A stretch of DNA of 64,000 nt from Gluconobacter kondonii (GTDB taxonomy: Bacteria > Pseudomonadota > Alphaproteobacteria > Acetobacterales > Acetobacteraceae), in assembly GCF_002723995.1 (NCBI RefSeq), contig NZ_BEWP01000001.1, forward strand, positions 62,001 through 126,000, written 5' to 3'. The translations under genes were made by a program, and so were the position numbers. The notes under the pieces were generated by a model, which saw nothing but the letters and a program-made list of their open reading frames with translations, was not told where the DNA came from and searched no databases. This document shows positions 1 to 64,000 of this stretch, one piece after another (the first letter of the stretch is position 1; the number at the start of each line of letters is the position of its first letter).

Positions 1-453
1 TTCGAACATGTCGTCCGCGTCATCGACCGTCCGGACAAGGAAACCGCGTTCCGCACACGCGGAGCGGACGAGCGTGAACTGACCCTGCTCGAACTGGCAC
101 ACGACCTGCGCTACGGCCTGCCGGGCATCGAATACCGCACACTCCGGGCTGAAATGGACTTCCGCATGGCCCGCGCCATTGCCATTCCCTTCATTCCTCC
201 CCTCGCAGTCGCACTGGCCATCAGCGCGAGACGACGCAAATCCGTCTGGGGCCTGATTGCCGTCGCGGTCATTCTGATCGGCTTCGACCAGACTTTAATG
301 TTCGGCCACAGCCTCGCCTCCACGGGTCGTCTGCCGATCTGGCTGGCGATCTGGGTGCCGGAAGCCCTGTTCTGCATAGGCTGTCTCGCGGCCCTGCTGC
401 GCCGTTCCCGCGGTTCGTGGCGCCGTCGCCTGCTGAAACGGGCCGCAGCATGA
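1..453 (+). CDS. lptF: LPS export ABC transporter permease LptF (3' part)
   Basis: The window opens inside this gene; 150 C-terminal residues are visible and the reading frame is open from base 1. The visible part ends with hydrophobic segments (residues starting near AIPFIPPLAVALAI, then GLIAVAVILIGF and a last one near IWVPEALFCIGC), the usual C-terminal transmembrane bundle of the YjgP/YjgQ family. LptF and LptG form the inner-membrane permease that extracts lipopolysaccharide and feeds the periplasmic Lpt bridge. The assignment leans on the next gene, a complete LptG whose ATG overlaps the stop of this one (ATGA). Because the N-terminal half is missing, the LptF identity is from gene order and topology rather than from full-length comparison. 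Confidence 0.85.
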   Translation, partial: FEHVVRVIDRPDKETAFRTRGADERELTLLELAHDLRYGLPGIEYRTLRAEMDFRMARAIAIPFIPPLAVALAISARRRKSVWGLIAVAVILIGFDQTLMFGHSLASTGRLPIWLAIWVPEALFCIGCLAALLRRSRGSWRRRLLKRAAA

Positions 454-1559
454 CCGCCTCTACGCCTCCCATGCCGCGTTTCGTGCTCATCAAGGCGCTC
501 AACCGGGCCCTGCTGGGCCGGTTCATGTTGTGCGGTGTCGTGCTCGTCTCTCTGCTGGAAATTCTGGCCCTGATGGAGAAGACGACACCGATCCTGAACC
601 GGCATCTCGGTCTTCGCGGGATTCTGACCTTCGCGTTCCTGCATCTACCTGCACTCAGCATCGACATCCTGCCGCTGGCCTTCATGGTCGGCGCGCTCTT
701 TCTGCTGACGCAGATGACGCTGTCGAGCGAAATCTCCGCCTTACGCGCAGCCGGACTTTCGACACCCGCGCTGTATCGCCTGCTCCTACCCGCCGTTCTG
801 ATTGTCGGCATCGGCGGCACCTGCGCTCAATACTGGCTTGTTCCGCCCTGCGAAAACGCTCTCACCACATGGTGGAACCGAACAGATCCTCTGGCCGGAC
901 AGGACGGACAACCCGAAGACAACATCCTGTGGTTTCGCGCAGGGCCAACACTGGTCCGGATCGGGCAGATCGCCCAGGGAGGATATTTCCTGCGGGATGT
1001 GACGATCTATCACCGTGACTCCACGGGGTTGCTCACCGGAACCGAACACACAAATACGCTAACCTACACACAGGGCCAGTGGCATCCTGATGGTGCGCAG
1101 GATCTTTCCCTTTCCGAAGACAAATCGTTCGTAAATGTCACAACGGGCGATAGCACCTTCATTATCCCCGCCACCCCATCCACCATCATGACACTGTCCC
1201 AGAGCGGTGCTTTCGTCACACCGGGGCAGATCAGTGCCATTCTGCACAAGGGGGCTCCGGCAAGTCTGCCCAGAGCCACCTACCGCATGGCCCTCTTTGG
1301 CGGCATGATTTTACCGTTCGAAATTGCAGTAATGCTTCTATTGACGCTTCCGGTGATCTATATCCCTCCCCGTGCAGGACTTCGAAATCCGCTTCCGGTG
1401 TATGTTCTTGGCGCCGGAATGGGCTTCGTCATCCTGCAGGGAATGATTTCCGCACTTGGAAACGCAGGCACGCTGCCAGCCCCGCTGGCTGTCAGCGTCG
1501 GGCCATTGCTTGGCGCCCTTCTGGGTTTAACCTGGGTCCTGCGGATGGAGGAACGATGA
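450..1559 (+). CDS. lptG: LPS export ABC transporter permease LptG
   Basis: A 369-residue YjgP/YjgQ family membrane protein, the partner of LptF in the LptBFG extractor of lipopolysaccharide. The N-terminus carries the family pattern of one helix (RFMLCGVVLVSLLEILAL) followed by a second with LPALSIDILPLAFMVGALF and the cytoplasmic coupling stretch SSEISALRAAGLS that contacts the LptB ATPase. A periplasmic jellyroll domain fills roughly residues 125-260, and four helices close the protein. I chose the ATG at 450, which overlaps the lptF stop as ATGA, over an in-frame GTG at 417 that would lie deep in lptF. Its own stop overlaps the next start in the same way, so the five genes from lptF to the glycosyltransferase look translationally coupled. 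Confidence 0.92.
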   Translation: MTASTPPMPRFVLIKALNRALLGRFMLCGVVLVSLLEILALMEKTTPILNRHLGLRGILTFAFLHLPALSIDILPLAFMVGALFLLTQMTLSSEISALRAAGLSTPALYRLLLPAVLIVGIGGTCAQYWLVPPCENALTTWWNRTDPLAGQDGQPEDNILWFRAGPTLVRIGQIAQGGYFLRDVTIYHRDSTGLLTGTEHTNTLTYTQGQWHPDGAQDLSLSEDKSFVNVTTGDSTFIIPATPSTIMTLSQSGAFVTPGQISAILHKGAPASLPRATYRMALFGGMILPFEIAVMLLLTLPVIYIPPRAGLRNPLPVYVLGAGMGFVILQGMISALGNAGTLPAPLAVSVGPLLGALLGLTWVLRMEER

Positions 1560-2371
1560 GCACTTTCACTGCACCGTGGCGCAACATGTCCGCCATCCGG
1601 ACTGGCCGCAGCTTTGATCTGGGGAAGATGAACCTCTCCCAGCTCTGGTTCGCCTATCTGACCTATCCGACAATCCTGCTCTATTTCGCCCTGATCGCGG
1701 GCGCTGCCTGGGCGGCCCTGCATTTCTCGACTGCCCTGTGGGTGACACTCATCCCCGTTCCCGTCGTGATCGTGGTCTACCCGCTGGCCTGGTATGCGAT
1801 CCACCGCTTCATCCTTCACGGGCGCTGGCTCTACCGCAACCACTGGACAGCTTCGCTATGGAAGCGCATCCATTTCGACCATCATCAGGACCCGCACCTG
1901 CTGGACGTTCTGTTCGGCTCGCCACTGAACACGGTGCCGACGATGGCTATCATCACGATGCCGATCGGCGGTCTGATCGCGGGCTGGAGTGGGGCGTTCT
2001 GCGCGCTTTCGACCGCGCTGGTCATGACCTGCATCTATGAATTCTTCCACTGCATTCAGCATCTGGCCTACAAGCCGCGCTGGAAATGGGTGGCGAACAT
2101 CAAGCAGCTGCATGTCCTGCATCACTTCCATGACGAAGACGGCAATTACGGCATCACGAACTACGTGCCGGACCGTCTGTTCAGCAGCTTCTACCGTGAA
2201 GCGCGTGACCGGCCCCGCAGCAAGCATGTGTTTAATCTCGGTTACGATCTTGAAGAAGCACACCGCTATCCGTGGGTCATGGACCTGACCGGTTCACCCC
2301 CGAAAGATCGCCCGGACGGGGCCCGTCCGGCAGCATCGCGCAAAACGTCAGACCGTAACCACGCGGCATGA
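1556..2371 (+). CDS. Membrane fatty acid hydroxylase / sterol desaturase family protein
   Basis: This 271-residue integral membrane protein has the complete set of histidine clusters of the non-haem diiron fatty acid hydroxylase superfamily: HRFILH at 83-88, HFDHH at 106-110, HCIQH at 165-169 and HVLHHFH at 186-192. Hydrophobic helices lie at about 38-55, 61-80 and 127-160, which places the diiron site on the cytoplasmic face. Known members hydroxylate or desaturate fatty acyl, ceramide or sterol chains. Acetic acid bacteria are known to carry 2-hydroxy fatty acids in ceramides, so a lipid 2-hydroxylase is my inference; a carotenoid or hopanoid substrate is possible. ATGA overlaps on both sides tie it to lptG and to the nucleotidyltransferase. 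Confidence 0.8.
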   Translation: MSTFTAPWRNMSAIRTGRSFDLGKMNLSQLWFAYLTYPTILLYFALIAGAAWAALHFSTALWVTLIPVPVVIVVYPLAWYAIHRFILHGRWLYRNHWTASLWKRIHFDHHQDPHLLDVLFGSPLNTVPTMAIITMPIGGLIAGWSGAFCALSTALVMTCIYEFFHCIQHLAYKPRWKWVANIKQLHVLHHFHDEDGNYGITNYVPDRLFSSFYREARDRPRSKHVFNLGYDLEEAHRYPWVMDLTGSPPKDRPDGARPAASRKTSDRNHAA

Positions 2372-3123
2372 GTCTTCCGGTTCTGGTGCTCGCGGGTTCG
2401 CGTGACGGCGAGAATGATGTTCTCGCAAAACTCGGGAGGGTTTCTCACAAGGCGCTCCTTCCCGTCGCAGGCCAGCCTATGCTGGCCCGCGTGCTGGACA
2501 CCATTGCCCAGACTCCCGGCCTCGGCCCCGTCACGATCAGCATCGAAAACCCGGATTGCATCCAACACCTCACGGGAGACGCCACGATCCTGCGCTCAGC
2601 TCCTTCTCCCAGCGAAAGCGTTGCCGAAGCGATCGACCGGATTGGCACGCCCTGTCTGGTGACGACAGCCGACCACGCGCTTCTTCGCCCGGAATGGATT
2701 GAAGAATTTCTGGCCAAAGCACAGGGCTGCGATCTGGCAGCAGGCGTGGCGTTACGCGCAACAGTTGAACGCGATGTTCCCGGCACGAAACGCACCTATA
2801 TCCATCTTTCGGATATGAGTTTCTCAGGTTGTAACCTGTTCCTGATCGGCACTCCAAAAGGGCGGAACGTCATCGAATTGTGGAAGCGCCTTCAGCAGAA
2901 CCGCAAACAGCCGCTTCGAATGGCTCTGACTCTTGGCCTCGGCACGTTGCTGCGCGCCGTGACGCGTACACTGGATTCCAGCGCTCTTTACCGCCGTATC
3001 CAGAAGCTCACCGGCGCGAACGTCCGACTGGTGACGCTGTCGGACGGGCGCGCCGCGGTGGATGTGGACAAGCCGTCCGACCTGACGCTGGCTGAACAGA
3101 TTCTGGCGCAGACGACCCCATGA
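2368..3123 (+). CDS. MobA-like nucleotidyltransferase
   Basis: A 251-residue protein with the N-terminal signature of the MobA/GlmU-type nucleotidyltransferase fold: VLVLAGSR near residues 5-12 and the HKALLPVAGQPML segment near 27-39, where the lysine contacts the NTP phosphate. A TTADHALLRPEW stretch near residue 109 supplies the metal-binding aspartate region and VDVDKPSDL closes the domain. Such enzymes join a nucleotide to a sugar phosphate, inositol phosphate, choline phosphate or the molybdopterin cofactor. The operon gives no molybdenum gene, but it does hold a lipid hydroxylase before and a glycosyltransferase after, so activation of a lipid head group is the better guess. The substrate cannot be read from sequence. 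ATGA overlaps at both ends. Confidence 0.75.
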   Translation: MSLPVLVLAGSRDGENDVLAKLGRVSHKALLPVAGQPMLARVLDTIAQTPGLGPVTISIENPDCIQHLTGDATILRSAPSPSESVAEAIDRIGTPCLVTTADHALLRPEWIEEFLAKAQGCDLAAGVALRATVERDVPGTKRTYIHLSDMSFSGCNLFLIGTPKGRNVIELWKRLQQNRKQPLRMALTLGLGTLLRAVTRTLDSSALYRRIQKLTGANVRLVTLSDGRAAVDVDKPSDLTLAEQILAQTTP

Positions 3124-4190
3124 AAATCGCCTACATCATCAATTCGCTCGAATGTGGCGGCGCACAGCTTCCCATTCCGGATATTGTTTCCGTCATGCGC
3201 GCCCGAGGCGGGGATGTGACGGTCTTCGCGCTGGCCCGCAAAGACGGCCTCGCGATTCCGTTGCTCGAAGCCGCAGGCATTCCGGTGCGCGTACGCGAAG
3301 GCACAACGCGCGACCACATCGCAGCCTATCGCTGGCTGCGCAACGAGATGGAAGCGTTCCAGCCCGACCTGATCTGGACGTCACTGAGCCGCGCCACACT
3401 TCTGGGACAACTGGTCGCCCTGCACCGCAAGACTCCAACGGTCCACTGGCAGCATTGCGGACGCCTCAAGAAGGCCAACGCATTCCTCCTCAGGCTCTGC
3501 CGTCCCTACACCACGCTCTGGGTGGCAGACTCCCAGTCGGTCATCACTTTCGCCGCCAAAGAGCTCGGCCTCAGCGACAATTTCGTGGCCTGGCCCATTT
3601 TCCGCGCCGATCCCAATGCGCCCATCGCAACACCGTGGAAAGAAGGCGAAATCGTCCGTGTCGGCTCTCTGGGACGCCTCAATCCGGTCAAGGCCTATGA
3701 CATCCTCTGCGATGCCGTGGCCCTCCTGAAAGACCATCCCGACCTGCCGCCATTTCGTCTTCAGATCGCAGGAGATGGCCCTCTGCATGGCGCGCTTCAG
3801 GCACGCATTACGACTGGAAATCTGCCGATCGACCTTCCGGGCTATACGTCAAAGCCCATGGACTTCCTGAAAACCCTGCATCTTTATGTCCAGTCGTCAC
3901 ACTGGGAGGGCATGTGTGTCGCAGGACATGAAGCCATGACATGCGGTCTCCCTGTTGTCGCAACTCCTGCCGGAGAACTGCCGTCCAGCATCCTCGACGG
4001 CGAGACAGGGCGCATCGTACCATTCGACAACGCCCCTGCCCTCGCAGCCGCTCTGTCGGACTTGATCGGCAGACCCGCCGATCTGGCAGCAATGGGTGAA
4101 CGCTCCCGCAAGCGGGTTCTGGAACGCTTCGGACCAGAAGCCTTCACCCGCAACGGTAACGCCGTACTGGATCGCATTCCGGGCTTCTGA
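3120..4190 (+). CDS. Family 4 glycosyltransferase
   Basis: A 356-residue GT-B glycosyltransferase without signal peptide or clear membrane helices. The N-terminal domain starts with KIAYIINSLECGGAQ, the acceptor-side glycine-rich loop of GT4 enzymes. The C-terminal Rossmann domain has VGSLGRLNPVKAYD, IAGDGPL and the EX7E-like block SHWEGMCVAGHEAMTCGLPV followed by GETGRIVPF. It should transfer a nucleotide-activated hexose to a lipid or glycan acceptor at the cytoplasmic face. It is the last gene of the lptF-lptG operon and its start overlaps the nucleotidyltransferase stop by ATGA, which suggests the nucleotidyltransferase might make its donor or acceptor. It ends 17 bases from the facing gene. 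Confidence 0.85.
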   Translation: MKIAYIINSLECGGAQLPIPDIVSVMRARGGDVTVFALARKDGLAIPLLEAAGIPVRVREGTTRDHIAAYRWLRNEMEAFQPDLIWTSLSRATLLGQLVALHRKTPTVHWQHCGRLKKANAFLLRLCRPYTTLWVADSQSVITFAAKELGLSDNFVAWPIFRADPNAPIATPWKEGEIVRVGSLGRLNPVKAYDILCDAVALLKDHPDLPPFRLQIAGDGPLHGALQARITTGNLPIDLPGYTSKPMDFLKTLHLYVQSSHWEGMCVAGHEAMTCGLPVVATPAGELPSSILDGETGRIVPFDNAPALAAALSDLIGRPADLAAMGERSRKRVLERFGPEAFTRNGNAVLDRIPGF

Positions 4191-4207
4191 ACGCCCGGAT
4201 TACGCCT

Positions 4208-5098
4208 TCAGGCTCCGAAGAGCCGCCGCTTCACATTCAGCAGATCCCGTTTCGGGCCAAGTCCGATTTTCTTGACGTCAATCAGCGTCACCTGCCCGGC
4301 TGCGGAGAGCGTGTGCATTCCGTCCCCAAAACGCCGACGCAGGGACGCTGGAATGGAGATCGTCAGGCCGGGTGTGACTTTCGGCAGTCCACGTTCCAGC
4401 CCCTCAATTTCCAGCAGCCGAATACCGCGCCCATAAGTGCCCTGACAGTCCTGTGTCGGCAGAATGATCTTTCCATCCACAACAACCGGCGTTCCTGCAG
4501 GACGCGCACCTGCACGGTCGTTCAGGAAAAGCCCAAGATTCTTCCATGAGCCCGTCAGCGTATCGGCAACCGAGATATTCAGCAGACTCTGCCGCTCGAC
4601 CTTACTGCCCGCAGGAGTCCAGAACATCCACCAGCGACCGGCATGCTGGAACGGCGTGGCGTCGATCGCGGCTTCGGGGAAATCGAAAGCCTCGACGCGC
4701 GCCCAGCCCCGGGGAAACGATGTCGCACGATAGAGCGAAAGACGCCCCGAGGCGCTCGCTTCGGGCAACAAGTAAACCTCTCCCTCATGCTCGAACACAA
4801 AGGGGTAAGACAGGTGCCAGGGCTCTTCCAGAACGCTCTCGCGAGACAGCAGACGCCCCGTACCGTCATAGATCAGAACCTCGATCGTGCCTTTCGGATG
4901 ACGATAATCGAACGCTTCGGCAAAGACATGCAGCTTTCCGTCTCGCCACAGGCCGAAAGGGTCCGCTAGAAAACGATGATCCCCGATGTCAGGCAGCGTC
5001 GTGATAGGAAAACCGTTCAGACTGGCCGCATCGACGATCTCCGCCAGAGGCGCATGAACGATGGCGCATCGCCAGTGATCTGTCCGCAGAAATGGCAT
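4208..5098 (-). CDS. Beta-propeller protein like the N-terminal domain of glucosamine inositolphosphorylceramide transferase
   Basis: A 296-residue protein with repeated five-bladed propeller motifs: HRFLADPFGLWRDGKLHVFAE near residues 38-58, SYPFVFEHEGEVYLLPE, AAIDATPFQHAGRWWMFW and GTPVVVDGKIILPTQD. The pattern matches the GH43-like propeller annotated as the N-terminal domain of plant GINT1, which glycosylates inositolphosphorylceramide; bacterial copies are usually called hypothetical or formyltransferase-associated. No signal peptide is seen. I start it at the ATG 5098, preceded by GGGAGGAG at good distance; a longer frame to 5203 would run into the next gene. It faces the glycosyltransferase operon and is divergent from mmcB. 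A glycan-binding or lipid-glycosylating role is inference. Confidence 0.6.
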   Translation of the reverse strand: MPFLRTDHWRCAIVHAPLAEIVDAASLNGFPITTLPDIGDHRFLADPFGLWRDGKLHVFAEAFDYRHPKGTIEVLIYDGTGRLLSRESVLEEPWHLSYPFVFEHEGEVYLLPEASASGRLSLYRATSFPRGWARVEAFDFPEAAIDATPFQHAGRWWMFWTPAGSKVERQSLLNISVADTLTGSWKNLGLFLNDRAGARPAGTPVVVDGKIILPTQDCQGTYGRGIRLLEIEGLERGLPKVTPGLTISIPASLRRRFGDGMHTLSAAGQVTLIDVKKIGLGPKRDLLNVKRRLFGA

Positions 5099-5181
5099 GA
5101 GGCACTCCTCCCGCAAAAATACAGCTTCAAAAAATATCTGCCGGGGCAGACGTAGAGCGCAGATCGGGGCAGGATGGAACC

Positions 5182-5721
5182 ATGAGTGAGGCTCTTTCCG
5201 CAATTCCCGCAGACATCGCCTGCGGTCTGCCCGAAACGCAACTGGCCATCCGGCGCGCCGTTCTCGGCCTGTGCCGGACGATGAACTGGGCGGCCATCAA
5301 TGAATTTTCCCTTCCCGCCGCGGGTCGTCGCGCAGACGTGATGGCGCTTCTGCCCGACCATTCCCTGGCCTGTATCGAGATCAAGTCCGGCCTGCGCGAT
5401 TTTCAGACCGATCAGAAATGGCCCGAATACCGTGACTGGTCCGACCGCCTGTTTTTCGCCGTGGATGACGCTTTTCCCGTAGACCTCATTCCGCCGGACG
5501 TGGGTCTGATCGTCGTCAGCGTCAGCGCCGTCCCCCCTGCCCTGCGCGAAGGCGTTCTGGCAGGATGCACAATCATCCGGGAACCGGCCCTCCACAGACT
5601 CGCCCCTGCCCGGAGGCGGACACTGGTGCATCTGTTCGCAACAACCGCCGCCAGCCGACTCATGGGCCTTGAAGACCCCGCCATCACCTCATCCCTCCGC
5701 GCCGCACGCCGCGCTGAATAG
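5182..5721 (+). CDS. mmcB: MmcB family DNA repair protein
   Basis: A 179-residue cytoplasmic protein of the MmcB family, a compact PD-(D/E)XK nuclease-like fold found in alphaproteobacteria. The key block is RRADVMAL followed by LACIEIKSGLRDFQTDQKW, giving the D...EXK active-site pattern near residues 51-72. In Caulobacter the named member is linked to mitomycin C damage tolerance and SOS control. The ATG at 5182 follows an AGGATGG ribosome binding site. I see no clear LexA box upstream, so regulation is unsettled. It runs ahead of the inositol-monophosphatase-family gene with a nine-base gap and may be cotranscribed with it. Confidence 0.85.
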   Translation: MSEALSAIPADIACGLPETQLAIRRAVLGLCRTMNWAAINEFSLPAAGRRADVMALLPDHSLACIEIKSGLRDFQTDQKWPEYRDWSDRLFFAVDDAFPVDLIPPDVGLIVVSVSAVPPALREGVLAGCTIIREPALHRLAPARRRTLVHLFATTAASRLMGLEDPAITSSLRAARRAE

Positions 5722-5730
5722 GACTGTTCC

Positions 5731-6519
5731 ATGACCTTCGATCCGATTGCCGTCCGCCTCGAAGCCGCCCGCAGCGTCGTCCGCGACGCAGCCGAGCTGG
5801 CCCTCTCCCTGCGTCCGGCCCCCGGCGGCCCGAGCGGAACTCTTAAGGGACGTCAGGACTATCTGACCGAAGCGGACGGCGCCGTTGAAGCCCTTGTCAG
5901 CCGCCGCATTCAGGAGCTTTTCCCCGAAGATGGTTTTCAGGGCGAAGAAAACGGTGCCACCCGCCAGGGCCGCTTCCGCTGGGTCGTGGACCCGATCGAC
6001 GGCACATCGAACTATGCCCGTGGTCGGGACCGCTGGTGCGTCTCGCTCGGCCTTCTGGAAGGCGACGAACCTGTTGCGGGCGTGATTGAAGCCCCGGCTC
6101 TGGGTGAAGTCTTCACCGCCAGCAAAGGCAAGGGCGCGTTCCTGAACGGCAAGCCCATCAAGGCCTCTCCCATCACCAATACGCAGGAAGCCATGATTGA
6201 AATGGGCTGGTCCTCCCGCGTCCCAGCCGAAATTTTCGACGAAAAGATTGCCGCAATCATGGCTCTGGGTGCCATGCCACGCTCGGGCGGCTCCGGCGCG
6301 CTGGCTCTGGCGGATGTGGCCTGTGGACGCTCCGACGGCTATCTGGAAATTGTCATCCAGCTCTGGGATGTGGCGGCCGCACTGGCCATTCTCGCGGAGT
6401 CCGGCGCGGCCGTCTCACCCTTCCTCCAGACTGGCGGTCTGACGGGCGGGGCGACAATCCTTGCAGCAGCTCCGGGCGTCGCAAAGGCCCTCTCAGCCGC
6501 GGTCAACGTGGAAATCTGA
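5731..6519 (+). CDS. Inositol monophosphatase family phosphatase
   Basis: A 262-residue metal-dependent phosphatase of the IMPase/FBPase/CysQ superfamily. It shows the full metal set: the EE pair in FQGEENG near residue 71, DPIDGTSNY near 87-95, and the C-terminal WD in IQLWDVAAALAI near 213. The RSGGSGALALADVACGRSDGY region matches the inhibitory-loop and substrate-contact part of the fold. Family members act on myo-inositol phosphates, histidinol phosphate or 3'-phosphoadenosine phosphates, and sequence alone does not separate these. Histidinol phosphatase is a common role for such genes in alphaproteobacteria. An inositol role would fit the nearby GINT-like protein but is only a guess. Confidence 0.85.
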   Translation: MTFDPIAVRLEAARSVVRDAAELALSLRPAPGGPSGTLKGRQDYLTEADGAVEALVSRRIQELFPEDGFQGEENGATRQGRFRWVVDPIDGTSNYARGRDRWCVSLGLLEGDEPVAGVIEAPALGEVFTASKGKGAFLNGKPIKASPITNTQEAMIEMGWSSRVPAEIFDEKIAAIMALGAMPRSGGSGALALADVACGRSDGYLEIVIQLWDVAAALAILAESGAAVSPFLQTGGLTGGATILAAAPGVAKALSAAVNVEI

Positions 6520-6605
6520 CATCTCCTTTCCCGCACTCGTGATTTGGCCGCATTTGGCGCATAGTGCGGGAAACATCCTTTCGATGACTGCAGAAGGTAT
6601 CTTCC

Positions 6606-7472
6606 ATGACCCTGTCCGGTCTCCTGCGTACGACCACGCTCGTCGCTTCGGGCTGCATTGCCCTGTCGGCCTGCTCCGACGCACCCCAGACCACTGCCAG
6701 CCAGCAGCAGCTTATCGTTGATCGCGCCACACTGGCTGTTCAGGATCTCTTTGCGGGGACCACGCCCCAGTCGCGCTCGCAGAAGCTGCTTGCAGAAGCC
6801 AAGGCCGTCATGGTCTGTCCGTCCGTGCTGAACATGTCTTTCGGGATTGGCGGCTCCGGTGGGCGCTGTCTGCTCCTCAGCCGTGATGCACGCGGGTCAT
6901 GGTCCGATCCGGCGTTCTATCGCCTGAGCACGGCTTCGTTGGGATTACAGGTCGGCGTCCAGAGCGCGGAAACCATTCTGTTCATCATGTCCCAGCGCGG
7001 CATTCAGGCCATTCTGGACAGCCAGTTCAAATTTGACGCCTCTGCTTCCGCCTCTTTCGCCAGCATCGGTACGGGTGTCGAAAACAGCACGGCTGGCGCG
7101 CACAATACCGACATTTATGCTGCCCAGAAAAACGAGGGTCTCTATGCCGGCGCCGCTCTGGGTGGCTCGAAACTGACCGTCGATAGCGGTGCAAACCGCG
7201 CCTATTACAACCAGACGGTCGGTCCTGAAGACATCGTCGTGACGATGCGCGTCAACAACCCATCCGCTGATCCGCTGCGCCGCGCCCTGATGTCGGTCGC
7301 CCAGACGCCAGCAGCCGTCACAGTCTCATCGCGCGCAACGCAGGCGGCCACCACAGCCGCACAGGATGTAGTCGGCAACAGTCCTTACCCGACGACCTAC
7401 GATGCGTCGCGCCCCTATTCGGCGCAGGCCACAGGCGTCCAGAGCCAGAGCCTCGCTCCGCTGAAGCACTGA
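6606..7472 (+). CDS. SYLF (Ysc84-like) domain lipoprotein
   Basis: A 288-residue protein with a lipoprotein signal: a hydrophobic stretch ending LSACS, cysteine near residue 22. The body is the SYLF/DUF500 lipid-binding domain, recognisable by AKAVMVCPSVLNMSFGIGGSGGRCLLL, where the usual Ysc84 pattern of a conserved AKAVLVFP start and glycine-rich strand is kept, then ILFIMSQRGIQAIL and the VGPEDIVVT-like end. The last 45 residues are low-complexity, rich in Thr, Ala, Ser and Gln. In eukaryotes SYLF binds phosphoinositides; in bacteria it is an envelope protein of unclear role. It is monocistronic by appearance and faces mltG across a terminator. Confidence 0.8.
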   Translation: MTLSGLLRTTTLVASGCIALSACSDAPQTTASQQQLIVDRATLAVQDLFAGTTPQSRSQKLLAEAKAVMVCPSVLNMSFGIGGSGGRCLLLSRDARGSWSDPAFYRLSTASLGLQVGVQSAETILFIMSQRGIQAILDSQFKFDASASASFASIGTGVENSTAGAHNTDIYAAQKNEGLYAGAALGGSKLTVDSGANRAYYNQTVGPEDIVVTMRVNNPSADPLRRALMSVAQTPAAVTVSSRATQAATTAAQDVVGNSPYPTTYDASRPYSAQATGVQSQSLAPLKH

Positions 7473-7479
7473 AAAACCC

Positions 7480-7506
7480 GTCCCGCTCTCTTCCAAAGAG
7501 CGGGAC
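7480..7506 (-). terminator. Rho-independent terminator of the fabD-mltG operon
   Basis: A perfect 10-base-pair inverted repeat (7480-7489 against 7497-7506, seven-base loop) lies directly after the mltG stop. On the minus strand it is followed by GGGTTTTTC, so it should end the fab-mltG transcript. The plus-strand side has no T tract, but the hairpin may also block read-through from the SYLF gene. Confidence 0.8.
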
Positions 7507-7507
7507 A

Positions 7508-8557
7508 TCAGTTCGGGTTCTGCGACGCCCCGGATAAATGCGCGCGATAGGCACGAATATTTTTATCCTGATCGGCAAGGGTTTCGGCAAAATTATGCCC
7601 GCCCGACCCTGTCGCCACGAAATATAGCATCTTGCCATCAGCCGGATGCGCCGCCGCATCCAGAGAACTCTGCCCCGGTGAGCAGATTGGCCCGGGCGGC
7701 AATCCCGCCTGAAGATAGGTATTGTACGGCCCCGGTGTTTGCAGGTCCTCATGGGTCAGAGGCGCATCAAGCGTCCCGGCTCCGTTGCTGAGCCCGTAAA
7801 TCACGCTGGGGTCCGTCTGCAGCCGCATTCCCAGCTTCAGACGGTTCAGAAACACACGCGCCACCATGGGCCGCTCGGACGGTACTGCCGTCTCACGCTC
7901 GATCAGGGACGCCAGAACCAACAACTCCTGCGGAGACTGGATCAATCCGTCCAAGGCCTCGACATTGCGCCCGTCCCACGCGGCGGCCAGTCTTGTCGAC
8001 ATCATTTTCTGCAATTTTTCGGCCAAAGCCTGACGCGACGTTCCCCAGACATAAGACACTGTCTGCGGAAAAACTGTCCCTTCTGCCAATGTCGGCAGAT
8101 CACCACTCAGGGCTGAGGCTTTGTTCAGAATGGCTGCGATTTTCAGCGCCGTCAGTCCCTCGGGCACCGTCACCTGATGGGAGACAGGCTTGCCGTGACG
8201 CAGGATCTCAAGAACATGCGCGACCGAGACGCGTGCAGGAAACTGGAGTTCCGCCGCATGGATCTGACCGTCGCGATGCGTCAGAAAGGCAGCGATCCGG
8301 AAAAATGTGCCCGAAGCCCACGTTGGCGATAGAATACTATCGTCCTGCAGGGCTTTTGTCACCCGGGCATTGTTGCCGTGCGGAATAACAAAAGTCTTCG
8401 CGTCCTGAAGCGGACCGGGATCGGTGTAATGGCCATATCCCGCAACCAGTCCGGCCACGAGAAGCAACGGCGCTCCGAAGAACGCCAGCTTGCGGCCAGC
8501 CTTTGGAGGAAGAACGAGCTTCCGCGGTTCCTCGCTGTCAGACTGGCCTTCAGACAT
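7508..8557 (-). CDS. mltG: Endolytic murein transglycosylase MltG
   Basis: A 349-residue inner-membrane lytic transglycosylase of the YceG family. One N-terminal transmembrane helix lies at about residues 24-40, followed by the LysM-like part and the catalytic domain with LASLIERETAVPSERP, in which the first glutamate of ERE is the catalytic acid. Next come VARVFLNRLKLGMRLQTDPSVIYG, GPYNTYLQAGLPPGPI and YFVATGSGGHNFA, all diagnostic of the family. MltG cuts nascent glycan strands near the synthesis machinery and sets their length. It is the last gene of the fatty-acid operon, 17 bases after fabF, an arrangement common in alphaproteobacteria. The start ATG follows GAGGAAGG. Confidence 0.95.
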   Translation of the reverse strand: MSEGQSDSEEPRKLVLPPKAGRKLAFFGAPLLLVAGLVAGYGHYTDPGPLQDAKTFVIPHGNNARVTKALQDDSILSPTWASGTFFRIAAFLTHRDGQIHAAELQFPARVSVAHVLEILRHGKPVSHQVTVPEGLTALKIAAILNKASALSGDLPTLAEGTVFPQTVSYVWGTSRQALAEKLQKMMSTRLAAAWDGRNVEALDGLIQSPQELLVLASLIERETAVPSERPMVARVFLNRLKLGMRLQTDPSVIYGLSNGAGTLDAPLTHEDLQTPGPYNTYLQAGLPPGPICSPGQSSLDAAAHPADGKMLYFVATGSGGHNFAETLADQDKNIRAYRAHLSGASQNPN

Positions 8558-8574
8558 GGGAAACGAACCCTTCC

Positions 8575-9861
8575 TCAGTCCTTGAAGCGCTTGAGGATGA
8601 TGCTCGCATTCGTGCCGCCAAAGCCGAAGCTGTTGGACAGGGCGACGTCGATCTTACGCTGCTGGGCGACATGCGCCACGCGGTCGATCACGCTTTCACG
8701 CGCCGGATTGTCCAGGTTCAACGTGGGCGGTACGACGCCGTCACGGATGGCCTGAAGGCAGAAGATCGCCTCAACCGCACCGGCCGCCCCCAGAAGATGG
8801 CCAATGGCCGACTTCGTGGAGGACATGACCAAACGCTTGGCGTCCTCGCCGAAGAAACGCTCGACCGCGTCCAGCTCAAGGTCATCCGCCATGGTGGAGG
8901 TGCCGTGAGCGTTGACATAGTCGATATCGGCCGTGGTCAGGCCACCGCTGTTGCGCAGCGCGGCCTTCATGGCACGGAACGCACCCTCATGGCCTTCAGC
9001 CGGGGCCGTGATGTGATGGGCATCACCGGACATGCCGTAGCCGCCGATTTCACCGTAAATCTTTGCGCCACGGCGCTTGGCGTGCTCAAGCTCCTCAAGC
9101 ACGACCACACCGGCACCCTCACCCATGATGAAGCCGTCGCGGTCCTTGTCCCAAGGGCGAGAAGCCTTGGTCGGATCGTCATTGGAAGCGGTGGACAGCG
9201 CGCGGGCCGAGCAGAACCCGGCAATGCCGAGCGAGCAGATCGCAGCTTCCGCACCACCCGCAATCATCACGTCCGCATCGCCATACTGGATCAGACGCGA
9301 GGCGTCGCCGATGGCGTGAACGCCCGTCGCACAGGCCGTCACGACCGCATGGTTCGGTCCTTTGAATCCGTAGCGGATCGAAAGATGGCCGGAAATCAGA
9401 TTGATCAGGGCCGAAGGAATGAAGAACGGCGACAGACGGCGGGCTTTGCCGCTCGAAACCGTCAGAGAGCCGTCATAAATCGTCTGAAGACCGCCGATAC
9501 CCGAGCCGATCATGACGCCAGTGGCGCAGCGATCGTCTTCGTCCTCAGGCTTCCAGCCTGAATCCTCGACAGCCTGAATGGCTGCGGCAAGGCCCAGATG
9601 GATGAAGCGATCCATCTTCTTCTGGTCCTTGACCGGCACCCAGTCGGACAACGTGAGACCACCTTCCGCCGTCGGGCCGTCCGGAACCTGTCCGGCGACC
9701 TGGGCAGGAAGTTCGGAGGGATCGAAATGCGTGATCCGGCCAATGCCGGACTGTCCTTCGATCAGCCGCTTCCAGGTCAGTTCCGCGCCCACAGCCAGTG
9801 GGCTGACAACACCGATACCGGTTACGACGACACGCCGCCCGTTAGTTGCAGTCCCGCTCAT
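8575..9861 (-). CDS. fabF: Beta-ketoacyl-ACP synthase II FabF
   Basis: A 428-residue condensing enzyme that elongates acyl-ACP with malonyl-ACP. The Cys-His-His triad is visible: active cysteine in VVTACATGVHAIG, first histidine in VNAHGTSTMADD, and second histidine in KSAIGHLLGAAGAVE. The C-terminal FGFGGTNASIIL loop is intact. The chosen ATG at 9861 follows AAGAGG at five bases; a GTG 18 bases upstream is the alternative. It lies between acpP and mltG. The acpP-fabF gap of 134 bases contains strong hairpins (separate entry), so its expression relative to acpP may be set by RNA structure. Confidence 0.97.
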   Translation of the reverse strand: MSGTATNGRRVVVTGIGVVSPLAVGAELTWKRLIEGQSGIGRITHFDPSELPAQVAGQVPDGPTAEGGLTLSDWVPVKDQKKMDRFIHLGLAAAIQAVEDSGWKPEDEDDRCATGVMIGSGIGGLQTIYDGSLTVSSGKARRLSPFFIPSALINLISGHLSIRYGFKGPNHAVVTACATGVHAIGDASRLIQYGDADVMIAGGAEAAICSLGIAGFCSARALSTASNDDPTKASRPWDKDRDGFIMGEGAGVVVLEELEHAKRRGAKIYGEIGGYGMSGDAHHITAPAEGHEGAFRAMKAALRNSGGLTTADIDYVNAHGTSTMADDLELDAVERFFGEDAKRLVMSSTKSAIGHLLGAAGAVEAIFCLQAIRDGVVPPTLNLDNPARESVIDRVAHVAQQRKIDVALSNSFGFGGTNASIILKRFKD

Positions 9862-9884
9862 CGATGCCTCTTGTCTCACGTTAT

Positions 9885-9977
9885 GTCCGGGTCTTGCAGC
9901 CGGACCTCATGACAAGGCCCGGCTGCCCTTCCGCCCCATGACGAGGCGGGAATCCGGAGCCGGAAAACCGGCCCCGG
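9885..9977 (-). promoter_or_regulatory. Hairpins in the acpP-fabF intergenic region
   Basis: Two GC-rich inverted repeats lie here. The stem 9954-9963 / 9968-9977 is ten base pairs with one mismatch and an AAAA loop on the plus strand (TTTT on the transcript). A second is GTCCGG at 9885-9890 against CCGGAC at 9900-9905. Neither is followed by a T run on the minus strand. They could stabilise the acpP message 3' end, act as a processing site or partly terminate, keeping ACP in excess over FabF. That role is inference. Confidence 0.45.
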
Positions 9978-9995
9978 TCAGTCTGAGGACTGGCC

Positions 9996-10235
9996 TCAGG
10001 CTGCCTTCTGCTTTTCGATGTAGTCGATGGCATCCTTGACGGTTGCGATCTTCTCGGCTGCATCTTCCGGGATCTCGACGGAGAAGGCTTCTTCGAAAGC
10101 CATGACCAGCTCAACCGTGTCGAGGCTATCTGCGCCCAGATCGTCGATGAACGACGCGTCCGGCGTTACCTTGCTTTCGTCCACACCGAGGTGCTCGACA
10201 ACGATCTTCTTTACCTTGTCAGCAATGTCGCTCAT
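9996..10235 (-). CDS. acpP: Acyl carrier protein
   Basis: A 79-residue, strongly acidic four-helix ACP. The phosphopantetheine attachment serine sits in the [18 protein letters not shown] block, serine near residue 37. It carries growing acyl chains for FabD, FabG and FabF encoded alongside, and supplies acyl groups for lipid A and phospholipid acyltransferases. The ATG at 10235 follows AAGGAA at eight bases; a longer frame from 10256 has no better signal. The distance to fabG is 222 bases, larger than elsewhere in the operon, so acpP may have its own promoter, though I could not identify one with confidence. Confidence 0.97.
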
Positions 10236-10457
10236 CTGTTCGTTCCTTATGCCCATCCGGGACTCTGTTGCCCGTCCGGTGCGTTACATCAAAACTCGTA
10301 CTGCCGCCTGCCAGTCCGGAAGCCCAGTGGTTCCTCCAGAGCAGGGCCGCCCCCGTTGAAGGGGAGGCGTTGCCGCCGGAAGAACCGGACATCAGCCTTC
10401 AGCAGGCCGGGCAAAGCAGCGCGCGATTAGCATGCTTTAACCAAAAAGGCCAAGCAT

Positions 10458-11198
10458 TCACACCATCGCCATGCCACCATTGACATGCAGGGTCGTACCC
10501 GTGACCCATGCTGCCTCTTCGGAAGCCAGATATACCACTGCGGACGCCACGTCACCAGTATTCCCCATCCGACCGAGCGGAATAGAACCAACCAGCTTTT
10601 CGCGGACCGCTTCCGGCAGCACATCGGTCATCGGCGTTTCGATGAAACCGGGGGCTACGACATTAACCGTCACACCACGCGGACCGGCTTCCTGCGCCAG
10701 AGATTTGCTCATACCCACGATACCGGCCTTGGCGGCGGCGTAGTTGGCCTGACCGGCATTGCCCGTCGTTCCCACCACGGAAGCGATCGAGATGATCCGA
10801 CCCGCACGACGGCGCAGCATCCCCTTGAGGGCTGCACGGGCCAGACGGAACGGGCTTTCCAGATCGACCGTCAGAACCTGCGACCAGTCGCTGTCCTTCA
10901 TGCGGATGGCCAGCGTATCGCGCGTCAGACCGGCATTGTTGACCAGAATGTCCAGCGGAGCACCCGCAACGGCTTCGGCCTTCGCAACGAGGCCGTCAGC
11001 CTCAGCGGGGTCAGACAGGTTGGCGACAGCGATATGGGCGCGCTCGCCCAGGCTGTCGGCCAGTTCCTGAAGGGCCGCTTCGCGCGTACCACTGAGCACG
11101 ACCGTTGCGCCCTGCGCGTGAAGCTGGCGGGCGATGGCAGCACCAATACCACCTGATGCGCCCGTCACGAGGGCCGTCTTGCCGGAAAGAGAAAACAT
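10458..11198 (-). CDS. fabG: 3-oxoacyl-ACP reductase FabG
   Basis: A 246-residue classical short-chain dehydrogenase. NADPH-binding TGASGGIG lies at residues 13-20, LVNNAG near 86-91, the catalytic serine in IISIASVVG and the YxxxK pair in YAAAKAG near 153-157. The end VTGTTLHVNGGMAMV is the typical FabG C-terminus. It reduces 3-oxoacyl-ACP in the elongation cycle. The gap to fabD upstream is 12 bases and the ATG is preceded by AAGGA. Gene order fabD-fabG-acpP-fabF separates it from the many other SDRs of this organism, two of which are also in this window. Confidence 0.95.
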   Translation of the reverse strand: MFSLSGKTALVTGASGGIGAAIARQLHAQGATVVLSGTREAALQELADSLGERAHIAVANLSDPAEADGLVAKAEAVAGAPLDILVNNAGLTRDTLAIRMKDSDWSQVLTVDLESPFRLARAALKGMLRRRAGRIISIASVVGTTGNAGQANYAAAKAGIVGMSKSLAQEAGPRGVTVNVVAPGFIETPMTDVLPEAVREKLVGSIPLGRMGNTGDVASAVVYLASEEAAWVTGTTLHVNGGMAMV

Positions 11199-11210
11199 GA
11201 TCGGTTGTCC

Positions 11211-12155
11211 TTAAAGGGTCTTGAGCAGGGCTTCGATTTCGGCAGGCGTCCCGGCATTGCTGGTGGCCAGTTCGGGGGCGATACGACGCGCCAGACCGCA
11301 CAGGACCTTGCCTGCGCCAAGCTCGTGCATGTTCGTCACACCCATCGCCACCATCGCCTGCACGCTCTCGCGCCAGCGTACGGTGCCCGTCACCTGCTTG
11401 ACGAGCAGGTCGCGGATAACAGCAGGATCGGTCACTTTGGCAGCCGTGACATTGGCAATCACGGGAACGGACGGTGCGTTCAGCGTCGCAGTCGCCAGCG
11501 CATCTTCCATCTCGCGTGCAGCAGGCGCCATCAGCGACGAATGGAAGGGGGCGGAGACCGGCAGTTTCACTGCGCGCTTGATGCCATGTTCCTTGGCCAC
11601 GGTAATTGCGCGGTCGATAGCGCTCATCACACCGGACACAACGATCTGACCACCGCCATTGTCGTTGGCGATCTCCAGCGTCTCGCCCTGAGAGGCTTCA
11701 TCGCAGATCGCACGGGCCTGAGACGCATCCACACCCAGAAGAGCCGCCATGCCGCCCTCCCCGGCCGGAACAGCACGCTGCATGGCCTGACCACGCAGAC
11801 GCAATAGACGCGCACCTTCCGCAATTCCCAGCGTACCAGCGGCGGCCAGCGCGGAATATTCACCCAGCGAATGCCCGGCCAGCAGAGCCGCCTTGTCCGC
11901 CAGTTTGAAGCCACCTTCGCTTTCCAAAGCACGCACGGCGGCCAGCGAGACCGCGAACAGCGCGGGCTGGGCATTTTCCGTCCGCGTCAGCTCATCCGCA
12001 TCACCAGCGAACATCAGGCGCGACAGATGATCGCCCAGCGCCTCATCCACTTCCTGAAAAACGGCGCGAGAGGATGCAAAAGCCTCGTGAAGGGCCTGCC
12101 CCATCCCGACGGACTGGCTCCCCTGTCCCGGAAAGACGAACGCGTGAACCGACAT
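11211..12155 (-). CDS. fabD: Malonyl-CoA:ACP transacylase FabD
   Basis: A 314-residue acyltransferase that loads malonyl onto ACP. It begins with HAFVFPGQGSQSVGMG, has the nucleophile elbow LLAGHSLGEYSALAAAG with the active serine in GHSLG near residue 95, the arginine block AVPAGEGGMAALLG and the catalytic histidine in VSAPFHSSLM near residue 204. The ATG at 12155 is preceded by AGGGGG; an upstream extension to 12212 lacks a ribosome binding site. It appears to be the first gene of the operon. The fabH and plsX genes often found before fabD are not here. Confidence 0.96.
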   Translation of the reverse strand: MSVHAFVFPGQGSQSVGMGQALHEAFASSRAVFQEVDEALGDHLSRLMFAGDADELTRTENAQPALFAVSLAAVRALESEGGFKLADKAALLAGHSLGEYSALAAAGTLGIAEGARLLRLRGQAMQRAVPAGEGGMAALLGVDASQARAICDEASQGETLEIANDNGGGQIVVSGVMSAIDRAITVAKEHGIKRAVKLPVSAPFHSSLMAPAAREMEDALATATLNAPSVPVIANVTAAKVTDPAVIRDLLVKQVTGTVRWRESVQAMVAMGVTNMHELGAGKVLCGLARRIAPELATSNAGTPAEIEALLKTL

Positions 12156-12227
12156 GGATCCCCCTGCTGGCAGTGAATTTAAGGTTTTGCGTGATGCGTC
12201 CTCACGCTCCATCTGTCAAATCCAACA

Positions 12228-12974
12228 TCAGTTTTTACGCTTGAGCGTAAAGAATTCATCTGTCGGAATTTTCACACGGATCATGGAAAACGGCCTGTCG
12301 GAGCGGAATACGGTGCCATTCTGATAATCCTGCGGGCGGAGAATGAACGTGTAAGGCACGGCGCCCTGATTATCGACCAGAAGCCGTGCCGTACCGTTTT
12401 CCACGGCTTCAAAACGCGCGCCGGGAGCGACATCAATCTTCAGCCGGTGCGCATCAGGCGCAAGAAAGGCGAGGATTACGCCAAAGAAATCGCGGATGGC
12501 GGCATTGATCTCCCCCATCCAGCCCACGGCCTGTTCTTTCGTAAAAGTCGGCGCCGGGAGAGGATCAACCTCGATCGCCAACTCAAGCTGGACCTTCCGG
12601 TTGGGCGGCAGGGTTAGCAGAACCGGAGGATTTTCCGCCAGAAGGGCCTCGGAACGAGGAAAATGCATCTCCCGATCCTGACCAACGAAAAGCGGAATAT
12701 CACCTTCTTTGGTATGGAGGACGACCCGCGCCTCAGACGGCACGGCATGGTCAGGCAGAATATCACCCAAAAAATGGAGGGACAGATTTTTCCCCGCCTT
12801 CTCCGGCAGACGGTCAAACCGGTCATAGACCCGGTAAATGCCTTTATAACTCCCAACCCGCATAGCGTGCTGGCCGGTAACGGTGACAGTTTCTTCCGGT
12901 TCAGCGGAAACGCCGGAAAATGGTGCGAACGAAAGGACAGCAAGCAATCCCACGCTGATACCGGCTTTTTTCAA
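12228..12974 (-). CDS. Secreted protein of unknown function
   Basis: I do not recognise this 248-residue protein. It has a clear Sec signal peptide (MKKAG start, hydrophobic core to about residue 22, cleavage near VSA/EP). The mature part is predicted beta-rich with alternating hydrophobic strands (ARVVLHTKEGDIPLFVG, VLLTLPPNRKVQLELAIEV) and a short helical stretch near AAIRDFFGVILAFLAP. The TTG start at 12974 is supported by GGGAGG about ten bases upstream. It reads towards fabD but is separated from it by 72 bases, and 44 bases separate it from the methyltransferase upstream, so it may share a transcript with the latter. No catalytic motif is visible; a periplasmic adaptor or chaperone-like fold is possible. 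Confidence 0.65.
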   Translation of the reverse strand: MKKAGISVGLLAVLSFAPFSGVSAEPEETVTVTGQHAMRVGSYKGIYRVYDRFDRLPEKAGKNLSLHFLGDILPDHAVPSEARVVLHTKEGDIPLFVGQDREMHFPRSEALLAENPPVLLTLPPNRKVQLELAIEVDPLPAPTFTKEQAVGWMGEINAAIRDFFGVILAFLAPDAHRLKIDVAPGARFEAVENGTARLLVDNQGAVPYTFILRPQDYQNGTVFRSDRPFSMIRVKIPTDEFFTLKRKN

Positions 12975-13018
12975 ACCTTTTCCCTCCCGCTCGGCCCCAT
13001 CTTCATGACAAAGAATAG

Positions 13019-13897
13019 CTATCCAATCTTCTGCATCACGATCAGCACCTGTGGCAACCGGACGGGATTGTCCATGTATTCGATCAGGCGGAACAGACTA
13101 CCCCATGCCTTGATGATGTAATTCCGCGGAATGATCGCCTCGCCATAATGCGACTGGGGCTGAGGCGGTTTTGAGGAGGCTGCATGAAGAAAGCGTCCGG
13201 CCTCAAACTCCGCATTCGCACGCGCTTCATCCGTGAAACTGTCGGCACAGGCCTCGTGCCACGGATGTTCCAGACGGATGCCGGAAGCGCGTTTGAGCCG
13301 CTGCTCGGCGCAGAAAGCGATGAACCGGCGGCTCTGCGTCGTCATCACCAGAATCCCGCCTGGTCTGAGCAGACGGTGAAATTCCCGGACCCAGTGTCCC
13401 GCAAGAAACTCGTCCAGATGCGAAAATACCGACCATGACGTAATCAGATCAAAGCTTTCCGACGTCAGAAGCATGGGCGGCACCAGATCGCAGCCCAGAA
13501 AATTCAGCGCAGGATTAGATCGCCGTGCGGCCATGAGAAAACGGTCCGTGGTTTCCGCACCATACACATTGGAAGGCCGGATATCTTTCATGAACAGGCG
13601 GGCGATACGCCCCCAGCCACATCCAAAATCAAGCAATCGCGTTTCGGGGCGGACCGGACGTCCGGCATAGGCGCAGTACGCCTTGATTTCCCGAAAGAAG
13701 ACATGGGCTTCATGGATGGAAATTTCCCCGTGATGCCCATGGATTTCCCGTTGCAGATCCTCGGGGGGAAAGGACGGCATCGTCACATCCTGAATTTCAG
13801 GAATGCGCACGGACGACACCAGAACCTGCAGCCATTCCTCGTCGCTGATGCCCCCGAAAGTCTCAAAGACGGCACTAATGCTTTCAGAATGGCTCAT
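13019..13897 (-). CDS. Class I SAM-dependent methyltransferase
   Basis: A 292-residue Rossmann-fold methyltransferase. Motif I is LLDFGCGWGRIAR near residues 86-98, followed by the acidic strand end NVYGAETTDRF, and motif IV-like SFDLITSWSVFSHLDE with the post-IV block LRPGGILVMTTQSR. The N-terminal 80 residues and the C-terminal 90 are family-specific and give no substrate. Similar proteins near glycosyltransferases methylate sugars, but here the neighbours are a secreted protein and, divergently, an SDR. Start is ATG 13897 with GGCGGGA upstream; a TTG directly before it (13900) is an alternative. Confidence 0.8.
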   Translation of the reverse strand: MSHSESISAVFETFGGISDEEWLQVLVSSVRIPEIQDVTMPSFPPEDLQREIHGHHGEISIHEAHVFFREIKAYCAYAGRPVRPETRLLDFGCGWGRIARLFMKDIRPSNVYGAETTDRFLMAARRSNPALNFLGCDLVPPMLLTSESFDLITSWSVFSHLDEFLAGHWVREFHRLLRPGGILVMTTQSRRFIAFCAEQRLKRASGIRLEHPWHEACADSFTDEARANAEFEAGRFLHAASSKPPQPQSHYGEAIIPRNYIIKAWGSLFRLIEYMDNPVRLPQVLIVMQKIG

Positions 13898-14101
13898 CAA
13901 TTCCCGCCAAAGCCGTGTCGTAACGTTTATTTAACGCATTCTTGCAGGCGCGGAAACATATGACCAGAGCCGGTTTAGGAAAATCGCAACCTTCGTTCCC
14001 ACTCCGTGCCAGACCGGATCCATTTGACACAATTCCGTGTAACTTTCGGAAAACAGGCGGTTTTTTGTAGAATCCCAAAAACAAAGAACCGATGGTTTAC
14101 A

Positions 14102-14130
14102 CCGTCATGGCATTCACATGCGGATGACGG
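14102..14130 (+). promoter_or_regulatory. Nested inverted repeat upstream of the SDR gene
   Basis: CCGTCAT at 14102-14108 pairs perfectly with ATGACGG at 14124-14130, and an inner GCAT/ATGC pair nests inside it. The repeat ends 22 bases before the ATG at 14153. It may be a leader hairpin or a repressor operator. No regulator gene is adjacent and I cannot name a binding protein. Confidence 0.4.
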
Positions 14131-14152
14131 ACAATCGAAGGATCTTTTTTCA

Positions 14153-14932
14153 ATGTCCCTTTCTGGAAAAGTTGCTGCCGTCACGGGCGCCGCCCAGGGT
14201 ATCGGCAAGGCCATTGCACTTCGTCTGGCCAAAGATGGCGCGGACGTCATTCTGCTGGACGTCAAACAGGATATTCTCGCCCAGACCGCCAAGGAGGTTG
14301 AAGCACTCGGACGGCGTGCCGTCGCGCTCACGGCCGATATCAGCAACCGCGACCAGTTCGCCACGACCCTGCGCGAAGCCGCAGATACGTTTGGCGGGCT
14401 GGATATCATGGTCAACAACGCCGGCATCTGTCAGGTCAAACCGGTTCTGGAGATCGAGCCTGCGGAAATCGAAAAGATCTTCAGCATCAACGTGCAGGGC
14501 GTGTTGTGGGGCATTCAGGCCGCTGCGAAGATTTTCCAGGAAAAGGGCACGAAAGGCAAAATCATCAATGCCTGTTCGATTGCCGGACATGAAGGCTACC
14601 CGCTGCTGGGCGCTTATTCCGCCACCAAATTCGCAGTCCGCGCCCTGACACAGTCAGCGGCCAAGGAACTGGCGTCCTCAGGGATCACGGTCAATTCCTA
14701 CTGCCCAGGCATTGTCGGCACCGATATGTGGGTCACGATCGACCAGCGCATGGCCGAAATTACTGGCGCGGATGTTGGCGCGACCTACAAGAAATATGTG
14801 GAAGGAATTGCTCTGGGCCGCGTGGAAACTGCCGATGACGTCGCGGGTTTCGTGGCCTATCTCTCCAGCAGCGACGCCGATTACATGACGGGTCAGTCTG
14901 TGCTGATCGACGGTGGCCTCGTCTTCCGCTGA
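14153..14932 (+). CDS. Acetoin/2,3-butanediol dehydrogenase-like short-chain dehydrogenase
   Basis: A 259-residue SDR with TGAAQGIG at residues 11-18, an acidic residue after the second strand (LLDVKQD), which favours NADH, and MVNNAGIC, the catalytic INACSIAGHEG serine region and YSATKFAV with the Tyr-Lys pair. The end YMTGQSVLIDGGLVFR and the SSGITVNSYCPGIVGTDMW block resemble (S)-acetoin-forming diacetyl reductases and meso-butanediol dehydrogenases, which interconvert diacetyl, acetoin and 2,3-butanediol. I start it at the ATG with GAAGGA about ten bases upstream rather than at 14006. It is monogenic and has a nested inverted repeat upstream. Confidence 0.75.
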   Translation: MSLSGKVAAVTGAAQGIGKAIALRLAKDGADVILLDVKQDILAQTAKEVEALGRRAVALTADISNRDQFATTLREAADTFGGLDIMVNNAGICQVKPVLEIEPAEIEKIFSINVQGVLWGIQAAAKIFQEKGTKGKIINACSIAGHEGYPLLGAYSATKFAVRALTQSAAKELASSGITVNSYCPGIVGTDMWVTIDQRMAEITGADVGATYKKYVEGIALGRVETADDVAGFVAYLSSSDADYMTGQSVLIDGGLVFR

Positions 14933-14943
14933 GACCAGAAATA

Positions 14944-14970
14944 AAGGGGGCCGGTTTCCCGCGCCCCCTT
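14944..14970. terminator. Hairpin between convergent genes
   Basis: AAGGGGGC (14944-14951) pairs with GCCCCCTT (14963-14970). It sits between the SDR and the convergent binding-protein gene. On the minus strand it is followed by TATTTCT, a weak T tract, so it probably ends the minus-strand transcript and may serve both directions. Confidence 0.55.
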
Positions 14971-14975
14971 AAATA

Positions 14976-15701
14976 TCAGCGCCCGATCAGACGGCCGCGC
15001 TGCCAGGCTTCAGCCGCGCTTTCAGGGTCCTGCCCGTCAACGGAAATGACGTAATCGAGGGCGCTCATGACCTTGTTGCCCAGCATCATTTCCGAAAGTT
15101 CGTCCAGCAGATCGCTGTCCGTCTGACGCGCGACATCTTCACGCAGGATCATTCGCGCAGACATCTCGCCACCCAGTAGACGTGACGGGTCTTCGAGCAC
15201 GGTCAGCAGATCGGTATGGAACACGGCGTGCGGCTGTGTTGCGACCACAAGCGGCTTTTCACCAGCATCGCGGGCCTTCTCCAGACGCTCGATCAGAGCA
15301 CCCTCGCCAATGCTTTCAATGGACAGAACCGAAAGCGCCGGAAGCTGCTTGAGGGCCTCTTCCAGAGCCTGACGGCTGTCATCGGCCACAATGATCCGAT
15401 CCACATCTGTTGCAGTCAGGGTTCCGACAGCGCCCAGTGGCGTCAGGGCCGCAAAGCTGACCACCGGCTGATAGAGGTCTCCCAGCACCCGAAGGCCCGG
15501 TCCGGCAAGATGCTCATCGCGCGGGAACCAGGCGGAAACCAGAAGGTCGACCTCCCCCTGTTCCAGCGCATCTTCGACATCATCGGGGTCCAGATCGACA
15601 TACTCGACCTCGACCTCATAGGCCTCAAGCACGCGCGCGACCGCGCTGGCACATCCCGCATGCAACGAGGTGTACAGATGGCCGATCGTCATTTGTGTCA
15701 T
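14976..15701 (-). CDS. OpuAC-type substrate-binding domain protein without signal peptide
   Basis: A 241-residue type II periplasmic-binding-protein fold of the glycine betaine/choline (OpuAC, ProX) family. IGHLYTSLHAGCASAVARVLEAY near the N-terminus is the first helix of lobe one, followed by DALEQGEVDLLVSAWFP, a region equivalent to the substrate-proximal stretch of OpuAC, and GEKPLVVATQPHAVF. There is no signal peptide or lipobox, and no permease or ATPase gene nearby. It may therefore be a cytoplasmic small-molecule sensor or an orphan domain, not a transport component. The assignment to the fold is fairly good; the ligand is unknown. Confidence 0.65.
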   Translation of the reverse strand: MTQMTIGHLYTSLHAGCASAVARVLEAYEVEVEYVDLDPDDVEDALEQGEVDLLVSAWFPRDEHLAGPGLRVLGDLYQPVVSFAALTPLGAVGTLTATDVDRIIVADDSRQALEEALKQLPALSVLSIESIGEGALIERLEKARDAGEKPLVVATQPHAVFHTDLLTVLEDPSRLLGGEMSARMILREDVARQTDSDLLDELSEMMLGNKVMSALDYVISVDGQDPESAAEAWQRGRLIGR

Positions 15702-15775
15702 GAGAATGGGTCCGTCAGGCAGAAAATTGAAACGTGAGACCGTGATTAGGCCCCACGTTCCAGTTTGTCACGACC

Positions 15776-17860
15776 TTACCAGATCTTTACGCGCTGATCC
15801 GGTGCCAGATAGAGCTTCTGACCGGGTTTTACGTCAAACGCCCCATACCAGGCATCAATGTTATGAGCCGGGATGTTGACGCGCGTGATCGCCGGGGCGT
15901 GTTCGTTGGAGAGAACCTGCTGACGCAGCGCATCCGGACGGTCTTTCTCCCGCCAGACCTGTGCCCAGCCGAGGAACACGCGCTGATCGCCCGTCAGACC
16001 ATGTACGACCGGCGCGGGCTGACCGTGCAGCGAGTCATGATAGGCCTGAAGACCAAGGTTCAGACCACCGGAATCGGCGATGTTCTCACCCATGGTCATC
16101 TTGCCGTTCACATACAGACCCGGCAGGACTTCCTGTGCATCGTACTGCGCAGCCAGACGGTCGGCCAGCTTCTGGAAAGCCTCCGTGGACGCCTTGCTCC
16201 ACCAGTCGTTCAGACGTCCATGTTCGTCGTAGTGACGGCCCTGATCGTCGAAGCCGTGGCTCATTTCGTGGCCGATCACGCCACCGATACCACCGTAATT
16301 GACGGCTGTATCGCCCTTCGGATCGAAGAACGGGGGCTGAAGGATCGCAGCCGGGAACACGATCTCGTTCATGGTCGGATCGTTATAAGCGTTCACCGTC
16401 TGCGGCGTCATACCCCATTCGTCGCGGTCCACCGGCTTGTCGAGCTTGTCCAGATCGTGCTGCCAGCTGAACGCCGCACCACGCACGGCATTGCCGTAGA
16501 CGTCGCCCTTGCGGATGTCGAGCTTGCTGTAATCCCACCATTTTTTCGGATAACCGACCTGAATGGCAAAATGATCCAGCTTGTTCAGAGCGGCCTTGCG
16601 GGTCGGCTCGTCCATCCAGCTGTTGTGCTCCAGACGGTCATGGAACGACGCTTTGACCTTCTGCACCAGATCCGTGATCTGCGCCTGTGCGGAAGGCGGG
16701 AAATAGCGCGCAACATATTCGCGGCCCAGTGCCCAACCCAGTGCACCATTCGTCACGCGCACGGCACGCTTCCAGCGCGGAGACTGCTGCGCCACGCCCG
16801 ACAGCGTATGGCTGTTGAAGTCGAACGACGCATCATAGAAGTTGCTGGACAGATAACCGGCAGCATTGTCTCCGAGATGGAACGCCAGCCAGGCGCGCAG
16901 CGTCGCAGGGTCAGCAGCCTTGAGAACGGCCGTCATCGCCTTGATTCCGGCGGGTTCACGCACGTCGATCTTGCGGCTTTCGAGCCCTTCTGCCGGAAGG
17001 CCGGCGCTGGTCAGGAACGTGACCCAGTCGAAGTCCGGCGCGAGCTTCTGAAGCTCGGACACCGGCATCGGGTTGTAAATTTTGAGCGGATCACGGGTCT
17101 GGTCGCGCGGCACTTCGACCTTGGCAAGAGCCGTTTCGAGATCGACCACGGCCTGCGCGTTCTTTGCAGCGTCCGGCCAGCCCTCAAGCGTCAGCATCTT
17201 GGCGATATAGGCCTGATAGGCCTTCTTTTTGTCCGCCAGCTTGAGGTTTGTGTAGTAGCTCGTGTCCGGCAGACCGAGGCCACCGCTCACGCCGATGCTC
17301 ATGCCCTGATCGAGCATCAGCATATACCGTTCCGGGTCCTTCTGGTCCTGTTCCACGCCGATCTGGAACGTGGAGAACATCATGGATTTCAGGGACGCAC
17401 CGAACGCTGCGGCAAGAGACTTGCCATCGTTGACGTTACGAATTGTTTCAAGATCAGCTGCGAGAGGCTTGCCACCCAGACGATCGACGGCCTTCTGGTC
17501 GAGGAAGCTGGCGTAATAGGTGCCGATCTTGCCCATGTCGTCCGTGGGCTGTTCAGTAACCTTCTTTGCAGCTTCATCAAGAATGGTCTTCTGACGCGAC
17601 AGGGAGAGTTCATACAGGATACGGAACGGGCCGTAGCTGCTCATATCCCCGGGGATTTTGAGGTTTTTGAGATAGGTACCGTTGGCATATTCGAAGAAAT
17701 TGTTGCCCGGCTCAACGGCGCGGTTCATCCCGGCTTCATCAAAGCCCCAGCCCGCATTGTAGCCAGCAGCCTGTGCACCGGAAACCATCAGGCCTCCAGC
17801 GAGGGCGAGAAGGCTGGCCCCATATTTCAGAGTATGTCGTGACGTAAGGAATCGTTTCAC
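15776..17860 (-). CDS. pepO: M13 family zinc metallopeptidase
   Basis: A 694-residue secreted endopeptidase of the neprilysin/PepO family. A Sec signal peptide ends near ALAGGLMVSGAQA. The zinc site is GVIGHEMSHGFDDQG, a HExxH motif, with the third ligand in MGENIADSGGLNLG (ENxxD). NAYNDPTMNEIVFPAAILQPPFF is the upstream substrate-binding block, and VNIPAHNIDAWYGAFDV with the terminal W close the family pattern. It degrades peptides in the periplasm. I start it at a GTG (17860) with GAGGT at six bases; the ATG at 17872 has no ribosome binding site and would add four residues. That binding site lies in the 3' arm of a hairpin (separate entry). Confidence 0.93.
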   Translation of the reverse strand: MKRFLTSRHTLKYGASLLALAGGLMVSGAQAAGYNAGWGFDEAGMNRAVEPGNNFFEYANGTYLKNLKIPGDMSSYGPFRILYELSLSRQKTILDEAAKKVTEQPTDDMGKIGTYYASFLDQKAVDRLGGKPLAADLETIRNVNDGKSLAAAFGASLKSMMFSTFQIGVEQDQKDPERYMLMLDQGMSIGVSGGLGLPDTSYYTNLKLADKKKAYQAYIAKMLTLEGWPDAAKNAQAVVDLETALAKVEVPRDQTRDPLKIYNPMPVSELQKLAPDFDWVTFLTSAGLPAEGLESRKIDVREPAGIKAMTAVLKAADPATLRAWLAFHLGDNAAGYLSSNFYDASFDFNSHTLSGVAQQSPRWKRAVRVTNGALGWALGREYVARYFPPSAQAQITDLVQKVKASFHDRLEHNSWMDEPTRKAALNKLDHFAIQVGYPKKWWDYSKLDIRKGDVYGNAVRGAAFSWQHDLDKLDKPVDRDEWGMTPQTVNAYNDPTMNEIVFPAAILQPPFFDPKGDTAVNYGGIGGVIGHEMSHGFDDQGRHYDEHGRLNDWWSKASTEAFQKLADRLAAQYDAQEVLPGLYVNGKMTMGENIADSGGLNLGLQAYHDSLHGQPAPVVHGLTGDQRVFLGWAQVWREKDRPDALRQQVLSNEHAPAITRVNIPAHNIDAWYGAFDVKPGQKLYLAPDQRVKIW

Positions 17861-17864
17861 AATG

Positions 17865-17900
17865 TACCTCATTCCAGAGTGGTGCCTTTAGAATGAGGTA
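17865..17900 (-). promoter_or_regulatory. Hairpin covering the pepO ribosome binding site
   Basis: A perfect ten-base inverted repeat: TACCTCATTC at 17865-17874 and GAATGAGGTA at 17891-17900, 16-base spacer. On the minus-strand transcript the second arm reads GAATGAGGTA, contains the GAGGT ribosome binding site and ends four bases before the GTG start. If folded, it would hide the site and lower translation. It could instead be a DNA operator for a dimeric repressor. Confidence 0.55.
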
Positions 17901-17943
17901 TAAAGTATCATTTCGTCAAAAGGACAAAATGCCTCCGCTCCGT

Positions 17944-18579
17944 TCAGCGGGTTTTGTGGACTTTTTTGGATTTTGCGCTCGTACTTTCCGGCGTCACGAC
18001 AGCCGCGACCGGGTAATCGAAAGCGACGACCTTTTCGAGATAAGGCGCGGCAAATTCCTTGAAGGCTTCATGGGCGGGATCAATGAACGCCACGTCCGTC
18101 ACAACAGGTTTGCCGACGTAATAATTCCGGTCCCCTTCGGAACGGAACGTCACGAGAAATGCCTGCTGAAGGCCGGCATCCGCCCCTTCTCCGCTGTTCT
18201 GGAAGCCGGTTTCGATGCTGGCGACAACCGGCTTGCCGTCCGCACGGCGGCTGTCCTGCGCGAGATGCAGGAAACGTCCCGACACTTCGGCACGCTGGGC
18301 CGTTGTGGAATCCTTGGTGTAGCGGAACATCACCATGTGCCGGACGGGTCCGACATGCCAGTCCGGCGCGGTGAACTGCGCGTAACCGACCTGCTTGGCC
18401 AGCTGCTGGGCGGACAAGGTAGCGGGGCTCACCGTATCGGTTTTGACAGGGCCGGAGGACGCGATCGGCAGGGAATAAGGATCCGCTTTCGCTGTCGGAA
18501 ACTGATACAGTCCGGCAGCGCAAAGGGTCAGGGTTGCGCCGTAGACGGCACGACGGGAGAAAATGGCGGAAACGGTCAT
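17944..18579 (-). CDS. Secreted Dabb (stress-responsive A/B barrel) domain protein
   Basis: A 211-residue protein with an N-terminal SRRAVYGATLTLCAAG segment, twin-arginine-like but short, ending near PTAKA. The mature part holds a Dabb-type ferredoxin-like domain: VRHMVMFRYTKDSTTAQRA is the opening strand and helix, GRFLHLAQDSR and SIETGFQ follow, and AFLVTFRSEGDRNYYVG with FKEFAAPYLEKVVAFDYPV closes it. Dabb domains form dimeric barrels, mostly of unknown activity, some binding haem or small ligands. The end is basic (Lys and Arg rich). It stands 83 bases upstream of the pepO start on the same strand and might be cotranscribed. Domain assignment is reasonably firm; function unknown. Confidence 0.7.
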   Translation of the reverse strand: MTVSAIFSRRAVYGATLTLCAAGLYQFPTAKADPYSLPIASSGPVKTDTVSPATLSAQQLAKQVGYAQFTAPDWHVGPVRHMVMFRYTKDSTTAQRAEVSGRFLHLAQDSRRADGKPVVASIETGFQNSGEGADAGLQQAFLVTFRSEGDRNYYVGKPVVTDVAFIDPAHEAFKEFAAPYLEKVVAFDYPVAAVVTPESTSAKSKKVHKTR

Positions 18580-18680
18580 CGAAATCTCCGGACGCAGGCG
18601 AAAGAATCAGGCATCTTTCATGGCACAGACGCCCGGTTTCGTCTTCTGTTTTCCAGTTTCCGGATGTTGCGTGGAAGTCC

Positions 18681-19502
18681 TCAGGCCTGAACCTGCTTCC
18701 TGAAGACTTTCCGGCGCCACTGGATCAGTCGATAGACCAGCGAAGATGCCAGCTTCTGCCAGCGCGAATGCGGCGTAAAGCCGATCGTCTTGAAAATCAT
18801 CGCCGTCACGCGATCAATATGCTTGGGCTGATAGAATCCCATCGCCTTGGACATATAGGCCGCGATGCAGCGCTGATGGTCATAGGCCATACCCGGCGGT
18901 TCGTTGGTCGTATGATAGGCCGAGGCCAGTTCGTCGTCCTCGCTCTCCGTCACACGACCCAGCGCAATGCGTGTCCGCGCCCACACGCCGAGCTTTTCGC
19001 GCTTCAGATACCGATGCATGTGATCGTAGAACAGCTTGAAATGCCGGTACTCATCCGCTGCGATCTGCTTGCAGATAGCTTTGAGCAATGGCTCGTCCGT
19101 CGCGTCAGCCAGCGCTGTATAAAAGGACGACGTGCCGGTTTCGACCATACAGCGCGCAATCAACTCGCCCGTGCGGGAGCCGCGGATCGAGGCATCCACA
19201 TCGGCGTCGATCTTGTACGATGCGCGATAGCGGTCGAACGCCTTTTCATAGTTCCAGGACGGATCGGCCAGCATGGCCCAGCGGCCAAGCGCATCGCCAT
19301 GCTGCACTTCCTCGACCGCCCAGTTCGCGGCAGCCGCGCTAAAATCCGGATCTCCGACGAAGACGCGACGCAGATATTCGGCATAATCAAGACCGTTCTT
19401 TTCCACCACGGAAGCGGCCTTCACGAGGGGGATGATCTCGGGGTCCACGCGGGACGGATCAAAGGAGTTCCAGTCCATCTGATCGATATGCCAGTGTTTC
19501 AT
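18681..19502 (-). CDS. Ferritin-like diiron protein
   Basis: A 273-residue helical protein with two carboxylate-histidine motifs, NWAVEEVQHGDAL near residues 68-80 and IAADEYRHFKLFYDH near 153-167, spaced as in a four-helix-bundle diiron site (acyl-ACP desaturase, MiaE or rubrerythrin-like). The C-terminal third is basic and may contact membrane or acyl chains. I cannot choose between acyl-ACP desaturase-like and hydroxylase roles. Start is ATG 19502 with GACGAGG upstream, not the longer frame to 19676 that would cover the divergent bioB start. The 103-base gap to bioB must hold both promoters. Confidence 0.7.
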   Translation of the reverse strand: MKHWHIDQMDWNSFDPSRVDPEIIPLVKAASVVEKNGLDYAEYLRRVFVGDPDFSAAAANWAVEEVQHGDALGRWAMLADPSWNYEKAFDRYRASYKIDADVDASIRGSRTGELIARCMVETGTSSFYTALADATDEPLLKAICKQIAADEYRHFKLFYDHMHRYLKREKLGVWARTRIALGRVTESEDDELASAYHTTNEPPGMAYDHQRCIAAYMSKAMGFYQPKHIDRVTAMIFKTIGFTPHSRWQKLASSLVYRLIQWRRKVFRKQVQA

Positions 19503-19605
19503 TCTGCAACCTCGTCCGTTTTCCGGCTCACCAATAGTGACGATCAGATGACACGGTGGGACAATTTTGGGTAGGTGTGATGCAGCAACCCTTGGAGATT
19601 GATTC

Positions 19606-20646
19606 GTGACGGCCACCCATACGCCCCACCCAGACGTCCGCCACGACTGGACCCGCGACGAAGTCGAAGCCCTCATCAGCCTGCCTTTCCCCGAGCTGAT
19701 GTACCGCGCCCAAACCCTGCACCGCCGCTACTTTGACCCCACAAAAGTGCAGATTTCCACGCTTCTTTCCATCAAGACGGGCGGCTGCCCGGAAGACTGC
19801 GCCTATTGTCCGCAGAGCGCGCTTCACGAAAAAAGCGTCAAGGCCGAGCGCCTGATGGCTGTGGAATCCGTTCTGAAAGAAGCCCGCGCCGCCAAGAAAG
19901 CCGGTGCGGGCCGATTCTGCATGGGAGCAGCCTGGCGCACGCCGAAGGATCATGACCTCGACACCGTTTGCGAGATGATCGAAGGCGTGAAGTCGTTGGG
20001 GCTGGAAACCTGCGTGACGCTCGGCATGCTCGATGCGCAGCAGACAGAGCGCCTGAAAACGGCGGGGCTGGATTATTACAACCATAACCTCGACACGTCC
20101 GAAGAGTTCTACGGCTCCATCATTTCCACCCGCACCTATCAGCAGCGTCTCGACACGCTTTCAAACGTGCGTGACGCAGGCATCAATGTTTGCTGCGGTG
20201 GAATCGTAGGCATGGGTGAAGACCTGTCCGACCGTGCCGGTCTGCTCATGACGCTCGCCAATCTGCCCAAGCATCCGGAGAGCGTGCCGATCAACTTGCT
20301 CGTCCGCGTTGAGGGTACGCCGCTGGGCGAGGCCGAGGCCGTCGATCCGATCACCTTCGTCCGCATCATCGCCACGGCGCGCATCATGATGCCGGAGAGC
20401 CATGTCCGCCTTGCCGCAGGCCGCGAAAACATGACCGATGAAGCCCATGCGCTGTGCTTCCTCGCGGGTGCGAACTCGATCTTCTGTGGCGAGAAGCTCC
20501 TGACCACGCCGAACCCGGCCGAACACCGCGACCGTCAGCTCCTGTCCGCACTTGGCATGTCACCGATGGTGCAGTCCGAAGCCGAAATGGGTACGATGCG
20601 TCCTGCCGTGACGGAAGAAGCCGTCTGCGAAATGGCCGCGTCCTGA
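19606..20646 (+). CDS. bioB: Biotin synthase BioB
   Basis: A 346-residue radical SAM enzyme that inserts sulfur into dethiobiotin. The 4Fe-4S cluster cysteines are in [13 protein letters not shown] (CxxxCxxC) near residues 60-70. The 2Fe-2S ligands are the cysteines in ETCVTLG and NVCCGGIVG plus the arginine in [13 protein letters not shown]-type context, here [22 protein letters not shown] is the SAM and substrate contact strand. The start is a GTG preceded by GGAGA. No other bio gene is adjacent, so this is a stand-alone bioB. Biotin feeds acetyl-CoA carboxylase and so the fatty-acid operon elsewhere in the window. Confidence 0.97.
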
Positions 20647-20665
20647 TCTCAGCCGCTGTACGAGA

Positions 20666-20700
20666 AGGGGAAGCGTTCGAAAGGGCGCTTCCCTTTTTTT
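20666..20700 (+). terminator. Rho-independent terminator of bioB
   Basis: GGGAAGCG (20668-20675) pairs with CGCTTCCC (20686-20693), ten-base loop, followed at once by seven T. It lies 20 bases after the bioB stop and separates it from the Hsp70-like gene. Confidence 0.9.
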
Positions 20701-20769
20701 ATGCTTGGCGTGCGGCCGCTTCTTCCCTAAACCCACGCCCTTTGCCCATACCGGAAGAAAGCAGAACCG

Positions 20770-22071
20770 ATGACGACGCCCGGACACAACCAGACCAAAA
20801 TCCGCGTCGGCATTGATTTCGGCACCACCAACAGCGTGGTCGTGATTGCGGATGAGAATGGCAATACCCACCCTGCCCGCTTTGTCTTCACGGATCACGC
20901 CACCAGCGAAACCTGTCGCACCCTGCTCTGCCTGTGGATGGATCAGGACGGACGCCGCCGCGTCATGAAAGACGCGATCGGGTTAGACGCCATCGAGGCC
21001 TATCTGGACGATCCGACCGAGAGCCGTCTCATCATGTCCATGAAAACCTATCTCGCGCAGGGGTCTTTTCGCGAAACGCGGGTTTTCAGCAATGTCATGA
21101 CGCTTGAAGCCCTGATTGCACGCTTTCTGACATCCCTCATGGACAAAGCCGGGCTGAATCCATCCGATGTGAGCGCCACGATCGGCCGTCCTGTGCGATT
21201 TGCGGGGGAACTGGCCGATGATTCGCTCGGTGTGGCCCGTCTGCGCGAAAGTTTTCTGGAAGCGGGCTTTCCCGAGCCCAATATCGTCCTCGAACCCGAG
21301 GGCGCGGGCTGGCGATTCATGCAGCGCCTCGACCGTCCAGCAACCGTTCTGGTCGGCGATTTTGGCGGCGGCACCAGCGATTTCTCGATCATGCGCTTTG
21401 ACCCGCAGGCCACCCAGCGGGTCACGACGCTGGGCCATTCGGGCGTTGGTATCGCAGGCGACCAGTTCGACTACCGTATCATCAGCCATGCCGTAGCCCC
21501 GGCGCTGGGCCGAGATGCAACCTATCGCGTCATGGGCGGACAACCCCTGCCCGTTCCGGCGGAATGGTTCGCAAGCCTTGGTCGCTGGCATCGGCTGTCG
21601 CTGATGCGTACGCCGCAGACGCTGCGGGATATTGCGGACGTCGCCAAGACATCGTCAGAACCAGAGAAACTCCGCAACCTGCTGCGTCTGATCGAGGATC
21701 AGGAAGGCCAGAATCTTTATCGTGCGGTTGGACAGGCCAAAAGCGATCTGTCGCGTCAGGACAGTACCGTTCTGCGCTTCATCCATCGGGATCTGAAAAT
21801 CGAAGAAACCATCACCCGCGCGGATTTTGAAAGCTGGATTGCCCCTGATCTGAGCCGTCTGGACGACGCCATCGAAGACGCCATGCGTCAGACTGGTCTG
21901 GGGCCGAACGATATTGACCGGGTCTTCCTGACAGGGGGTACGTCTTTCGTCCCGGCCGTCCGCAACCTGTTCGACCAGCGTTTCGGTGCGGAGCGCGTGG
22001 ATGGCGGATCGGAATTTGTGTCCGTCGCAGAAGGGTTGGCCCTGATCGAGCGTGAGCGCCACCTCCCCTAA
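20770..22071 (+). CDS. Hsp70-family ATPase lacking the substrate-binding domain (YegD-like)
   Basis: A 433-residue actin-fold ATPase. Phosphate loop 1 is VGIDFGTTNSVVVI near residues 13-26, phosphate loop 2 is VLVGDFGGGTSDFSIM near 195-210, and the adenosine motif is VFLTGGTSFVPAVRNLF near 380-396. The protein ends about where the DnaK nucleotide-binding domain ends, so there is no peptide-binding lid domain. This matches the YegD subgroup of uncertain function. It has its own transcription unit between the bioB terminator and the oprB leader. No DnaJ or GrpE partner is encoded here. Confidence 0.85.
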   Translation: MTTPGHNQTKIRVGIDFGTTNSVVVIADENGNTHPARFVFTDHATSETCRTLLCLWMDQDGRRRVMKDAIGLDAIEAYLDDPTESRLIMSMKTYLAQGSFRETRVFSNVMTLEALIARFLTSLMDKAGLNPSDVSATIGRPVRFAGELADDSLGVARLRESFLEAGFPEPNIVLEPEGAGWRFMQRLDRPATVLVGDFGGGTSDFSIMRFDPQATQRVTTLGHSGVGIAGDQFDYRIISHAVAPALGRDATYRVMGGQPLPVPAEWFASLGRWHRLSLMRTPQTLRDIADVAKTSSEPEKLRNLLRLIEDQEGQNLYRAVGQAKSDLSRQDSTVLRFIHRDLKIEETITRADFESWIAPDLSRLDDAIEDAMRQTGLGPNDIDRVFLTGGTSFVPAVRNLFDQRFGAERVDGGSEFVSVAEGLALIERERHLP

Positions 22072-22329
22072 AACAGCGCCTATACAGTCAAAAGCATCAC
22101 CCCCTTCAGAAAAACACAAAGAAAATCGGGTATAGAATAATATATTGTACTTTTTTATTTAGTGAAGAACGTTCCAGATTATGTGATTGGGAATTTTCTT
22201 CAATAAGGATTTTATCTTTCCTTGGAGAACCAGAAACGCACCGTGGGAGTCCCTAGGCGTTCTGCTTTCACAGACCGAATTTGCAGTCATGCGTCATGCA
22301 GTCCATGATCGCAGGAAAGAACAGCAGAC
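22072..22329 (+). promoter_or_regulatory. AT-rich leader region of oprB
   Basis: A 258-base gene-free stretch, far richer in A and T than its surroundings at about 22110-22230. TATAGAATAATAT near 22131-22143 offers -10-like sequences, though I find no matching -35 box at the right distance. Further down CAGAA(A)CGC at 22231-22239 can pair with GCGTTCTG at 22257-22264, with a small GGG/CCC inner stem. The ribosome binding site is AGGAAAG nine bases before the ATG. The region probably carries the porin promoter and a structured leader; exact elements are not resolved. Confidence 0.4.
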
Positions 22330-23880
22330 ATGTCTCGCCCGCGTTTTTTGAAAATATTCCTGCAGATCAATATTTTTTCAGTATTCAGCATCCTTCCCTT
22401 GGCTGTTCATGCGCAGGGTACGGCGTCAGTTCTTCAACAGAGCGCGCGTCAGCCAACGGCCCGGCTGCTGCCCTCAACCTCACCCGGGACTTCACATCCA
22501 GCCAGCGCGGCGCAGCATAAGCATCAGCCCGCCCCTTCCGCCGACCATCTGGGCGCGATCTTTGATACGGAGAGCATTTCCTCGCTCCTGAACCGCAACA
22601 ATGACGCCCTGCGCCGCAGTGATCTGACAGCCGGTTATTATGTGCCAGCCGAAGCCTTCGGCCATCTCGTGCCCCAGCTTTCGCCGTACCGGAACTGGCT
22701 TTCGGAACGCGGATTCAGCTTTGAGTTCTCCTACAAGGGAGAAGCGATGGCGAATGTTGGCGGCGGCATTAGCAAGGGCATGTCCTACGCCCATGAGCTG
22801 ACGTTCAATACGCGCTGGGATCTTGGACGGCTATTGGGACTGGATGGCTGGATTCTGCACGCCGTGATGATGGAACGTGCGGGTCGTCAGATCTCCTACG
22901 ATCATGTCGGGGAACACCGCATCCTGTTGAGCGAAGTCTACAGCCTCTCGGGCCATGCGGCTGCGCATCTGGCAGATATTTATCTCGAAAAATCGTTTTT
23001 CAACAATCGCGTCAACATCAATATCGGCCGCATTACGCTGACGCATACCTATGCGACGTCGGTGCTGCTCTGCACCTTTATGGTCCAGTGTTCCGCCCCT
23101 CCTGCGATCAAGGCTGACGAAGGCTGGAGCGTCTATCCGAAAGCCACATGGGGTGGAACGCTGCGAATCAAGCCTACCCGCGACCTCACGCTACGCACCG
23201 GCGTCTACAAAGTCGGGCCACTGACGGAAAATCCGAGCGGCTGGGCCTGGGGCAGTGAAACCTCCACGGGAGTCATGCTTCCCATCGAACTGACCTGGGA
23301 GCCCTTTATCGGTAAAGACAATCTACCAGGTCATTACAAACTCGGCTTCGGACACGATACCTCCCCTTATGCTGATCGTCTGGGAACGATCCCGGCAATG
23401 TTCGCGCATGACGTTTTCCATGATGCCAACAAACCGCGGGATACGTTCTACATCGAGGCGGACCAGATGGTTTATCGCAAAGGTGGCCAGCACCAGATGG
23501 CAGGCGGATACATCCTTGCGGGCTATGTCCATAATACACCCAGCGTCTCGACATTTTCCGATCAGGTCTATGTCGGCGCGTCGCTTCTGGGCATCATTCC
23601 GCGCAGACCGTTCGACCGTTTTGGCGTGATGTATTCCTACTATCAGATGAGCCCCGCCATTACGCTGGGGCAACGCCTGAGACAGCTTGCAGGCATGTCC
23701 ATGGGGGCCTTCGTCAACGGCCCACAGACCCATTCCGCCATTCTGGAAGCGTATTACGGTATTCCCATCCACCCCGGTCTCGTGGTGCAGCCTGAGTTCG
23801 AATACATGATGCGCCCCGGCGAAACATCCATCATTCCGAATGCAACGCTGATCGGTCTCAAGGTTCTTGGAAACCTGTAA
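22330..23880 (+). CDS. oprB: OprB-family carbohydrate porin
   Basis: A 516-residue outer-membrane protein. A signal peptide ends near LPLAVHAQG. A linker of about 50 residues, rich in Ser, Pro, Ala, Gln and His, follows. The body matches OprB porins: FEFSYKGEAMANVGGGISKG is the first strand region, GRITLTHTY a conserved strand, LRTGVYKVGP and FGHDTSPY inner blocks, and HPGLVVQPEFEYMMRPG near the C-terminus just before the final strand. OprB forms substrate-selective channels for glucose and other sugars, important in acetic acid bacteria whose oxidases work in the periplasm. It is monocistronic with a long leader. Confidence 0.92.
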   Translation: MSRPRFLKIFLQINIFSVFSILPLAVHAQGTASVLQQSARQPTARLLPSTSPGTSHPASAAQHKHQPAPSADHLGAIFDTESISSLLNRNNDALRRSDLTAGYYVPAEAFGHLVPQLSPYRNWLSERGFSFEFSYKGEAMANVGGGISKGMSYAHELTFNTRWDLGRLLGLDGWILHAVMMERAGRQISYDHVGEHRILLSEVYSLSGHAAAHLADIYLEKSFFNNRVNINIGRITLTHTYATSVLLCTFMVQCSAPPAIKADEGWSVYPKATWGGTLRIKPTRDLTLRTGVYKVGPLTENPSGWAWGSETSTGVMLPIELTWEPFIGKDNLPGHYKLGFGHDTSPYADRLGTIPAMFAHDVFHDANKPRDTFYIEADQMVYRKGGQHQMAGGYILAGYVHNTPSVSTFSDQVYVGASLLGIIPRRPFDRFGVMYSYYQMSPAITLGQRLRQLAGMSMGAFVNGPQTHSAILEAYYGIPIHPGLVVQPEFEYMMRPGETSIIPNATLIGLKVLGNL

Positions 23881-23941
23881 GACAACATCACAGGTAAGCG
23901 ATCCGTTATTTGTGAGTTAACAGCGTTGTTATTCTTCAACA

Positions 23942-23973
23942 CTGACATTACCCGTTCGTGATTGGAGTATAAA
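23942..23973 (+). promoter_or_regulatory. Possible promoter of the small secreted protein gene
   Basis: CTGACA at 23942-23947 and TATAAA at 23968-23973 resemble sigma70 boxes, but the 20-base spacer is longer than optimal. They lie 56 bases before the ATG at 24029, in an AT-rich gap after oprB. The call is tentative. Confidence 0.35.
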
Positions 23974-24028
23974 TATTTATTTACATACCCTGAACGCAGA
24001 TAAGGACACCTGACAAAGGATTTTCCGA

Positions 24029-24319
24029 ATGAAAACGATGTTCGCTTCTTTTCTGGTCCTTGGACTTCTGGGCGGAACCGCACTCGCACAGGATCCGAAA
24101 GTCGAAAACGCGGTGGCCAGCGCTTCTTCAGACGCGAAAGCCCCTGTCACGCAGGTTGCGGACACAAAGAACAGCGAGACCTGCACTCAGGTCTGGGTCA
24201 ACACAATGACCCATGTCTATCATGTACCGGGTAGCTTCTGGTACGGCGCGACGGCGCACGGAACCTATATGTGCGAAGACGACGCCAAGCGGGCGGGGAA
24301 TACACGCGGCCAGTTCTGA
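24029..24319 (+). CDS. Small secreted protein with a C-terminal sunset/Ada-like YHxPGSxWYG module
   Basis: A 96-residue protein with a Sec signal peptide ending at TALAQD (cleavage near residue 20). A short Ala- and Lys-rich linker leads to a compact domain: CTQVWVNTMTHVYHVPGSFWYG, then GTYMCEDDAKRAGN. The arrangement, aromatic-His-x-Pro-Gly-Ser, Tyr-Gly, then Tyr-Met-x-Glu-x-Asp-Ala and Ala-Gly, resembles the small module found at the ends of secreted nucleases and so-called sunset-domain proteins. The two cysteines flanking the motif may form a disulfide. The ribosome binding site is AAAGGA. Function is unknown, and the domain likeness is from memory. Confidence 0.65.
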   Translation: MKTMFASFLVLGLLGGTALAQDPKVENAVASASSDAKAPVTQVADTKNSETCTQVWVNTMTHVYHVPGSFWYGATAHGTYMCEDDAKRAGNTRGQF

Positions 24320-24324
24320 GCCTG

Positions 24325-25140
24325 TCAGGGGGTTTTTGCAGCCCCTGCCTCTCCGGCTTGTCTGGCCTCCACCTCCCGGCTGGCACTTTCCTGTTGTCGC
24401 AGGGCTTCCGCCTGACGTGAATGTCCCGCGGCCTCCGCAGCATCAGCTGCCAGAGTGAGCGCCTGACGCATCCCACGATAATCCAGAGCATCACGGCGGC
24501 TTTTCACGACTGAAAGCGCCTCGTTGGAAGCGAGTTCGGGCTGCCCCTGTGACAGATGCAGACGGGCCAGAAGTTCCTGCCGGTCGATCGTGGCCTCATT
24601 GTCATGGAAGGTCGCCAGATCGTTTGCGCGCTGCCTCAGAGCAGCGGACTGCTTCTGATCTGCGGCAATCAGGCCAGACAAATAAAGCGCTCTCTCCCGA
24701 ATACCCCTATCGGAGGATTGCAGCGCGCGCTGTACAGCCTGCGACGCGAACACCGTATCATGCAACCTGTACAGGGCAGCCGCGCGGATCACCGCCAGAT
24801 CAGACGTGTCGGAGACATTGCGCAGGCTTAGCGCGGTCTCGGTTTCGCCAAGGCTCTGAAGAGCCTTCTGAGGCTTGTCCTGCGCCAGAAGCACCGTCGC
24901 AAGATTGAACCCGGCTTCATGAATGGCGACTGCATCATCCCGCATCAAAGCCCGATCCATAGCCGTTCGATACTGCGCCTCGGCCTGAGACGCCTGACCG
25001 ATCCCATAAACGGCTTTGCCCGTATCCATGGCATCTTCATAAGGCTGATCGGGCTTGGCCCCCTTCGTTGCAGTTGAAGACGAACAGCCGCCCAACGTAA
25101 GAACGACCAAAGCCGTGCATGCCAGAAAACCATACCTCAT
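24325..25140 (-). CDS. TPR-like lipoprotein of the MCE transport operon
   Basis: A 271-residue lipoprotein: hydrophobic stretch, then LGGCSSS, with the lipidated cysteine near residue 19. The mature part is almost wholly alpha-helical with paired helices of about 34 residues (QASQAEAQYRTAMDRALM, EAGFNLATVLLAQDKPQKALQSL, AAALYRLHDTVFASQAVQRAL and so on), i.e. degenerate tetratricopeptide repeats, and a charged Glu/Gln/Ala tail. It is the last gene of the operon; its ATG overlaps the MCE gene stop by ATGA. In other MCE systems an auxiliary lipoprotein (PqiC-like) fills this position but has a different fold, so a TPR scaffold here is unusual. Role inferred from context. Confidence 0.7.
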   Translation of the reverse strand: MRYGFLACTALVVLTLGGCSSSTATKGAKPDQPYEDAMDTGKAVYGIGQASQAEAQYRTAMDRALMRDDAVAIHEAGFNLATVLLAQDKPQKALQSLGETETALSLRNVSDTSDLAVIRAAALYRLHDTVFASQAVQRALQSSDRGIRERALYLSGLIAADQKQSAALRQRANDLATFHDNEATIDRQELLARLHLSQGQPELASNEALSVVKSRRDALDYRGMRQALTLAADAAEAAGHSRQAEALRQQESASREVEARQAGEAGAAKTP

Positions 25141-26093
25141 GGCCGCACCGCCTCAGCCGGAAGACGACGGGAAGGCTCCTGTTTTGCACCTCCGCCTCCC
25201 AGCAGCCACAGGCCCCGGAGTTGATCCGTCAGCTTGCGCAAACTGCTCGCACTCGCTTCGGCCTGCGCCAGAAGGGCCGGAAGCTGGGCCGTGGCGGTAT
25301 TGGCATGGCTGATGGTCTGCTGGATCTGCGGCATACTCTGACGCAGACCCGCAGTCGCGGCCCGCGCGTTGTCCATCGTTCCATCCACCTTGGTCATGAC
25401 CCTCCCAACCTGTTTTTCAATGGGCCGCAGATCCGCAATGACGGCGTCAAGATGCGCCAGAGCCGCATTGGCCTTGTCCAACACATCATCCTTCACCAGC
25501 AGACCGCCGATCGTGCCCTGCCCTTTGCGCATGTCGGTCATCATATCATTTACCTGCGCCGTGATGAGCTGGACGTTATTCATCGCCGGCACCAGCTTGC
25601 TGCGTAGATCCATAACGGTCTGGGTAATCACATCCGCCGGGTTGGCTTCCACCGTGGCCTGAAGGACCGCATAGCCCCAGTCCAGCGGCTTGCCCTTGCC
25701 GCGCCCGAGTTCGATATAGCTTGCCCCGGCCACGATCAGGCGATGGCGGATGACGGCTGTGCTGTCCTGGCGGATGAAGTTTGCAAATTGCGGGTCCAGA
25801 TCCCCTTCCGCATACATCCGCCCCGTTTCATTGAGTTTGAGACGGCGGATTTCGCCAGCATGGACGCCCATGACTTCGATATCGTCGCCGATCGCAAGCC
25901 CCGCCACGCCGCTTTCGGGCAGAATGAAATGCAGCTTCTTTTCCGGGGTCAGCCACTGACGCAGGAATCCGGCCTCCACGACCGCAACCGCGAACATGAC
26001 GATCGCAGCAAGGACAAGCAGTCCGACCCATTCATCCGCATAGCGGTTTTGAAAGAGCGGACGGGCGGTCTCGGTTTGGCGCAGGCGGAACAT
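25137..26093 (-). CDS. MlaD/MCE-domain lipid transport protein
   Basis: A 318-residue single-pass membrane protein. A transmembrane helix lies at about residues 20-43 (VGLLVLAAIVMFAVAVVEAGF). The MCE domain follows with ESGVAGLAIGDDIEVMGVHAGEIRRLKL, the hallmark strand-turn-strand, and a C-terminal coiled region of about 170 residues ending in Pro- and Arg-rich sequence. MCE proteins form hexameric rings on an MlaE-type permease and pass lipids between membranes. The start overlaps the ATPase stop (TGATG) and the stop overlaps the lipoprotein start (ATGA), so subunits are probably made in step. Confidence 0.88.
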   Translation of the reverse strand: MFRLRQTETARPLFQNRYADEWVGLLVLAAIVMFAVAVVEAGFLRQWLTPEKKLHFILPESGVAGLAIGDDIEVMGVHAGEIRRLKLNETGRMYAEGDLDPQFANFIRQDSTAVIRHRLIVAGASYIELGRGKGKPLDWGYAVLQATVEANPADVITQTVMDLRSKLVPAMNNVQLITAQVNDMMTDMRKGQGTIGGLLVKDDVLDKANAALAHLDAVIADLRPIEKQVGRVMTKVDGTMDNARAATAGLRQSMPQIQQTISHANTATAQLPALLAQAEASASSLRKLTDQLRGLWLLGGGGAKQEPSRRLPAEAVRP

Positions 26094-26812
26094 CAGGAAC
26101 CTCGCATCGAAAACAGTCCATCATCGTACAGTCTCAGGCGGATCGTGGCATCGGACGCATAATCCCCCCACCCGCTTTCATCCGGAGCCATCCACACCAC
26201 CGCGCAGCCACGGTCCCGCAGATCGGTCACGAGAGACAGGAACGCATGCATCAGGCTGGCGGAAGCCCCTTCCATCGGGTGTTCCAGCAGCAGGAGCGCC
26301 GGTTCTCCCAGCATGGCCCGCACACAAGCCGCGCGCTGCCGGTCCATCGCCGATAGGCGTCCCGGTGGCACCACCGGCAGGCCCGGCAGACCCAGCGTTA
26401 CCGCCAGATGCACGGCCTGTGCCTGAAGTTTTTCAATCGGGGTCCGTGTATGGTGAAGCTGTGGCCACAGGATGTTCATATGCGTCCCATACAGATCCAC
26501 CCAGCCTCCCGTGACTACGATCCGCCCGATCCGCCCCCGCAAGGCATTACTGCGCCGTTCGTCCAGATCGGCCCAGTCCAGCCCCATACAGCGGACGTGG
26601 CCGTCATCAAGCGGAATAAGGCCCACGCACATATCGGCGAACAGTGCCGCCTGCCCCATGTCCCGACACTCGATCAGCGCGCACTCGCCGGGATTGAGAC
26701 GCAGATTATAGCGGCTCGACACCAGCCCGCTCTCATCAAACCGGGGACGCGCGTCCACCAGTTCGAGCCGGGCTTCCAGCACATCGGACAGGACGTCATC
26801 GTTTTCAGCCAT
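26093..26812 (-). CDS. Degenerate ABC ATPase subunit of the MCE transporter
   Basis: A 239-residue protein whose length, order of blocks and position mark it as the MlaF-type ATPase, yet almost every catalytic motif is altered. The segment after NLRLNPGECALI should be the Walker A GxxGxGKS/T; it reads ECRDMGQAAL (about residues 48-57) with no lysine. The LSGGQ signature is LSAMDRQ (153-159). Walker B is ALLLLEHP (172-179) with no Asp-Glu pair, and the switch histidine position reads WMAPDE. Only the overall pattern (GLIPLDDGHV, RQRAACVRAMLGEPALLLL) keeps the family look. It overlaps the permease and MCE genes. Other reading frames do not restore a P-loop, so a simple frameshift is unlikely. 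It may be a structural pseudo-ATPase. Confidence 0.75.
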   Translation of the reverse strand: MAENDDVLSDVLEARLELVDARPRFDESGLVSSRYNLRLNPGECALIECRDMGQAALFADMCVGLIPLDDGHVRCMGLDWADLDERRSNALRGRIGRIVVTGGWVDLYGTHMNILWPQLHHTRTPIEKLQAQAVHLAVTLGLPGLPVVPPGRLSAMDRQRAACVRAMLGEPALLLLEHPMEGASASLMHAFLSLVTDLRDRGCAVVWMAPDESGWGDYASDATIRLRLYDDGLFSMRGS

Positions 26813-27629
26813 CGAAACACACGCTGAAAACGACGTTGATAATCATGATCGACAGCATTCCCCGCGCAAACCCGCGCGGCAGCATGCTCGCCAGATCGTC
26901 TTCGGTTGTCACATCCATGCCTGAGAGGCACGAACAGACACCCACCGCGTAGCCGCTGAAAACGAACTTGGCCGGAATCACGAAATAGTCGATCGGCTTT
27001 ACGCTCCCCGCGACCTGATCCATGAACGCCCAGATCGGCATGGTGATCGCATCTTCCACGCGGCAGACTGCATAACCCACGACAAGCGCCGTCAGACTGA
27101 AGATGATGCCCAACGTAAAGCCGCTGATCGTCATGGCGAGACTGCGCGGCACAAGAAACGAAATAAAGGGATCAACCCCCATTCCGGTCATGGCGCGCAT
27201 CTGTCCGCCTGTCGTGAGCGTTCCGAGTTCGGTCAGCATCAGCATCCCCGAACGTCCCAGCAGGATCACACCCACAAGAACCGGCGCGATTTCACGCACC
27301 AGAACCGTTGACAGAATAGAGCCGGTCATCTGCGCCATGCCTGCAAAGCCGAGCCAGTAGACGGTCTGCGCCACGATCCCGAACCCTGTCAGCGCGGCGG
27401 TCACGAGCGTACTCAGCAGCCCTCCGCCCACCGCCTGATGCAGGGATGCCCAGAATTCGATCCGCACAGTCCGACGCCATGTCGTCAGGCGGGTGGCTTC
27501 GCGCATAATGCCCCACCCGGCCCCGATCATCATCAGCGTAAAACGCATCTGCGTGCGGGAAAAATATCCCAGATGGACCAGCATGGTCCGGACCATCGTG
27601 ATCCGGTCGAGATTGCGCAGTCCTTTCAT
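26805..27629 (-). CDS. MlaE-family ABC permease
   Basis: A 274-residue permease of the MlaE/YrbE family. The amphipathic N-terminal helix is followed by five or six hydrophobic helices; the conserved block PVLVGVILLGRSGMLMLTELGTL and MTGMGVDPFISFLVPRSLAMTISGF match the family stretch around the coupling helix. It would be the membrane channel beneath the MCE ring and normally needs two MlaF ATPases. The loop GRSG-MTELG matches the family pattern, so the permease itself does not look decayed even though its ATPase partner does. It overlaps its neighbours by eight and four bases. Confidence 0.9.
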   Translation of the reverse strand: MKGLRNLDRITMVRTMLVHLGYFSRTQMRFTLMMIGAGWGIMREATRLTTWRRTVRIEFWASLHQAVGGGLLSTLVTAALTGFGIVAQTVYWLGFAGMAQMTGSILSTVLVREIAPVLVGVILLGRSGMLMLTELGTLTTGGQMRAMTGMGVDPFISFLVPRSLAMTISGFTLGIIFSLTALVVGYAVCRVEDAITMPIWAFMDQVAGSVKPIDYFVIPAKFVFSGYAVGVCSCLSGMDVTTEDDLASMLPRGFARGMLSIMIINVVFSVCFDG

Positions 27630-29986
27630 CGACGTCCTGCCAGAACGAAGCTGCGCGTAATGCCGCTATTGGGAAGATAGAACATCCCGCGGGCGCGGAA
27701 GAGGAAATGCTCCCGCAGGATCAGATAGGCCTGTTCGGACACCTGGATCGTCCCTGCATCCGGTGCACTCCCGGTCAGGAGTTCGGCCCCGTTGAGCGCA
27801 TCGCCCCAGATATTGAAGACGGAAGGAGCCTCTCCCAGCTCGGAGGCCATGACAGATCCCACATCCATTCCGATCCGGAACACAGGGTCCAGATCCGCCG
27901 CCGCCAGAGACGACAGGCAGGCTTCACGGATCGATACCGCCGCATCCGCAAGGCGCACGGCGGCGGACGGGTCTGGCGTCTGCGAGCAGCCACCCACGAG
28001 AACGAGCCTGTTGCTCACCACCTGCACGGAGAATAGTCCGCTGTCGCGGGCGATCTTCTGGATTTCCAGACTGAGCGTGCGGATGACGGTCATGGCGCGC
28101 GTGATGCTGTCACGATCCGGCGCGTAAGGGTCCACGAAGGAAATGACCATGACCGGAACCTGCGGGTAGAACCCCGCCGCAATCGGCTCTCCCGCTGTAG
28201 GCGATGGCTCCAGAAGGAAGCCTTCGCCAAAGCGCGTTTCGTATTTCTCGGCCGGAACCGCAAATCCGGACGTGCCGTCGGCTGCCGCATCGAACGGCTT
28301 GGCAAAACGCAGAGCGACGACCGATCCTACGATGGCAATGATATGCTCCATCGTTTCGACCTGCCCCGGATCTTCCAGAACGATGGCGCCAACCGTCCGG
28401 TGAGCATTGCGGACCGGCTGGAACAGAAGCGTGCTAGCGCCCACGGCCCGCATGATGACGCGCTGGAAATTCTGCGTCCGCTCGTCCTGCGAGGCATCCG
28501 CGATCGACAGCGTATGTCCTTCGTCCAGAGCCTCGAACAGCTTGCCGTTTTCTCGGCGGCTGATTTCAATGCCCGTGCTGTGAACATCGCGCGACGGATC
28601 GAACGCATCCTCACACAACAAACGATCGCCGTCCGGTAACAGTCGCCACAGGCTGGCGCGACGTGCGCTGGTCCGCGCGGTCAGGGCTTCCGTCAGGATC
28701 GGTGCTTCATGAGCAGGATCGAACAGATCCGGCGTACTGGCGATTTCCAGCAGCGAGGCATTTTCCGCCCTGATCTGCTCGCGCCCCTGAAATATCCTCT
28801 TTCGCAGACGCTCCACATGCCGCCCCTGCGCCACCAGTGCGAACGCTAGGACGGACGCCAGCATGACGATCAGCAGCGAAAACCCGATATTCTGCCGCCG
28901 CGCCGTCTGCGCGAAATCGGCAAAATCGCTTTCAGGGGCATTGAGCAGCAGAACCCACTGTCGATGTACGAAGGGCAGTTCAGAGGCAATCGTGACGTAG
29001 TTCTTTCCATGTGCCCGCACTGCACCCGTTCCCGGCCCCTCGATGCGGTACCGGTTGAGCGCCTGCGTGAAGACCGGCTGCGTCTTGGGGTCGAGGAAGA
29101 CATTCCCCGGATCGAAGGTTTTCGAGTCCTGTCCGGGGGCCATATTATGCCCGGCAATAATCTGGCCGTGCATGTTCACAATCACGGCCTGACCACTGCG
29201 TCCGACCTGAAGTTTATTGAGAAACGACGTCAGCTGGTTCAGCGAAACATTGATCGCAAACACCGATTTATGTCCGTCATGCCCATCATAGGCGAGCGAT
29301 GCCGTGATGATGAACTGGTGCGTGGACACAAAGGCATATGGATCGGTCCAGTGGAGCTGACGGCCCGGATCGTTCTGATGCTTGATGGCCTTGGCGAACC
29401 ACGGGCGCAACACGACATTATAGCCGTCAGCCGGGTCCGCCGCTTCTCCCGTAATATTGCCATCTCTATCTGTATAGACGTGGTGATAGACCTGTTTGCC
29501 ATCGTCGGTCTGGAAATGGGTCTGCTCGAACCCGTCCTTTCCATGCCGCGTGATCATCCAGAACTGGCCCTGATCGTTCGCAATATAGAAACTGTCCACC
29601 TGAGGCGCGTGGGCCAAAATGGAGCGTCCGTAGAGCATGAACGTGGCGGGGGTGGCATTGGTCAGTGGATCGCGGAACATGTCCCGCGCGATCATGGCGC
29701 CGACGGAAGCCGGAGCCAGATAGTCGCTCACTTCCTGCGTCACATAACGCTGTTGGCTGCGCAGAAGATCGTTGGACAGCGCAATCGCGCCTCGGCGCGT
29801 CGTCTGGTAATTGTGAAGACTGATGCCCGTGATCGCGGCGATGACCAGCAGAACGCCCACGAACGGCCCCAGAATCTGAAAGATCCGACGACGGTCGCTG
29901 GCGGGGCTCTGTGTAGGGTCCACGATCTCTGCGGCTGACAACGTCTTTTCTCTCCGGACAGGCACGGGGTCGCGGAACAGGGCCAT
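27626..29986 (-). CDS. Membrane sensor with Cache, GAF and degenerate class III cyclase domains
   Basis: A 786-residue protein. Helix one (about residues 37-58) and helix two (near FSLLIVMLASVLAFALVA, about 365-382) enclose a periplasmic dCache-like domain with PWFAKAI, TDPYAFVSTHQFIITASLAY and GRSGQAVIVNMHGQIIA. A GAF-like domain follows, then a C-terminal cyclase homology domain with VISFVDPY, FRIGMDVGSVMASELGE and WGDALNGAE. The first metal aspartate is present, but the second metal position reads SNRL instead of a GD pair, and the arginine after the WGDALN asparagine is leucine, so catalysis is doubtful. It heads the MCE operon (ATGA overlap with the permease). The ATG at 29986 was chosen over a longer frame to 30196 that would cover the ygfZ start. 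A regulator of lipid transport is inference. Confidence 0.75.
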   Translation of the reverse strand: MALFRDPVPVRREKTLSAAEIVDPTQSPASDRRRIFQILGPFVGVLLVIAAITGISLHNYQTTRRGAIALSNDLLRSQQRYVTQEVSDYLAPASVGAMIARDMFRDPLTNATPATFMLYGRSILAHAPQVDSFYIANDQGQFWMITRHGKDGFEQTHFQTDDGKQVYHHVYTDRDGNITGEAADPADGYNVVLRPWFAKAIKHQNDPGRQLHWTDPYAFVSTHQFIITASLAYDGHDGHKSVFAINVSLNQLTSFLNKLQVGRSGQAVIVNMHGQIIAGHNMAPGQDSKTFDPGNVFLDPKTQPVFTQALNRYRIEGPGTGAVRAHGKNYVTIASELPFVHRQWVLLLNAPESDFADFAQTARRQNIGFSLLIVMLASVLAFALVAQGRHVERLRKRIFQGREQIRAENASLLEIASTPDLFDPAHEAPILTEALTARTSARRASLWRLLPDGDRLLCEDAFDPSRDVHSTGIEISRRENGKLFEALDEGHTLSIADASQDERTQNFQRVIMRAVGASTLLFQPVRNAHRTVGAIVLEDPGQVETMEHIIAIVGSVVALRFAKPFDAAADGTSGFAVPAEKYETRFGEGFLLEPSPTAGEPIAAGFYPQVPVMVISFVDPYAPDRDSITRAMTVIRTLSLEIQKIARDSGLFSVQVVSNRLVLVGGCSQTPDPSAAVRLADAAVSIREACLSSLAAADLDPVFRIGMDVGSVMASELGEAPSVFNIWGDALNGAELLTGSAPDAGTIQVSEQAYLILREHFLFRARGMFYLPNSGITRSFVLAGRR

Positions 29987-30175
29987 ACTGCCGCGATAGG
30001 TCAATATCCTCCGAGTATTGCGAGACTGCAACCCGCCGTCACGGACTGAAACAACCCTGCGCCCGAAAATACTCTCATGTTCCCGAACTGGCGGTTTGCA
30101 GGGTTCCTCGTTATGGTCAGACGTTTTTCCGGCAGGATGGTTTTGCTGGACGCTGTCGGAATTGCGGTCACTCCC

Positions 30176-30985
30176 ATGAATCAACATCTTTCCCACCGCG
30201 CCGTCCTGTCCTTCACAGGTGCGGACCGGACCAGCTTTCTTCAGGGCCTCATCACGAATGACGTCCAGAGCCTCGCGCCCGCGACCTCCGTTTGGAGCGC
30301 GCTTTTAACGCCGCAGGGCCGCTGGCTGAGCGAATTTTTCCTGTATGACGCATCCGACCGCATTCTGATGGATTGCGCGGCAGAGCATGCCGACATGCTC
30401 GTCAAGCGCCTCTCCCGTTTCCGCCTTCGCGCCGATGTGCAGATCGAAAAAACGGACCTGCGCGTCATCACTGGCGCAGAGAGCGGACATGTTCCGCCCG
30501 ATACGATCACGCACGCACCGGACCCACGCTGCGATGGCGCGGGCTGGCGGGCCATCGTGACCGGAACCGGGCAAGGTGGCGAGACGCCTGAAGAATTTCT
30601 GGCACGCCGCCTCACGCTGGGCCTGCCCGACGTCATGGATTTCGAAAGCGAACAGACACTGGCTCTGGAAGCAGACATGGACCTTCTGAACGGCGTCTCA
30701 TGGAAAAAAGGCTGCTACATGGGGCAGGAACTGACCGCCCGTACCCATTACCGTGGCCTTGTCAAACGCCGCCTGTTGCCTGTGGTGCTGCCGGACGGCA
30801 TGTTCCCGGGCGAAGGCGGCATCATCATCGCGGGAGACCGCGAGGTTGGAGACATCCGCTCCCGCAGCGGCAACCGGGCACTTGCAATGCTGCGGCGAGA
30901 CGCCTGGTCTTCCACCGAACTGACCTGCAACGGGCAGCCGCTTTCTGTCGTCTGGCTCGCCTGGTTTCCCCCGGAAATGCGTTGA
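30176..30985 (+). CDS. ygfZ: Folate-binding Fe-S maintenance protein YgfZ
   Basis: A 269-residue GcvT-like tetrahydrofolate-binding protein. The family signature KGCYMGQELTARTHYRG (K-G-C-x-x-G-Q-E) is intact near residues 181-197, with the redox cysteine. FLQGLITNDV and LLTPQGRWLSEFFLY are the N-terminal folate-binding blocks. YgfZ helps keep iron-sulfur enzymes active, among them MiaB in other bacteria, and miaB is also in this window though far away. The ATG at 30176 is preferred to an in-frame start at 30077, since SHRAVLSFTGADRTSF is the usual N-terminus. It is 12 bases upstream of hisI and probably cotranscribed. Confidence 0.92.
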   Translation: MNQHLSHRAVLSFTGADRTSFLQGLITNDVQSLAPATSVWSALLTPQGRWLSEFFLYDASDRILMDCAAEHADMLVKRLSRFRLRADVQIEKTDLRVITGAESGHVPPDTITHAPDPRCDGAGWRAIVTGTGQGGETPEEFLARRLTLGLPDVMDFESEQTLALEADMDLLNGVSWKKGCYMGQELTARTHYRGLVKRRLLPVVLPDGMFPGEGGIIIAGDREVGDIRSRSGNRALAMLRRDAWSSTELTCNGQPLSVVWLAWFPPEMR

Positions 30986-30997
30986 GGAGATGCGTTC

Positions 30998-31408
30998 GTG
31001 ACCTATACCCCCCCTTCTCCAGCGATTGTCGATGACATCATCGCGCAGGTAAAATTCGATGCAAACGGCCTGATTTCAGCTCTCGCGCAGGCGCCGGACG
31101 GCATGGTGCTGATGCTGGCGTGGATGAATACGGATGCCCTGCGCGAGACGCTTCTGACCGGTCGTGTCTGTTACTGGTCCCGCAGCCGCCAGAAACTGTG
31201 GCGCAAGGGGGAGACTTCAGGACAGCAACAGAAACTGATCGAAGCGCGGCTCGACTGTGACATGGATGCCGTTCTCATGATCGTGGATCAGACCGGTGTG
31301 GCCTGCCATACGGGCCGCCGGAGCTGTTTCTATCATGGCGTGACGCCGGACGGACTGCGCGATACCGCACAGCCCGAAATCAGCGCCGAAGAACTTTACG
31401 GACGCTGA
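30998..31408 (+). CDS. hisI: Phosphoribosyl-AMP cyclohydrolase HisI
   Basis: A 136-residue enzyme of histidine synthesis, opening the purine ring of phosphoribosyl-AMP. The zinc and magnesium ligands are visible in LDCDMDAVLMIVDQTGVACHTGRRSCFY, with KGETSG as substrate loop and MLAWMNTDALRETL as the N-terminal signature. It is a single-domain form without a fused HisE. GTG start with GAGGAGA upstream. The end overlaps the facing RNase T2 gene by 13 bases. Other his genes are not in the window. Confidence 0.96.
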   Translation: MTYTPPSPAIVDDIIAQVKFDANGLISALAQAPDGMVLMLAWMNTDALRETLLTGRVCYWSRSRQKLWRKGETSGQQQKLIEARLDCDMDAVLMIVDQTGVACHTGRRSCFYHGVTPDGLRDTAQPEISAEELYGR

Positions 31409-32160
31409 GCAGCCTGACCCGACAGGCTCCAGCCCGGTACGAGGAACGTAGCCGGGCAGCCATTCTGGTCGTCCGGTGAAGACAGATAGGCGCCCTCATA
31501 AGGGAAGCGCGACAGCTTCTTCGGGTCCAGCGTGAACCAGAGCTGCGTCAGGACCATCTGTCCGTTATGCGCTGGCTCGCAGCGGACCTGAAGTGCCCGG
31601 TCGTCATGCACGTTCATCAGGCGTGCGAACATGGCGAGAAGATCGTCACGTTTGACCTGAAAACCCTCCTGCTGCGACAGCCACACTCCGAAAGCCGACG
31701 CTGCGAACCGATCACGCAGTTGCATGGACGTGACGAAAAAGCTGTCCGCATCATAGCCGAAGCAGCGGGCGTGCTTGGTGTATTCATGCACATAAAGCGG
31801 CTTTTTCAGATGCGGCACGACGCCCCGCAACGCCTCGACCGTCGTGGGCAGGAGCTGGGGCGGGGTGTCGTCATGATCGTAGAGATCGCAACCCTTCGAC
31901 CACCATTCCTGCACCGGCACGCCCTGCGCCTCCAGAGCATGCGGTTCAGACGCCCACAGCCCGTGCAGACCAATCGAGATCCGATGCGTCTGGTCCCATT
32001 CGCATCCACCGCCCGTAGCGCAGAACCCCGGCTGCCAAGTCAGCGCCAGCGTATCATGCCGGAAATCGGTATGGGCCGTCGGCGTAAGCGAAGGCCCGGT
32101 TGGCGCCTGAGAAACACAGCCTGCCATCAAAAAGAAAGTAGCAAGAACGGAACGCTTCAC
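31396..32160 (-). CDS. RNase T2 family ribonuclease, predicted lipoprotein
   Basis: A 254-residue protein with a signal sequence ending LMAGCVS (possible lipobox, cysteine near 15). Both active-site stretches of RNase T2 are present: CAS I in ISIGLHGLWAS near residues 63-72 and CAS II in YVHEYTKHARC near 123-133, with the two histidines, glutamate and lysine kept; tyrosine replaces the usual tryptophan. Six or more cysteines could form disulfides. It would degrade RNA outside the cytoplasm for nutrient salvage. The GTG start overlaps the fghA stop (GTGA), so it is the third gene of frmA-fghA, an unusual partnership. Confidence 0.85.
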   Translation of the reverse strand: MKRSVLATFFLMAGCVSQAPTGPSLTPTAHTDFRHDTLALTWQPGFCATGGGCEWDQTHRISIGLHGLWASEPHALEAQGVPVQEWWSKGCDLYDHDDTPPQLLPTTVEALRGVVPHLKKPLYVHEYTKHARCFGYDADSFFVTSMQLRDRFAASAFGVWLSQQEGFQVKRDDLLAMFARLMNVHDDRALQVRCEPAHNGQMVLTQLWFTLDPKKLSRFPYEGAYLSSPDDQNGCPATFLVPGWSLSGQAAQRP

Positions 32161-33005
32161 GCAGAAAGCCCTTTGGCATGATGGATCAGATGGTCGGCAA
32201 TAAAGCTCTGCACAAACCAGTAGGAATGGTCATAGGCGGTATGGCGACGCAGTTCGAGCGCCTGTTTGCCCTCTTTTGCCGCCGCCTCCAGCGCGTCGGG
32301 GCACAGATCTGCCAGATACTGATCCATCAATCCCTGATCCACGAGAATGGTGGAGGGATGGGCGCGCCCTGAACGCAGAAGCAGTGTGGGATCGCAGCTC
32401 TGCCATTTCGCCGGATCGCCGCCGAAATAGGCATCGAACGCTTTCTGACCCCAAGGAACCGTACTCGGATGGCAGATCGGCGCAAAGGCCGAGACCGTCT
32501 TCCAGCGGTCTGGGTATTTTAGCGCCTGTATCAGCGCGCCCATACCCCCCATGGAATGCCCCATGATGCCGCGTCGGGTACCATCCAGCGGATAAAGCCG
32601 TTCCGTCAGGGCCGGAAGTTCCTCCCCGACGTAGGTTTCCATGCGGTAATGACGGCTCCAAGGCGCGGAGGTGGCATCGATATAGAACCCTGCTCCCGAT
32701 CCCAGATCATAGGCGTCATCCTCGCCCTCGATCCCCGTATGGCGCGGGGATGTGTCGGGCGCGACCAGAGCGATGCCGTGTTCGGCGGCAAAGCGCAGGG
32801 CATTGGCCTTGATGAGGAACGTCTCCTGCGTCGCCGTCAGCCCGCCAAGCACATGAATGACCGGAACCTTCTGCCCCGCCAGCGCCTCTTTCGGCAGAAA
32901 TACGCCGAAGGTCGCGGGCACGCCGAGCGCCTCTGACTGGTGCCGCACGAACCGCAGTGAGCCGTCGAAACAGGCGTGATGGGCCAGAACCTCGATATCC
33001 GACAT
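32157..33005 (-). CDS. fghA: S-formylglutathione hydrolase
   Basis: A 282-residue serine esterase of the esterase D family. The nucleophile elbow is GIMGHSMGGMGAL near residues 147-159, with the aspartate in ILVDQGLMDQYL and the histidine in YDHSYWFVQSFI. VLGGLTATQETFLIKA is the conserved oxyanion-hole region. It releases formate and glutathione from S-formylglutathione, the second step of formaldehyde oxidation. frmA lies two bases upstream on the same strand. Confidence 0.96.
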   Translation of the reverse strand: MSDIEVLAHHACFDGSLRFVRHQSEALGVPATFGVFLPKEALAGQKVPVIHVLGGLTATQETFLIKANALRFAAEHGIALVAPDTSPRHTGIEGEDDAYDLGSGAGFYIDATSAPWSRHYRMETYVGEELPALTERLYPLDGTRRGIMGHSMGGMGALIQALKYPDRWKTVSAFAPICHPSTVPWGQKAFDAYFGGDPAKWQSCDPTLLLRSGRAHPSTILVDQGLMDQYLADLCPDALEAAAKEGKQALELRRHTAYDHSYWFVQSFIADHLIHHAKGLSA

Positions 33006-33007
33006 GC

Positions 33008-34123
33008 TCAGTACTCCACGACAGTACGGATACTTTCGCCGCGGCTCATCATGTCAAAGCCCAGATTGATGTCCGCCAGCTTCAGCTTGTGCGTAATGAG
33101 GGAGTCGATATCGATCCGACCCTCCATGTACCAATCCACGATTTTCGGCACATCGGTCCGCCCGCGTGCACCACCAAAGGCCGATCCGATCCAGCGGCGT
33201 CCCGTCACGAGCTGGAACGGTCGTGTGCTGATTTCCTGTCCGGCACCGGCAACACCAATGACGCACGATACGCCCCAGCCGCGATGCGCACTTTCCAGCG
33301 CCTGACGCATCAGTGTCGGATTTCCGACACACTCGAATGTGTAGTCCAGACCGCCCCCCGTCATCTCGATCAGATGTCCGACAAGGTCTCCATTCGGTCC
33401 CAGTTCCTTCGGGTTCACGAAATCCGTCATGCCGAACTCGCGCGCAATCGCCTCGCGCTCGGGATTGATGTCGATGCCGATGATCCGGTTCGCCCCGACC
33501 ATTTTCGCACCCTGAATGACATTGAGACCAATGCCGCCCAGCCCGAACACCGCAACCGTCGAACCGGCTTCAACCTGCGCCGTAAACAGCACAGCCCCGA
33601 TGCCCGTCGTCACGCCGCAGCCGATGTAGCAGACCTTATCGAACGGCGCGTCGGATCGGATTTTCGCCAGTGCAATTTCCGGCAGCACCGTGAAATTCGC
33701 GAAGGTCGAACAGCCCATATAATGATGGATCGGCTGGCCTTTGTAAGAGAAACGCGACGTGCCATCCGGCATCAGCCCCTTACCCTGCGTGCTACGAATG
33801 GCCGTACACAGATTGGTCTTGCGCGACAGACAGGACGGACATTCCCGGCATTCGGGCGTGTAAAGCGGAATGACATGATCACCGGGCCTGAGATGCTTCA
33901 CCCCGGCTCCGACCTCCCGAACGATGCCCGCTCCTTCATGGCCCAGAATGGCCGGAAACAGACCTTCAGGGTCCTGACCTGACAGCGTGTACTTGTCGGT
34001 ATGACACAACCCCGTGGCCATGATCTCGACCAGAACTTCCCCGTCGCGTGGGCCTTCAAGCTGAACCGTATCGATTTCCAGCGGTCTGCCGGCCTCGAAC
34101 GCAATGGCGGCGGTCACGTCCAT
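33008..34123 (-). CDS. frmA: S-(hydroxymethyl)glutathione dehydrogenase (class III alcohol dehydrogenase)
   Basis: A 371-residue zinc-dependent dehydrogenase. Catalytic zinc ligands are in [13 protein letters not shown] and GHEGAGIV, the structural zinc is bound by [15 protein letters not shown], and the NAD fold has [32 protein letters not shown] is the typical class III C-terminal block, with the arginine that binds glutathione. It oxidises the formaldehyde-glutathione adduct, relevant for an organism oxidising many alcohols. The ATG at 34123 follows AGGAGA; a longer frame to 34198 has no signal. Divergent from the bestrophin gene, 183 bases away. Confidence 0.96.
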
Positions 34124-34306
34124 AACATCACTCTCCTCTGAAACGGTGAGAACAGAGTGTCGTATCGGAGGGCATGGCGGCAAGAGGTGCGGCTGCAAAA
34201 GAAAGTAAAAAGACAGACACCCTTTGCTGTTGGCCGGGAACAGAGTTCGCCGCTACGCTCGCCGGGGACTTGTTTGCGTATTCCGCCCATCCGAGGAGAC
34301 AGCCGC

Positions 34307-35182
34307 TTGATCGTCAACCGTCCACATGGACTGGCCATTCTTTTTCGGGAATCCCTGCCCCCGCTGTTCATTCTGACGCTGTGGGATTTCGTGGTGGTCA
34401 TCCTGTTCCAGATCTATCATCAGAACTGGATGGAGCAGCCCTCCCTGCCAGTGCCACTCATGGGTACCGCGCTGGCCATCTTCCTGAGCATGCGCAACAA
34501 CGCCGCCTATAACCGCTGGTGGGAAGGCCGAACCCTCTGGGGCGCGATCACCAACAACTGCCGCTCTTTCGGACGTGAAGCCGCGACACTGCTGGGAGGT
34601 CGTCCGGATCTGGCCCGCGCCATGGCTGCGTATCCGCACGTCCTGCGCGCTGCTCTCAGAGGCGATCCGCCCAATGAAGACGCCAAAAGGCTCCTGGCGC
34701 CGGAAATGTATGAGAAGGTCTTTTCCTGCTCGAACACCGCCAACATGCTGCTTTACCAGATCGGTCTTGGTGTCCGTGAGGAAGTTAAGCTACGCGGAAT
34801 CGACGGCGCCGTTCACGGTACGGTAGACCGCATCCTGTCGGATATCGCCAACGCACAGGGCGGTCTTGAGCGCATCAAGAACACGCCCCTTCCCGCGCAG
34901 TATTCCATGCTGCCCGAAATCGCGACGCATCTGTTCTGCATCATCCTGCCGCTCTCCGCCGTACAGACCCTCGGCTGGATCACACCGCTTGGGTCCAGCA
35001 TTATCGGGATGCTGTTCCAGATGCTCGACCGCAGCGGCCGTGACCTTCAGGAACCGTTTATAAAAAGCGTTCACGCCCTTCCCATGCTCACCATGGCGCG
35101 CACGATCGAGCGCGACCTGCTCCAGCCGATCGGCGACATCCCGCCCCCGGCCATTCAGGCCAACGACGGTGTACAGCCCTGA
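34307..35182 (+). CDS. Bestrophin-family anion channel
   Basis: A 291-residue membrane protein of the bestrophin/RFP-TM (UPF0187) family. Family hallmarks: FLSMRNNAAYNRWWEGRTLWG in the first cytoplasmic region, SMLPEIATHLFCIILPL for the later helix and PFIKSVHALPMLTMARTIERDLL near the end. Such proteins form pentameric chloride or bicarbonate-permeable channels. I start it at the TTG at 34307, which follows GAGGAGA at ideal distance and gives the usual LIVNRP start; a longer frame from 34157 has no ribosome binding site and adds a Lys- and Arg-rich, non-conserved extension. Role in the cell is not known. Confidence 0.85.
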   Translation: MIVNRPHGLAILFRESLPPLFILTLWDFVVVILFQIYHQNWMEQPSLPVPLMGTALAIFLSMRNNAAYNRWWEGRTLWGAITNNCRSFGREAATLLGGRPDLARAMAAYPHVLRAALRGDPPNEDAKRLLAPEMYEKVFSCSNTANMLLYQIGLGVREEVKLRGIDGAVHGTVDRILSDIANAQGGLERIKNTPLPAQYSMLPEIATHLFCIILPLSAVQTLGWITPLGSSIIGMLFQMLDRSGRDLQEPFIKSVHALPMLTMARTIERDLLQPIGDIPPPAIQANDGVQP

Positions 35183-35271
35183 GGCAACAGTAAAAAAAGC
35201 ACTACCGCAAAAAGAATACCTCTTGCGATCGGGCAAGACAGCAAGGGGTTTTTCTGCTATGAACCTGGCCT

Positions 35272-35859
35272 ATGAACACGTTCAAAAGCCCCCAGAAGGG
35301 CGGCATGACCGATGAAATGGCTCGTGTCGCAGCCAACAACACGGCCCGCCAGACCGATCCTGAGCAGGATGCTGACCCTTTCCGCGAAGGTGACTCGATC
35401 GTCTACGCCGCGCACGGCGTTGGACGCGTGGAAAAGATCGGTATGGTCGAAGTCGCCGACACTGTGATCGAGATGATCCAGATCTCTTTTCCCGGCAACC
35501 AGATGATGCTGCGGATTCCGCTCGCCAAGGCCCGTAAAGCGGGTCTGCGCAAGATCGTCACGCGCGACATCGTCGACAAGGCGATGACCGTCATCAAGGG
35601 CAAGCCGCACGTCAGCAAGGGTATGTGGGCCCGTCGCGCCGTGGCCTATCAGGAAAAGATCAACTCCGGCGATCTGATCCAGATTGCCGAAGTGCTGCGC
35701 GACCTGCGCCGCAATGTTGACAGCCTTGATGGCAGCTTCTCGGAGCGTAAGCTGTTTGAAGCCGCGCAGGAACGCTTCGTGGCCGAAGTCGCTGTTCTGG
35801 AAAATGCCGATCCGGCACAGGTTCTCGAAAACCTGACCAAGACGATGAAGGCCGCCTGA
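35272..35859 (+). CDS. carD: CarD-family transcription regulator
   Basis: A 195-residue RNA polymerase-binding regulator. The RNAP-interacting domain begins FREGDSIVYAAHGVGRVEKIG, similar to CarD/TRCF, followed by LRIPLAKARKAGLRKI and an all-helical DNA-binding part (LIQIAEVLRDLRR, SFSERKLFEAAQERFVAEVAVLE). CarD stabilises open promoter complexes, notably at rRNA promoters. The first ATG at 35272 has no ribosome binding site; TATGAA preceded by TG sits at 35258-35263, just where a leaderless transcript would need its -10. A second start at 35305 has AAGGG upstream. A strong terminator follows the gene. Confidence 0.92.
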   Translation: MNTFKSPQKGGMTDEMARVAANNTARQTDPEQDADPFREGDSIVYAAHGVGRVEKIGMVEVADTVIEMIQISFPGNQMMLRIPLAKARKAGLRKIVTRDIVDKAMTVIKGKPHVSKGMWARRAVAYQEKINSGDLIQIAEVLRDLRRNVDSLDGSFSERKLFEAAQERFVAEVAVLENADPAQVLENLTKTMKAA

Positions 35860-35940
35860 AAAGCGGTCTGGGATGCGGTTTGAAAAGCCTGCATTTCTTC
35901 AATATGGATCAGGGTGTGGTTTTCTTCGCATCCCGGACGG

Positions 35941-35975
35941 GGTTTCTCGCGTTGGCAACACGAGAAACCTTTTCC
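35941..35975 (+). terminator. Terminator of carD
   Basis: GGTTTCTCG (35941-35949) pairs perfectly with CGAGAAACC (35961-35969), eleven-base loop, followed by TTTTCC. It lies 82 bases after the carD stop and 58 before the next start. Confidence 0.8.
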
Positions 35976-36032
35976 GTGATGTGTTTTCAGTCACGGTTTC
36001 AAACCTGCATTCCAAAGGAGAGGTGAGGCCAC

Positions 36033-36833
36033 ATGCCTGCCCCTTACAAAGACCGTTTCGCCGGCAAGAAAGTCCTCGTCACAGGGGCATCCCAGGGAAT
36101 TGGCGAGGCCACCGCGCTTCGTTTTGCCGAAGAAGGCGCGCAGGTCGCCCTCAACGGCCGCAAAGAAGACAAACTGATCGCCGTCCGCGAAAAGCTGCCC
36201 AAAGTCTCTGGCGGAGATCACCCGATCGCCACGGGTGACATTTCCAAGGAAGACGACGTCAAGCGCCTGGTGGCCGACAGCATCAAGGCTATGGGCGGCC
36301 TGGACGTTCTGGTCTGCAACGCAGGCTATCAGATCCCGTCTCCGTCCGAAGACATCAAGCTCGAAGATTTTGAAGGTGTGATGGCCGTCAACGTCACGGG
36401 CGTGATGCTGCCGTGCCGCGAAGTCATCCGCTACTGGCTGGAAAATGGTATCGAGGGCGCGATCATCGTGAACTCCTCCGTTCACCAGATCATTCCCAAA
36501 CCGCATTATCTTGGCTATTCCGCCTCCAAAGGTGCTGTTGGCAACATCGTCCGGACGCTGGCGCTGGAATATGCAGGGCGTGGGATCCGGGTGAATGCCG
36601 TGGCACCCGGCGCCATCGTAACGCCGATCAACATGTCGTGGATCAACGATCCCGAGCAGTACAAGGCCGTTTCAAGCCATATCCCGATGAAGCGCCCCGG
36701 CGAGAGCCGGGAGATCGCGGATGCCATTACCTTCCTCGCCGCCGAAGACAGCACCTACATCACAGGCCAGACCCTGTATGTCGATGGTGGTCTGACCCTC
36801 TACGGCGACTTTGAAAAGAACTGGTCCTCGTAG
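36033..36833 (+). CDS. Glucose 1-dehydrogenase-like NADP short-chain dehydrogenase
   Basis: A 266-residue SDR with VTGASQGIG at residues 16-24, a basic NGRKEDK after the second strand that favours NADP, VCNAGYQ, NSSVHQIIPKP around the catalytic serine and YSASKGAVGNI with the Tyr-Lys pair. The close of the protein (YITGQTLYVDGGLTLYGDFEKNWSS) is, from memory, very like the NADP-dependent glucose dehydrogenases characterised in Gluconobacter, hence my call; other polyol or ketone substrates are possible. A strong AAGGAGAGG site precedes the ATG. The palindrome GGTTTCAAACC at 35996-36006 in the upstream gap could be an operator. A receiver gene follows after five bases. Confidence 0.8.
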   Translation: MPAPYKDRFAGKKVLVTGASQGIGEATALRFAEEGAQVALNGRKEDKLIAVREKLPKVSGGDHPIATGDISKEDDVKRLVADSIKAMGGLDVLVCNAGYQIPSPSEDIKLEDFEGVMAVNVTGVMLPCREVIRYWLENGIEGAIIVNSSVHQIIPKPHYLGYSASKGAVGNIVRTLALEYAGRGIRVNAVAPGAIVTPINMSWINDPEQYKAVSSHIPMKRPGESREIADAITFLAAEDSTYITGQTLYVDGGLTLYGDFEKNWSS

Positions 36834-36838
36834 TCCAA

Positions 36839-37219
36839 ATGCCCTCCTCCCTGACCGTCCTGCTGATCGAAGACGATTTCCTCATCCGGACCTGTCTGGC
36901 GGAGTTCCTGCTGGACAACGGCCTGACAGTCAGGGAAGCGGATCACTGCGCCGAAGCCCGCGCCATCATCGGCGCGGAGCCTAAACTCGATGCCCTCGTG
37001 GCTGACATGACCCTTCCGGACGGAGATGGCATGACACTTGTCCATCCCGCCCGCGAACGCTGGCCGGACCTTCCAGTCATCTATATCAGCGGTCATGGCG
37101 ATATGCGTCGGAACGAGACATCTGGCGACCCGGCACGGGATCGTTTCATCTCAAAGCCTTATACGCTAGCCAGTATTCTGGAGGCTCTTGAGGACATGAC
37201 ATCAGCGGCCTCGGCTTAG
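36839..37219 (+). CDS. Single-domain response regulator
   Basis: A 126-residue CheY-like receiver with no output domain. The acidic pocket is EDD at 11-13, the phospho-acceptor aspartate D56 in VADMTLP, the switch serine in YISGHGD near 84 and the conserved lysine at 106 in ISKPY. The DxTLPDGDG loop is typical. There is no kinase gene nearby. It sits five bases after the SDR and nine before the TPR-glycosyltransferase gene, likely in one transcription unit, so it might signal through protein contact to that glycosyltransferase or to a distant kinase. Start ATG lacks a strong ribosome binding site and may rely on coupling. Confidence 0.82.
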   Translation: MPSSLTVLLIEDDFLIRTCLAEFLLDNGLTVREADHCAEARAIIGAEPKLDALVADMTLPDGDGMTLVHPARERWPDLPVIYISGHGDMRRNETSGDPARDRFISKPYTLASILEALEDMTSAASA

Positions 37220-37228
37220 GAGATCCGC

Positions 37229-38872
37229 ATGTCCGACAGTCTGGACAGACCCGCCCTCGACAATCCGCCCCCGACAAACGAGCAGAGTCAGCCCAGCCCG
37301 TCAGACCGACTGACCAAAGCCCAGGAAGCCATGACTCGCGGCGCGCCCGAAGAAGCTCTGGCCATCGCATATCTTTCCCCTGACAAAGAAACCGAAATCC
37401 CGGCGCTGCATTATGTCCGGGCACGGGCACAGTTCCATTTGCGCCGTTATCAGGACTGTGCGGTGGAGCTTGAACAGGCCAGCGCCAATGCGGGGCCTCA
37501 CGCCATCTCTCTTTTACTGGATGAAGCCGTTGCCATGCGGCGGAGAGAAGATCTCCTTCCGCTGCTGAAAATCTGCCGCAAACGCAAACCCGGCGACTTC
37601 CGGCTGATGAATGCCGGAGCCGCCGTACTGATCCAGCTTGCGCGCTTCGACGAGGCCGAACTCCTCCTCCGCCTGAGCCTGCAACGCCGTCCCCACGAAC
37701 GCAGCACTCTCAACCTGCTTGCTCTTCTCCTAACGGAAACCGGCCGTTTTGACAGCGCACTCGCGGTCATGACCGAACTACGCGATACAGATCCGCAAGA
37801 TTGGGAGCCAATCTGCAACATGGCCTGCATCCTCAGTAGTATGGGCCGGATGGAGGAAGCAGCCAATCTTTATCGGGAAGCGGTCCCGATGGCGCCTCAC
37901 GATCCACGTCTGCGTCTGAACCATTCCATCACCATGCTCAAAAGCGGCCGCATGGCGCAGGGCTGGATCGAGCATGAATGGCGCTTCGGCCTTCCCGGCC
38001 ATACCAGCATACCGCTGGATCGCCTCCTGCCTAACATTTCTCCGTCGCTGGATCTGAGGGGCAAGCGCGTCCTCATCACGCAGGAGGAAGGTCTGGGCGA
38101 TACACTCATGTATCTGCGCTACATCCCGCCCCTTGCCCGCACGGGGGCCATCATCCATATCTGGGGCACGGAAACGCTGGCTGCGATCTGCGAGCGCGTG
38201 GCCGGGGTTTCTGAAGTGCAGTTCGGGGGTGAGACGCCCGACTATGACTATCACTGCCCGTTCATCAGCCTGCCCCGCGCCTTTTCTGGAACGCCGGATG
38301 CCATGGGAGCGCCCGTCCCGTATCTCAGTGCCGATCGCCGGAAGGCTGAAGCATGGCGTCAGCGGTTTCAGGACGATCACAAGCTGAGGGTCGGGCTGGT
38401 CTGGGCCGGAGCAGCACGGCCCGAAGATACGGCGGCTCTTATGGTGGATCGTCAGCGCTCCATGCCGCTCTCGGAACTTGCACCTCTGGCCGGGATCGAA
38501 GGTGTGAGCTTCTATTCCCTTCAGAAAGACACCCCCGCTGAACAGATCCCGGATTTTCCGGGCACGCTGGTGAATGTCATGCCAGACTGTCACACGATGG
38601 ATGACACGGCAGCCCTGATGGTGAATCTCGACATCATCGTCTCGGTCGATACATCAGCCGTTCATCTGGCCGGGGGGCTCGGCAAACCCGTCATCATGAT
38701 GGACCGCATCAACAACTGCTGGCGCTGGCTGCACGGGCGGGACGACACGCCTTGGTATCCGCAGATGCGGATCGTCCGCCAGACACGTTTTCAGGACTGG
38801 TCGGACGTTGTGGAGCGGGTCAAACGGTTACTTGAAGACGCCGTTGCTGCCCGGCGGCACAAACCTCAGTAA
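37229..38872 (+). CDS. TPR-containing GT-B glycosyltransferase
   Basis: A 547-residue protein. Residues 30-240 hold about six tetratricopeptide repeats (AMTRGAPEEALAIAYLS, LHYVRARAQFHLRRYQDCAV, NAGAAVLIQLARFDEAELLLRLSLQ, NMACILSSMGRMEEAANLYREAV). The C-terminal 290 residues resemble the catalytic fold of GT9/GT41 enzymes with GLGDTLMYLRYIP (nucleotide-binding loop), VGLVWAGAARP and VSVDTSAVHLAGGLGKPVIM. It follows a lone receiver gene and has AGGAG before its ATG. Similar TPR-glycosyltransferases modify proteins (flagellin, adhesins) or surface glycans. Target unknown. Its 3' end overlaps the facing tamB by seven bases. Confidence 0.8.
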   Translation: MSDSLDRPALDNPPPTNEQSQPSPSDRLTKAQEAMTRGAPEEALAIAYLSPDKETEIPALHYVRARAQFHLRRYQDCAVELEQASANAGPHAISLLLDEAVAMRRREDLLPLLKICRKRKPGDFRLMNAGAAVLIQLARFDEAELLLRLSLQRRPHERSTLNLLALLLTETGRFDSALAVMTELRDTDPQDWEPICNMACILSSMGRMEEAANLYREAVPMAPHDPRLRLNHSITMLKSGRMAQGWIEHEWRFGLPGHTSIPLDRLLPNISPSLDLRGKRVLITQEEGLGDTLMYLRYIPPLARTGAIIHIWGTETLAAICERVAGVSEVQFGGETPDYDYHCPFISLPRAFSGTPDAMGAPVPYLSADRRKAEAWRQRFQDDHKLRVGLVWAGAARPEDTAALMVDRQRSMPLSELAPLAGIEGVSFYSLQKDTPAEQIPDFPGTLVNVMPDCHTMDDTAALMVNLDIIVSVDTSAVHLAGGLGKPVIMMDRINNCWRWLHGRDDTPWYPQMRIVRQTRFQDWSDVVERVKRLLEDAVAARRHKPQ

Positions 38873-41800
38873 CTGTAGCCATAGGACAGGCCGATGCTCG
38901 ACCCCGGATCGTTTTCCGGCGTCGTGAAGCCCGTGACCTGCCCACCCGTCCCGACCGTCGTGTTGAACTTCAGCCGCTTCGTCAAGTCGATCTGCACCTG
39001 AGCCTGCGTGCCCGAGCCTGATGTCGCCTGTTTGGCGCCAACATACACGCCCTTCATGACGTATTTTCCGGCCTCGACACTGGTGCCCCCGTTATCGACA
39101 CCGCTGCCCCCACCAACAGCCAGACGATCCAATCCCAGCAGGTTCTGAACCTTGGCCAGCGGATCAAACGCCGAGCCACCCGCAAGCTGCACCACCGCCG
39201 CGCCCAGTTCCGCAAGCTGCGTCGTGGAGAGCGAATGGGTGTCTGTTCCGAACAGCAGAATGGACAGAACCTGATCGCGCGGCAGGCTGGGCGAGGAGAC
39301 GAAATCCAGTTTCGGTGTGCTGGCGTAGCCCGTCACCAAAAGGCTCGCGAGCGTGCCGTTGGCATTGCGATCCGCCCGGAAATCCAGCGTCGGATCAAGC
39401 TTGTGGTTCACGCCCGAACCGTTGAACGCCACACGCCCGTTCGTAAAATTGAGGTTGATCCCGCCCAGATTAAAATTGCCGCGCTTGAGATCAAACCCGC
39501 CATTGATCAGAGGCGCCGCACTCGTCCCGCGAATCCGCAGACGCCCCTGCATTTCCGCGAACACACCGTGCCCGCGCACGAAAAACTCGCCGGGCGAAAT
39601 CACATCCACGCCCAGTCCGATAATCAGGCTTGATCCCGTTTCGGAGGCTGGCTTCTGCCCCGGACGGATCACGTCCAACTGCGGCACGGAGGCGGGCATG
39701 GAATTCGGAATATTGACGGTCGCGTTGGGAATATTGACCTTCCCGTCCACATCCAGCCGTGTCGTGGCCTGACCGTGAATGTGCAGATCGGTATTGATCG
39801 TCGCAGTCAGCAGTTCGCTGGAGACAGGACGGGCCTTGTCGGACGTAATGTGCAGATCAACGGGAAGATCGGGGCGGAAAGCTCCGACCGTGCCGTCGAG
39901 CGTGATCGTGCCGGGGCCTGCATGGGCGATGATGTGATTGACGTTAATCGTATCCCCCGAGGCAACGAGGGCCCCGTTGATCCGGCTGAGATGCACACCC
40001 TGCGCGTAGTTGTCGAAAGAGGCGTTCTCCAACCCGATCTGACCGGATGCCCGGGGCTGCGCGGCTGTCCCTGCAATATTCAAATTAATGCCGATTTTCC
40101 CGGCCACAGCCATGCCGTTCGCGCCCAGAACGGCATTTCCAACAGACAGATCGACATGCCCCGTGGTGGCAAGGGCGATCGCACCCGTTTTGGAAAGCGG
40201 CGCGGTTCCGTGAACTGCGAGCGCGACGGACGGGCCTGCACCAAATGTTGCATCCACCTTCGCGGACTGTCCCGCGAGGCCGATATTTGCCAGAATCTGC
40301 GCCGCCGGAAGGGACGCCGCCGGGCCAGTCTTCATCCGCAGATCACGCCCGTTCAGCGAGACCGTTCCGGTTGGTGCTTCCAGCGTACCGCCCAGTTTTG
40401 CTGCAAGCGAGATCGTACCCGTTGCGGAAAGATCCGGCGCAAAAGGCTTTGCGATGGCGGGTGTGAGGTGATCCAGCCGCGCGGTGAGCGCGAGTGCGGG
40501 TTTGAACGTTCCGGCAATATCAACCGTTGCGGGCGCTACACCCTGCGGTGCGAGAGTCGCCAGAAGATGATCTACACCCATCACATCGCCAAACGATACC
40601 ACCGCAGGGCGGCTCAGACGCAGGCTCTCTCCTTTGACCAGAGCCGCCAGTCGGCCGAGGCGCACCGTCTTTTCAGGGACGTTCAAAACAAGGGCGGTGT
40701 CGATATTGGCCGGGGCATCCATCACGTTCTGGAAAGCCGCATTCAGCGCGATCGCCATCGCGGTCTGGGGCCCCTTGATCGTGGCATGTGCCCTGCCCGT
40801 CATAGCCTGATAGCGCAGCCCGGCGAGATCCAGCACCAGCGAAGGCTCGGGCGCATCAATCGGGTTCGCGATGGTTCCGCTAACCTTCAGAGACTGGACG
40901 GCGGCCTGCGCCATCCCCAGCATGCCGTCCAGCCCGACCTTGACGACAGGCGGCGCACCCTCGGTCTCCGTCGTGTGCAGTCCCAGCGTCAGATGGCCGG
41001 AAATCGCCTGCCCGATCAGGCGGCGGAAATCACCCAGATTGCGGATCGAGACGTCCAGATCCCCGAGCGGCACTTTCGCACCTTTCGGGAGGCGCAGCTT
41101 GCCTTTGCCGCTCAGGCTGTTCCAGTCCAGCGTGTTGAGATCCAGATGGTACGCACCCGCGTCATCCTGCTGGAAAGCGGTATCAAGCACCAGTGGCGCA
41201 TGATCGAGCGTTCCCTTAGCCGTCAGCACACCTCCCGGATGAGATGGCAGATGCTGGACATCGGCATGGAGCGCCACGGGGCCTTTCGCCACGTCTTTCG
41301 TGCCGAACTCCCCGCTCAGATCGGCTTTGAACGCCAGATCGTCGGTCGGACCATCGGCCGTGGCGGTCAGCGTCGTATTGCCAAGGATAGCGGGAGTGGC
41401 CTTTGCAAGATCCGGAAGCTGGACGGAGGCCTTCGTCTGCATCCGGTTGCCATGCGCCATGTCGATCACGGACGACACCAGCATGTGCAGCGCCGCCCCA
41501 TCCAGCGCGAAACTTTTCAGCGTCAGGACATTGGCCGGGGATTTCGCCAGATCGAGCGAGAACGTGCCGCTTTTACCGATCAGGTTCAGAGCCTGCGGCT
41601 GCCCGCCCGCGATCGCAAGCGTTCCTGTGCTTTTCAGCGTCAGGTCATCCTGTTTCGTCACCGGCATGGCAAAATCGGCATGCAGTCCGGCTGTGCCGCT
41701 CAGATCGGTGCGGCCCATTGCCGCCAGCGGATGCAGATCCGGCAGAGCGAGGTCCAGCTGACCTTTCGGCGCAGGCTTCAGATCGGCGGTTGCCGCGGCG

Positions 41801-43011
41801 TGCAGGAACGGATGATCCAGCTTCGCCACGACCGGGACAGAGGCCGCCAGCGGATGCGCCAGAACGTCCAGCGTCAGCGGCGCGGACGCCAGAATCGTGG
41901 GCTGTGAACCCGGAATACGCAGGCCATCCAGCACAGCCGCCAGATGAGCGGTCGTGTCTTCGGGTCGTGCGCCTTCCACACCGTCAAACCGGGCATGCAG
42001 ATGCCCGATCCCGCTCCCTGCGGCGGTCAGGGCGTCGATATCCAGCACCCCCTGACCGTTCGGCGCCGTGAGCGGACCATGCAGATCCGTCTCCAGCGCG
42101 ATGCTGTTCCACGCAATGCCCGGACGCAGCGTCATGGACGGCGCATCCGCCTTCACATGCAGGTCCGCGGTCATGCTCAGCAGGTTCATCGTCCCACTGG
42201 CGACAGCCTTCACCAGCCCCGCGCCCAGACCGAAATCCAGCGCAGCCGCCGTGCGCGGCCCGTTGAGATTCAGATGCAGATCCAGCGGGTCAAGCTGCGG
42301 CATCTGGCCCAGCGTGGTGGCGAAGCCGTTTTCGCCCTCATGATATCGCACGCTCACCGCGATGCGGTTTTTGGGCGTCTCGACACCAAGCGTCAGATTA
42401 CCCGGCTGATCCAGCCGCTTCAGGGCCAGAGCGATGTCCATGACCGGGAGTGTGCGTATCGTCACGCCATCCAGAAACGGCGCGATGCTGTGGATAGAAG
42501 CGTGCCCATCTGCTGAAAAGACGGTCGGGGTGACGGTATAATCCGGGCTGACTTCCAGCCGCCCGACATGCAGCGATGCCAGATCGACCCGCAGATGCAG
42601 CTTTGAGGGCGCAGCATTGGCGGGCGTCGGCTGCGCAGGGGTGACGTCGGGGGGCGACACCATCTTGCGCAGAACGGCCACACGCGATGCGCTCAGATTC
42701 GTAATCTTTGCATCCAGATGCAGCAGCGATAGCGGCGACCAGCGCAGATCCGCATTGTCCAGTTCGATCCAGGGGCCTTTCTCATCCTTGATGAGGAGTT
42801 TCGTGACCGCGAGATGTTGCGGCAGAAAGCCTGAAAGCCCCGAAATCTCGACCATACCACCCGTTAGCGGGCCGATTTTCTGCTCAATCAGCCGTTGCCC
42901 AACAGGCAGGTTGATCCCGACCAGAACTCCCGTAACCGCCACGACCACCAGCCCCGCAGGGACAATAACCAGACCAGCCGCAACACGGAGAAGAACCTTG
43001 CGAACCCGCAT
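38866..43011 (-). CDS. tamB: Translocation and assembly module protein TamB
   Basis: A 1381-residue AsmA-like protein with one N-terminal transmembrane helix (VAAGLVIVPAGLVVVAVTGVLVGINL) and a very long beta-rich body of repeated strands (for instance LRVDLASLHVGRLEVSP, GVAPATVDIAGTFKPAL), predicted to form a hydrophobic groove across the periplasm. The C-terminal DUF490 block is clear: FRADRNANGTLASLLVTGYASTPKLDF, then SPSLPRDQVLSILLFG, and LGLSYGYSY-like terminal strand ending in Tyr. It works with TamA in outer-membrane insertion or phospholipid transport. Its ATG shares a base with the tamA stop (TGATG). Confidence 0.93.
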   Translation of the reverse strand: MRVRKVLLRVAAGLVIVPAGLVVVAVTGVLVGINLPVGQRLIEQKIGPLTGGMVEISGLSGFLPQHLAVTKLLIKDEKGPWIELDNADLRWSPLSLLHLDAKITNLSASRVAVLRKMVSPPDVTPAQPTPANAAPSKLHLRVDLASLHVGRLEVSPDYTVTPTVFSADGHASIHSIAPFLDGVTIRTLPVMDIALALKRLDQPGNLTLGVETPKNRIAVSVRYHEGENGFATTLGQMPQLDPLDLHLNLNGPRTAAALDFGLGAGLVKAVASGTMNLLSMTADLHVKADAPSMTLRPGIAWNSIALETDLHGPLTAPNGQGVLDIDALTAAGSGIGHLHARFDGVEGARPEDTTAHLAAVLDGLRIPGSQPTILASAPLTLDVLAHPLAASVPVVAKLDHPFLHAAATADLKPAPKGQLDLALPDLHPLAAMGRTDLSGTAGLHADFAMPVTKQDDLTLKSTGTLAIAGGQPQALNLIGKSGTFSLDLAKSPANVLTLKSFALDGAALHMLVSSVIDMAHGNRMQTKASVQLPDLAKATPAILGNTTLTATADGPTDDLAFKADLSGEFGTKDVAKGPVALHADVQHLPSHPGGVLTAKGTLDHAPLVLDTAFQQDDAGAYHLDLNTLDWNSLSGKGKLRLPKGAKVPLGDLDVSIRNLGDFRRLIGQAISGHLTLGLHTTETEGAPPVVKVGLDGMLGMAQAAVQSLKVSGTIANPIDAPEPSLVLDLAGLRYQAMTGRAHATIKGPQTAMAIALNAAFQNVMDAPANIDTALVLNVPEKTVRLGRLAALVKGESLRLSRPAVVSFGDVMGVDHLLATLAPQGVAPATVDIAGTFKPALALTARLDHLTPAIAKPFAPDLSATGTISLAAKLGGTLEAPTGTVSLNGRDLRMKTGPAASLPAAQILANIGLAGQSAKVDATFGAGPSVALAVHGTAPLSKTGAIALATTGHVDLSVGNAVLGANGMAVAGKIGINLNIAGTAAQPRASGQIGLENASFDNYAQGVHLSRINGALVASGDTINVNHIIAHAGPGTITLDGTVGAFRPDLPVDLHITSDKARPVSSELLTATINTDLHIHGQATTRLDVDGKVNIPNATVNIPNSMPASVPQLDVIRPGQKPASETGSSLIIGLGVDVISPGEFFVRGHGVFAEMQGRLRIRGTSAAPLINGGFDLKRGNFNLGGINLNFTNGRVAFNGSGVNHKLDPTLDFRADRNANGTLASLLVTGYASTPKLDFVSSPSLPRDQVLSILLFGTDTHSLSTTQLAELGAAVVQLAGGSAFDPLAKVQNLLGLDRLAVGGGSGVDNGGTSVEAGKYVMKGVYVGAKQATSGSGTQAQVQIDLTKRLKFNTTVGTGGQVTGFTTPENDPGSSIGLSYGYSY

Positions 43012-45167
43012 CAGAACGTCTCCCCGAGGCCGAAATACAGTTCCCATTTATCGCCCTGCGGCGGCCGGTTCATCGGCAGCGCCACATCCACGCGGATTGG
43101 CCCGATCGGCGTGAAGTATCGCACGCCCCCACCATATCCGACCCGGAGCGTTCCCTGCCCCGGTCGCGATCCCGTCCCGACCTGCCCGGCATCTACAAAC
43201 CCGGCAACACCCAGATTCATTGGCAGACGCTGACGGAACTCAACACTCCCCGCATCCATGGACGTCCCGCCGATCGCATATTTTGTACGACCATATTGCG
43301 GCCCCACGCCCTGATAGCGGAAGCCGCGCACCGTTGCCGGGCCACCGGCATAGAGCCGCTGATCGGGCGGGATCTGGTAGGTGGACGCCCCCTGCACGGA
43401 GCCGACGATGCCTCTGACCGCGATCACGCTGCGACCGGGCCTGGAAATCCCGAGATGGTGCAGATCGAAATAGGTCGAGGCTTGTGCGGAGAGGAGCGTG
43501 AAGAACGTCGAGCCGCTTTCCAGCGATTCCGATGGTGTGATGGAGAGCGATGCCCGCACACCATGGGTGGCCGGGTCGATCGGATTGGTGAGGCGTGTGT
43601 TGTCGAATGTCGCATTCAGGGGCGCTGCGACGATGAAATAGCTCCGTGTGTCGCCGAACTGCTTGATCTGCTCCTGCTCGCCCATCAGGCTACCCGAAAG
43701 ATTCCAGTATTTCCCGACATGACGGTTCAGCCCTGCACGGGCGATGATGGCGGTCTGATGATAGGAATAAAGAAGCTGTCGGACGCCTTCGAGACGAACG
43801 CTCAGGTTCTGCCCCTTCGACAGGAAGTCCGGTTTCATGAAATCTGCATAGACATCATAGCCCAGCCCCTGCTGCGCTGAGCCGCCAAGCCCTGTGACCA
43901 GAGCCGTCAGTTTTAGCTGTTCGGCGTTGCCGAACAGATTGTGATGCGTCCAGCTTGCGCCCAGACGGCCGCCAAGATCGGTCGAATAGCCAACTTCAGC
44001 CGACAGCGTACGCCGCTTGGCTTCCTTGAAGCTGAATTCGATGGGCATGGCCTGAAGAATCCCCGGCATCAGGGTGCGGCTGGGCGGCAGGGTAATGATG
44101 GGCGGGGCATTGCGGACCTGCACGGACGCGAACACGCCCGTACTCACCAGATCCTGACGCGCAGCCTCGATCCGGGACGGGCGATACAGCTCGCCCTCCT
44201 TCAACTCCAGCCGGCTACGCAGGAAACTCTGGTTGGTGTGAACCAGCCCCTCCATTCCGATGGGACCGATCACCACCCGCGGCCCGCGCTGGACGCGGAA
44301 CACGATGTCGAGCTTTTGTGTCTGCGGCTCCAGATAGGCCACGGGCGTCGAGACGCTTGCGGTCGCGTAGCCATCTTCCTGAAGCTGGTTGAGCAGGGTG
44401 TTCTGTGCAGCCAGAACGGTTTCGGCCACTGCGGGCTGGCCGGAGGACAGATCAAACGCCTTACGCTCATCTGGTGCGAGCGTGACGGGCTGAGACTGTG
44501 CGACGGCCTGCGCGAAGGTCAACGGAACCGCTATCGCAGGGGCTGCCTCCGGCGGAGCTTTGGTTTTGGCTTTGGACGCAGGTAGCTTCGGAATGGGCGT
44601 TTTCGCGGTTTGAGGGCCTGCTACAGTCGCCGGTGCGACAGCCTTTTCGAGGGGCGCAAGGAGCGCGATGCTTCCAAGACTGAAACGTGGCCCAAGCGTG
44701 CTGGAAATCGTGATGGCGACTTTCTGGTTTTTTTCCAGCGCCTTGAGAATATCCGGCAAAGACGGGTCCTTGCCGTCCACCACCCGCGTCCCGACCTTGA
44801 CGCTGATCTGCACGGAACCCGCATAATAGCCCTGTGATTCCAGCGCGATATTCACCCGGTCATAATCGCTGCGGATCCGCCCGGCGAGCGCATAGGCCCC
44901 GACGGCATGAGACGCCTGAAGGGACTCAAGCTGGGATGATGCGCCGATCGCGGCATCCAGTTCAGGGTGCTTTGTCGGGGTCAGTATCACGGTGTAAGGG
45001 ATGGCGGGGTCAGAGGTGCCATCTGAAACCGGCTGAGCGGTCGCAGCTGTTTTGGACGCCTTCGCATACAGGGGCAGCGGCGCACAGAAAACCGTTACGA
45101 CACCCAGCATGCAGGACATCGAAGCGACTGATACAGAATAAGAAACTGAGCGGCGGCCTGACTTCAC
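43011..45167 (-). CDS. tamA: Outer-membrane Omp85 protein TamA
   Basis: A 718-residue BamA/TamA-family protein. A signal peptide ends near FCAPLPLYAKA. POTRA-like domains follow (DYDRVNIALESQGYYAG; NQLQEDGYATASVSTPVAYL; ELKEGELYRPSRIEAARQDLVSTGVFASV), then the 16-strand barrel with the VRGFRYQGVGP lid-lock motif and the end SGLYFGLGE-type strand, here WELYFGLGETF with the C-terminal Phe signal. A Pro-, Ala- and Lys-rich stretch (about 44525-44645) interrupts the second POTRA. I place the start at a GTG (45167) with AGGA eight bases upstream; the longer frame to 45377 would put the signal peptide internally. Confidence 0.9.
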   Translation of the reverse strand: MKSGRRSVSYSVSVASMSCMLGVVTVFCAPLPLYAKASKTAATAQPVSDGTSDPAIPYTVILTPTKHPELDAAIGASSQLESLQASHAVGAYALAGRIRSDYDRVNIALESQGYYAGSVQISVKVGTRVVDGKDPSLPDILKALEKNQKVAITISSTLGPRFSLGSIALLAPLEKAVAPATVAGPQTAKTPIPKLPASKAKTKAPPEAAPAIAVPLTFAQAVAQSQPVTLAPDERKAFDLSSGQPAVAETVLAAQNTLLNQLQEDGYATASVSTPVAYLEPQTQKLDIVFRVQRGPRVVIGPIGMEGLVHTNQSFLRSRLELKEGELYRPSRIEAARQDLVSTGVFASVQVRNAPPIITLPPSRTLMPGILQAMPIEFSFKEAKRRTLSAEVGYSTDLGGRLGASWTHHNLFGNAEQLKLTALVTGLGGSAQQGLGYDVYADFMKPDFLSKGQNLSVRLEGVRQLLYSYHQTAIIARAGLNRHVGKYWNLSGSLMGEQEQIKQFGDTRSYFIVAAPLNATFDNTRLTNPIDPATHGVRASLSITPSESLESGSTFFTLLSAQASTYFDLHHLGISRPGRSVIAVRGIVGSVQGASTYQIPPDQRLYAGGPATVRGFRYQGVGPQYGRTKYAIGGTSMDAGSVEFRQRLPMNLGVAGFVDAGQVGTGSRPGQGTLRVGYGGGVRYFTPIGPIRVDVALPMNRPPQGDKWELYFGLGETF

Positions 45168-45386
45168 CGTGCGTCCTGAAAATCTGTCTTGAGGGTATTT
45201 CCGGCCTGTAAAAGCCGGATACGGGCGCGCAGACCGAACGACAGGACTGCATAATCCGAGGAACCTTGCACGGCGCTCCCTGTCAAGCCCTTCACGGCGG
45301 AGACAGCCCGGAAAAATGCTCTGTTTGAAGGCACGGAAACAAACAAGATTGTGTCGTCCCCGCGAAAACCGTATCACTCAGCACCC

Positions 45387-46343
45387 ATGTCCCATCGTGA
45401 TGCCAAGACCCCGAAGAGCCGACGCGGTCACAACCGTCCCGTCGTGGATGAAAATGCCGCCTTTCCGGCTTTTCAGCCGACAACATCCACATCGCTCTAC
45501 AGCCGTCTGCGCTGTGCGCTGCGCCTGTCCTTCGTCCTGATCTGGACGTTCTGGGCGTGCAATCTTCAGGCCGTTCTGGTGCGTCTGCCCGGGCGGTTAA
45601 AAATCATGATGCCGCGCATATACTGGAGAGGCGTGTGCCGGATTCTGGGCATCAAAACAAAAGTCATCGGCAGCAGCGCGGGCGGCGTGCGGACTGCAAA
45701 GGACGTCCGCAACGGCAAGCGCCCGGTGGTCTTCGTGGCCAATCACTGCTCTTGGCTCGATATCGCCATTATCGGCAGCGAGCTTCCTGTCGTCTTTGTC
45801 GCCAAGGGCGAAGTCGGCAAATGGCCCCTCATCGGCACGGCATCCCGTCTGGGCCGCACGATTTTCGTCAGCCGCAACCGTAAGGATACCGGCCGCGAGC
45901 TTCAGGAAATGGCCGCACATCTGTGGGACGGGGACGATATTGTCCTCTTCCCCGAAGGCACGTCCTCGGACGGCTCGCGCGTTCTGCCTTTCCTGTCCTC
46001 GTTTTTCGCAGTCGCCAAACCCGGGCGTCTGGAAAAAGTCGGCCTGCCCAAAGCCCCGCCCGTGCTGATCCAGCCCGTTTCGGTCGTTTATGACAGTCTT
46101 GAAGGCCTGCCGGTCGGACGAAGCCGCCGGAATGTGTTTTCATGGTATGGCGACATGGATCTTGCGCCACATCTCTGGTCTTTCGGCCAATGGCGCACCA
46201 TGGGAGCGTCTCTGATGCTGCATGAACCGATCACGCCGGATGAGTTCCTCTCCCGCAAAGACCTGTCGCGCGCGACGTACGAGGCCGTCAGTACTGGCGC
46301 AGCAGACCTCCGCCGCGCTCGCCCTAAAGCTGTCGGAGCCTGA
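45387..46343 (+). CDS. PlsC-family lysophospholipid acyltransferase
   Basis: A 318-residue membrane-bound acyltransferase. The HX4D motif is ANHCSWLDI near residues 112-120, followed by EVGKWPLIG, VSRNRKDTGRELQEM and the FPEGTSSDGSRVLPF block. An N-terminal hydrophobic helix (SFVLIWTFWACNLQAVLV) anchors it. It transfers acyl from ACP or CoA to a lyso-lipid, as in phosphatidate or ornithine lipid synthesis. The start is unsettled: ATG 45387 has no strong ribosome binding site, and an in-frame GTG at 45351 is the alternative. It is divergent from tamA with a gap of about 220 bases. Confidence 0.87.
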   Translation: MSHRDAKTPKSRRGHNRPVVDENAAFPAFQPTTSTSLYSRLRCALRLSFVLIWTFWACNLQAVLVRLPGRLKIMMPRIYWRGVCRILGIKTKVIGSSAGGVRTAKDVRNGKRPVVFVANHCSWLDIAIIGSELPVVFVAKGEVGKWPLIGTASRLGRTIFVSRNRKDTGRELQEMAAHLWDGDDIVLFPEGTSSDGSRVLPFLSSFFAVAKPGRLEKVGLPKAPPVLIQPVSVVYDSLEGLPVGRSRRNVFSWYGDMDLAPHLWSFGQWRTMGASLMLHEPITPDEFLSRKDLSRATYEAVSTGAADLRRARPKAVGA

Positions 46344-46587
46344 AATGGCTCGGCCGTCGGGTCCGCCGTCAGGTTTATCTTGACTTGAAGCCTGCCTCCA
46401 CGCCACTTTCGGGTCATGACACGGCAGCAACCCGGCTTTCGTGTCCGGAGGTGGTATTACCCATTCAGGCGCGTCTGATCATCCGTCGTCCCGTTGCATC
46501 CGGCCAGCCGTTCTCCGGAACAGGCTTGACCTCGAGGATGCCTGCCCCGATGTGTGTGCCTGATTCTGCCATTCCCGGACCGAGACC

Positions 46588-48015
46588 TTGACCGCCACGC
46601 CGAACTCCCCAGCCATGCCCGCTTCTTCCGACCCCTCGCCCGCCGTGCAGGCACCGCGCGGCCTTCATGTCATCACATGGGGTTGCCAGATGAACGTGTA
46701 TGACAGCGCGCGCATGGCCGATGTCCTACGCCCGCTGGGATACGGTCCGGTCGAGCGGCCCGAAGACGCGGACATGGTCATTCTCAACACCTGTCACATC
46801 CGCGAAAGGGCGACCGAAAAGGTCTTTTCCGAACTCGGACGCCTGCGCAAGATCCGCGACGAGCGGATCGGGAACGGGCAGGATCGGACCATCATCGCTG
46901 TGGCAGGCTGCGTGGCGCAGGCCGAGGGCGAGGTCATCCTCTCCCGCGCGCCTTATGTTGATCTGGTGCTCGGCCCGCAGACCTATCACAAACTGCCCGA
47001 AATGGTGGCCCGTGCCGCCCGTGCGGGTGGTGCGGTGATCGAGACGGATTTTCCGATCGAGCAGAAATTCGATTTCCTGCCCACGGATGCTGCCCCCCAG
47101 ACGCAGGGCAATCTCACGGCGTTCCTCACCATTCAGGAAGGCTGTGACAAGTTCTGCTCGTTCTGCGTGGTGCCCTATACCCGTGGCGCGGAAACGAGCC
47201 GTCCCGTGGCCTCCGTTCTCGCGGAAGCGCGGCGGATGGCGGAAAGTGGCGTGCGTGAAATCACGCTGCTCGGGCAAAACGTAAACGCCTATCATGGCGG
47301 TGACGGCAACGGCGGCAGTGCGACGCTGGCAGGACTGGTCGAACAGCTCGCGCAGATCCCCGGTCTGGGCCGCATCCGCTACATGACGTCCCATCCCCGC
47401 GACGTGGATCAGAGCCTGATCGACGCACACCGGGACAATCCGGCGCTCATGCCGTTCCTGCATCTGCCGGTGCAGAGCGGCTCGGACCGCATTCTCAAGG
47501 CCATGAACCGCGGCCATACGGCGGACGAATACCGGGAGAGCGTCCGCAAGCTGCGCGAAGCCCGTCCGGATCTGGCCCTGTCGTCCGATTTCATCGTCGG
47601 TCATCCCGGCGAGACGGAAGAAGATTTTGAAGCAACCATGCAGCTCGTGCGCGATATTGGTTTCGCCATGGCCTACAGCTTCAAATACTCCCCCCGTCCC
47701 GGCACTCCCGCCGCAGGGCAGCCGATGCAGGTGCCCGAGGACGTGAAGGACCGTCGCCTCGCCGAGTTGCAGGCACTTCTGCGCGAACAGCAGGACGCCT
47801 TCAACGCCGACATGGTCGGGACGGTGCAGGAAATTCTGGTGACAAACCGGGGCCGCAAGCCCGGGCAGATTGCCGGGCGCTCGCCTTACCTCCAGCCTGT
47901 TCACTTCGACGGCCCCGACCATCTAATCGGCTCCACCGTCAAGGTCGCCATCACCACACGCCGCACCAATTCCCTGGGCGGCACCCTGATCCGGGAGACA
48001 GCCTCCGCTTGCTGA
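46588..48015 (+). CDS. miaB: tRNA 2-methylthio-N6-isopentenyladenosine synthase MiaB
   Basis: A 475-residue radical SAM methylthiotransferase. The N-terminal domain holds three cysteines of the auxiliary cluster ([33 protein letters not shown]), the radical SAM motif is [17 protein letters not shown], and the TRAM domain lies at the C-terminus ([19 protein letters not shown]). It modifies A37 of tRNAs reading UNN codons. The start is either TTG 46588 or ATG 46615; neither has a strong ribosome binding site, and the conserved part starts later. It opens the miaB-phoH-ybeY-corC cluster, with the phoH TTG inside its last codons. The 244-base gap before it holds no convincing gene. Confidence 0.95.
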
Positions 48016-49187
48016 CAACGCACCCGACCCGTCCCGTCGCCACCAGCAGTGGCTCCGAAGGCAACCGCACCGTTGCCTTGCGTTTCAACGACAACATCCT
48101 GCTCCAGCGCCTGCTGGGAGACCATGACCGGCATCTCGTCCGGCTGGAGGAAGGGTTCAACGTCAAGCTGTCCTGTCGTGGCAACAAGATTGCCATTTCC
48201 GGCGAAACGGACACGGTCGGACGGGCGCAGGCGGCCATCATCGCGCTGTACAACCAGCTCGAACAGGACGGCACGATTGATGCCTCACAGGTCGATGGCG
48301 TCATTCGCCTGACCGCCCTCCCCAGCCGTCCGGAGCGTCCGGTCGATACACGGCAGGTTCGTCCGGTTCCGGAAGAACGCCAGCGCGGCCATGCGCCCCG
48401 CCGCCCCGAAAAAAGCAACGGCAAGCCGCAGACCCTGCCTGCCACTCCATTCGGGGATCTGCCCGCCATCCGGACCAAGCGCGGCGTGATCGCCCCGCGC
48501 TCGCACGGTCAGGCTGCCTATATGGAGATGCTAGCCAATACCGACATGGTGTTCGGTATCGGTCCGGCTGGCACGGGCAAGACCTATCTGGCCGTCGCAC
48601 AGGCCGTCGGCATGCTGCTCGCGGGACAGGTGGACCGGATCGTGCTGTCACGCCCGGCCGTCGAAGCTGGTGAGCGCCTCGGCTTCCTGCCCGGCGATAT
48701 GCGCGAAAAAATCGACCCCTATCTGCGCCCGCTTTATGATGCCCTGCACGACATGATGCCGGGCGATCAGGTGGTGCGCCGCATGGGGACGGGTGAGATC
48801 GAAGTGGCGCCGCTCGCCTTCATGCGCGGACGCACGCTGGCTCATTCCTACGTCATTCTGGACGAAGCCCAGAATACGACCGCAGCCCAGATGAAGATGT
48901 TCCTCACCCGTATGGGCGAAGGCACACGCATGGCCATTACGGGCGATCTGAGTCAGATCGATCTGCCGAATGGTGTATCATCCGGTCTGCGCGAAGCGGT
49001 CGAGACCCTCGAAGGTATCAAGGGAATCGGCATAACACGTTTTTCTTCCGAAGATGTGGTGCGCCATCCGCTGGTTGCCCGTATCGTCGATGCCTATGAA
49101 CAGAAAGCGCCAGCCCCCCGGGACGTCTTCCGGAACAGGCTGCGCCGGGAAAACAATGGAACCTCCAAGTCGACACGCCGGCACTGA
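48009..49187 (+). CDS. phoH: PhoH-like ATPase
   Basis: A 392-residue protein. An N-terminal KH-like segment ([24 protein letters not shown]) is followed by a Lys-, Arg- and Pro-rich linker and the PhoH ATPase domain: Walker [47 protein letters not shown] and Walker B with [10 protein letters not shown]. PhoH is an RNA-linked ATPase paired with YbeY in ribosome and rRNA quality control. The TTG start at 48009 overlaps the miaB stop; the alternative is a shorter protein. Its end overlaps the ybeY start by 32 bases. Confidence 0.94.
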
Positions 49188-49662
49188 CATCATCATCGAG
49201 GACGCGCGCTGGCGCGCCTCGGTGCCGGGAACGGAGCGTGCAATCCGGCGCGCTCTCGTCGCGGTCGCCCGTCAGGGTGGCCCCGATTTCACGCAGTCTC
49301 CGGCCCCTTCGATCCTTCTGGCAACGGACAGGATCGTCAAGCGCCTCAATGCGCGCTTCCGGGACAGGAACAAGCCCACGAACGTCCTGACGTTCGAGCC
49401 GCTTTCGCCGGAGCATGGCGGAGACATCGTGCTCGGCTATGAGACCGTCCGACGCGAAGCAAATGCCGCACAACGCTCCCTGAGGGCGCATCTGTCGCAT
49501 CTTGTGGTGCACGGCGCGCTACATCTCGCTGGCTATGACCACCATCATCCCGGTGAAGCCCGGGAAATGGAAGGCATCGAAACCCGGACGCTGCGCTCCC
49601 TCGGCTTTGGCGATCCATGGCAGCAAGGCAACGCGCAAATGGCGGGGAGTGTCCGGATATGA
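49156..49662 (+). CDS. ybeY: Endoribonuclease YbeY
   Basis: A 168-residue zinc-binding rRNA maturation factor. The metal motif HGALHLAGYDHHHPGEAREME (HxxxHxxxxxH) is intact, and NKPTNVLTFEPLSPEHGGDIVLGYETV precedes it, as in the family. It cuts 16S rRNA 3' ends and takes part in 70S quality control. I start it at ATG 49156 with a CGGGA site; a longer frame to 49054 would lie far inside phoH. Its stop overlaps the next start by ATGA. Confidence 0.95.
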   Translation: MEPPSRHAGTDIIIEDARWRASVPGTERAIRRALVAVARQGGPDFTQSPAPSILLATDRIVKRLNARFRDRNKPTNVLTFEPLSPEHGGDIVLGYETVRREANAAQRSLRAHLSHLVVHGALHLAGYDHHHPGEAREMEGIETRTLRSLGFGDPWQQGNAQMAGSVRI

Positions 49663-50606
49663 GCGACGATACCAACGACCGCTTATCGGAAGAGTCGGGC
49701 AAAAGCCGCTCCTCGCGTGGACTTTTTGGACTTTTCAATCGTCGCAACCGCGATCAGGGCCTACGCGAATCCATAGCGACCCTCGTTCACGAAGCCAGCC
49801 AGCCGACTGAGGACGCCAGCGACGAGCCCGAACTCGACCGGCAGGAACGTTCCCTCATCATGAACGTGCTACGTCTGCGCGACATCACGGCGGATGACGT
49901 CATGATCCCGCGCGCAGACATCATTGCCATGCCCGAGGCCCTCCCGTTCGGCGAAGCACTGGACCTGATGCGCCGGGAAAACCACTCCCGCCTTCCGGTC
50001 TATCGCGACCAGCTCGACGACATTGCGGGCATGATCCATGTGAAGGATCTGATCGCCTATGTCGGCGAGCCGGAAGCTTTCGACATCCGTCCGCTGCTCC
50101 GTCAGCCACTGATGATCGCGCCCACGATCCCCGTGCTGGACCTGCTGCTCCAGATGCGTCAGCGCCAGATGCACATGGCCCTCGTCATTGACGAATATGG
50201 CAGCATCGACGGGCTCGTGACGATCGAAGATCTGATTGAGACCATCGTTGGCGATATTTCGGACGAACATGATGACCCGGTGACAACCATGTGGGTCGAG
50301 CGTCCGGACGGCTCCTTCGACATCGACGCCCGCCTTCCCGTGCGGCAACTTGAGGAGCGGCTCGGCGCTGTCCTGACGGATGCCGAACGCGAAGCCGAAA
50401 TCGAGACGGTTGGCGGGCTGGTATTCCGTCTGGCCGAACATGTCCCGGCCCGGGATGAAGTTCTAACCCATGAAAGCGGTTTGGAATTCCGCGTTCTGGA
50501 TGCAGACGCCCGGCATATCCGTGCCCTGCGGATGCGGGTTCCGGAAAGCTGGGAAAACAAGCCGCTTCCCGCTCTCAAGACACAGGAAGACGACCGGGGC
50601 TCTTGA
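49659..50606 (+). CDS. corC: CorC/HlyC-family CBS domain protein
   Basis: A 315-residue cytoplasmic protein with two CBS domains (VMIPRADIIAMPEALPFGEALDLM, SRLPVYRD, HMALVIDEYGSIDGLVTIEDLIETIVGDI) and a C-terminal transporter-associated CorC_HlyC domain (DGSFDIDARLPVRQLEERLG). There are no transmembrane helices. In other bacteria this gene follows ybeY and is linked to magnesium or cobalt efflux. ATGA overlap with ybeY supports cotranslation. Downstream the apolipoprotein acyltransferase gene (lnt) usual at this place is missing; DsbA-like genes follow instead. Confidence 0.92.
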   Translation: MSDDTNDRLSEESGKSRSSRGLFGLFNRRNRDQGLRESIATLVHEASQPTEDASDEPELDRQERSLIMNVLRLRDITADDVMIPRADIIAMPEALPFGEALDLMRRENHSRLPVYRDQLDDIAGMIHVKDLIAYVGEPEAFDIRPLLRQPLMIAPTIPVLDLLLQMRQRQMHMALVIDEYGSIDGLVTIEDLIETIVGDISDEHDDPVTTMWVERPDGSFDIDARLPVRQLEERLGAVLTDAEREAEIETVGGLVFRLAEHVPARDEVLTHESGLEFRVLDADARHIRALRMRVPESWENKPLPALKTQEDDRGS

Positions 50607-50662
50607 CGGAGCCGCGTGTTCGTCGTTCGAGTATCACCATCGTTTTCAGCGGAGCCCCGTTC

Positions 50663-51298
50663 ATGCCTGCCGCCCAGCTTCTCGGCCGCCGTACCCTCAT
50701 CGCCTCCGGAATGGCTCTTGTGGCCACTGCGGCGGCACCGTTCGCACGGGCGGACGATGTGCCCGCCAGCGACCCGCGCATGGGACCACGCGTTATCGGC
50801 TCCCCGGATGCCAAGATCATCGTGGACGAATGGTTCTCCCTGACATGTTCGCACTGCGCCCATTTCTCAAAGGAGATCTTTCCGCAGATCCGCAAGAACC
50901 TGATCGACACAGGAAAGATCCGTTACCGCTTTCATGATTTCCCGATCGATCAGGTCGCCCTGCTGGCCGCCATGGTCGCCCGCTCCCTGCCAGCGGACCG
51001 CTACGAAGCCTTCGTGACGGATCTGCTGGACCATCTGGACGAGTGGGCGTTCGCACAGAATATCGATCCGGTTGCCGAACTGAAGAAACGCGCTGCCCTG
51101 TTCGGGGTGAATTCTGCGGAATTTGACCGGATCAACGCAGATAATGCCCTGCGCGAGGCCATTATCAACAAGCAGGATCACGACGGCGCTTTCCTCCAGA
51201 TCCAAGGCACGCCATATTTCCGCATCAATGATGTTCCCGCGCCCGACGTGGTCGGGAGTTATGATGATTTCGCCAAAGCAGTCGCAAAGGCTTCCTGA
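50663..51298 (+). CDS. DsbA-family thiol:disulfide oxidoreductase, copy 1
   Basis: A 211-residue periplasmic thioredoxin-fold protein. A signal peptide with a GRRTLIASGM start (twin-arginine-like) ends near PFARA at residue 30. The active site SLTCSHCAHF puts the cysteines at 62 and 65, and the cis-proline loop is IQGTPYFRI. The start ATG 50663 follows CGGAG at eight bases; a TTG at 50603 would make the signal peptide internal. It is followed directly by a second copy of exactly the same length, and the two share active-site numbering, which points to tandem duplication. Role: oxidative folding of exported proteins. Confidence 0.9.
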   Translation: MPAAQLLGRRTLIASGMALVATAAAPFARADDVPASDPRMGPRVIGSPDAKIIVDEWFSLTCSHCAHFSKEIFPQIRKNLIDTGKIRYRFHDFPIDQVALLAAMVARSLPADRYEAFVTDLLDHLDEWAFAQNIDPVAELKKRAALFGVNSAEFDRINADNALREAIINKQDHDGAFLQIQGTPYFRINDVPAPDVVGSYDDFAKAVAKAS

Positions 51299-51934
51299 AT
51301 GACCCGTCTTTCCCTTTCCCGCCGCTTGTTCGTCTCTGCCGCCCCGGCACTCGCTCTTGCGGGATCTGTCGCTGGTACGGCTCACGCCGCCGATGCAACG
51401 TCGAACGACCCCCGCCTCAGCCCGCGCATTATTGGCAATCCGAATGCCAAGGTTCTGGTTCAGGAATGGTTCTCTCTGACCTGCACACATTGTGCACATT
51501 TCGCGACGGAAGAGTTCCCCAAGATCAAGGAGAAGCTGATCGACACGGGGAAAATCCGCTATCAGTTCCATGATTTCTCCGGCGATCGTGTCGGTCTGAC
51601 GGCTGCCATGGTGGCCCGCTCCCTGCCCGAAGAACGCTACGTCCCGTTCATCGAAGCCCTGTTCTCCAGCCAGATGCAGTGGGCTTTCGCGGCCGGTGGC
51701 GATCCGATGCAGCGCCTTCAGCAGATGTCTGCTCTCGCTGGCGTCTCCGCAGCCCAGTTCGATGCCATCAGCAAGGACAATGCCTTCGCCGAAGCCCTGT
51801 TCGATCAGGTCAAGAAGGACGCGGACACCTACAACATTCAAGGCACCCCGTATTTCCGCTTCAACAACACGCATTACGATCAGGACCCGGAAACCTACGA
51901 AAAATTCGCCGATCTCGTCGCCAAGGCGTCCTGA
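51299..51934 (+). CDS. DsbA-family thiol:disulfide oxidoreductase, copy 2
   Basis: A 211-residue paralogue of the preceding gene; the stop codon TGA is followed immediately by this ATG. The signal peptide (SRRLFVSAAPALALAGSVAGTAHA) ends at residue 30 and the active site SLTCTHCAHF has cysteines at 62 and 65, as in copy 1, with IQGTPYFRF as cis-Pro loop. The middle threonine replaces serine between the cysteines, which could alter redox potential. It and copy 1 probably differ in client proteins, or have one oxidase and one isomerase role; the sequence does not decide this. smc follows. Confidence 0.9.
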   Translation: MTRLSLSRRLFVSAAPALALAGSVAGTAHAADATSNDPRLSPRIIGNPNAKVLVQEWFSLTCTHCAHFATEEFPKIKEKLIDTGKIRYQFHDFSGDRVGLTAAMVARSLPEERYVPFIEALFSSQMQWAFAAGGDPMQRLQQMSALAGVSAAQFDAISKDNAFAEALFDQVKKDADTYNIQGTPYFRFNNTHYDQDPETYEKFADLVAKAS

Positions 51935-51968
51935 TCCAATCCTCTAGGACCGGTATTTCCCTAGCCCG

Positions 51969-54900
51969 ATGTCGAGCCGCACCACGACGATCGACCGCCT
52001 GAGCATTGGCGGTTTCAAGAGTTTCGCCGATGAGGTGCGTCTCGATATCCTTCCGGGTCTGACGGGGATCATCGGGCCAAACGGCTGCGGCAAATCCAAT
52101 GTCGTCGAGGGCCTTCGTTGGGCGATGGGCGAAACCTCTGCTCGCGCGCTGCGCGGCGGAGAGCTTGATGATCTGATTTTCGCGGGGACTGGCGCCCGCT
52201 CGGCCCGCAACATAGCACAGGTCACGCTGCATCTCAGCAATGCGGCAGGACTGGCACCTTCGCCGTTTCAGGAGGCGGAGGAGCTGGAAATCAGCCGTCG
52301 GGCCGAACGCGGATCGGGCAGCGAATACCGCATCAACGGCCGCGTCATGCGGGCGCGTGACGTTCAGACCCTGTTCGCCGATCTGGCGTCCGGCGCACGA
52401 AGCTCCGCCATCATCAGCCAGAACCGTGTTGGCCAACTCATCGCCGCCAAGCCCGAGGAACGACGCCTGCTGCTTGAAGAAGCTGCGGGCATCACCGGGC
52501 TGCATGCCCGGCGCCACGACGCCGAACTCAAACTCCGCCAGACCGAAACCAATCTCTCCCGCGCCGAAGATCTGCGTTTGCAACTTGAGGAACGGCTTGC
52601 GAGCCTCGAAGGCCAGACGGTTCAGGCCCGGAAATACCGTGAGCTTTCCGAAAAGATCCGCGAGACGGAAACCGCGCTCCATGCCCTGCTCCATGCCCGC
52701 GCCAATCTGGCTGTGCAACGCAGCCGGGACGATCTGGCCAAGGCGCGCGAGGATCTTAAAAAAGCCGAACGCGCCGCCGAAACCGCGGCCATCGCCGAGT
52801 TCGAAGCCCGCAAGGCCGCCCCACAAGCCCGCGAGGAAACGGACCGTCTGCGCAGTACGCTTGAGCGCCTGAAAGTGCAGTCCGAGACCCTGAGGCAGGA
52901 TCTCGACCGCGCCCGACAGGCCGAATCCGAAACACGCCTGCGCCTCGAACAGGCGGAAGGAGATCTGGCCCGAAGCCATGCCATTCTGACGGCGGACCGG
53001 GCGACACAGGAAACGACTGCCGCAGACTGTGAGGCGCTTGAAGCCGAAATGGATGCGCTCCCGCAACTCCGCTCGGCCTGCAGCGCCGAATGCGAGCGCC
53101 TTGATGCGCTCGAAAAGGAGCAGGCGCTCACGCTGGAAGACGCAACCCGTTTGCGGGACGCCGAAGCCATTCGCAGGGATGCGATGGTGGAAGGACTTGA
53201 GGCCCTGACGCTGCGGCTCGATACGGAAGCCACCGCACTCGACGCAATTCAGGCGGAAATCGCTGCTCTGGACGCGGCCACTCCCGATGATACGACACTG
53301 AACGCGCTGCGTCAGAATGCTGCGTCGATGCAGGAACAGTCCGAAGCCGACAGCCGCAAAGAGCAGGGCTGTATAACAGCCTTGCAGGAGGCACGCCTGA
53401 AAGCAGAACTGGACGGACAGGCGCTGACAGACGGCAAAAATCGTCTTCAGGCGCTGGAAGCCACGGAAGCCGATCTGGACAGACGCCTTCAGACGACACA
53501 GGCCCAGATCACGCAGGACCGGACAACGCGTGAGACTGCCCAGGCCGGGCTCCTCACGGAAGCAGCCCGCACGGATCTTAAAAAAACCCGCGACGTCACG
53601 GCACAGGCCCAGAGCGACGCCCATGCTCTGGAAGCGCAGGCAAGGCAGGAACAGGAACGCTTTGGCACGATCTGGCTGGAAGCCCGTGCGGCAGCCGAGG
53701 AAGGCATGCAGCGTCATAAAACGCTGCTCCGCGCCGTCGAACAGAGCCGCCATGCACGCGATCAGGCGCGCCAGAAAGTGCAGATCGCCGCAACGGCGGA
53801 AGCGACAGCCCGGACCGCTCTCGTCCCCGAACAAACGGTTCAGGACGTCCGCAATACCGTGACGCAGGCTGAAGACCGCCTGACAACCCTTCAGCAATCT
53901 CTTGCGGACGCGGACGCCACCCTCACGACCGCCCGCGAACGGGAGGGACAGGCTCGGCAGGCACTTTCCGCACTGGAAACGCTGATCCTGCGCACACAGG
54001 GCGAGTGTGAAGGGCTGGAGCAGAGCCTCAATGCCGTGGCCGCACAGCCCGACCCGCTCGAAGATGTGCTGGACCTTCCCGCAGACATGGCGCGGGCCGT
54101 CGCAGCAGTTCTGGCGGACGGGCTGGATGCCTCCCTCGCTGCTGACAATGTTTCAGCCGATCGACGCTGGCGCTCTCTGGAACGGCTTACCCCTGCAAAG
54201 CTACGGGACTGCGCTCGGCTTTCGATATTGGTTCAGGCACCTGCAGCGCTGCAACGCTGTCTGGACGCCGCTTTCCTGCTGGACGACGAGTCCGCAGGGC
54301 CTGATCTGCAAAAAACTCTCCAGCCGGGACAGGTTCTGGTCTGCCGCAGCGGGGCGCTCTGGCGCTGGGATGGCTTCACACGCTCGGCCGATGCCCCGGA
54401 TTCCGGTGCGGCACGACTGGAGCAGCGTCGCCGTCTGACGGACGCCCGCGCGCTTCTTCAGTCCCATCTTGCCTCACAGCCCGCACTGGAAGAAAGTTGT
54501 GCCGCAGCCTTGCAGGCCCGCGAGCAGGCCGAAGCAGTCCTGATCACTCTGCGGCAGGAACGCGCGGCACTCGAACCCCAACTCGCCGAAGCCCGAACCG
54601 TCTCGTCACGGATTGAGCAAAAAGCGGCCCTTGCTCTCACGCATTGGGAGCAGGCCAGCGAACGTCTGAAAGACGCGGAAAGCGCGATGACAGCCGCGCA
54701 GACCAGCGTCGCACAGGCAGAAGCCGAACTGACCGCCCATCCCGATCCCGAGAACCTTCAGGCGCAGGCCCGAAACAGCACAAAGGATGCCGAAGCCGCC
54801 CGCGAAACGCTTAGGGAGGCGGGAACGAGGCTTCAGGACGCCCGGAATGCCGCCGATACCGCCGCCCGGACTCTGGATCAGGCTCTTCTGCGCCACGACA

Positions 54901-56504
54901 CCACGCTGGCGCGTCTGCGGGATCTGGATGAAGCCGTAGCGCGGCTGGAAGCGGAACAGGCCCGTCTTGCAGAACAGCGCACTGTCCTCCAGCAACAGGA
55001 AAACCGTCCCGATATTTCCGCTCTGAGTGCCGCCGCCGAGACCTCGCAGCAGGCTTTCGATGTGGCACGGTCTGCGGCGGATACAGCGACACAAGCCGCG
55101 CGAAAGAGCTGTGAAGAAGCCCAGCGTCTGACCCGCGAACTCCAGATTTTGGACCAGACTGCCGCAACGGCCCTCGCCCGCCGCTCCGCATTGCAACCGC
55201 GCCAGACGGAGCTTCAGGCCCTCGTCAGCCGTCTGCGGGACGAACATACGAAGCGCATGGCCGAACTGGCGGAGCGTCCCGAGCCCACTCTGCTGGAACA
55301 GACGGTTCTGGACGCCACGGCCCCGCTCCATGAAACCCGGCATCTTCTGGAAGCTGCCCGAGCCGAAAGCGCGCGTCTTTCCCTTGAGGACGTTCGCCTG
55401 ACCGGCGCGCTGACTGCGGTTCGTGCCAGACTTGAGGTGCTGGGCAGCCAGATCGCGGCCGGAGACGCAAGCCTTACGCATCTGCGGGAGCGACGGGACA
55501 AACTGTACACCAGCTTCCAGACAGTCAGCGCAGTTCCTGCCGAACTGGAGCGCAAACTCGCCGGACACGACCAGACCCTGGCGGACGCCCAGAGCGCTTA
55601 CGATGTGGCGCGGGCCGCTGATGAAGCCGCTGGAGCAGCCGGGCTTGAAGCACAGGAACAGCGCCGCAACGCCGATCTGGCACTAGCCGCGGGGCGCGAG
55701 GCGATCGCACGCCTGACCGAGCGCGCGGAACAGGCTGTTGCCGCCCGAGAGCGCCTTCTGGCCGATAGCGAACCGCCAGAAGGGGGCGCGCAGGGTGCGG
55801 CCTATCCGTCCGACCTGTCCGAACAGGCCGAGACCGCGACCCGCCGGCGCCTTTCCCGCCTTACCCGCGAGCGTGAAGACCTTGGCGCGGTCAATCTGCG
55901 GGCCGAAGCCGAATTCGAGGAAGCTCGCGAAACGGCGGAAACCATCGCCCGCGAGCATGCTGAGCTGACGGCTGCCATCAACAGGCTGCGTGGCGGGATT
56001 GGCACAATCAACCGCGAAGGACGTGAGCGCCTTCTGGCCGTCTTTTCGGAAGTGGACCGGCATTTCCAGTCCCTCTTCGCCCGGATGTTCGGCGGCGGAC
56101 GCGCTCATCTGGGTATGGTCGGAAGCGATGATCCACTGGAAGCGGGGCTGGAAATTTTCGCGCAGCCTCCCGGCAAGAAGCTCTCCACGCTGTCTCTGCT
56201 GTCGGGTGGCGAACAGGCCCTGACCGCACTGTCTCTGATCTTTGCGACCTTCCGATGCAATCCTGCCCCGATCTGCGTGCTGGATGAAGTCGATGCGCCG
56301 CTTGATGATGCCAATGTCGAGCGGTTCTGCTCGCTTTTGTCCGATATGACGAAGGAAGCCGGAACGCGCTTTCTGGTCGTGACGCACCATCAACTGACGA
56401 TGGCGCATATGGATCGTCTTTATGGTGTCACGATGCAGGAGCGTGGTGTAAGCCGGGTTCTGTCAGTCGATCTGGGGCGCGCAGCTGCGTTGATGGACGG
56501 CTAA
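51969..56504 (+). CDS. smc: Chromosome partition protein SMC, extra long
   Basis: A 1511-residue SMC ATPase, some 300 residues more than most bacterial forms. The head has Walker A GPNGCGKSNVVEG near residue 33 and, at the end, the signature LSLLSGGEQALTALSLIFA and Walker B ICVLDEVDAPLDDAN. The hinge lies about residues 695-820 (LEDVLDLPADMARAVAAV, PGQVLVCRSGALWRWDGF). Two coiled-coil arms of roughly 520 residues each, very rich in Ala, Glu, Arg and Gln, fill the rest. It organises and separates the chromosome with ScpAB, not encoded here. No strong ribosome binding site before ATG 51969. It follows the DsbA pair after 34 bases. Confidence 0.95.
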   Translation: MSSRTTTIDRLSIGGFKSFADEVRLDILPGLTGIIGPNGCGKSNVVEGLRWAMGETSARALRGGELDDLIFAGTGARSARNIAQVTLHLSNAAGLAPSPFQEAEELEISRRAERGSGSEYRINGRVMRARDVQTLFADLASGARSSAIISQNRVGQLIAAKPEERRLLLEEAAGITGLHARRHDAELKLRQTETNLSRAEDLRLQLEERLASLEGQTVQARKYRELSEKIRETETALHALLHARANLAVQRSRDDLAKAREDLKKAERAAETAAIAEFEARKAAPQAREETDRLRSTLERLKVQSETLRQDLDRARQAESETRLRLEQAEGDLARSHAILTADRATQETTAADCEALEAEMDALPQLRSACSAECERLDALEKEQALTLEDATRLRDAEAIRRDAMVEGLEALTLRLDTEATALDAIQAEIAALDAATPDDTTLNALRQNAASMQEQSEADSRKEQGCITALQEARLKAELDGQALTDGKNRLQALEATEADLDRRLQTTQAQITQDRTTRETAQAGLLTEAARTDLKKTRDVTAQAQSDAHALEAQARQEQERFGTIWLEARAAAEEGMQRHKTLLRAVEQSRHARDQARQKVQIAATAEATARTALVPEQTVQDVRNTVTQAEDRLTTLQQSLADADATLTTAREREGQARQALSALETLILRTQGECEGLEQSLNAVAAQPDPLEDVLDLPADMARAVAAVLADGLDASLAADNVSADRRWRSLERLTPAKLRDCARLSILVQAPAALQRCLDAAFLLDDESAGPDLQKTLQPGQVLVCRSGALWRWDGFTRSADAPDSGAARLEQRRRLTDARALLQSHLASQPALEESCAAALQAREQAEAVLITLRQERAALEPQLAEARTVSSRIEQKAALALTHWEQASERLKDAESAMTAAQTSVAQAEAELTAHPDPENLQAQARNSTKDAEAARETLREAGTRLQDARNAADTAARTLDQALLRHDTTLARLRDLDEAVARLEAEQARLAEQRTVLQQQENRPDISALSAAAETSQQAFDVARSAADTATQAARKSCEEAQRLTRELQILDQTAATALARRSALQPRQTELQALVSRLRDEHTKRMAELAERPEPTLLEQTVLDATAPLHETRHLLEAARAESARLSLEDVRLTGALTAVRARLEVLGSQIAAGDASLTHLRERRDKLYTSFQTVSAVPAELERKLAGHDQTLADAQSAYDVARAADEAAGAAGLEAQEQRRNADLALAAGREAIARLTERAEQAVAARERLLADSEPPEGGAQGAAYPSDLSEQAETATRRRLSRLTREREDLGAVNLRAEAEFEEARETAETIAREHAELTAAINRLRGGIGTINREGRERLLAVFSEVDRHFQSLFARMFGGGRAHLGMVGSDDPLEAGLEIFAQPPGKKLSTLSLLSGGEQALTALSLIFATFRCNPAPICVLDEVDAPLDDANVERFCSLLSDMTKEAGTRFLVVTHHQLTMAHMDRLYGVTMQERGVSRVLSVDLGRAAALMDG

Positions 56505-56536
56505 GGTCAATTTTCTCAAACAGATAAATTGACCTT
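56503..56536. repeat. Perfect inverted repeat overlapping the smc stop codon
   Basis: AAGGTCAATTT (56503-56513) and AAATTGACCTT (56526-56536) pair perfectly over eleven bases with a twelve-base loop; the last base of the smc stop TAA is inside the first arm. It lacks a T tract and is AT-rich, so it is not a typical terminator. It may be a dyad operator for the following genes or an mRNA 3'-end structure. Confidence 0.5.
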
Positions 56537-56616
56537 GGACCGTTCTGGCCCTTTGATAGAAGGAAAATCAGAAAGCACGCGCCATCTTCGTTGATCCTCC
56601 CCTTCCCGACCCCGTC

Positions 56617-57303
56617 ATGACGCGAATCCGTGAACACGGCATTCGCGTGGTGGGGGACGTGCATGGCGATCTGAATGCTTTCCGGCATGCGACGGCGACG
56701 GAACGCTTCGTTATCCAGCTCGGAGACCTCGTCGATCACGGACCTGACAGCGCGGGCGTGATGGAGCTGATGCTCGACCTTCTGGAGCAGCAGCGCGGGC
56801 TTTTCATTCTCGGCAATCATGACCGCAAACTCGGCCGCGCCCTTGAAGGCCGCCGCCTGAGACGTGATCCGCCGCTTGAGGAAACGCTGCGTCAGATCTC
56901 GCTGCCGGAATATGACGGCCTCCCCGAACGCATCTACAGGGCAATCGATCAGGCCCCGACATGGCTGCGGATCGGGCGCTCGCTGTTCGTCCATGGAGGG
57001 TTTCATACCGCCATGCTGTCCCACTCCCCCGTGCCGGGTCTGGGCGAGATGTCCGCGCCCTTGTCCCGCGCCCTTTTTGGAGAAACCACCGGCCGCATGC
57101 AGCCGGATGGCTATCCCGAACGCCGCCTGACCTGGATCAACCGTATCCCCGAAGGGATGACGGTGTATGTCGGCCATGACCGCCGCTCGACCGACGGACG
57201 CCCCTGGCGCCGGACGGGACGTCTGGGGGGCACGGCCGTCTTTACCGATCTTGGCGCCGGAAAAGGCGGCCATCTTGCATGGATTGATCTGAATGAGCCC
57301 TGA
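56617..57303 (+). CDS. Metallophosphoesterase
   Basis: A 228-residue calcineurin-like phosphoesterase. The metal motifs are VVGDVHGDLNAF (DxH), LGDLVDHGPDS (GDxxD), ILGNHDRKLGRAL (GNHD), LFVHGGFH and VYVGHDRRS (GHxx). The compact PPP-like organisation resembles PrpE/ApaH enzymes that act on Ap4A or phosphoproteins, but the substrate is open. No good ribosome binding site. Its last 11 bases overlap the chorismate mutase start, so it is coupled to that gene and to sixA, a group of three small enzymes downstream of smc. Confidence 0.85.
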   Translation: MTRIREHGIRVVGDVHGDLNAFRHATATERFVIQLGDLVDHGPDSAGVMELMLDLLEQQRGLFILGNHDRKLGRALEGRRLRRDPPLEETLRQISLPEYDGLPERIYRAIDQAPTWLRIGRSLFVHGGFHTAMLSHSPVPGLGEMSAPLSRALFGETTGRMQPDGYPERRLTWINRIPEGMTVYVGHDRRSTDGRPWRRTGRLGGTAVFTDLGAGKGGHLAWIDLNEP

Positions 57304-57637
57304 GCCTGTGTCTTCCCCCTCCCGCACTCCCGATCCTGCTCTGGCCGAACTCGAACGCCTGCGCGGCAGCATCGACAATATTGATGCCGCCCTAATCCAC
57401 ATGCTTGCGGAACGGTTCCGCTGTACGCAGGAAGTCGGACAGCTCAAGGCCCGCGCCCATCTACCGCCTGCGGACCCATCCCGCGAAACACGGCAGATCG
57501 AACGCCTGCGCCAGCTCGCCCGTGATGCGCATCTCGATCCGGATTTCGCCGAAAAGTTTCTGGCCTTCGTCATTCACGAAGTCATCCGCCATCACGAAGC
57601 CATCGCCGCCAATGCACGCAAGGCTTCGGAAGCCTGA
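57293..57637 (+). CDS. Chorismate mutase (AroQ class)
   Basis: A 114-residue all-helical chorismate mutase. The pattern LRGSIDNIDAALIHMLAERF, followed by VGQLKARAHLPPADPSRETRQIERL, carries the arginine, lysine and second arginine-glutamate positions of AroQ active sites, and FLAFVIHEVIRHHE is helix three. It makes prephenate for Phe and Tyr. It is free-standing (not fused to prephenate dehydratase). The ATG overlaps the phosphoesterase by 11 bases; the stop shares a base with the sixA start (TGATG). Confidence 0.93.
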   Translation: MSPEPVSSPSRTPDPALAELERLRGSIDNIDAALIHMLAERFRCTQEVGQLKARAHLPPADPSRETRQIERLRQLARDAHLDPDFAEKFLAFVIHEVIRHHEAIAANARKASEA

Positions 57638-58152
57638 TGCCCCTGCACCGCCTCCTGCTGCTGCGCCATGCGGAGGCCGTCCCGCATGTCCTGACGGAAG
57701 ACGGCGACCGCAGTCGCGCGCTGACGTCCAGAGGGCGCGAACAGGCCGCGAGCATTGGCAAACAACTTGCCGCACTCGATCTGCACGGCCCGACGCAGCT
57801 TCTGTGCAGTCCCGCTATCCGTACCCGACAAACGGCTCAGGGCGTGTTGGACGCGCTGGATCAGGCGGCTTCAGTCTCAATCGAAGACAGCCTCTATTCC
57901 GCAACTCCGGACACCCTCTACGGTCTCGTGCATGCCACATCCGAGACTATACGAACGCTTCTGATCGTCGGACATAATCCGACCATCGGTGAGTTCGCCT
58001 GCGACCTCCTCGGTCCGGCCCTTCAGAATATGCGTTTCTCGGCTCTCTCCCGGGGCTATCCGCTTGCGGGGCTGACGATTCTCGACGTTCCGGGAGACTG
58101 GCTGGATGTCCGTCCGTCGACCATTCAGCCGGCCACACTTCTTTTGCCCTGA
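57637..58152 (+). CDS. SixA-like histidine phosphatase
   Basis: A 171-residue phosphoglycerate-mutase-fold phosphatase. The active-site LLRHAEA motif has R10 and H11. LTSRGREQAASIGKQL, LCSPAIRTRQTAQG and LLIVGHNPTIGEFA with the second histidine complete the pattern. SixA-type enzymes dephosphorylate histidine phosphotransfer domains or nitrogen PTS proteins; others hydrolyse small phosphates. It is the third gene of a coupled group with the phosphoesterase and chorismate mutase. The target cannot be fixed from sequence. Confidence 0.88.
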   Translation: MPLHRLLLLRHAEAVPHVLTEDGDRSRALTSRGREQAASIGKQLAALDLHGPTQLLCSPAIRTRQTAQGVLDALDQAASVSIEDSLYSATPDTLYGLVHATSETIRTLLIVGHNPTIGEFACDLLGPALQNMRFSALSRGYPLAGLTILDVPGDWLDVRPSTIQPATLLLP

Positions 58153-58244
58153 AAGCTCTGTTCAGAGACGCTCTCTGGACACAAAAAACCTTTCAGAGAT
58201 AAAACGGAATAACATTCTTACATTTCAGGCGGGTTATCTTCTGC

Positions 58245-59540
58245 ATGTCCGAAAATCGTTCCGCGACCCTTTGCCTCGATGGCCTCAGCCGCCAGTTTCC
58301 GCTGCTGGAAGGAACGATCGGCCCGGACGTCATGGACATGCGCGCCCTGTCCCAGAAAACGGGCGTGTTTTCCTTCGACCCCGGACTGGGCAGCACTGCC
58401 ACCTGCACCAGCGCCATCAGTTACATTGACGGCGACAAAGGCGTCTTATTGCATCGCGGCTATCCGATCGAGGATCTGGCCCTGAATGCGAGCTTCATGG
58501 AAACGGCCTATCTGCTGCTTTACGGCGAACTGCCGACGGCCGCGCAGTATCAGGCTTTCAGTAAGGACATGAACACCCACCGGCTGCTGAACGAGCAGAT
58601 CCGGAACTTCTTCAACGGCTTCCGCCGCGACGCGCATCCTATGGCGATCCTGTGTGGGACCGTAGGCGCTCTGTCCGCATTCCATCACGACGGGCTCGAC
58701 ATTTCCCAGCCCGAGGCGCGGGATCTTTCCGCCCGGCGTCTGATCGCCAAAGTTCCAACCATCGCGGCCTGGGCCTATAAATACTCCATCGGCGAACCAT
58801 TCATCTATCCCGATGAGGAGATGTCCTTCTCAGAGAACTTCCTGCACATGCTGTTTGCCCGTCCCGGCAACCATTACCGCGTCAATCCGGTTCTGGCGCG
58901 TGCAATGGATCGCATTCTGCTGCTGCACGCCGATCATGAACAGAACGCTTCCACGACCACTGTGCGGCTTGTCGGTTCCACCGGAGCGAACCCCTATGCC
59001 TGCATCGCGGCAGGCATTGCAGCCCTCTGGGGACCTGCGCACGGAGGGGCCAATGAGGCAGCTCTGGGCATGCTGGAATCCATCGGCAGTCGTGACGGCA
59101 TCCCGGCCTTCCTCAATGAAGTCAAAAACCGCAATTCCGGCGTGCGCCTGATGGGCTTTGGCCATCGCGTCTATAAGAATTTCGACCCACGCGCGAAAAT
59201 CCTTCAGGCGACCTGCCATGAAGTCATTGAAGAGCTAGGCCTCAAGCGCGATCCGCTTCTGGATCTGGCGATGGAGCTGGAGCGTGTGGCGACCGAAGAC
59301 GATTATTTCGTCAGCCGTCGTCTCTATCCAAATGTGGATTTCTATTCCGGACTGATTCTCAAGGCTCTGGGCATTCCCAAGAGCATGTTCACCGTTCTGT
59401 TCGCTGTCGCGCGGACGGTCGGCTGGGTCAGTCAGTGGAAGGAAATGATCGAGGAACCGTCCGTCCGCATCAGCCGCCCTCGACAACTCTATATCGGTGC
59501 GGCGGAGCGGAGTTTCGTCCCGATGAGTGAGAGGAGCTGA
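58245..59540 (+). CDS. gltA: Citrate synthase (type II, AarA-like)
   Basis: A 431-residue hexameric-type citrate synthase. Active residues are visible: [21 protein letters not shown] near 62-82, the catalytic histidine in [12 protein letters not shown], and [13 protein letters not shown] with the second catalytic histidine and the conserved aspartate. It condenses acetyl-CoA with oxaloacetate. In acetic acid bacteria this enzyme was found as an acetic acid resistance gene (aarA). The upstream 92-base gap is AT-rich and could hold the promoter. A hairpin covers the 3' end. Confidence 0.96.
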
Positions 59541-59550
59541 AGCTCCTCTC
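59529..59550. terminator. GC-rich hairpin over the gltA stop codon
   Basis: GAGAGGAGC (59529-59537) pairs perfectly with GCTCCTCTC (59542-59550) around a TGAA loop that contains the gltA stop. Neither strand has a T run after it. It lies between two convergent genes and could protect or end the messages. Confidence 0.45.
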
Positions 59551-59556
59551 CAAAAT

Positions 59557-59793
59557 TCAGCAATCGCAGCCCGGCGTCTGGCCTCTGGCCTGACGGACGA
59601 CGTGATGATCGATCCATTCCGCGACAAGGCGGCGGGCTTCCTTGACGGAAGATTCGGGGTGATGGATGCGGTACAGCGTCGTGCATGCGGCGAAGGCCTG
59701 CATGTCCGGCTGACCGACCTCCCGCAGTTCCTGATAGGCCGTCACAACAGCGCGTTCGCATTTCCGGCCGATCCGGCTGGTCTCTATGCTCAC
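59557..59793 (-). CDS. Small conserved-looking hypothetical protein
   Basis: A 78-residue protein I do not recognise. It starts at a GTG (59793) with CAGGAT six bases upstream and reads MSIETSRIGRKCERAVV, a helix-rich sequence with HHPESSVKEARRLVAEWIDHHVV near the C-terminus and the end PGCDC. Histidine- and cysteine-rich patches may bind metal. A longer frame to 59862 is unlikely. The gene is convergent with gltA and divergent from pyrE. Support is the ribosome binding site, a helical pattern and its good codon use; a chance frame is possible. Confidence 0.55.
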   Translation of the reverse strand: MSIETSRIGRKCERAVVTAYQELREVGQPDMQAFAACTTLYRIHHPESSVKEARRLVAEWIDHHVVRQARGQTPGCDC

Positions 59794-59877
59794 TTCTGAT
59801 CCTGCCGTAAATGAGAATGAATATCGATATCTCTCCCTAGAACTCCCGAGCCTCCCATGCAAGCAGGAAGATCGGAA

Positions 59878-59965
59878 CTGCCTGTGACACTGACAGGCAG
59901 CGGATAAAATTCACACAGTCTCAAGCCGGGCGATATTGCCCCTACCCTTCCCGGCGACAGCCCGG
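59878..59965 (+). promoter_or_regulatory. Structured leader of pyrE
   Basis: CTGCCTGT (59878-59885) pairs with ACAGGCAG (59893-59900). Further on, GCCGGGC (59925-59931) can pair either with CCCGGC (59950-59955) or with GCCCGG (59960-59965), two mutually exclusive stems, 36 bases before the pyrE start. This is the layout of an attenuator or switch, but no T-run terminator is seen and no ligand can be named. Confidence 0.4.
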
Positions 59966-60000
59966 TAAACCACGAGAAAACGACGTCAGCGGAGACAAGC

Positions 60001-60747
60001 ATGACCCAGTTCGCCGAGAGCCCGATGGCGGGCCGCACCCAGTGGGACCGCGACGCGGCCCTCGCCACGGCCCGTATCCTGCTTGAGATCAAGGCCATCA
60101 ACTTCCGCCCGGAAGACCCCTACACCCTGACGTCAGGCTGGAAGTCCCCGGTCTATATCGACTGCCGCAAGATCATTTTCTTCCCGCGTGCGCGCACCAA
60201 GATCATGGAACTGGCCGTTGAAAAGATCGGCCGCCATATCGGCTATGAAAGCATCGACGCCGTCGTGGGTGGCGAAACCGCCGGTATTCCGTTCGCCGCC
60301 TGGATCGCGGACCGGATGATGACGCCGATGGCCTATGTCCGCAAAAAGCCCAAGGGCTTTGGTCGCAACGCGCAGATCGAAGGCGATGTGCCCGAAGGCA
60401 TGCGTACCCTGCTGGTCGAAGACCTGACGACGGACGGCGCGTCCAAGATCCGATTCGCAAATGCCCTGCGTGATGCGGGTGCCATCGTGAACCACACCTT
60501 CGTTGTCTTCTTCTATGGCGTCTTCCCCGGTGCTCACAAAACGCTGGCGGATATGGACATTTCTCTCCATGCGCTGTGCACCTGGTGGGACGTGCTGGAA
60601 GCCTGTGCGGGGGCGAACTACTTCTCTGAAAAAGACAGCGCCGAAGTCCGCCGCTTCCTCGAAGATCCGTGTGGCTGGTCGAAGAAGCATGGCGGTGTGA
60701 GCAGCGCGGAAGAGGCGCTGGCTCTCAAGGCCAAAGCTGAAGCCTGA
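60001..60747 (+). CDS. pyrE: Orotate phosphoribosyltransferase PyrE
   Basis: A 248-residue enzyme of pyrimidine synthesis that joins orotate and PRPP to give orotidine phosphate. The PRPP-binding block is TLLVEDLTTDGASK near residues 137-150, and YTLTSGWKSPVYIDCRK, VVGGETAGIPFAAW and AYVRKKPKGFGRNAQIEGD match the N-terminal and flexible-loop regions. It is somewhat longer than the 215 residues of the enterobacterial type, with a C-terminal Lys/Glu/Ala tail. CGGAGA precedes the ATG. Its stop overlaps the murI start by one base (TGATG). Confidence 0.95.
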   Translation: MTQFAESPMAGRTQWDRDAALATARILLEIKAINFRPEDPYTLTSGWKSPVYIDCRKIIFFPRARTKIMELAVEKIGRHIGYESIDAVVGGETAGIPFAAWIADRMMTPMAYVRKKPKGFGRNAQIEGDVPEGMRTLLVEDLTTDGASKIRFANALRDAGAIVNHTFVVFFYGVFPGAHKTLADMDISLHALCTWWDVLEACAGANYFSEKDSAEVRRFLEDPCGWSKKHGGVSSAEEALALKAKAEA

Positions 60748-61595
60748 TGGAGACTGGCGCATCCGTGCCAGCAGGCCGGAGTCTGGTTTTTGACTCCGGC
60801 ATCGGGGGGATGGGCGTCGTGCAGGCCCTGCGCGATCTCCTTCCCGACCTTCATATCGACTACCTCGCCGATACGGCACTCTTCCCCTATGGCGAACAGC
60901 CGGATGACCTGCTGACATCGCGCATCGTCAGCCTTCTGGTCGCGGCCTGCGACAGGCTCCAGCCCGATGTGCTGGTCATTGCCTGCAATACCGCCAGTAC
61001 GATCGCCCTCCCCGCCCTGCGTGAACGACTCAACATCCCGGTGGTCGGATGCGTCCCTCCCATCCGATGGGCCGGGCGTGTTTCAGAAAGCCGCGTCATC
61101 GGCCTGCTTTCGACCTCCGCCACCGCACGGCGCCCCTATACACTCCGGCTGCATCAGGAGTTCGCTGCGGATTGCCGTCTGATTACCCATGGCGCGCGTA
61201 GACTGGCCGATCTGGCGGAACGTGCTTTTCTGGGTGAGGTCATTACGAATGCGGACATCCAGCACGAACTGGACTGCCTGTTCGGGCAGCCTTATGGCGA
61301 CGAGATTGATACGGTTGGATTGGGCTGTACTCACTACACCTTTCTGATGGATGCTTTTGAGCGCCTGTCTCCACCCGGTGTCCGCTGGCTTGACCCGGCT
61401 TCTGCCGTCGCCCGACAGGTCGGAACCGTCCTTCAGACGACGCCTCACGGAGCAGAAGCAGCGCAGAAAGGCCGTTTCCTCATGACCCGACTGCCGCACA
61501 CCGCACCCGGGCTTCAGGCCGCCACCGCAAGGCTCGGTTTCAGGGGGTGGGAGCTGCTCACCGCCCCCGCTCCGCTCATGACAGCGGAAAGCTGA
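60747..61595 (+). CDS. murI: Glutamate racemase MurI
   Basis: A 282-residue racemase giving D-glutamate for peptidoglycan. It has VFDSGIGGMGVVQAL at the N-terminus with the conserved DSG, the first catalytic cysteine in VLVIACNTASTIAL and the second in GLGCTHYTFLM, and PVVGCVPPIRWA between them. It overlaps pyrE by one base, so the two are cotranslated; this pairing links pyrimidine and wall synthesis only by gene order. A terminator hairpin follows directly, serving the facing gene. Confidence 0.95.
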   Translation: METGASVPAGRSLVFDSGIGGMGVVQALRDLLPDLHIDYLADTALFPYGEQPDDLLTSRIVSLLVAACDRLQPDVLVIACNTASTIALPALRERLNIPVVGCVPPIRWAGRVSESRVIGLLSTSATARRPYTLRLHQEFAADCRLITHGARRLADLAERAFLGEVITNADIQHELDCLFGQPYGDEIDTVGLGCTHYTFLMDAFERLSPPGVRWLDPASAVARQVGTVLQTTPHGAEAAQKGRFLMTRLPHTAPGLQAATARLGFRGWELLTAPAPLMTAES

Positions 61596-61597
61596 AA

Positions 61598-61625
61598 AAC
61601 CCCTACCCGATCACGGGTAGGGGTT
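61598..61625 (-). terminator. Terminator of the polyprenyl synthase gene
   Basis: AACCCCTACCC (61598-61608) and GGGTAGGGGTT (61615-61625) form a perfect eleven-base-pair stem. On the minus strand it is followed by TTTCAG with the stem's own TT, giving a run of five T. It terminates the minus-strand gene and may also stop murI transcripts. Confidence 0.85.
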
Positions 61626-61633
61626 GAGGCGCC

Positions 61634-62689
61634 TCAGCGGGCGCGATCGACGGTGTACTGGACCGTTTCTGCCATCAGACGCCGCAGCTCACTGTCCGGG
61701 AAAATGGACAGCGCTTCGACGGCTTCGGCGGCGTAAACCCGTGCACGGGCAATAGTCGTGGCAATGGCACCTGTCTTCTCGATCAGGGCCAGCGCATGTG
61801 GCAGGTCAGCGTCCGTCTGCTCGCCCTTTTCAATGACACGCTCCCAGAACGCCCGGTCTTCGGGGGAGCCCACTTCATAAGCCGCCAGAACCGGCAGTGT
61901 GATTTTGCCCTCGCGCATGTCATCACCAACGGTCTTGCCCAGAACCTGCTGATCGGCAGCATAGTCGAGCGCATCGTCCACCAACTGGAACGCCATGCCC
62001 AGATTGGTCCCGAAACGGTCCAGCGCCACTTCTTCCGCTTCGGGACGATCAGCCACGACTGCCCCGACGCGGCAGGCTGCCGCGAACAGAGCCGCCGTCT
62101 TGCCGTGAATGACTTCCAGATACCGCTCAACCGGTGTGGAGAGATCGTTCTGCGTCACCATCTGAAGGACTTCGCCCTCGGCAATCGTCGCCGAAGCATC
62201 GGACAGGATCGCCATGACCTTGAGCGAGCCATCGGCCGTCATGAGCTGGAACGAGCGTGCGAACAGGAAGTCGCCCACCAGAACGGACGCCTTGTTGCCA
62301 AAAACTGCATTGGCCGACGCCAGCCCACGACGCAGATTGCTTTCATCGACCACGTCATCGTGAAGCAGCGTTGCGGTGTGGATGAACTCCACACAGGCTG
62401 CCAGTCCGACATGACGCTGATTTTCAGGAGTCGACTGATAGCCACACAGGCGGGAGGCGGCGAGCGTCAGCAGTGGCCGCAGGCGCTTGCCACCCGCTGC
62501 AACAAGATGGGCGCCAAGCTGCGGAATGAGCGGAACCGGGCTCTCCATCCGCGCGATAATGGCGCGGTTGCAGGCCTGCATGTCCTGTTCCAGATAGGCG
62601 GACAGAGCGGAAAGGGCGCTCTCGCTCCCTGCATCCCTGAGCACAGCTTTATCAACGGTCGCAGAAACGTCCGGTGCGGCAGAATCCAA
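61634..62689 (-). CDS. All-trans polyprenyl diphosphate synthase
   Basis: A 351-residue isoprenyl chain-elongating enzyme. The first aspartate-rich motif is TLLHDDVVDESNLRRG, the second is QLVDDALDYAADQQ, and GGKRLRPLLTLAASRL is the N-terminal basic region. VHGKTAALFAAACRVGA is the conserved KT site. The length fits octaprenyl or decaprenyl diphosphate synthases that make the ubiquinone tail, essential for the respiratory dehydrogenases of acetic acid bacteria. Start is a TTG at 62689 with GGAG nine bases upstream. Chain length cannot be read. It ends at a strong terminator facing murI. Confidence 0.9.
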   Translation of the reverse strand: MDSAAPDVSATVDKAVLRDAGSESALSALSAYLEQDMQACNRAIIARMESPVPLIPQLGAHLVAAGGKRLRPLLTLAASRLCGYQSTPENQRHVGLAACVEFIHTATLLHDDVVDESNLRRGLASANAVFGNKASVLVGDFLFARSFQLMTADGSLKVMAILSDASATIAEGEVLQMVTQNDLSTPVERYLEVIHGKTAALFAAACRVGAVVADRPEAEEVALDRFGTNLGMAFQLVDDALDYAADQQVLGKTVGDDMREGKITLPVLAAYEVGSPEDRAFWERVIEKGEQTDADLPHALALIEKTGAIATTIARARVYAAEAVEALSIFPDSELRRLMAETVQYTVDRAR

Positions 62690-62838
62690 GGGTCATTACT
62701 CCAGTTCCCGCAACGGCTCCGGGGGCTGGCCCAGGAGCGCACGGGCACGATATGATGTGGCGTAGCCCGTTCTTTCTCTCCTGTCGCGACAAGAACGAAC
62801 GGACCATGTAACGCCGGACGACAGGTTGGAAAGACCAT

Positions 62839-63705
62839 ATGAGCGGCAGCAGGAAGACGGTCAACCCATTGCCCCCTCCGAACATCTTTTCCGGCCATGC
62901 ATTTTCCGGTCCCGGTCCGGCCCGCGAAGAAGGATCGCTGTTGGGAGGGCGCGTGCGCTACGACCAGTTCACCGAAGGTTACAGGACGGGCCTGGAACCT
63001 GTTCTCATGGCGGCCTCCATCCCGGCAAAAGACGGCGAAACAGTTCTGGAAGCCGGTTGCGGGGCGGGAGCAGCCCTGCTGTGCCTCACCGCGCGCCTTC
63101 CGGGGGTTCGTGGAGTCGGGCTGGAAGCCGATCCGGAAACTCTGGCACTGGCCGAGCGCAATATCCGCGCCAATGCTGATCCCGACGGTGAAACGCGGAT
63201 TCAGGTGGTCCACGCCCATCTGCCCGACATCCCCAAAAACCTGCGCGCCCTCACACCAACCGCCAATGGTCGTTTTCATCATGTAATGGCCAATCCGCCT
63301 TGGCACAGCGCGCACGGTACGCCTTCTCCCGACAGCCGACGCCGCCTCGCCCTGAGTGCGGAGACGACCGCACCGGAAGACTGGGCCCGCGCTCTGACGA
63401 AATGGGTTCTTCCGGGCGGAACGCTGACATTCGTCCTGTCAGTCGCCAGCGCGGACAGGATCTGCCGGACTTTACTGGAAAATGGGTGTGGTTCGATCCA
63501 GCTTTATCCTTTCTGGCCACGAGCGGGCCGCGAAGCAAAGCTGGTTCTGGTCCGCGCCGTCTATGGCGGACGGGGAATTTTCCGGCTTCGGGCCGGACTG
63601 GTTCTGCATGAGACGGACGGGCGTTTCACCGCTGCTGCAGAGCGTGTTCTGAGAGACGGAGAAGCCCTGCCTGAAAGTCAGAACCTCTCCAGACCCTGTT
63701 TTTAG
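62839..63705 (+). CDS. tRNA1(Val)-type N6-adenine methyltransferase
   Basis: A 288-residue MTS-fold methyltransferase of the TrmN6/COG4123 group. GGRVRYDQFTEGYRTGLEPVLMAA is the N-terminal block typical of alphaproteobacterial members, VLEAGCGAGAALL is motif I and MANPPWHSAHG the NPPW/Y catalytic motif that marks N6-adenine methylation. Family members methylate A37 of tRNA or, in others, the release factors. A ribosome binding site is weak (GGAAAG). It is divergent from the polyprenyl synthase gene and its last bases overlap the nrdB end. Confidence 0.8.
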   Translation: MSGSRKTVNPLPPPNIFSGHAFSGPGPAREEGSLLGGRVRYDQFTEGYRTGLEPVLMAASIPAKDGETVLEAGCGAGAALLCLTARLPGVRGVGLEADPETLALAERNIRANADPDGETRIQVVHAHLPDIPKNLRALTPTANGRFHHVMANPPWHSAHGTPSPDSRRRLALSAETTAPEDWARALTKWVLPGGTLTFVLSVASADRICRTLLENGCGSIQLYPFWPRAGREAKLVLVRAVYGGRGIFRLRAGLVLHETDGRFTAAAERVLRDGEALPESQNLSRPCF

Positions 63706-64000
63706 CTGAAAACGTTGCCTTCAAACGCTTCTTCCCATGTGCCGGAGGTGGAGGCACGGGAATATTCGGTCGAACGGTTCTCGAAGAAATTGGCGTGTTC
63801 AACGGCGTTCAGCATGTCGTCGATCCACGGCAGTGGGTTGCTTTCCTGCCCATAGACCGGATCCAGACCAAGCTGCGTCAGGCGACGATCAGCGATGAAT
63901 CGGATGTACGCCTTCACATCGTCCGACGACATGCCCTCGACCGGGCCCATTTCGAACGCCAGATCGATGAACGCATCTTCGTGCTCGACCGTCGTGCGGC
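63702..64000 (-). CDS. nrdB: Ribonucleotide reductase beta subunit (3' part)
   Basis: The window ends inside this gene; 98 C-terminal residues are visible, with the frame open to base 64000. The sequence HEDAFIDLAFEMG, then MSSDDVKAYIRFIADRRL, LGLDPVYGQESNPLPWIDDM and HANFFENRSTEYSRAS belongs to the class Ia R2 subunit; the C-terminal tail binds the alpha subunit. It makes deoxynucleotides. The stop overlaps the facing methyltransferase end by four bases. Radical tyrosine and iron ligands lie outside the window. Confidence 0.92.
   Translation of the reverse strand, partial: RTTVEHEDAFIDLAFEMGPVEGMSSDDVKAYIRFIADRRLTQLGLDPVYGQESNPLPWIDDMLNAVEHANFFENRSTEYSRASTSGTWEEAFEGNVFS

Follow-up and report, generated by a model that had tools for sequence, protein, structure and literature searches.

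Five genes of Gluconobacter kondonii, encoding a membrane sensor, an MlaE-family permease, an ABC ATPase homologue, an MCE protein and a lipoprotein, were found to form a conserved and closely coupled cluster in which both the ATPase homologue and the cyclase-like domain of the sensor have lost the residues of a normal nucleotide site. All five open reading frames lie in that order on the minus strand, from 24325 to 29986 of the window (the whole 64,000-nucleotide stretch of DNA analysed; Table 1), with successive genes overlapping by 4, 8, 1 and 4 bases, in agreement with a preliminary description of this DNA in which all starts and stops of five co-directional genes overlapped by 1-8 bases. 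Together these features hint at a lipid channel that is switched by a signal and not powered by ATP. We judge the chances to be evenly balanced that the genes encode a dedicated five-part lipid-transport system of acetic acid bacteria, acting as an ATP-independent, sensor-gated conduit through a pseudo-NBD clutch. The stricter proposal, of a natural ABC-type lipid transporter working fully without ATP, with the nucleotide-binding domain (NBD) dimer as a mechanical clutch, the pseudo-cyclase as its switch and a passive, signal-gated path from inner to outer membrane, is offered tentatively, as a possibility that falls somewhat short of an even chance.

Table 1. Features of the five-gene cluster, in coordinates of the window
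Feature	Position	Strand	Description
dCache-GAF-cyclase-like membrane sensor	27626..29986	-	786 aa; TM, periplasmic dCache_1, TM, GAF, class III cyclase-like domain; TM by hydropathy
dCache_1 domain of sensor	28985..29671	-	residues 106-334; Pfam
GAF domain of sensor	28313..28699	-	residues 430-558; Pfam
Pseudo-cyclase domain of sensor	27641..28093	-	residues 632-782; Pfam and residue tallies
MlaE-family permease	26805..27629	-	274 aa; PF02405 3.8e-37; no STAS match
Pseudo-ATPase (ABC nucleotide-binding-domain fold without normal ATP site)	26093..26812	-	239 aa
Walker A place in pseudo-ATPase, reads ECRDMGQA	26648..26671	-	
ABC signature place in pseudo-ATPase, reads LSAMDRQR	26333..26356	-	
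Walker B place in pseudo-ATPase, reads LLLLEHP	26276..26296	-	
MCE protein	25137..26093	-	318 aa; a single TM and a single MCE domain, with a long C-terminus
TPR lipoprotein	24325..25140	-	271 aa; lipobox Cys19, Ser at +2, then 12-helix solenoid

As the best Pfam match of the ATPase homologue (ABC_tran, 0.078) lay below the cut-off, its ABC identity was settled by NCBIfam matches, themselves below cut-off (FtsE 5e-11, MlaF 5e-8), by a profile alignment to an intact paralogue over 208 columns and by an AlphaFold2 model (pLDDT 87.9), whose PDB matches were ABC ATPases and transporters with query TM scores of 0.67-0.80 among the 50 matches listed. By this model, the protein keeps the ABC NBD fold. 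The degeneracy of its ATP site, claimed in the preliminary description from one sequence, proved to be real and family-wide: among 110 distinct orthologues the Walker A Lys was present in none (Arg stood there in 66), the Walker A Gly places held Gly in 0, 6 and 16, and the Walker B Asp was found in one, with Glu in its place in 106. The Walker B catalytic Glu was retained in 9/110, the Q-loop Gln in 19/110 and the H-switch His in 1/110, and the Gln place of the LSGGQ signature was occupied by Asp157 in all 110. The protein thus lacks the Walker A, Walker B, signature and H-switch motifs by which an active ATPase is recognised, and has gained residues of its own, R92, G96, P143, G144, P146 and D157 each being invariant (110/110). 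In the model the helix following the Walker A strand begins at residue 52, two ahead of the Lys place, so the Walker A loop is short. Duplicate sequences, and fragments shorter than a set length (4 sensors, 1 ATPase, 5 permeases, 4 MCE proteins and 1 TPR protein), were left out of these tallies and of those for the 109 sensors below; L097 and L098 were kept.

The sensor matched dCache_1 (6.4e-16), Guanylate_cyc (4e-11) and GAF (4.5e-6) above the Pfam cut-offs. An alternative GTG start upstream, at 30196, would extend the protein; most aligned relatives begin near residue 13-19 counted from the start at 29986. Class III nucleotide cyclases are defined by two metal-binding Asp residues and by the transition-state Asn and Arg. 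In the G. kondonii domain the second metal Asp is replaced by Asn, the transition-state Arg by Leu and the substrate Lys by Gln, and across the 109 sensors the second metal Asp was kept in one, the Arg in 5 and the Asn in 19, so that the nucleotide-site defect proposed for this protein also holds throughout the family. The substrate Lys (30/109) and the F-x-D motif (78/109) were partly retained, and the first metal Asp falls where the alignment register is ambiguous. The domain is homologous to class III adenylate cyclases (PDB 5o5k) but does not carry the full set of residues that defines the class.

By tblastn, the five genes were found in order at 77 of 80 loci in one set (the best 80 of 124 confirmed) and in 40 of 45 relatives in a second, the two sets sharing species and so not being independent; these counts take in truncated copies (L044, L055, L077, L139, L149 and L177). 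The four core genes were co-directional, with their order unchanged, in 45/45 relatives, in L077 as fragments only. Among the exceptions to the five-gene order, L074, L075, L078, L104 and L163 offer too little contig, and L151 is a true exception in which the permease position is occupied by a transposase ORF, which we take to be of IS110 type. The tblastn lipoprotein misses at L066 and L073 were false, a lipobox ORF being seen by eye after the MCE gene, and at L069 the apparent gap of +899 before the TPR gene is an artefact of start choice, since the TPR ORF has a 4-base overlap with the MCE stop. The pseudo-ATPase gene lies directly before the MCE gene in 80/80 loci and adjoins the permease gene in 79/80 (no more than 150 bases apart in 77). 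The sensor-permease junction is looser than the MCE-TPR junction, falling within -10 to 0 bases in 37/78 loci compared to 71/79.

The ATPase gene was present in 46 of 150 family genomes, and all 46 also carried the sensor. In two further genomes of the 150 (G091 and G108) a sensor fragment runs off the start of a contig, and neither assembly contains an orthologue of the permease, ATPase or MCE gene elsewhere, so that in these two the sensor may be a lone remnant. Beyond the family, samples of 385 and 372 genomes of the class yielded just two genomes, from other families, with sensor and ATPase together; both carry all five genes in order, and trees of four genes concur on the clade that contains them (support 0.99-1.0). 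The same sensor was not seen with an intact ATPase in these class samples or in a phylum sample of 299 genomes, and three weak sensor matches in the 372-genome sample are confined to the Cache region of the profile. Scattering of the five genes, or a sensor often occurring alone, either of which would have spoken against the preliminary description, was thus not what the 150 family genomes and the class samples contained, and its view of the sensor and the TPR lipoprotein as dedicated parts was upheld as regards their linkage.

Both nucleotide-site-defective domains are under purifying selection. Compared to six close congeners, dN/dS was 0.005-0.15 in all segments, and compared to five Gluconobacter congeners (L103, L105, L106, L109 and L111; dS at most ~1 in the majority of segments) it was 0.005-0.049 for the cyclase domain and 0.031-0.100 for the ATPase. 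In 4 of 8 comparisons the pseudo-cyclase gave the lowest value of seven segments; in the other 4 the permease, GAF or MCE segment was the most constrained. A mirror-tree analysis of the 44 taxa with both control genes gave partial correlations with the ATPase of 0.65 for GAF, 0.48 for the cyclase domain, 0.35 for MCE, 0.22 for Cache and 0.19 for the permease, a weak but suggestive pointer to sensor-ATPase coupling, given that the permease, the expected physical partner, scores just 0.19.

The closest known arrangement is that of the permease, ATPase, MCE and lipoprotein genes of Mpc (MpcEFDA) from Brucella abortus (PMC12436622), a four-gene system that, as far as the available part of that report describes it, shares with the present operon the gene order, the lack of MlaC, an MCE protein of ~320-330 aa with a helical C-terminus and an outer-membrane lipoprotein. 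It differs in having STAS fused to its permease, an ATPase described as an MlaF homologue, a PqiC-like lipoprotein and no linked sensor gene. In G. kondonii, MlaE (PF02405) was the sole Pfam match of the permease above cut-off; at locus L080, STAS_2 was matched at 0.0002, below its cut-off. The MCE protein matched MlaD (PF02470; 1.7e-9) above and TIGR00996 (1.5e-15) below the respective cut-offs and has a single N-terminal TM by hydropathy; from its length and by analogy with MpcD, its long C-terminal part may form a periplasm-spanning needle.

The lipoprotein gene occupies the position of PqiC/MpcA in Mpc operons. As TPR Pfam models fell below cut-off in the G. kondonii protein, its TPR identity was taken from relatives, a minority of which matched TPR families (TPR_2 in 9/54), and from a 12-helix AlphaFold2 model (pLDDT 89.9) whose top PDB matches were TPR proteins (E 8e-5; query TM ~0.5-0.6 for the first 22). 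A disguised PqiC was considered and rejected: PF03886 (ABC_trans_aux) was not matched at E 0.01 in 54 members, profile comparison gave a probability of 1.7% with only the signal peptide and lipobox matching, and the model is all-helical. In E. coli, lipoproteins without Asp at +2 are sorted to the outer membrane; 103 of 108 family members showed the lipobox pattern, with Asp at +2 in 0/103, and the TPR lipoprotein is thus predicted from its sequence to be an outer-membrane protein.

The operon shares with Mla (MlaFEDB-C-A) the MlaE permease family, an MlaF-related NBD fold and an MCE protein, but it has neither MlaB nor MlaC, and its NBD is 239 aa long, compared to 269 for MlaF, without a normal ATP site. 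By Pfam, no STAS or MlaC gene was present among the five coupled genes; two MlaC genes lie elsewhere in the genome. The absence of MlaB and MlaC noted in the preliminary description therefore stands for the operon, but it is unremarkable. In the common proteobacterial MCE type the permease and ATPase genes precede the MCE gene and a DUF330 lipoprotein gene follows it (PMC5561183, in the portion available), and Mpc is a characterised four-gene system of this kind. DUF330 (ABC_trans_aux) operons and PqiABC, as described in the sources available in part, likewise place a lipoprotein gene after the MCE gene, but here the product is a helical TPR solenoid and not ABC_trans_aux.

In the mechanism that we propose, laid out much as in Mpc, a permease dimer would sit in the inner membrane, with an MCE hexamer and its helical needle on top and the far end of the needle taken up by the outer-membrane lipoprotein. 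The cytoplasmic NBD dimer would neither bind nor hydrolyse ATP and would act as a structural clutch, the place of ATP being taken by the ligand-binding membrane sensor. A periplasmic signal at dCache would pass through GAF to the cyclase domain, presumably a dimer and devoid of catalysis; direct contact of this domain with the pseudo-NBD dimer would then open or close the permease. We infer the gating of lipid transport by a periplasmic signal from the architecture, and likewise the stoichiometry and complex formation, the contact of sensor and pseudo-NBD, the lipid substrate, and passive flow and its direction. In the accessible part of one study, transfer of lipid from MlaD to MlaC is spontaneous and is reportedly blocked by ATP hydrolysis (PMC10212509), which gives a precedent for ATP-independent flow. 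E. coli MlaF with a changed Walker A or Walker B did not complement, according to the part available of another (PMC7367683). The one genome-scale screen found for Gluconobacter (PMC12041372) is silent on lipid, cyclase, MlaD and TPR genes in the available portion of its main text.

ATP might instead be supplied in trans, the permease using an Mla- or Mpc-type ATPase encoded elsewhere and the pseudo-ATPase serving as a regulatory subunit or as half of a mixed dimer. The G. kondonii genome does hold two further MlaE loci, one of them of Mpc type, each with an intact ATPase; mycobacterial Mce1 and Mce4, MCE transporters with extra stabilising membrane proteins, share the ATPase MceG (PMC9947336, as far as available); and heterodimeric ABC exporters with one degenerate site are known, in the sources available in part, the degenerate NBD being kept by selection. 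MceG, however, needs its Walker B residues, which the operon's own NBD lacks, and the exporters have one working site left, whereas here the operon has a single NBD, with all four motifs (Walker A, Walker B, signature, H-switch) degenerate. As the pseudo-NBD has lost both Walker A and signature, each of the two composite sites of a mixed dimer would miss one or the other in normal form. The near-invariable place of the pseudo-ATPase gene between the permease and MCE genes argues against borrowed ATP, as do 13 of the 46 system-bearing genomes, which keep the system with just one other MlaE, though a canonical one in each. We regard supply in trans as rather unlikely.

It is less likely still that the cluster is a signalling device and not a bulk transporter, with MCE protein and permease sensing lipid or envelope state and informing the Cache-GAF-pseudo-cyclase protein, which would act on another cytoplasmic partner. 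Such a role would fit the linkage of sensor and transporter in 46/46 genomes and the strongest constraint falling on the pseudo-cyclase, not the permease, in half of the comparisons, but not the other half, and an MCE protein with a long C-terminus, paired with a lipoprotein, is what a trans-envelope conduit is built from. The nine flanking genes of the window that were tested each recurred at no more than 65 of 127 related loci.

That the nucleotide site is altered and not lost, with the Walker A Lys replaced by Arg or Gln and the Walker B Asp by Glu but a nucleotide still bound or slowly hydrolysed, appears improbable: the two substitutions look conserved and the ABC fold is intact in the model, but the Walker A Gly residues and the His are mostly gone, the signature is changed, and the early helix leaves a short loop. 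Mere decay is very unlikely given the low dN/dS and the invariant new motifs over 110 sequences, the operon also being retained in genomes of about 2 Mb, even if one genome (G126/L077) has all parts as fragments, L044, L055, L139, L149 and L177 have truncated frames and L151 has a transposase ORF where the permease would be expected.

The preliminary description held the set to be undescribed, and no description of it was found among the matches listed in the open literature, a scope outside which lie most subscription journals and bioRxiv; its permease-ATPase-MCE-lipoprotein plan, on the other hand, occurs already in Mpc and DUF330 operons in the sources available in part. The novelty lies in the pseudo-ATPase, in a pseudo-cyclase sensor linked to the operon and in a TPR lipoprotein that takes the place of PqiC. 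Which way MCE transporters move lipid, and what powers them, is debated (PMC10212509, in the part available), and a lineage with no ATP site left, in which permease, MCE protein and lipoprotein all persist, amounts to a natural ATPase-dead variant in which this question can be tested. In addition, pseudo-NBD and pseudo-cyclase would be an example of two linked pseudoenzymes kept together, and the system points to envelope lipid flow receiving a signal input in vinegar and fermentation bacteria.

The dCache domain of the sensor is homologous to that of PctA-type receptors, and the positions of the PctA amino-acid pocket were mapped onto the alignment of 109 sensors by hand count (PctA numbering). 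Of the residues that make up the AA motif of dCache amino-acid sensors (Y121, R126, W128, Y129 and D173), Y121 was kept in 92/109, R126 in 84/109 and W128 in 107/109, the Y129 place held Y in 60 and F in 48, and the Y144 position was mostly retained among relatives. The sensor differs from these receptors at the D173 equivalent, which was N in 88, D in 12 and S in 9 of the 109.

The five open reading frames that the preliminary description had joined into one overlapping operon run from 29986 to 24325 on the (-) strand with successive overlaps of 4, 8, 1 and 4 bases, an arrangement borne out by ORF coordinates, overlaps and domain scans. The sensor matched dCache_1, GAF and Guanylate_cyc, ORF 2 matched MlaE and ORF 4 matched MlaD; ORFs 3 and 5 fell under the cut-off of the Pfam scan and were assigned by other evidence.

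Coordinates of the operon, its neighbours and compared loci
Feature	Sequence	Position	Strand	Remarks
Sensor (ORF 1)	window	27626-29986	-	dCache-GAF-cyclase-like membrane protein
Sensor Cache domain	window	28985-29671	-	aligns with PctA, a dCache amino-acid receptor
Permease (ORF 2)	window	26805-27629	-	
ATPase homologue (ORF 3)	window	26093-26812	-	pseudo-ATPase
MCE protein (ORF 4)	window	25137-26093	-	
Lipoprotein (ORF 5)	window	24325-25140	-	TPR
Alternative sensor start	window	30196	-	GTG, within divergent gene; relatives favour later start
Divergent gene	window	30077-30985	+	presumably YgfZ-like
Exported-looking 96-aa ORF	window	24029-24319	+	converges on operon
Exported-looking protein	window	31396-32160	-	presumed RNase T2 resemblance; in 17/127 related loci
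Mpc-type locus (third MlaE locus)	L080 (G000:C18:12000-20000), window's genome	1186-4902		STAS-MlaE, intact ATPase, 320-aa MCE, ABC_trans_aux lipoprotein
Transposase-like ORF	L151, 4.5-kb contig	174-1676	-	presumably IS110 type

The small 96-aa ORF was found in only 11 of the 127 related loci examined (L102-L112), all from Gluconobacter.

The ATPase homologue was used as query against 150 genomes of the window's family; it recovered 46 orthologues (E <= 6.3e-22), clearly separated from the next matches at 3.3e-13. The sensor was present in 48 of the 150, these being the 46 ATPase-bearing genomes plus G091 and G108, where it is a fragment running off the contig start. Orthologous ATPase, permease and MCE genes were looked for elsewhere in these two assemblies and none was found; the rest of the operon likely lies on a missing contig, or the sensor may be a lone remnant. 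The four core genes share strand and order in 45/45 relatives' loci (L077 as fragments only), and all five genes were recovered by tblastn in 40, with three misses at contig ends (L074, L075, L078) and two false (L066, L073), where a lipobox ORF, read by eye, does follow the MCE gene. The named loci comprise the 80 best among 124 and partly share species with the 45; 77 of these 80 had all five genes in order. Of the others, L104 and L163 are at contig ends, and in L151 (Komagataeibacter europaeus) a transposase-like ORF stands in the permease's place. These locus counts take in some truncated gene copies (L044, L055, L139, L149, L177). The named genera include Gluconobacter, Acetobacter, Komagataeibacter, Novacetimonas, Gluconacetobacter, Asaia, Bombella, Saccharibacter, Commensalibacter and Lichenicoccus.

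Across 385 genomes of the class, the ATPase orthologue occurred outside the family only in G185 and G500 (240 and 236 bits; next best 85), which belong to other families and have the complete five-gene set in its usual order. When the sensor was searched for separately in 372 class genomes, its full-length form turned up outside the family only in the same two, with three further, weaker matches to the Cache part only, and a phylum sample of 299 genomes gave no additional cases. In the gene trees built for the sensor, permease, ATPase and MCE protein (34 taxa), G185 and G500 always formed a clade together with L064 and L073-L076 (support 0.99-1.0), and because the four trees agree on this clade the operon genes appear to have travelled together. 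At L077 (G126:C1:295500-307500), in a genome of ~2 Mb, every operon part is present as fragments, which is joint decay of the operon as a unit. The five-gene set is a unit.

The ATPase homologue shares 98% identity with its G. cadivus and G. cerevisiae counterparts, and its predicted model has an ABC NBD fold (pLDDT 87.9) with YbbA, FtsE, MacB, MlaF and LolD as top PDB matches (query TM 0.67-0.80 among the 50 matches listed). In a profile comparison with the intact ATPase from the Mpc-type locus of the window's genome, 208 columns aligned (probability 90%). None of 110 distinct orthologues carries the Walker A Lys (Arg 66, Gln 27); the Walker B Asp is present in 1, the Walker B Glu in 9, the H-switch His in 1 and the Q-loop Gln in 19, while new invariants have arisen at R92, G96, P143, G144, P146 and D157 (110/110 each) and nearly so at R97 and H121 (109/110 each). 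Since these motif residues are lost, and E. coli MlaF with Lys47Ala or Glu170Gln is reported not to complement (PMC7367683), the protein is, judged from its sequence, very likely catalytically dead. It may still bind some nucleotide.

The sensor's cyclase domain aligns to the mycobacterial-type adenylate cyclase PDB 5o5k (1.5e-13). One of 109 sensors retains the second metal Asp; the transition-state Arg persists in 5, the transition-state Asn in 19 and the substrate Lys in 30. As for the first metal Asp, it would fall in F-x-D in 78, at a position made uncertain by an ambiguous alignment register. Fold positions are kept (G728 109/109, W727 107/109). Against six Gluconobacter congeners (L103, L105, L106, L108, L109, L111) the domain's dN/dS was 0.005-0.049, the lowest of seven segments in 4/6 comparisons, the permease being lower in that with L109 and GAF in that with L111. 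Against the more distant L113 and L116 it was 0.12-0.13, with the MCE gene lowest and most dS >1.

The amino-acid motif positions described for PctA (PMC10104139) were mapped onto the sensor by the Cache alignment and are frequent in the 109 sensors (Y121 92, R126 84, W128 107, Y144 98). The place of D173, which amine ligands are reported to contact (PMC10104139), is taken by Asn (88), Asp (12) or Ser (9). This pattern suggests a possible ligand switch, and we speculate that the ligand could be a carboxylate without an amine, such as an organic or sugar acid. Some deep-branching Cache copies retain Asp at the D173 place, and the carboxylate-binding Arg is mostly retained across relatives.

The MCE protein combines a single TM and a single MCE domain with a long C-terminus matching helical models, and resembles in length the 331-aa MpcD of Mpc, the system described in Brucella (PMC12436622). 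The product of the fifth gene is a lipoprotein (103/108 show the lipobox pattern, with Asp at +2 in 0/103), predicted as a 12-helix solenoid (pLDDT 89.9) whose top matches in the PDB are TPR proteins; TPR models match some relatives (TPR_2 9/54, TPR_12 7/54). Its gene occupies the position of PqiC and of Mpc's MpcA, and by this analogy it would most likely cap the putative MCE needle at the outer membrane. Identity with PqiC itself was ruled out by sequence profile comparison.

The plan of permease, ATPase, MCE protein and lipoprotein is already known and the pseudo-ATPase, linked pseudo-cyclase sensor and TPR lipoprotein are, as far as could be seen, new, so the operon belongs to the MCE transporter kind as a variant of the known plan. 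Open-literature searches did not show the set described among the matches listed, and the main text of an MCE neighbourhood survey (PMC5561183) contains no 'cyclase', 'TPR' or 'Acetobacter'.

MlaD is reported to pass lipid to MlaC in an ATP-independent transfer that ATP hydrolysis prevents (PMC10212509), so a dead NBD would be expected to let lipid flow passively from inner to outer membrane. Such a conduit would need a gate, for which the obvious candidate would be the linked membrane-bound sensor with its cyclase-type cytosolic domain. Cyclase-type domains are typically dimeric. Mirror-tree partial correlations with the ATPase (44 taxa, two control genes) were 0.65 for GAF, 0.48 for the cyclase domain and 0.19 for the permease; they hint that GAF and the cyclase domain may be the ATPase's nearest partners, and are taken only as a hint because the ATPase-permease value is just 0.19.

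The main rival to passive, gated flow is that a paralogous ATPase supplies ATP in trans. Besides the Mpc-type locus, the window's genome contains a second MlaE locus whose ATPase is also intact, MCE domains at three further loci and two MlaC genes. In 13 of the 46 genomes the pseudo-ATPase system is accompanied by only one other MlaE, and it is therefore retained where the assembly is without the third type.
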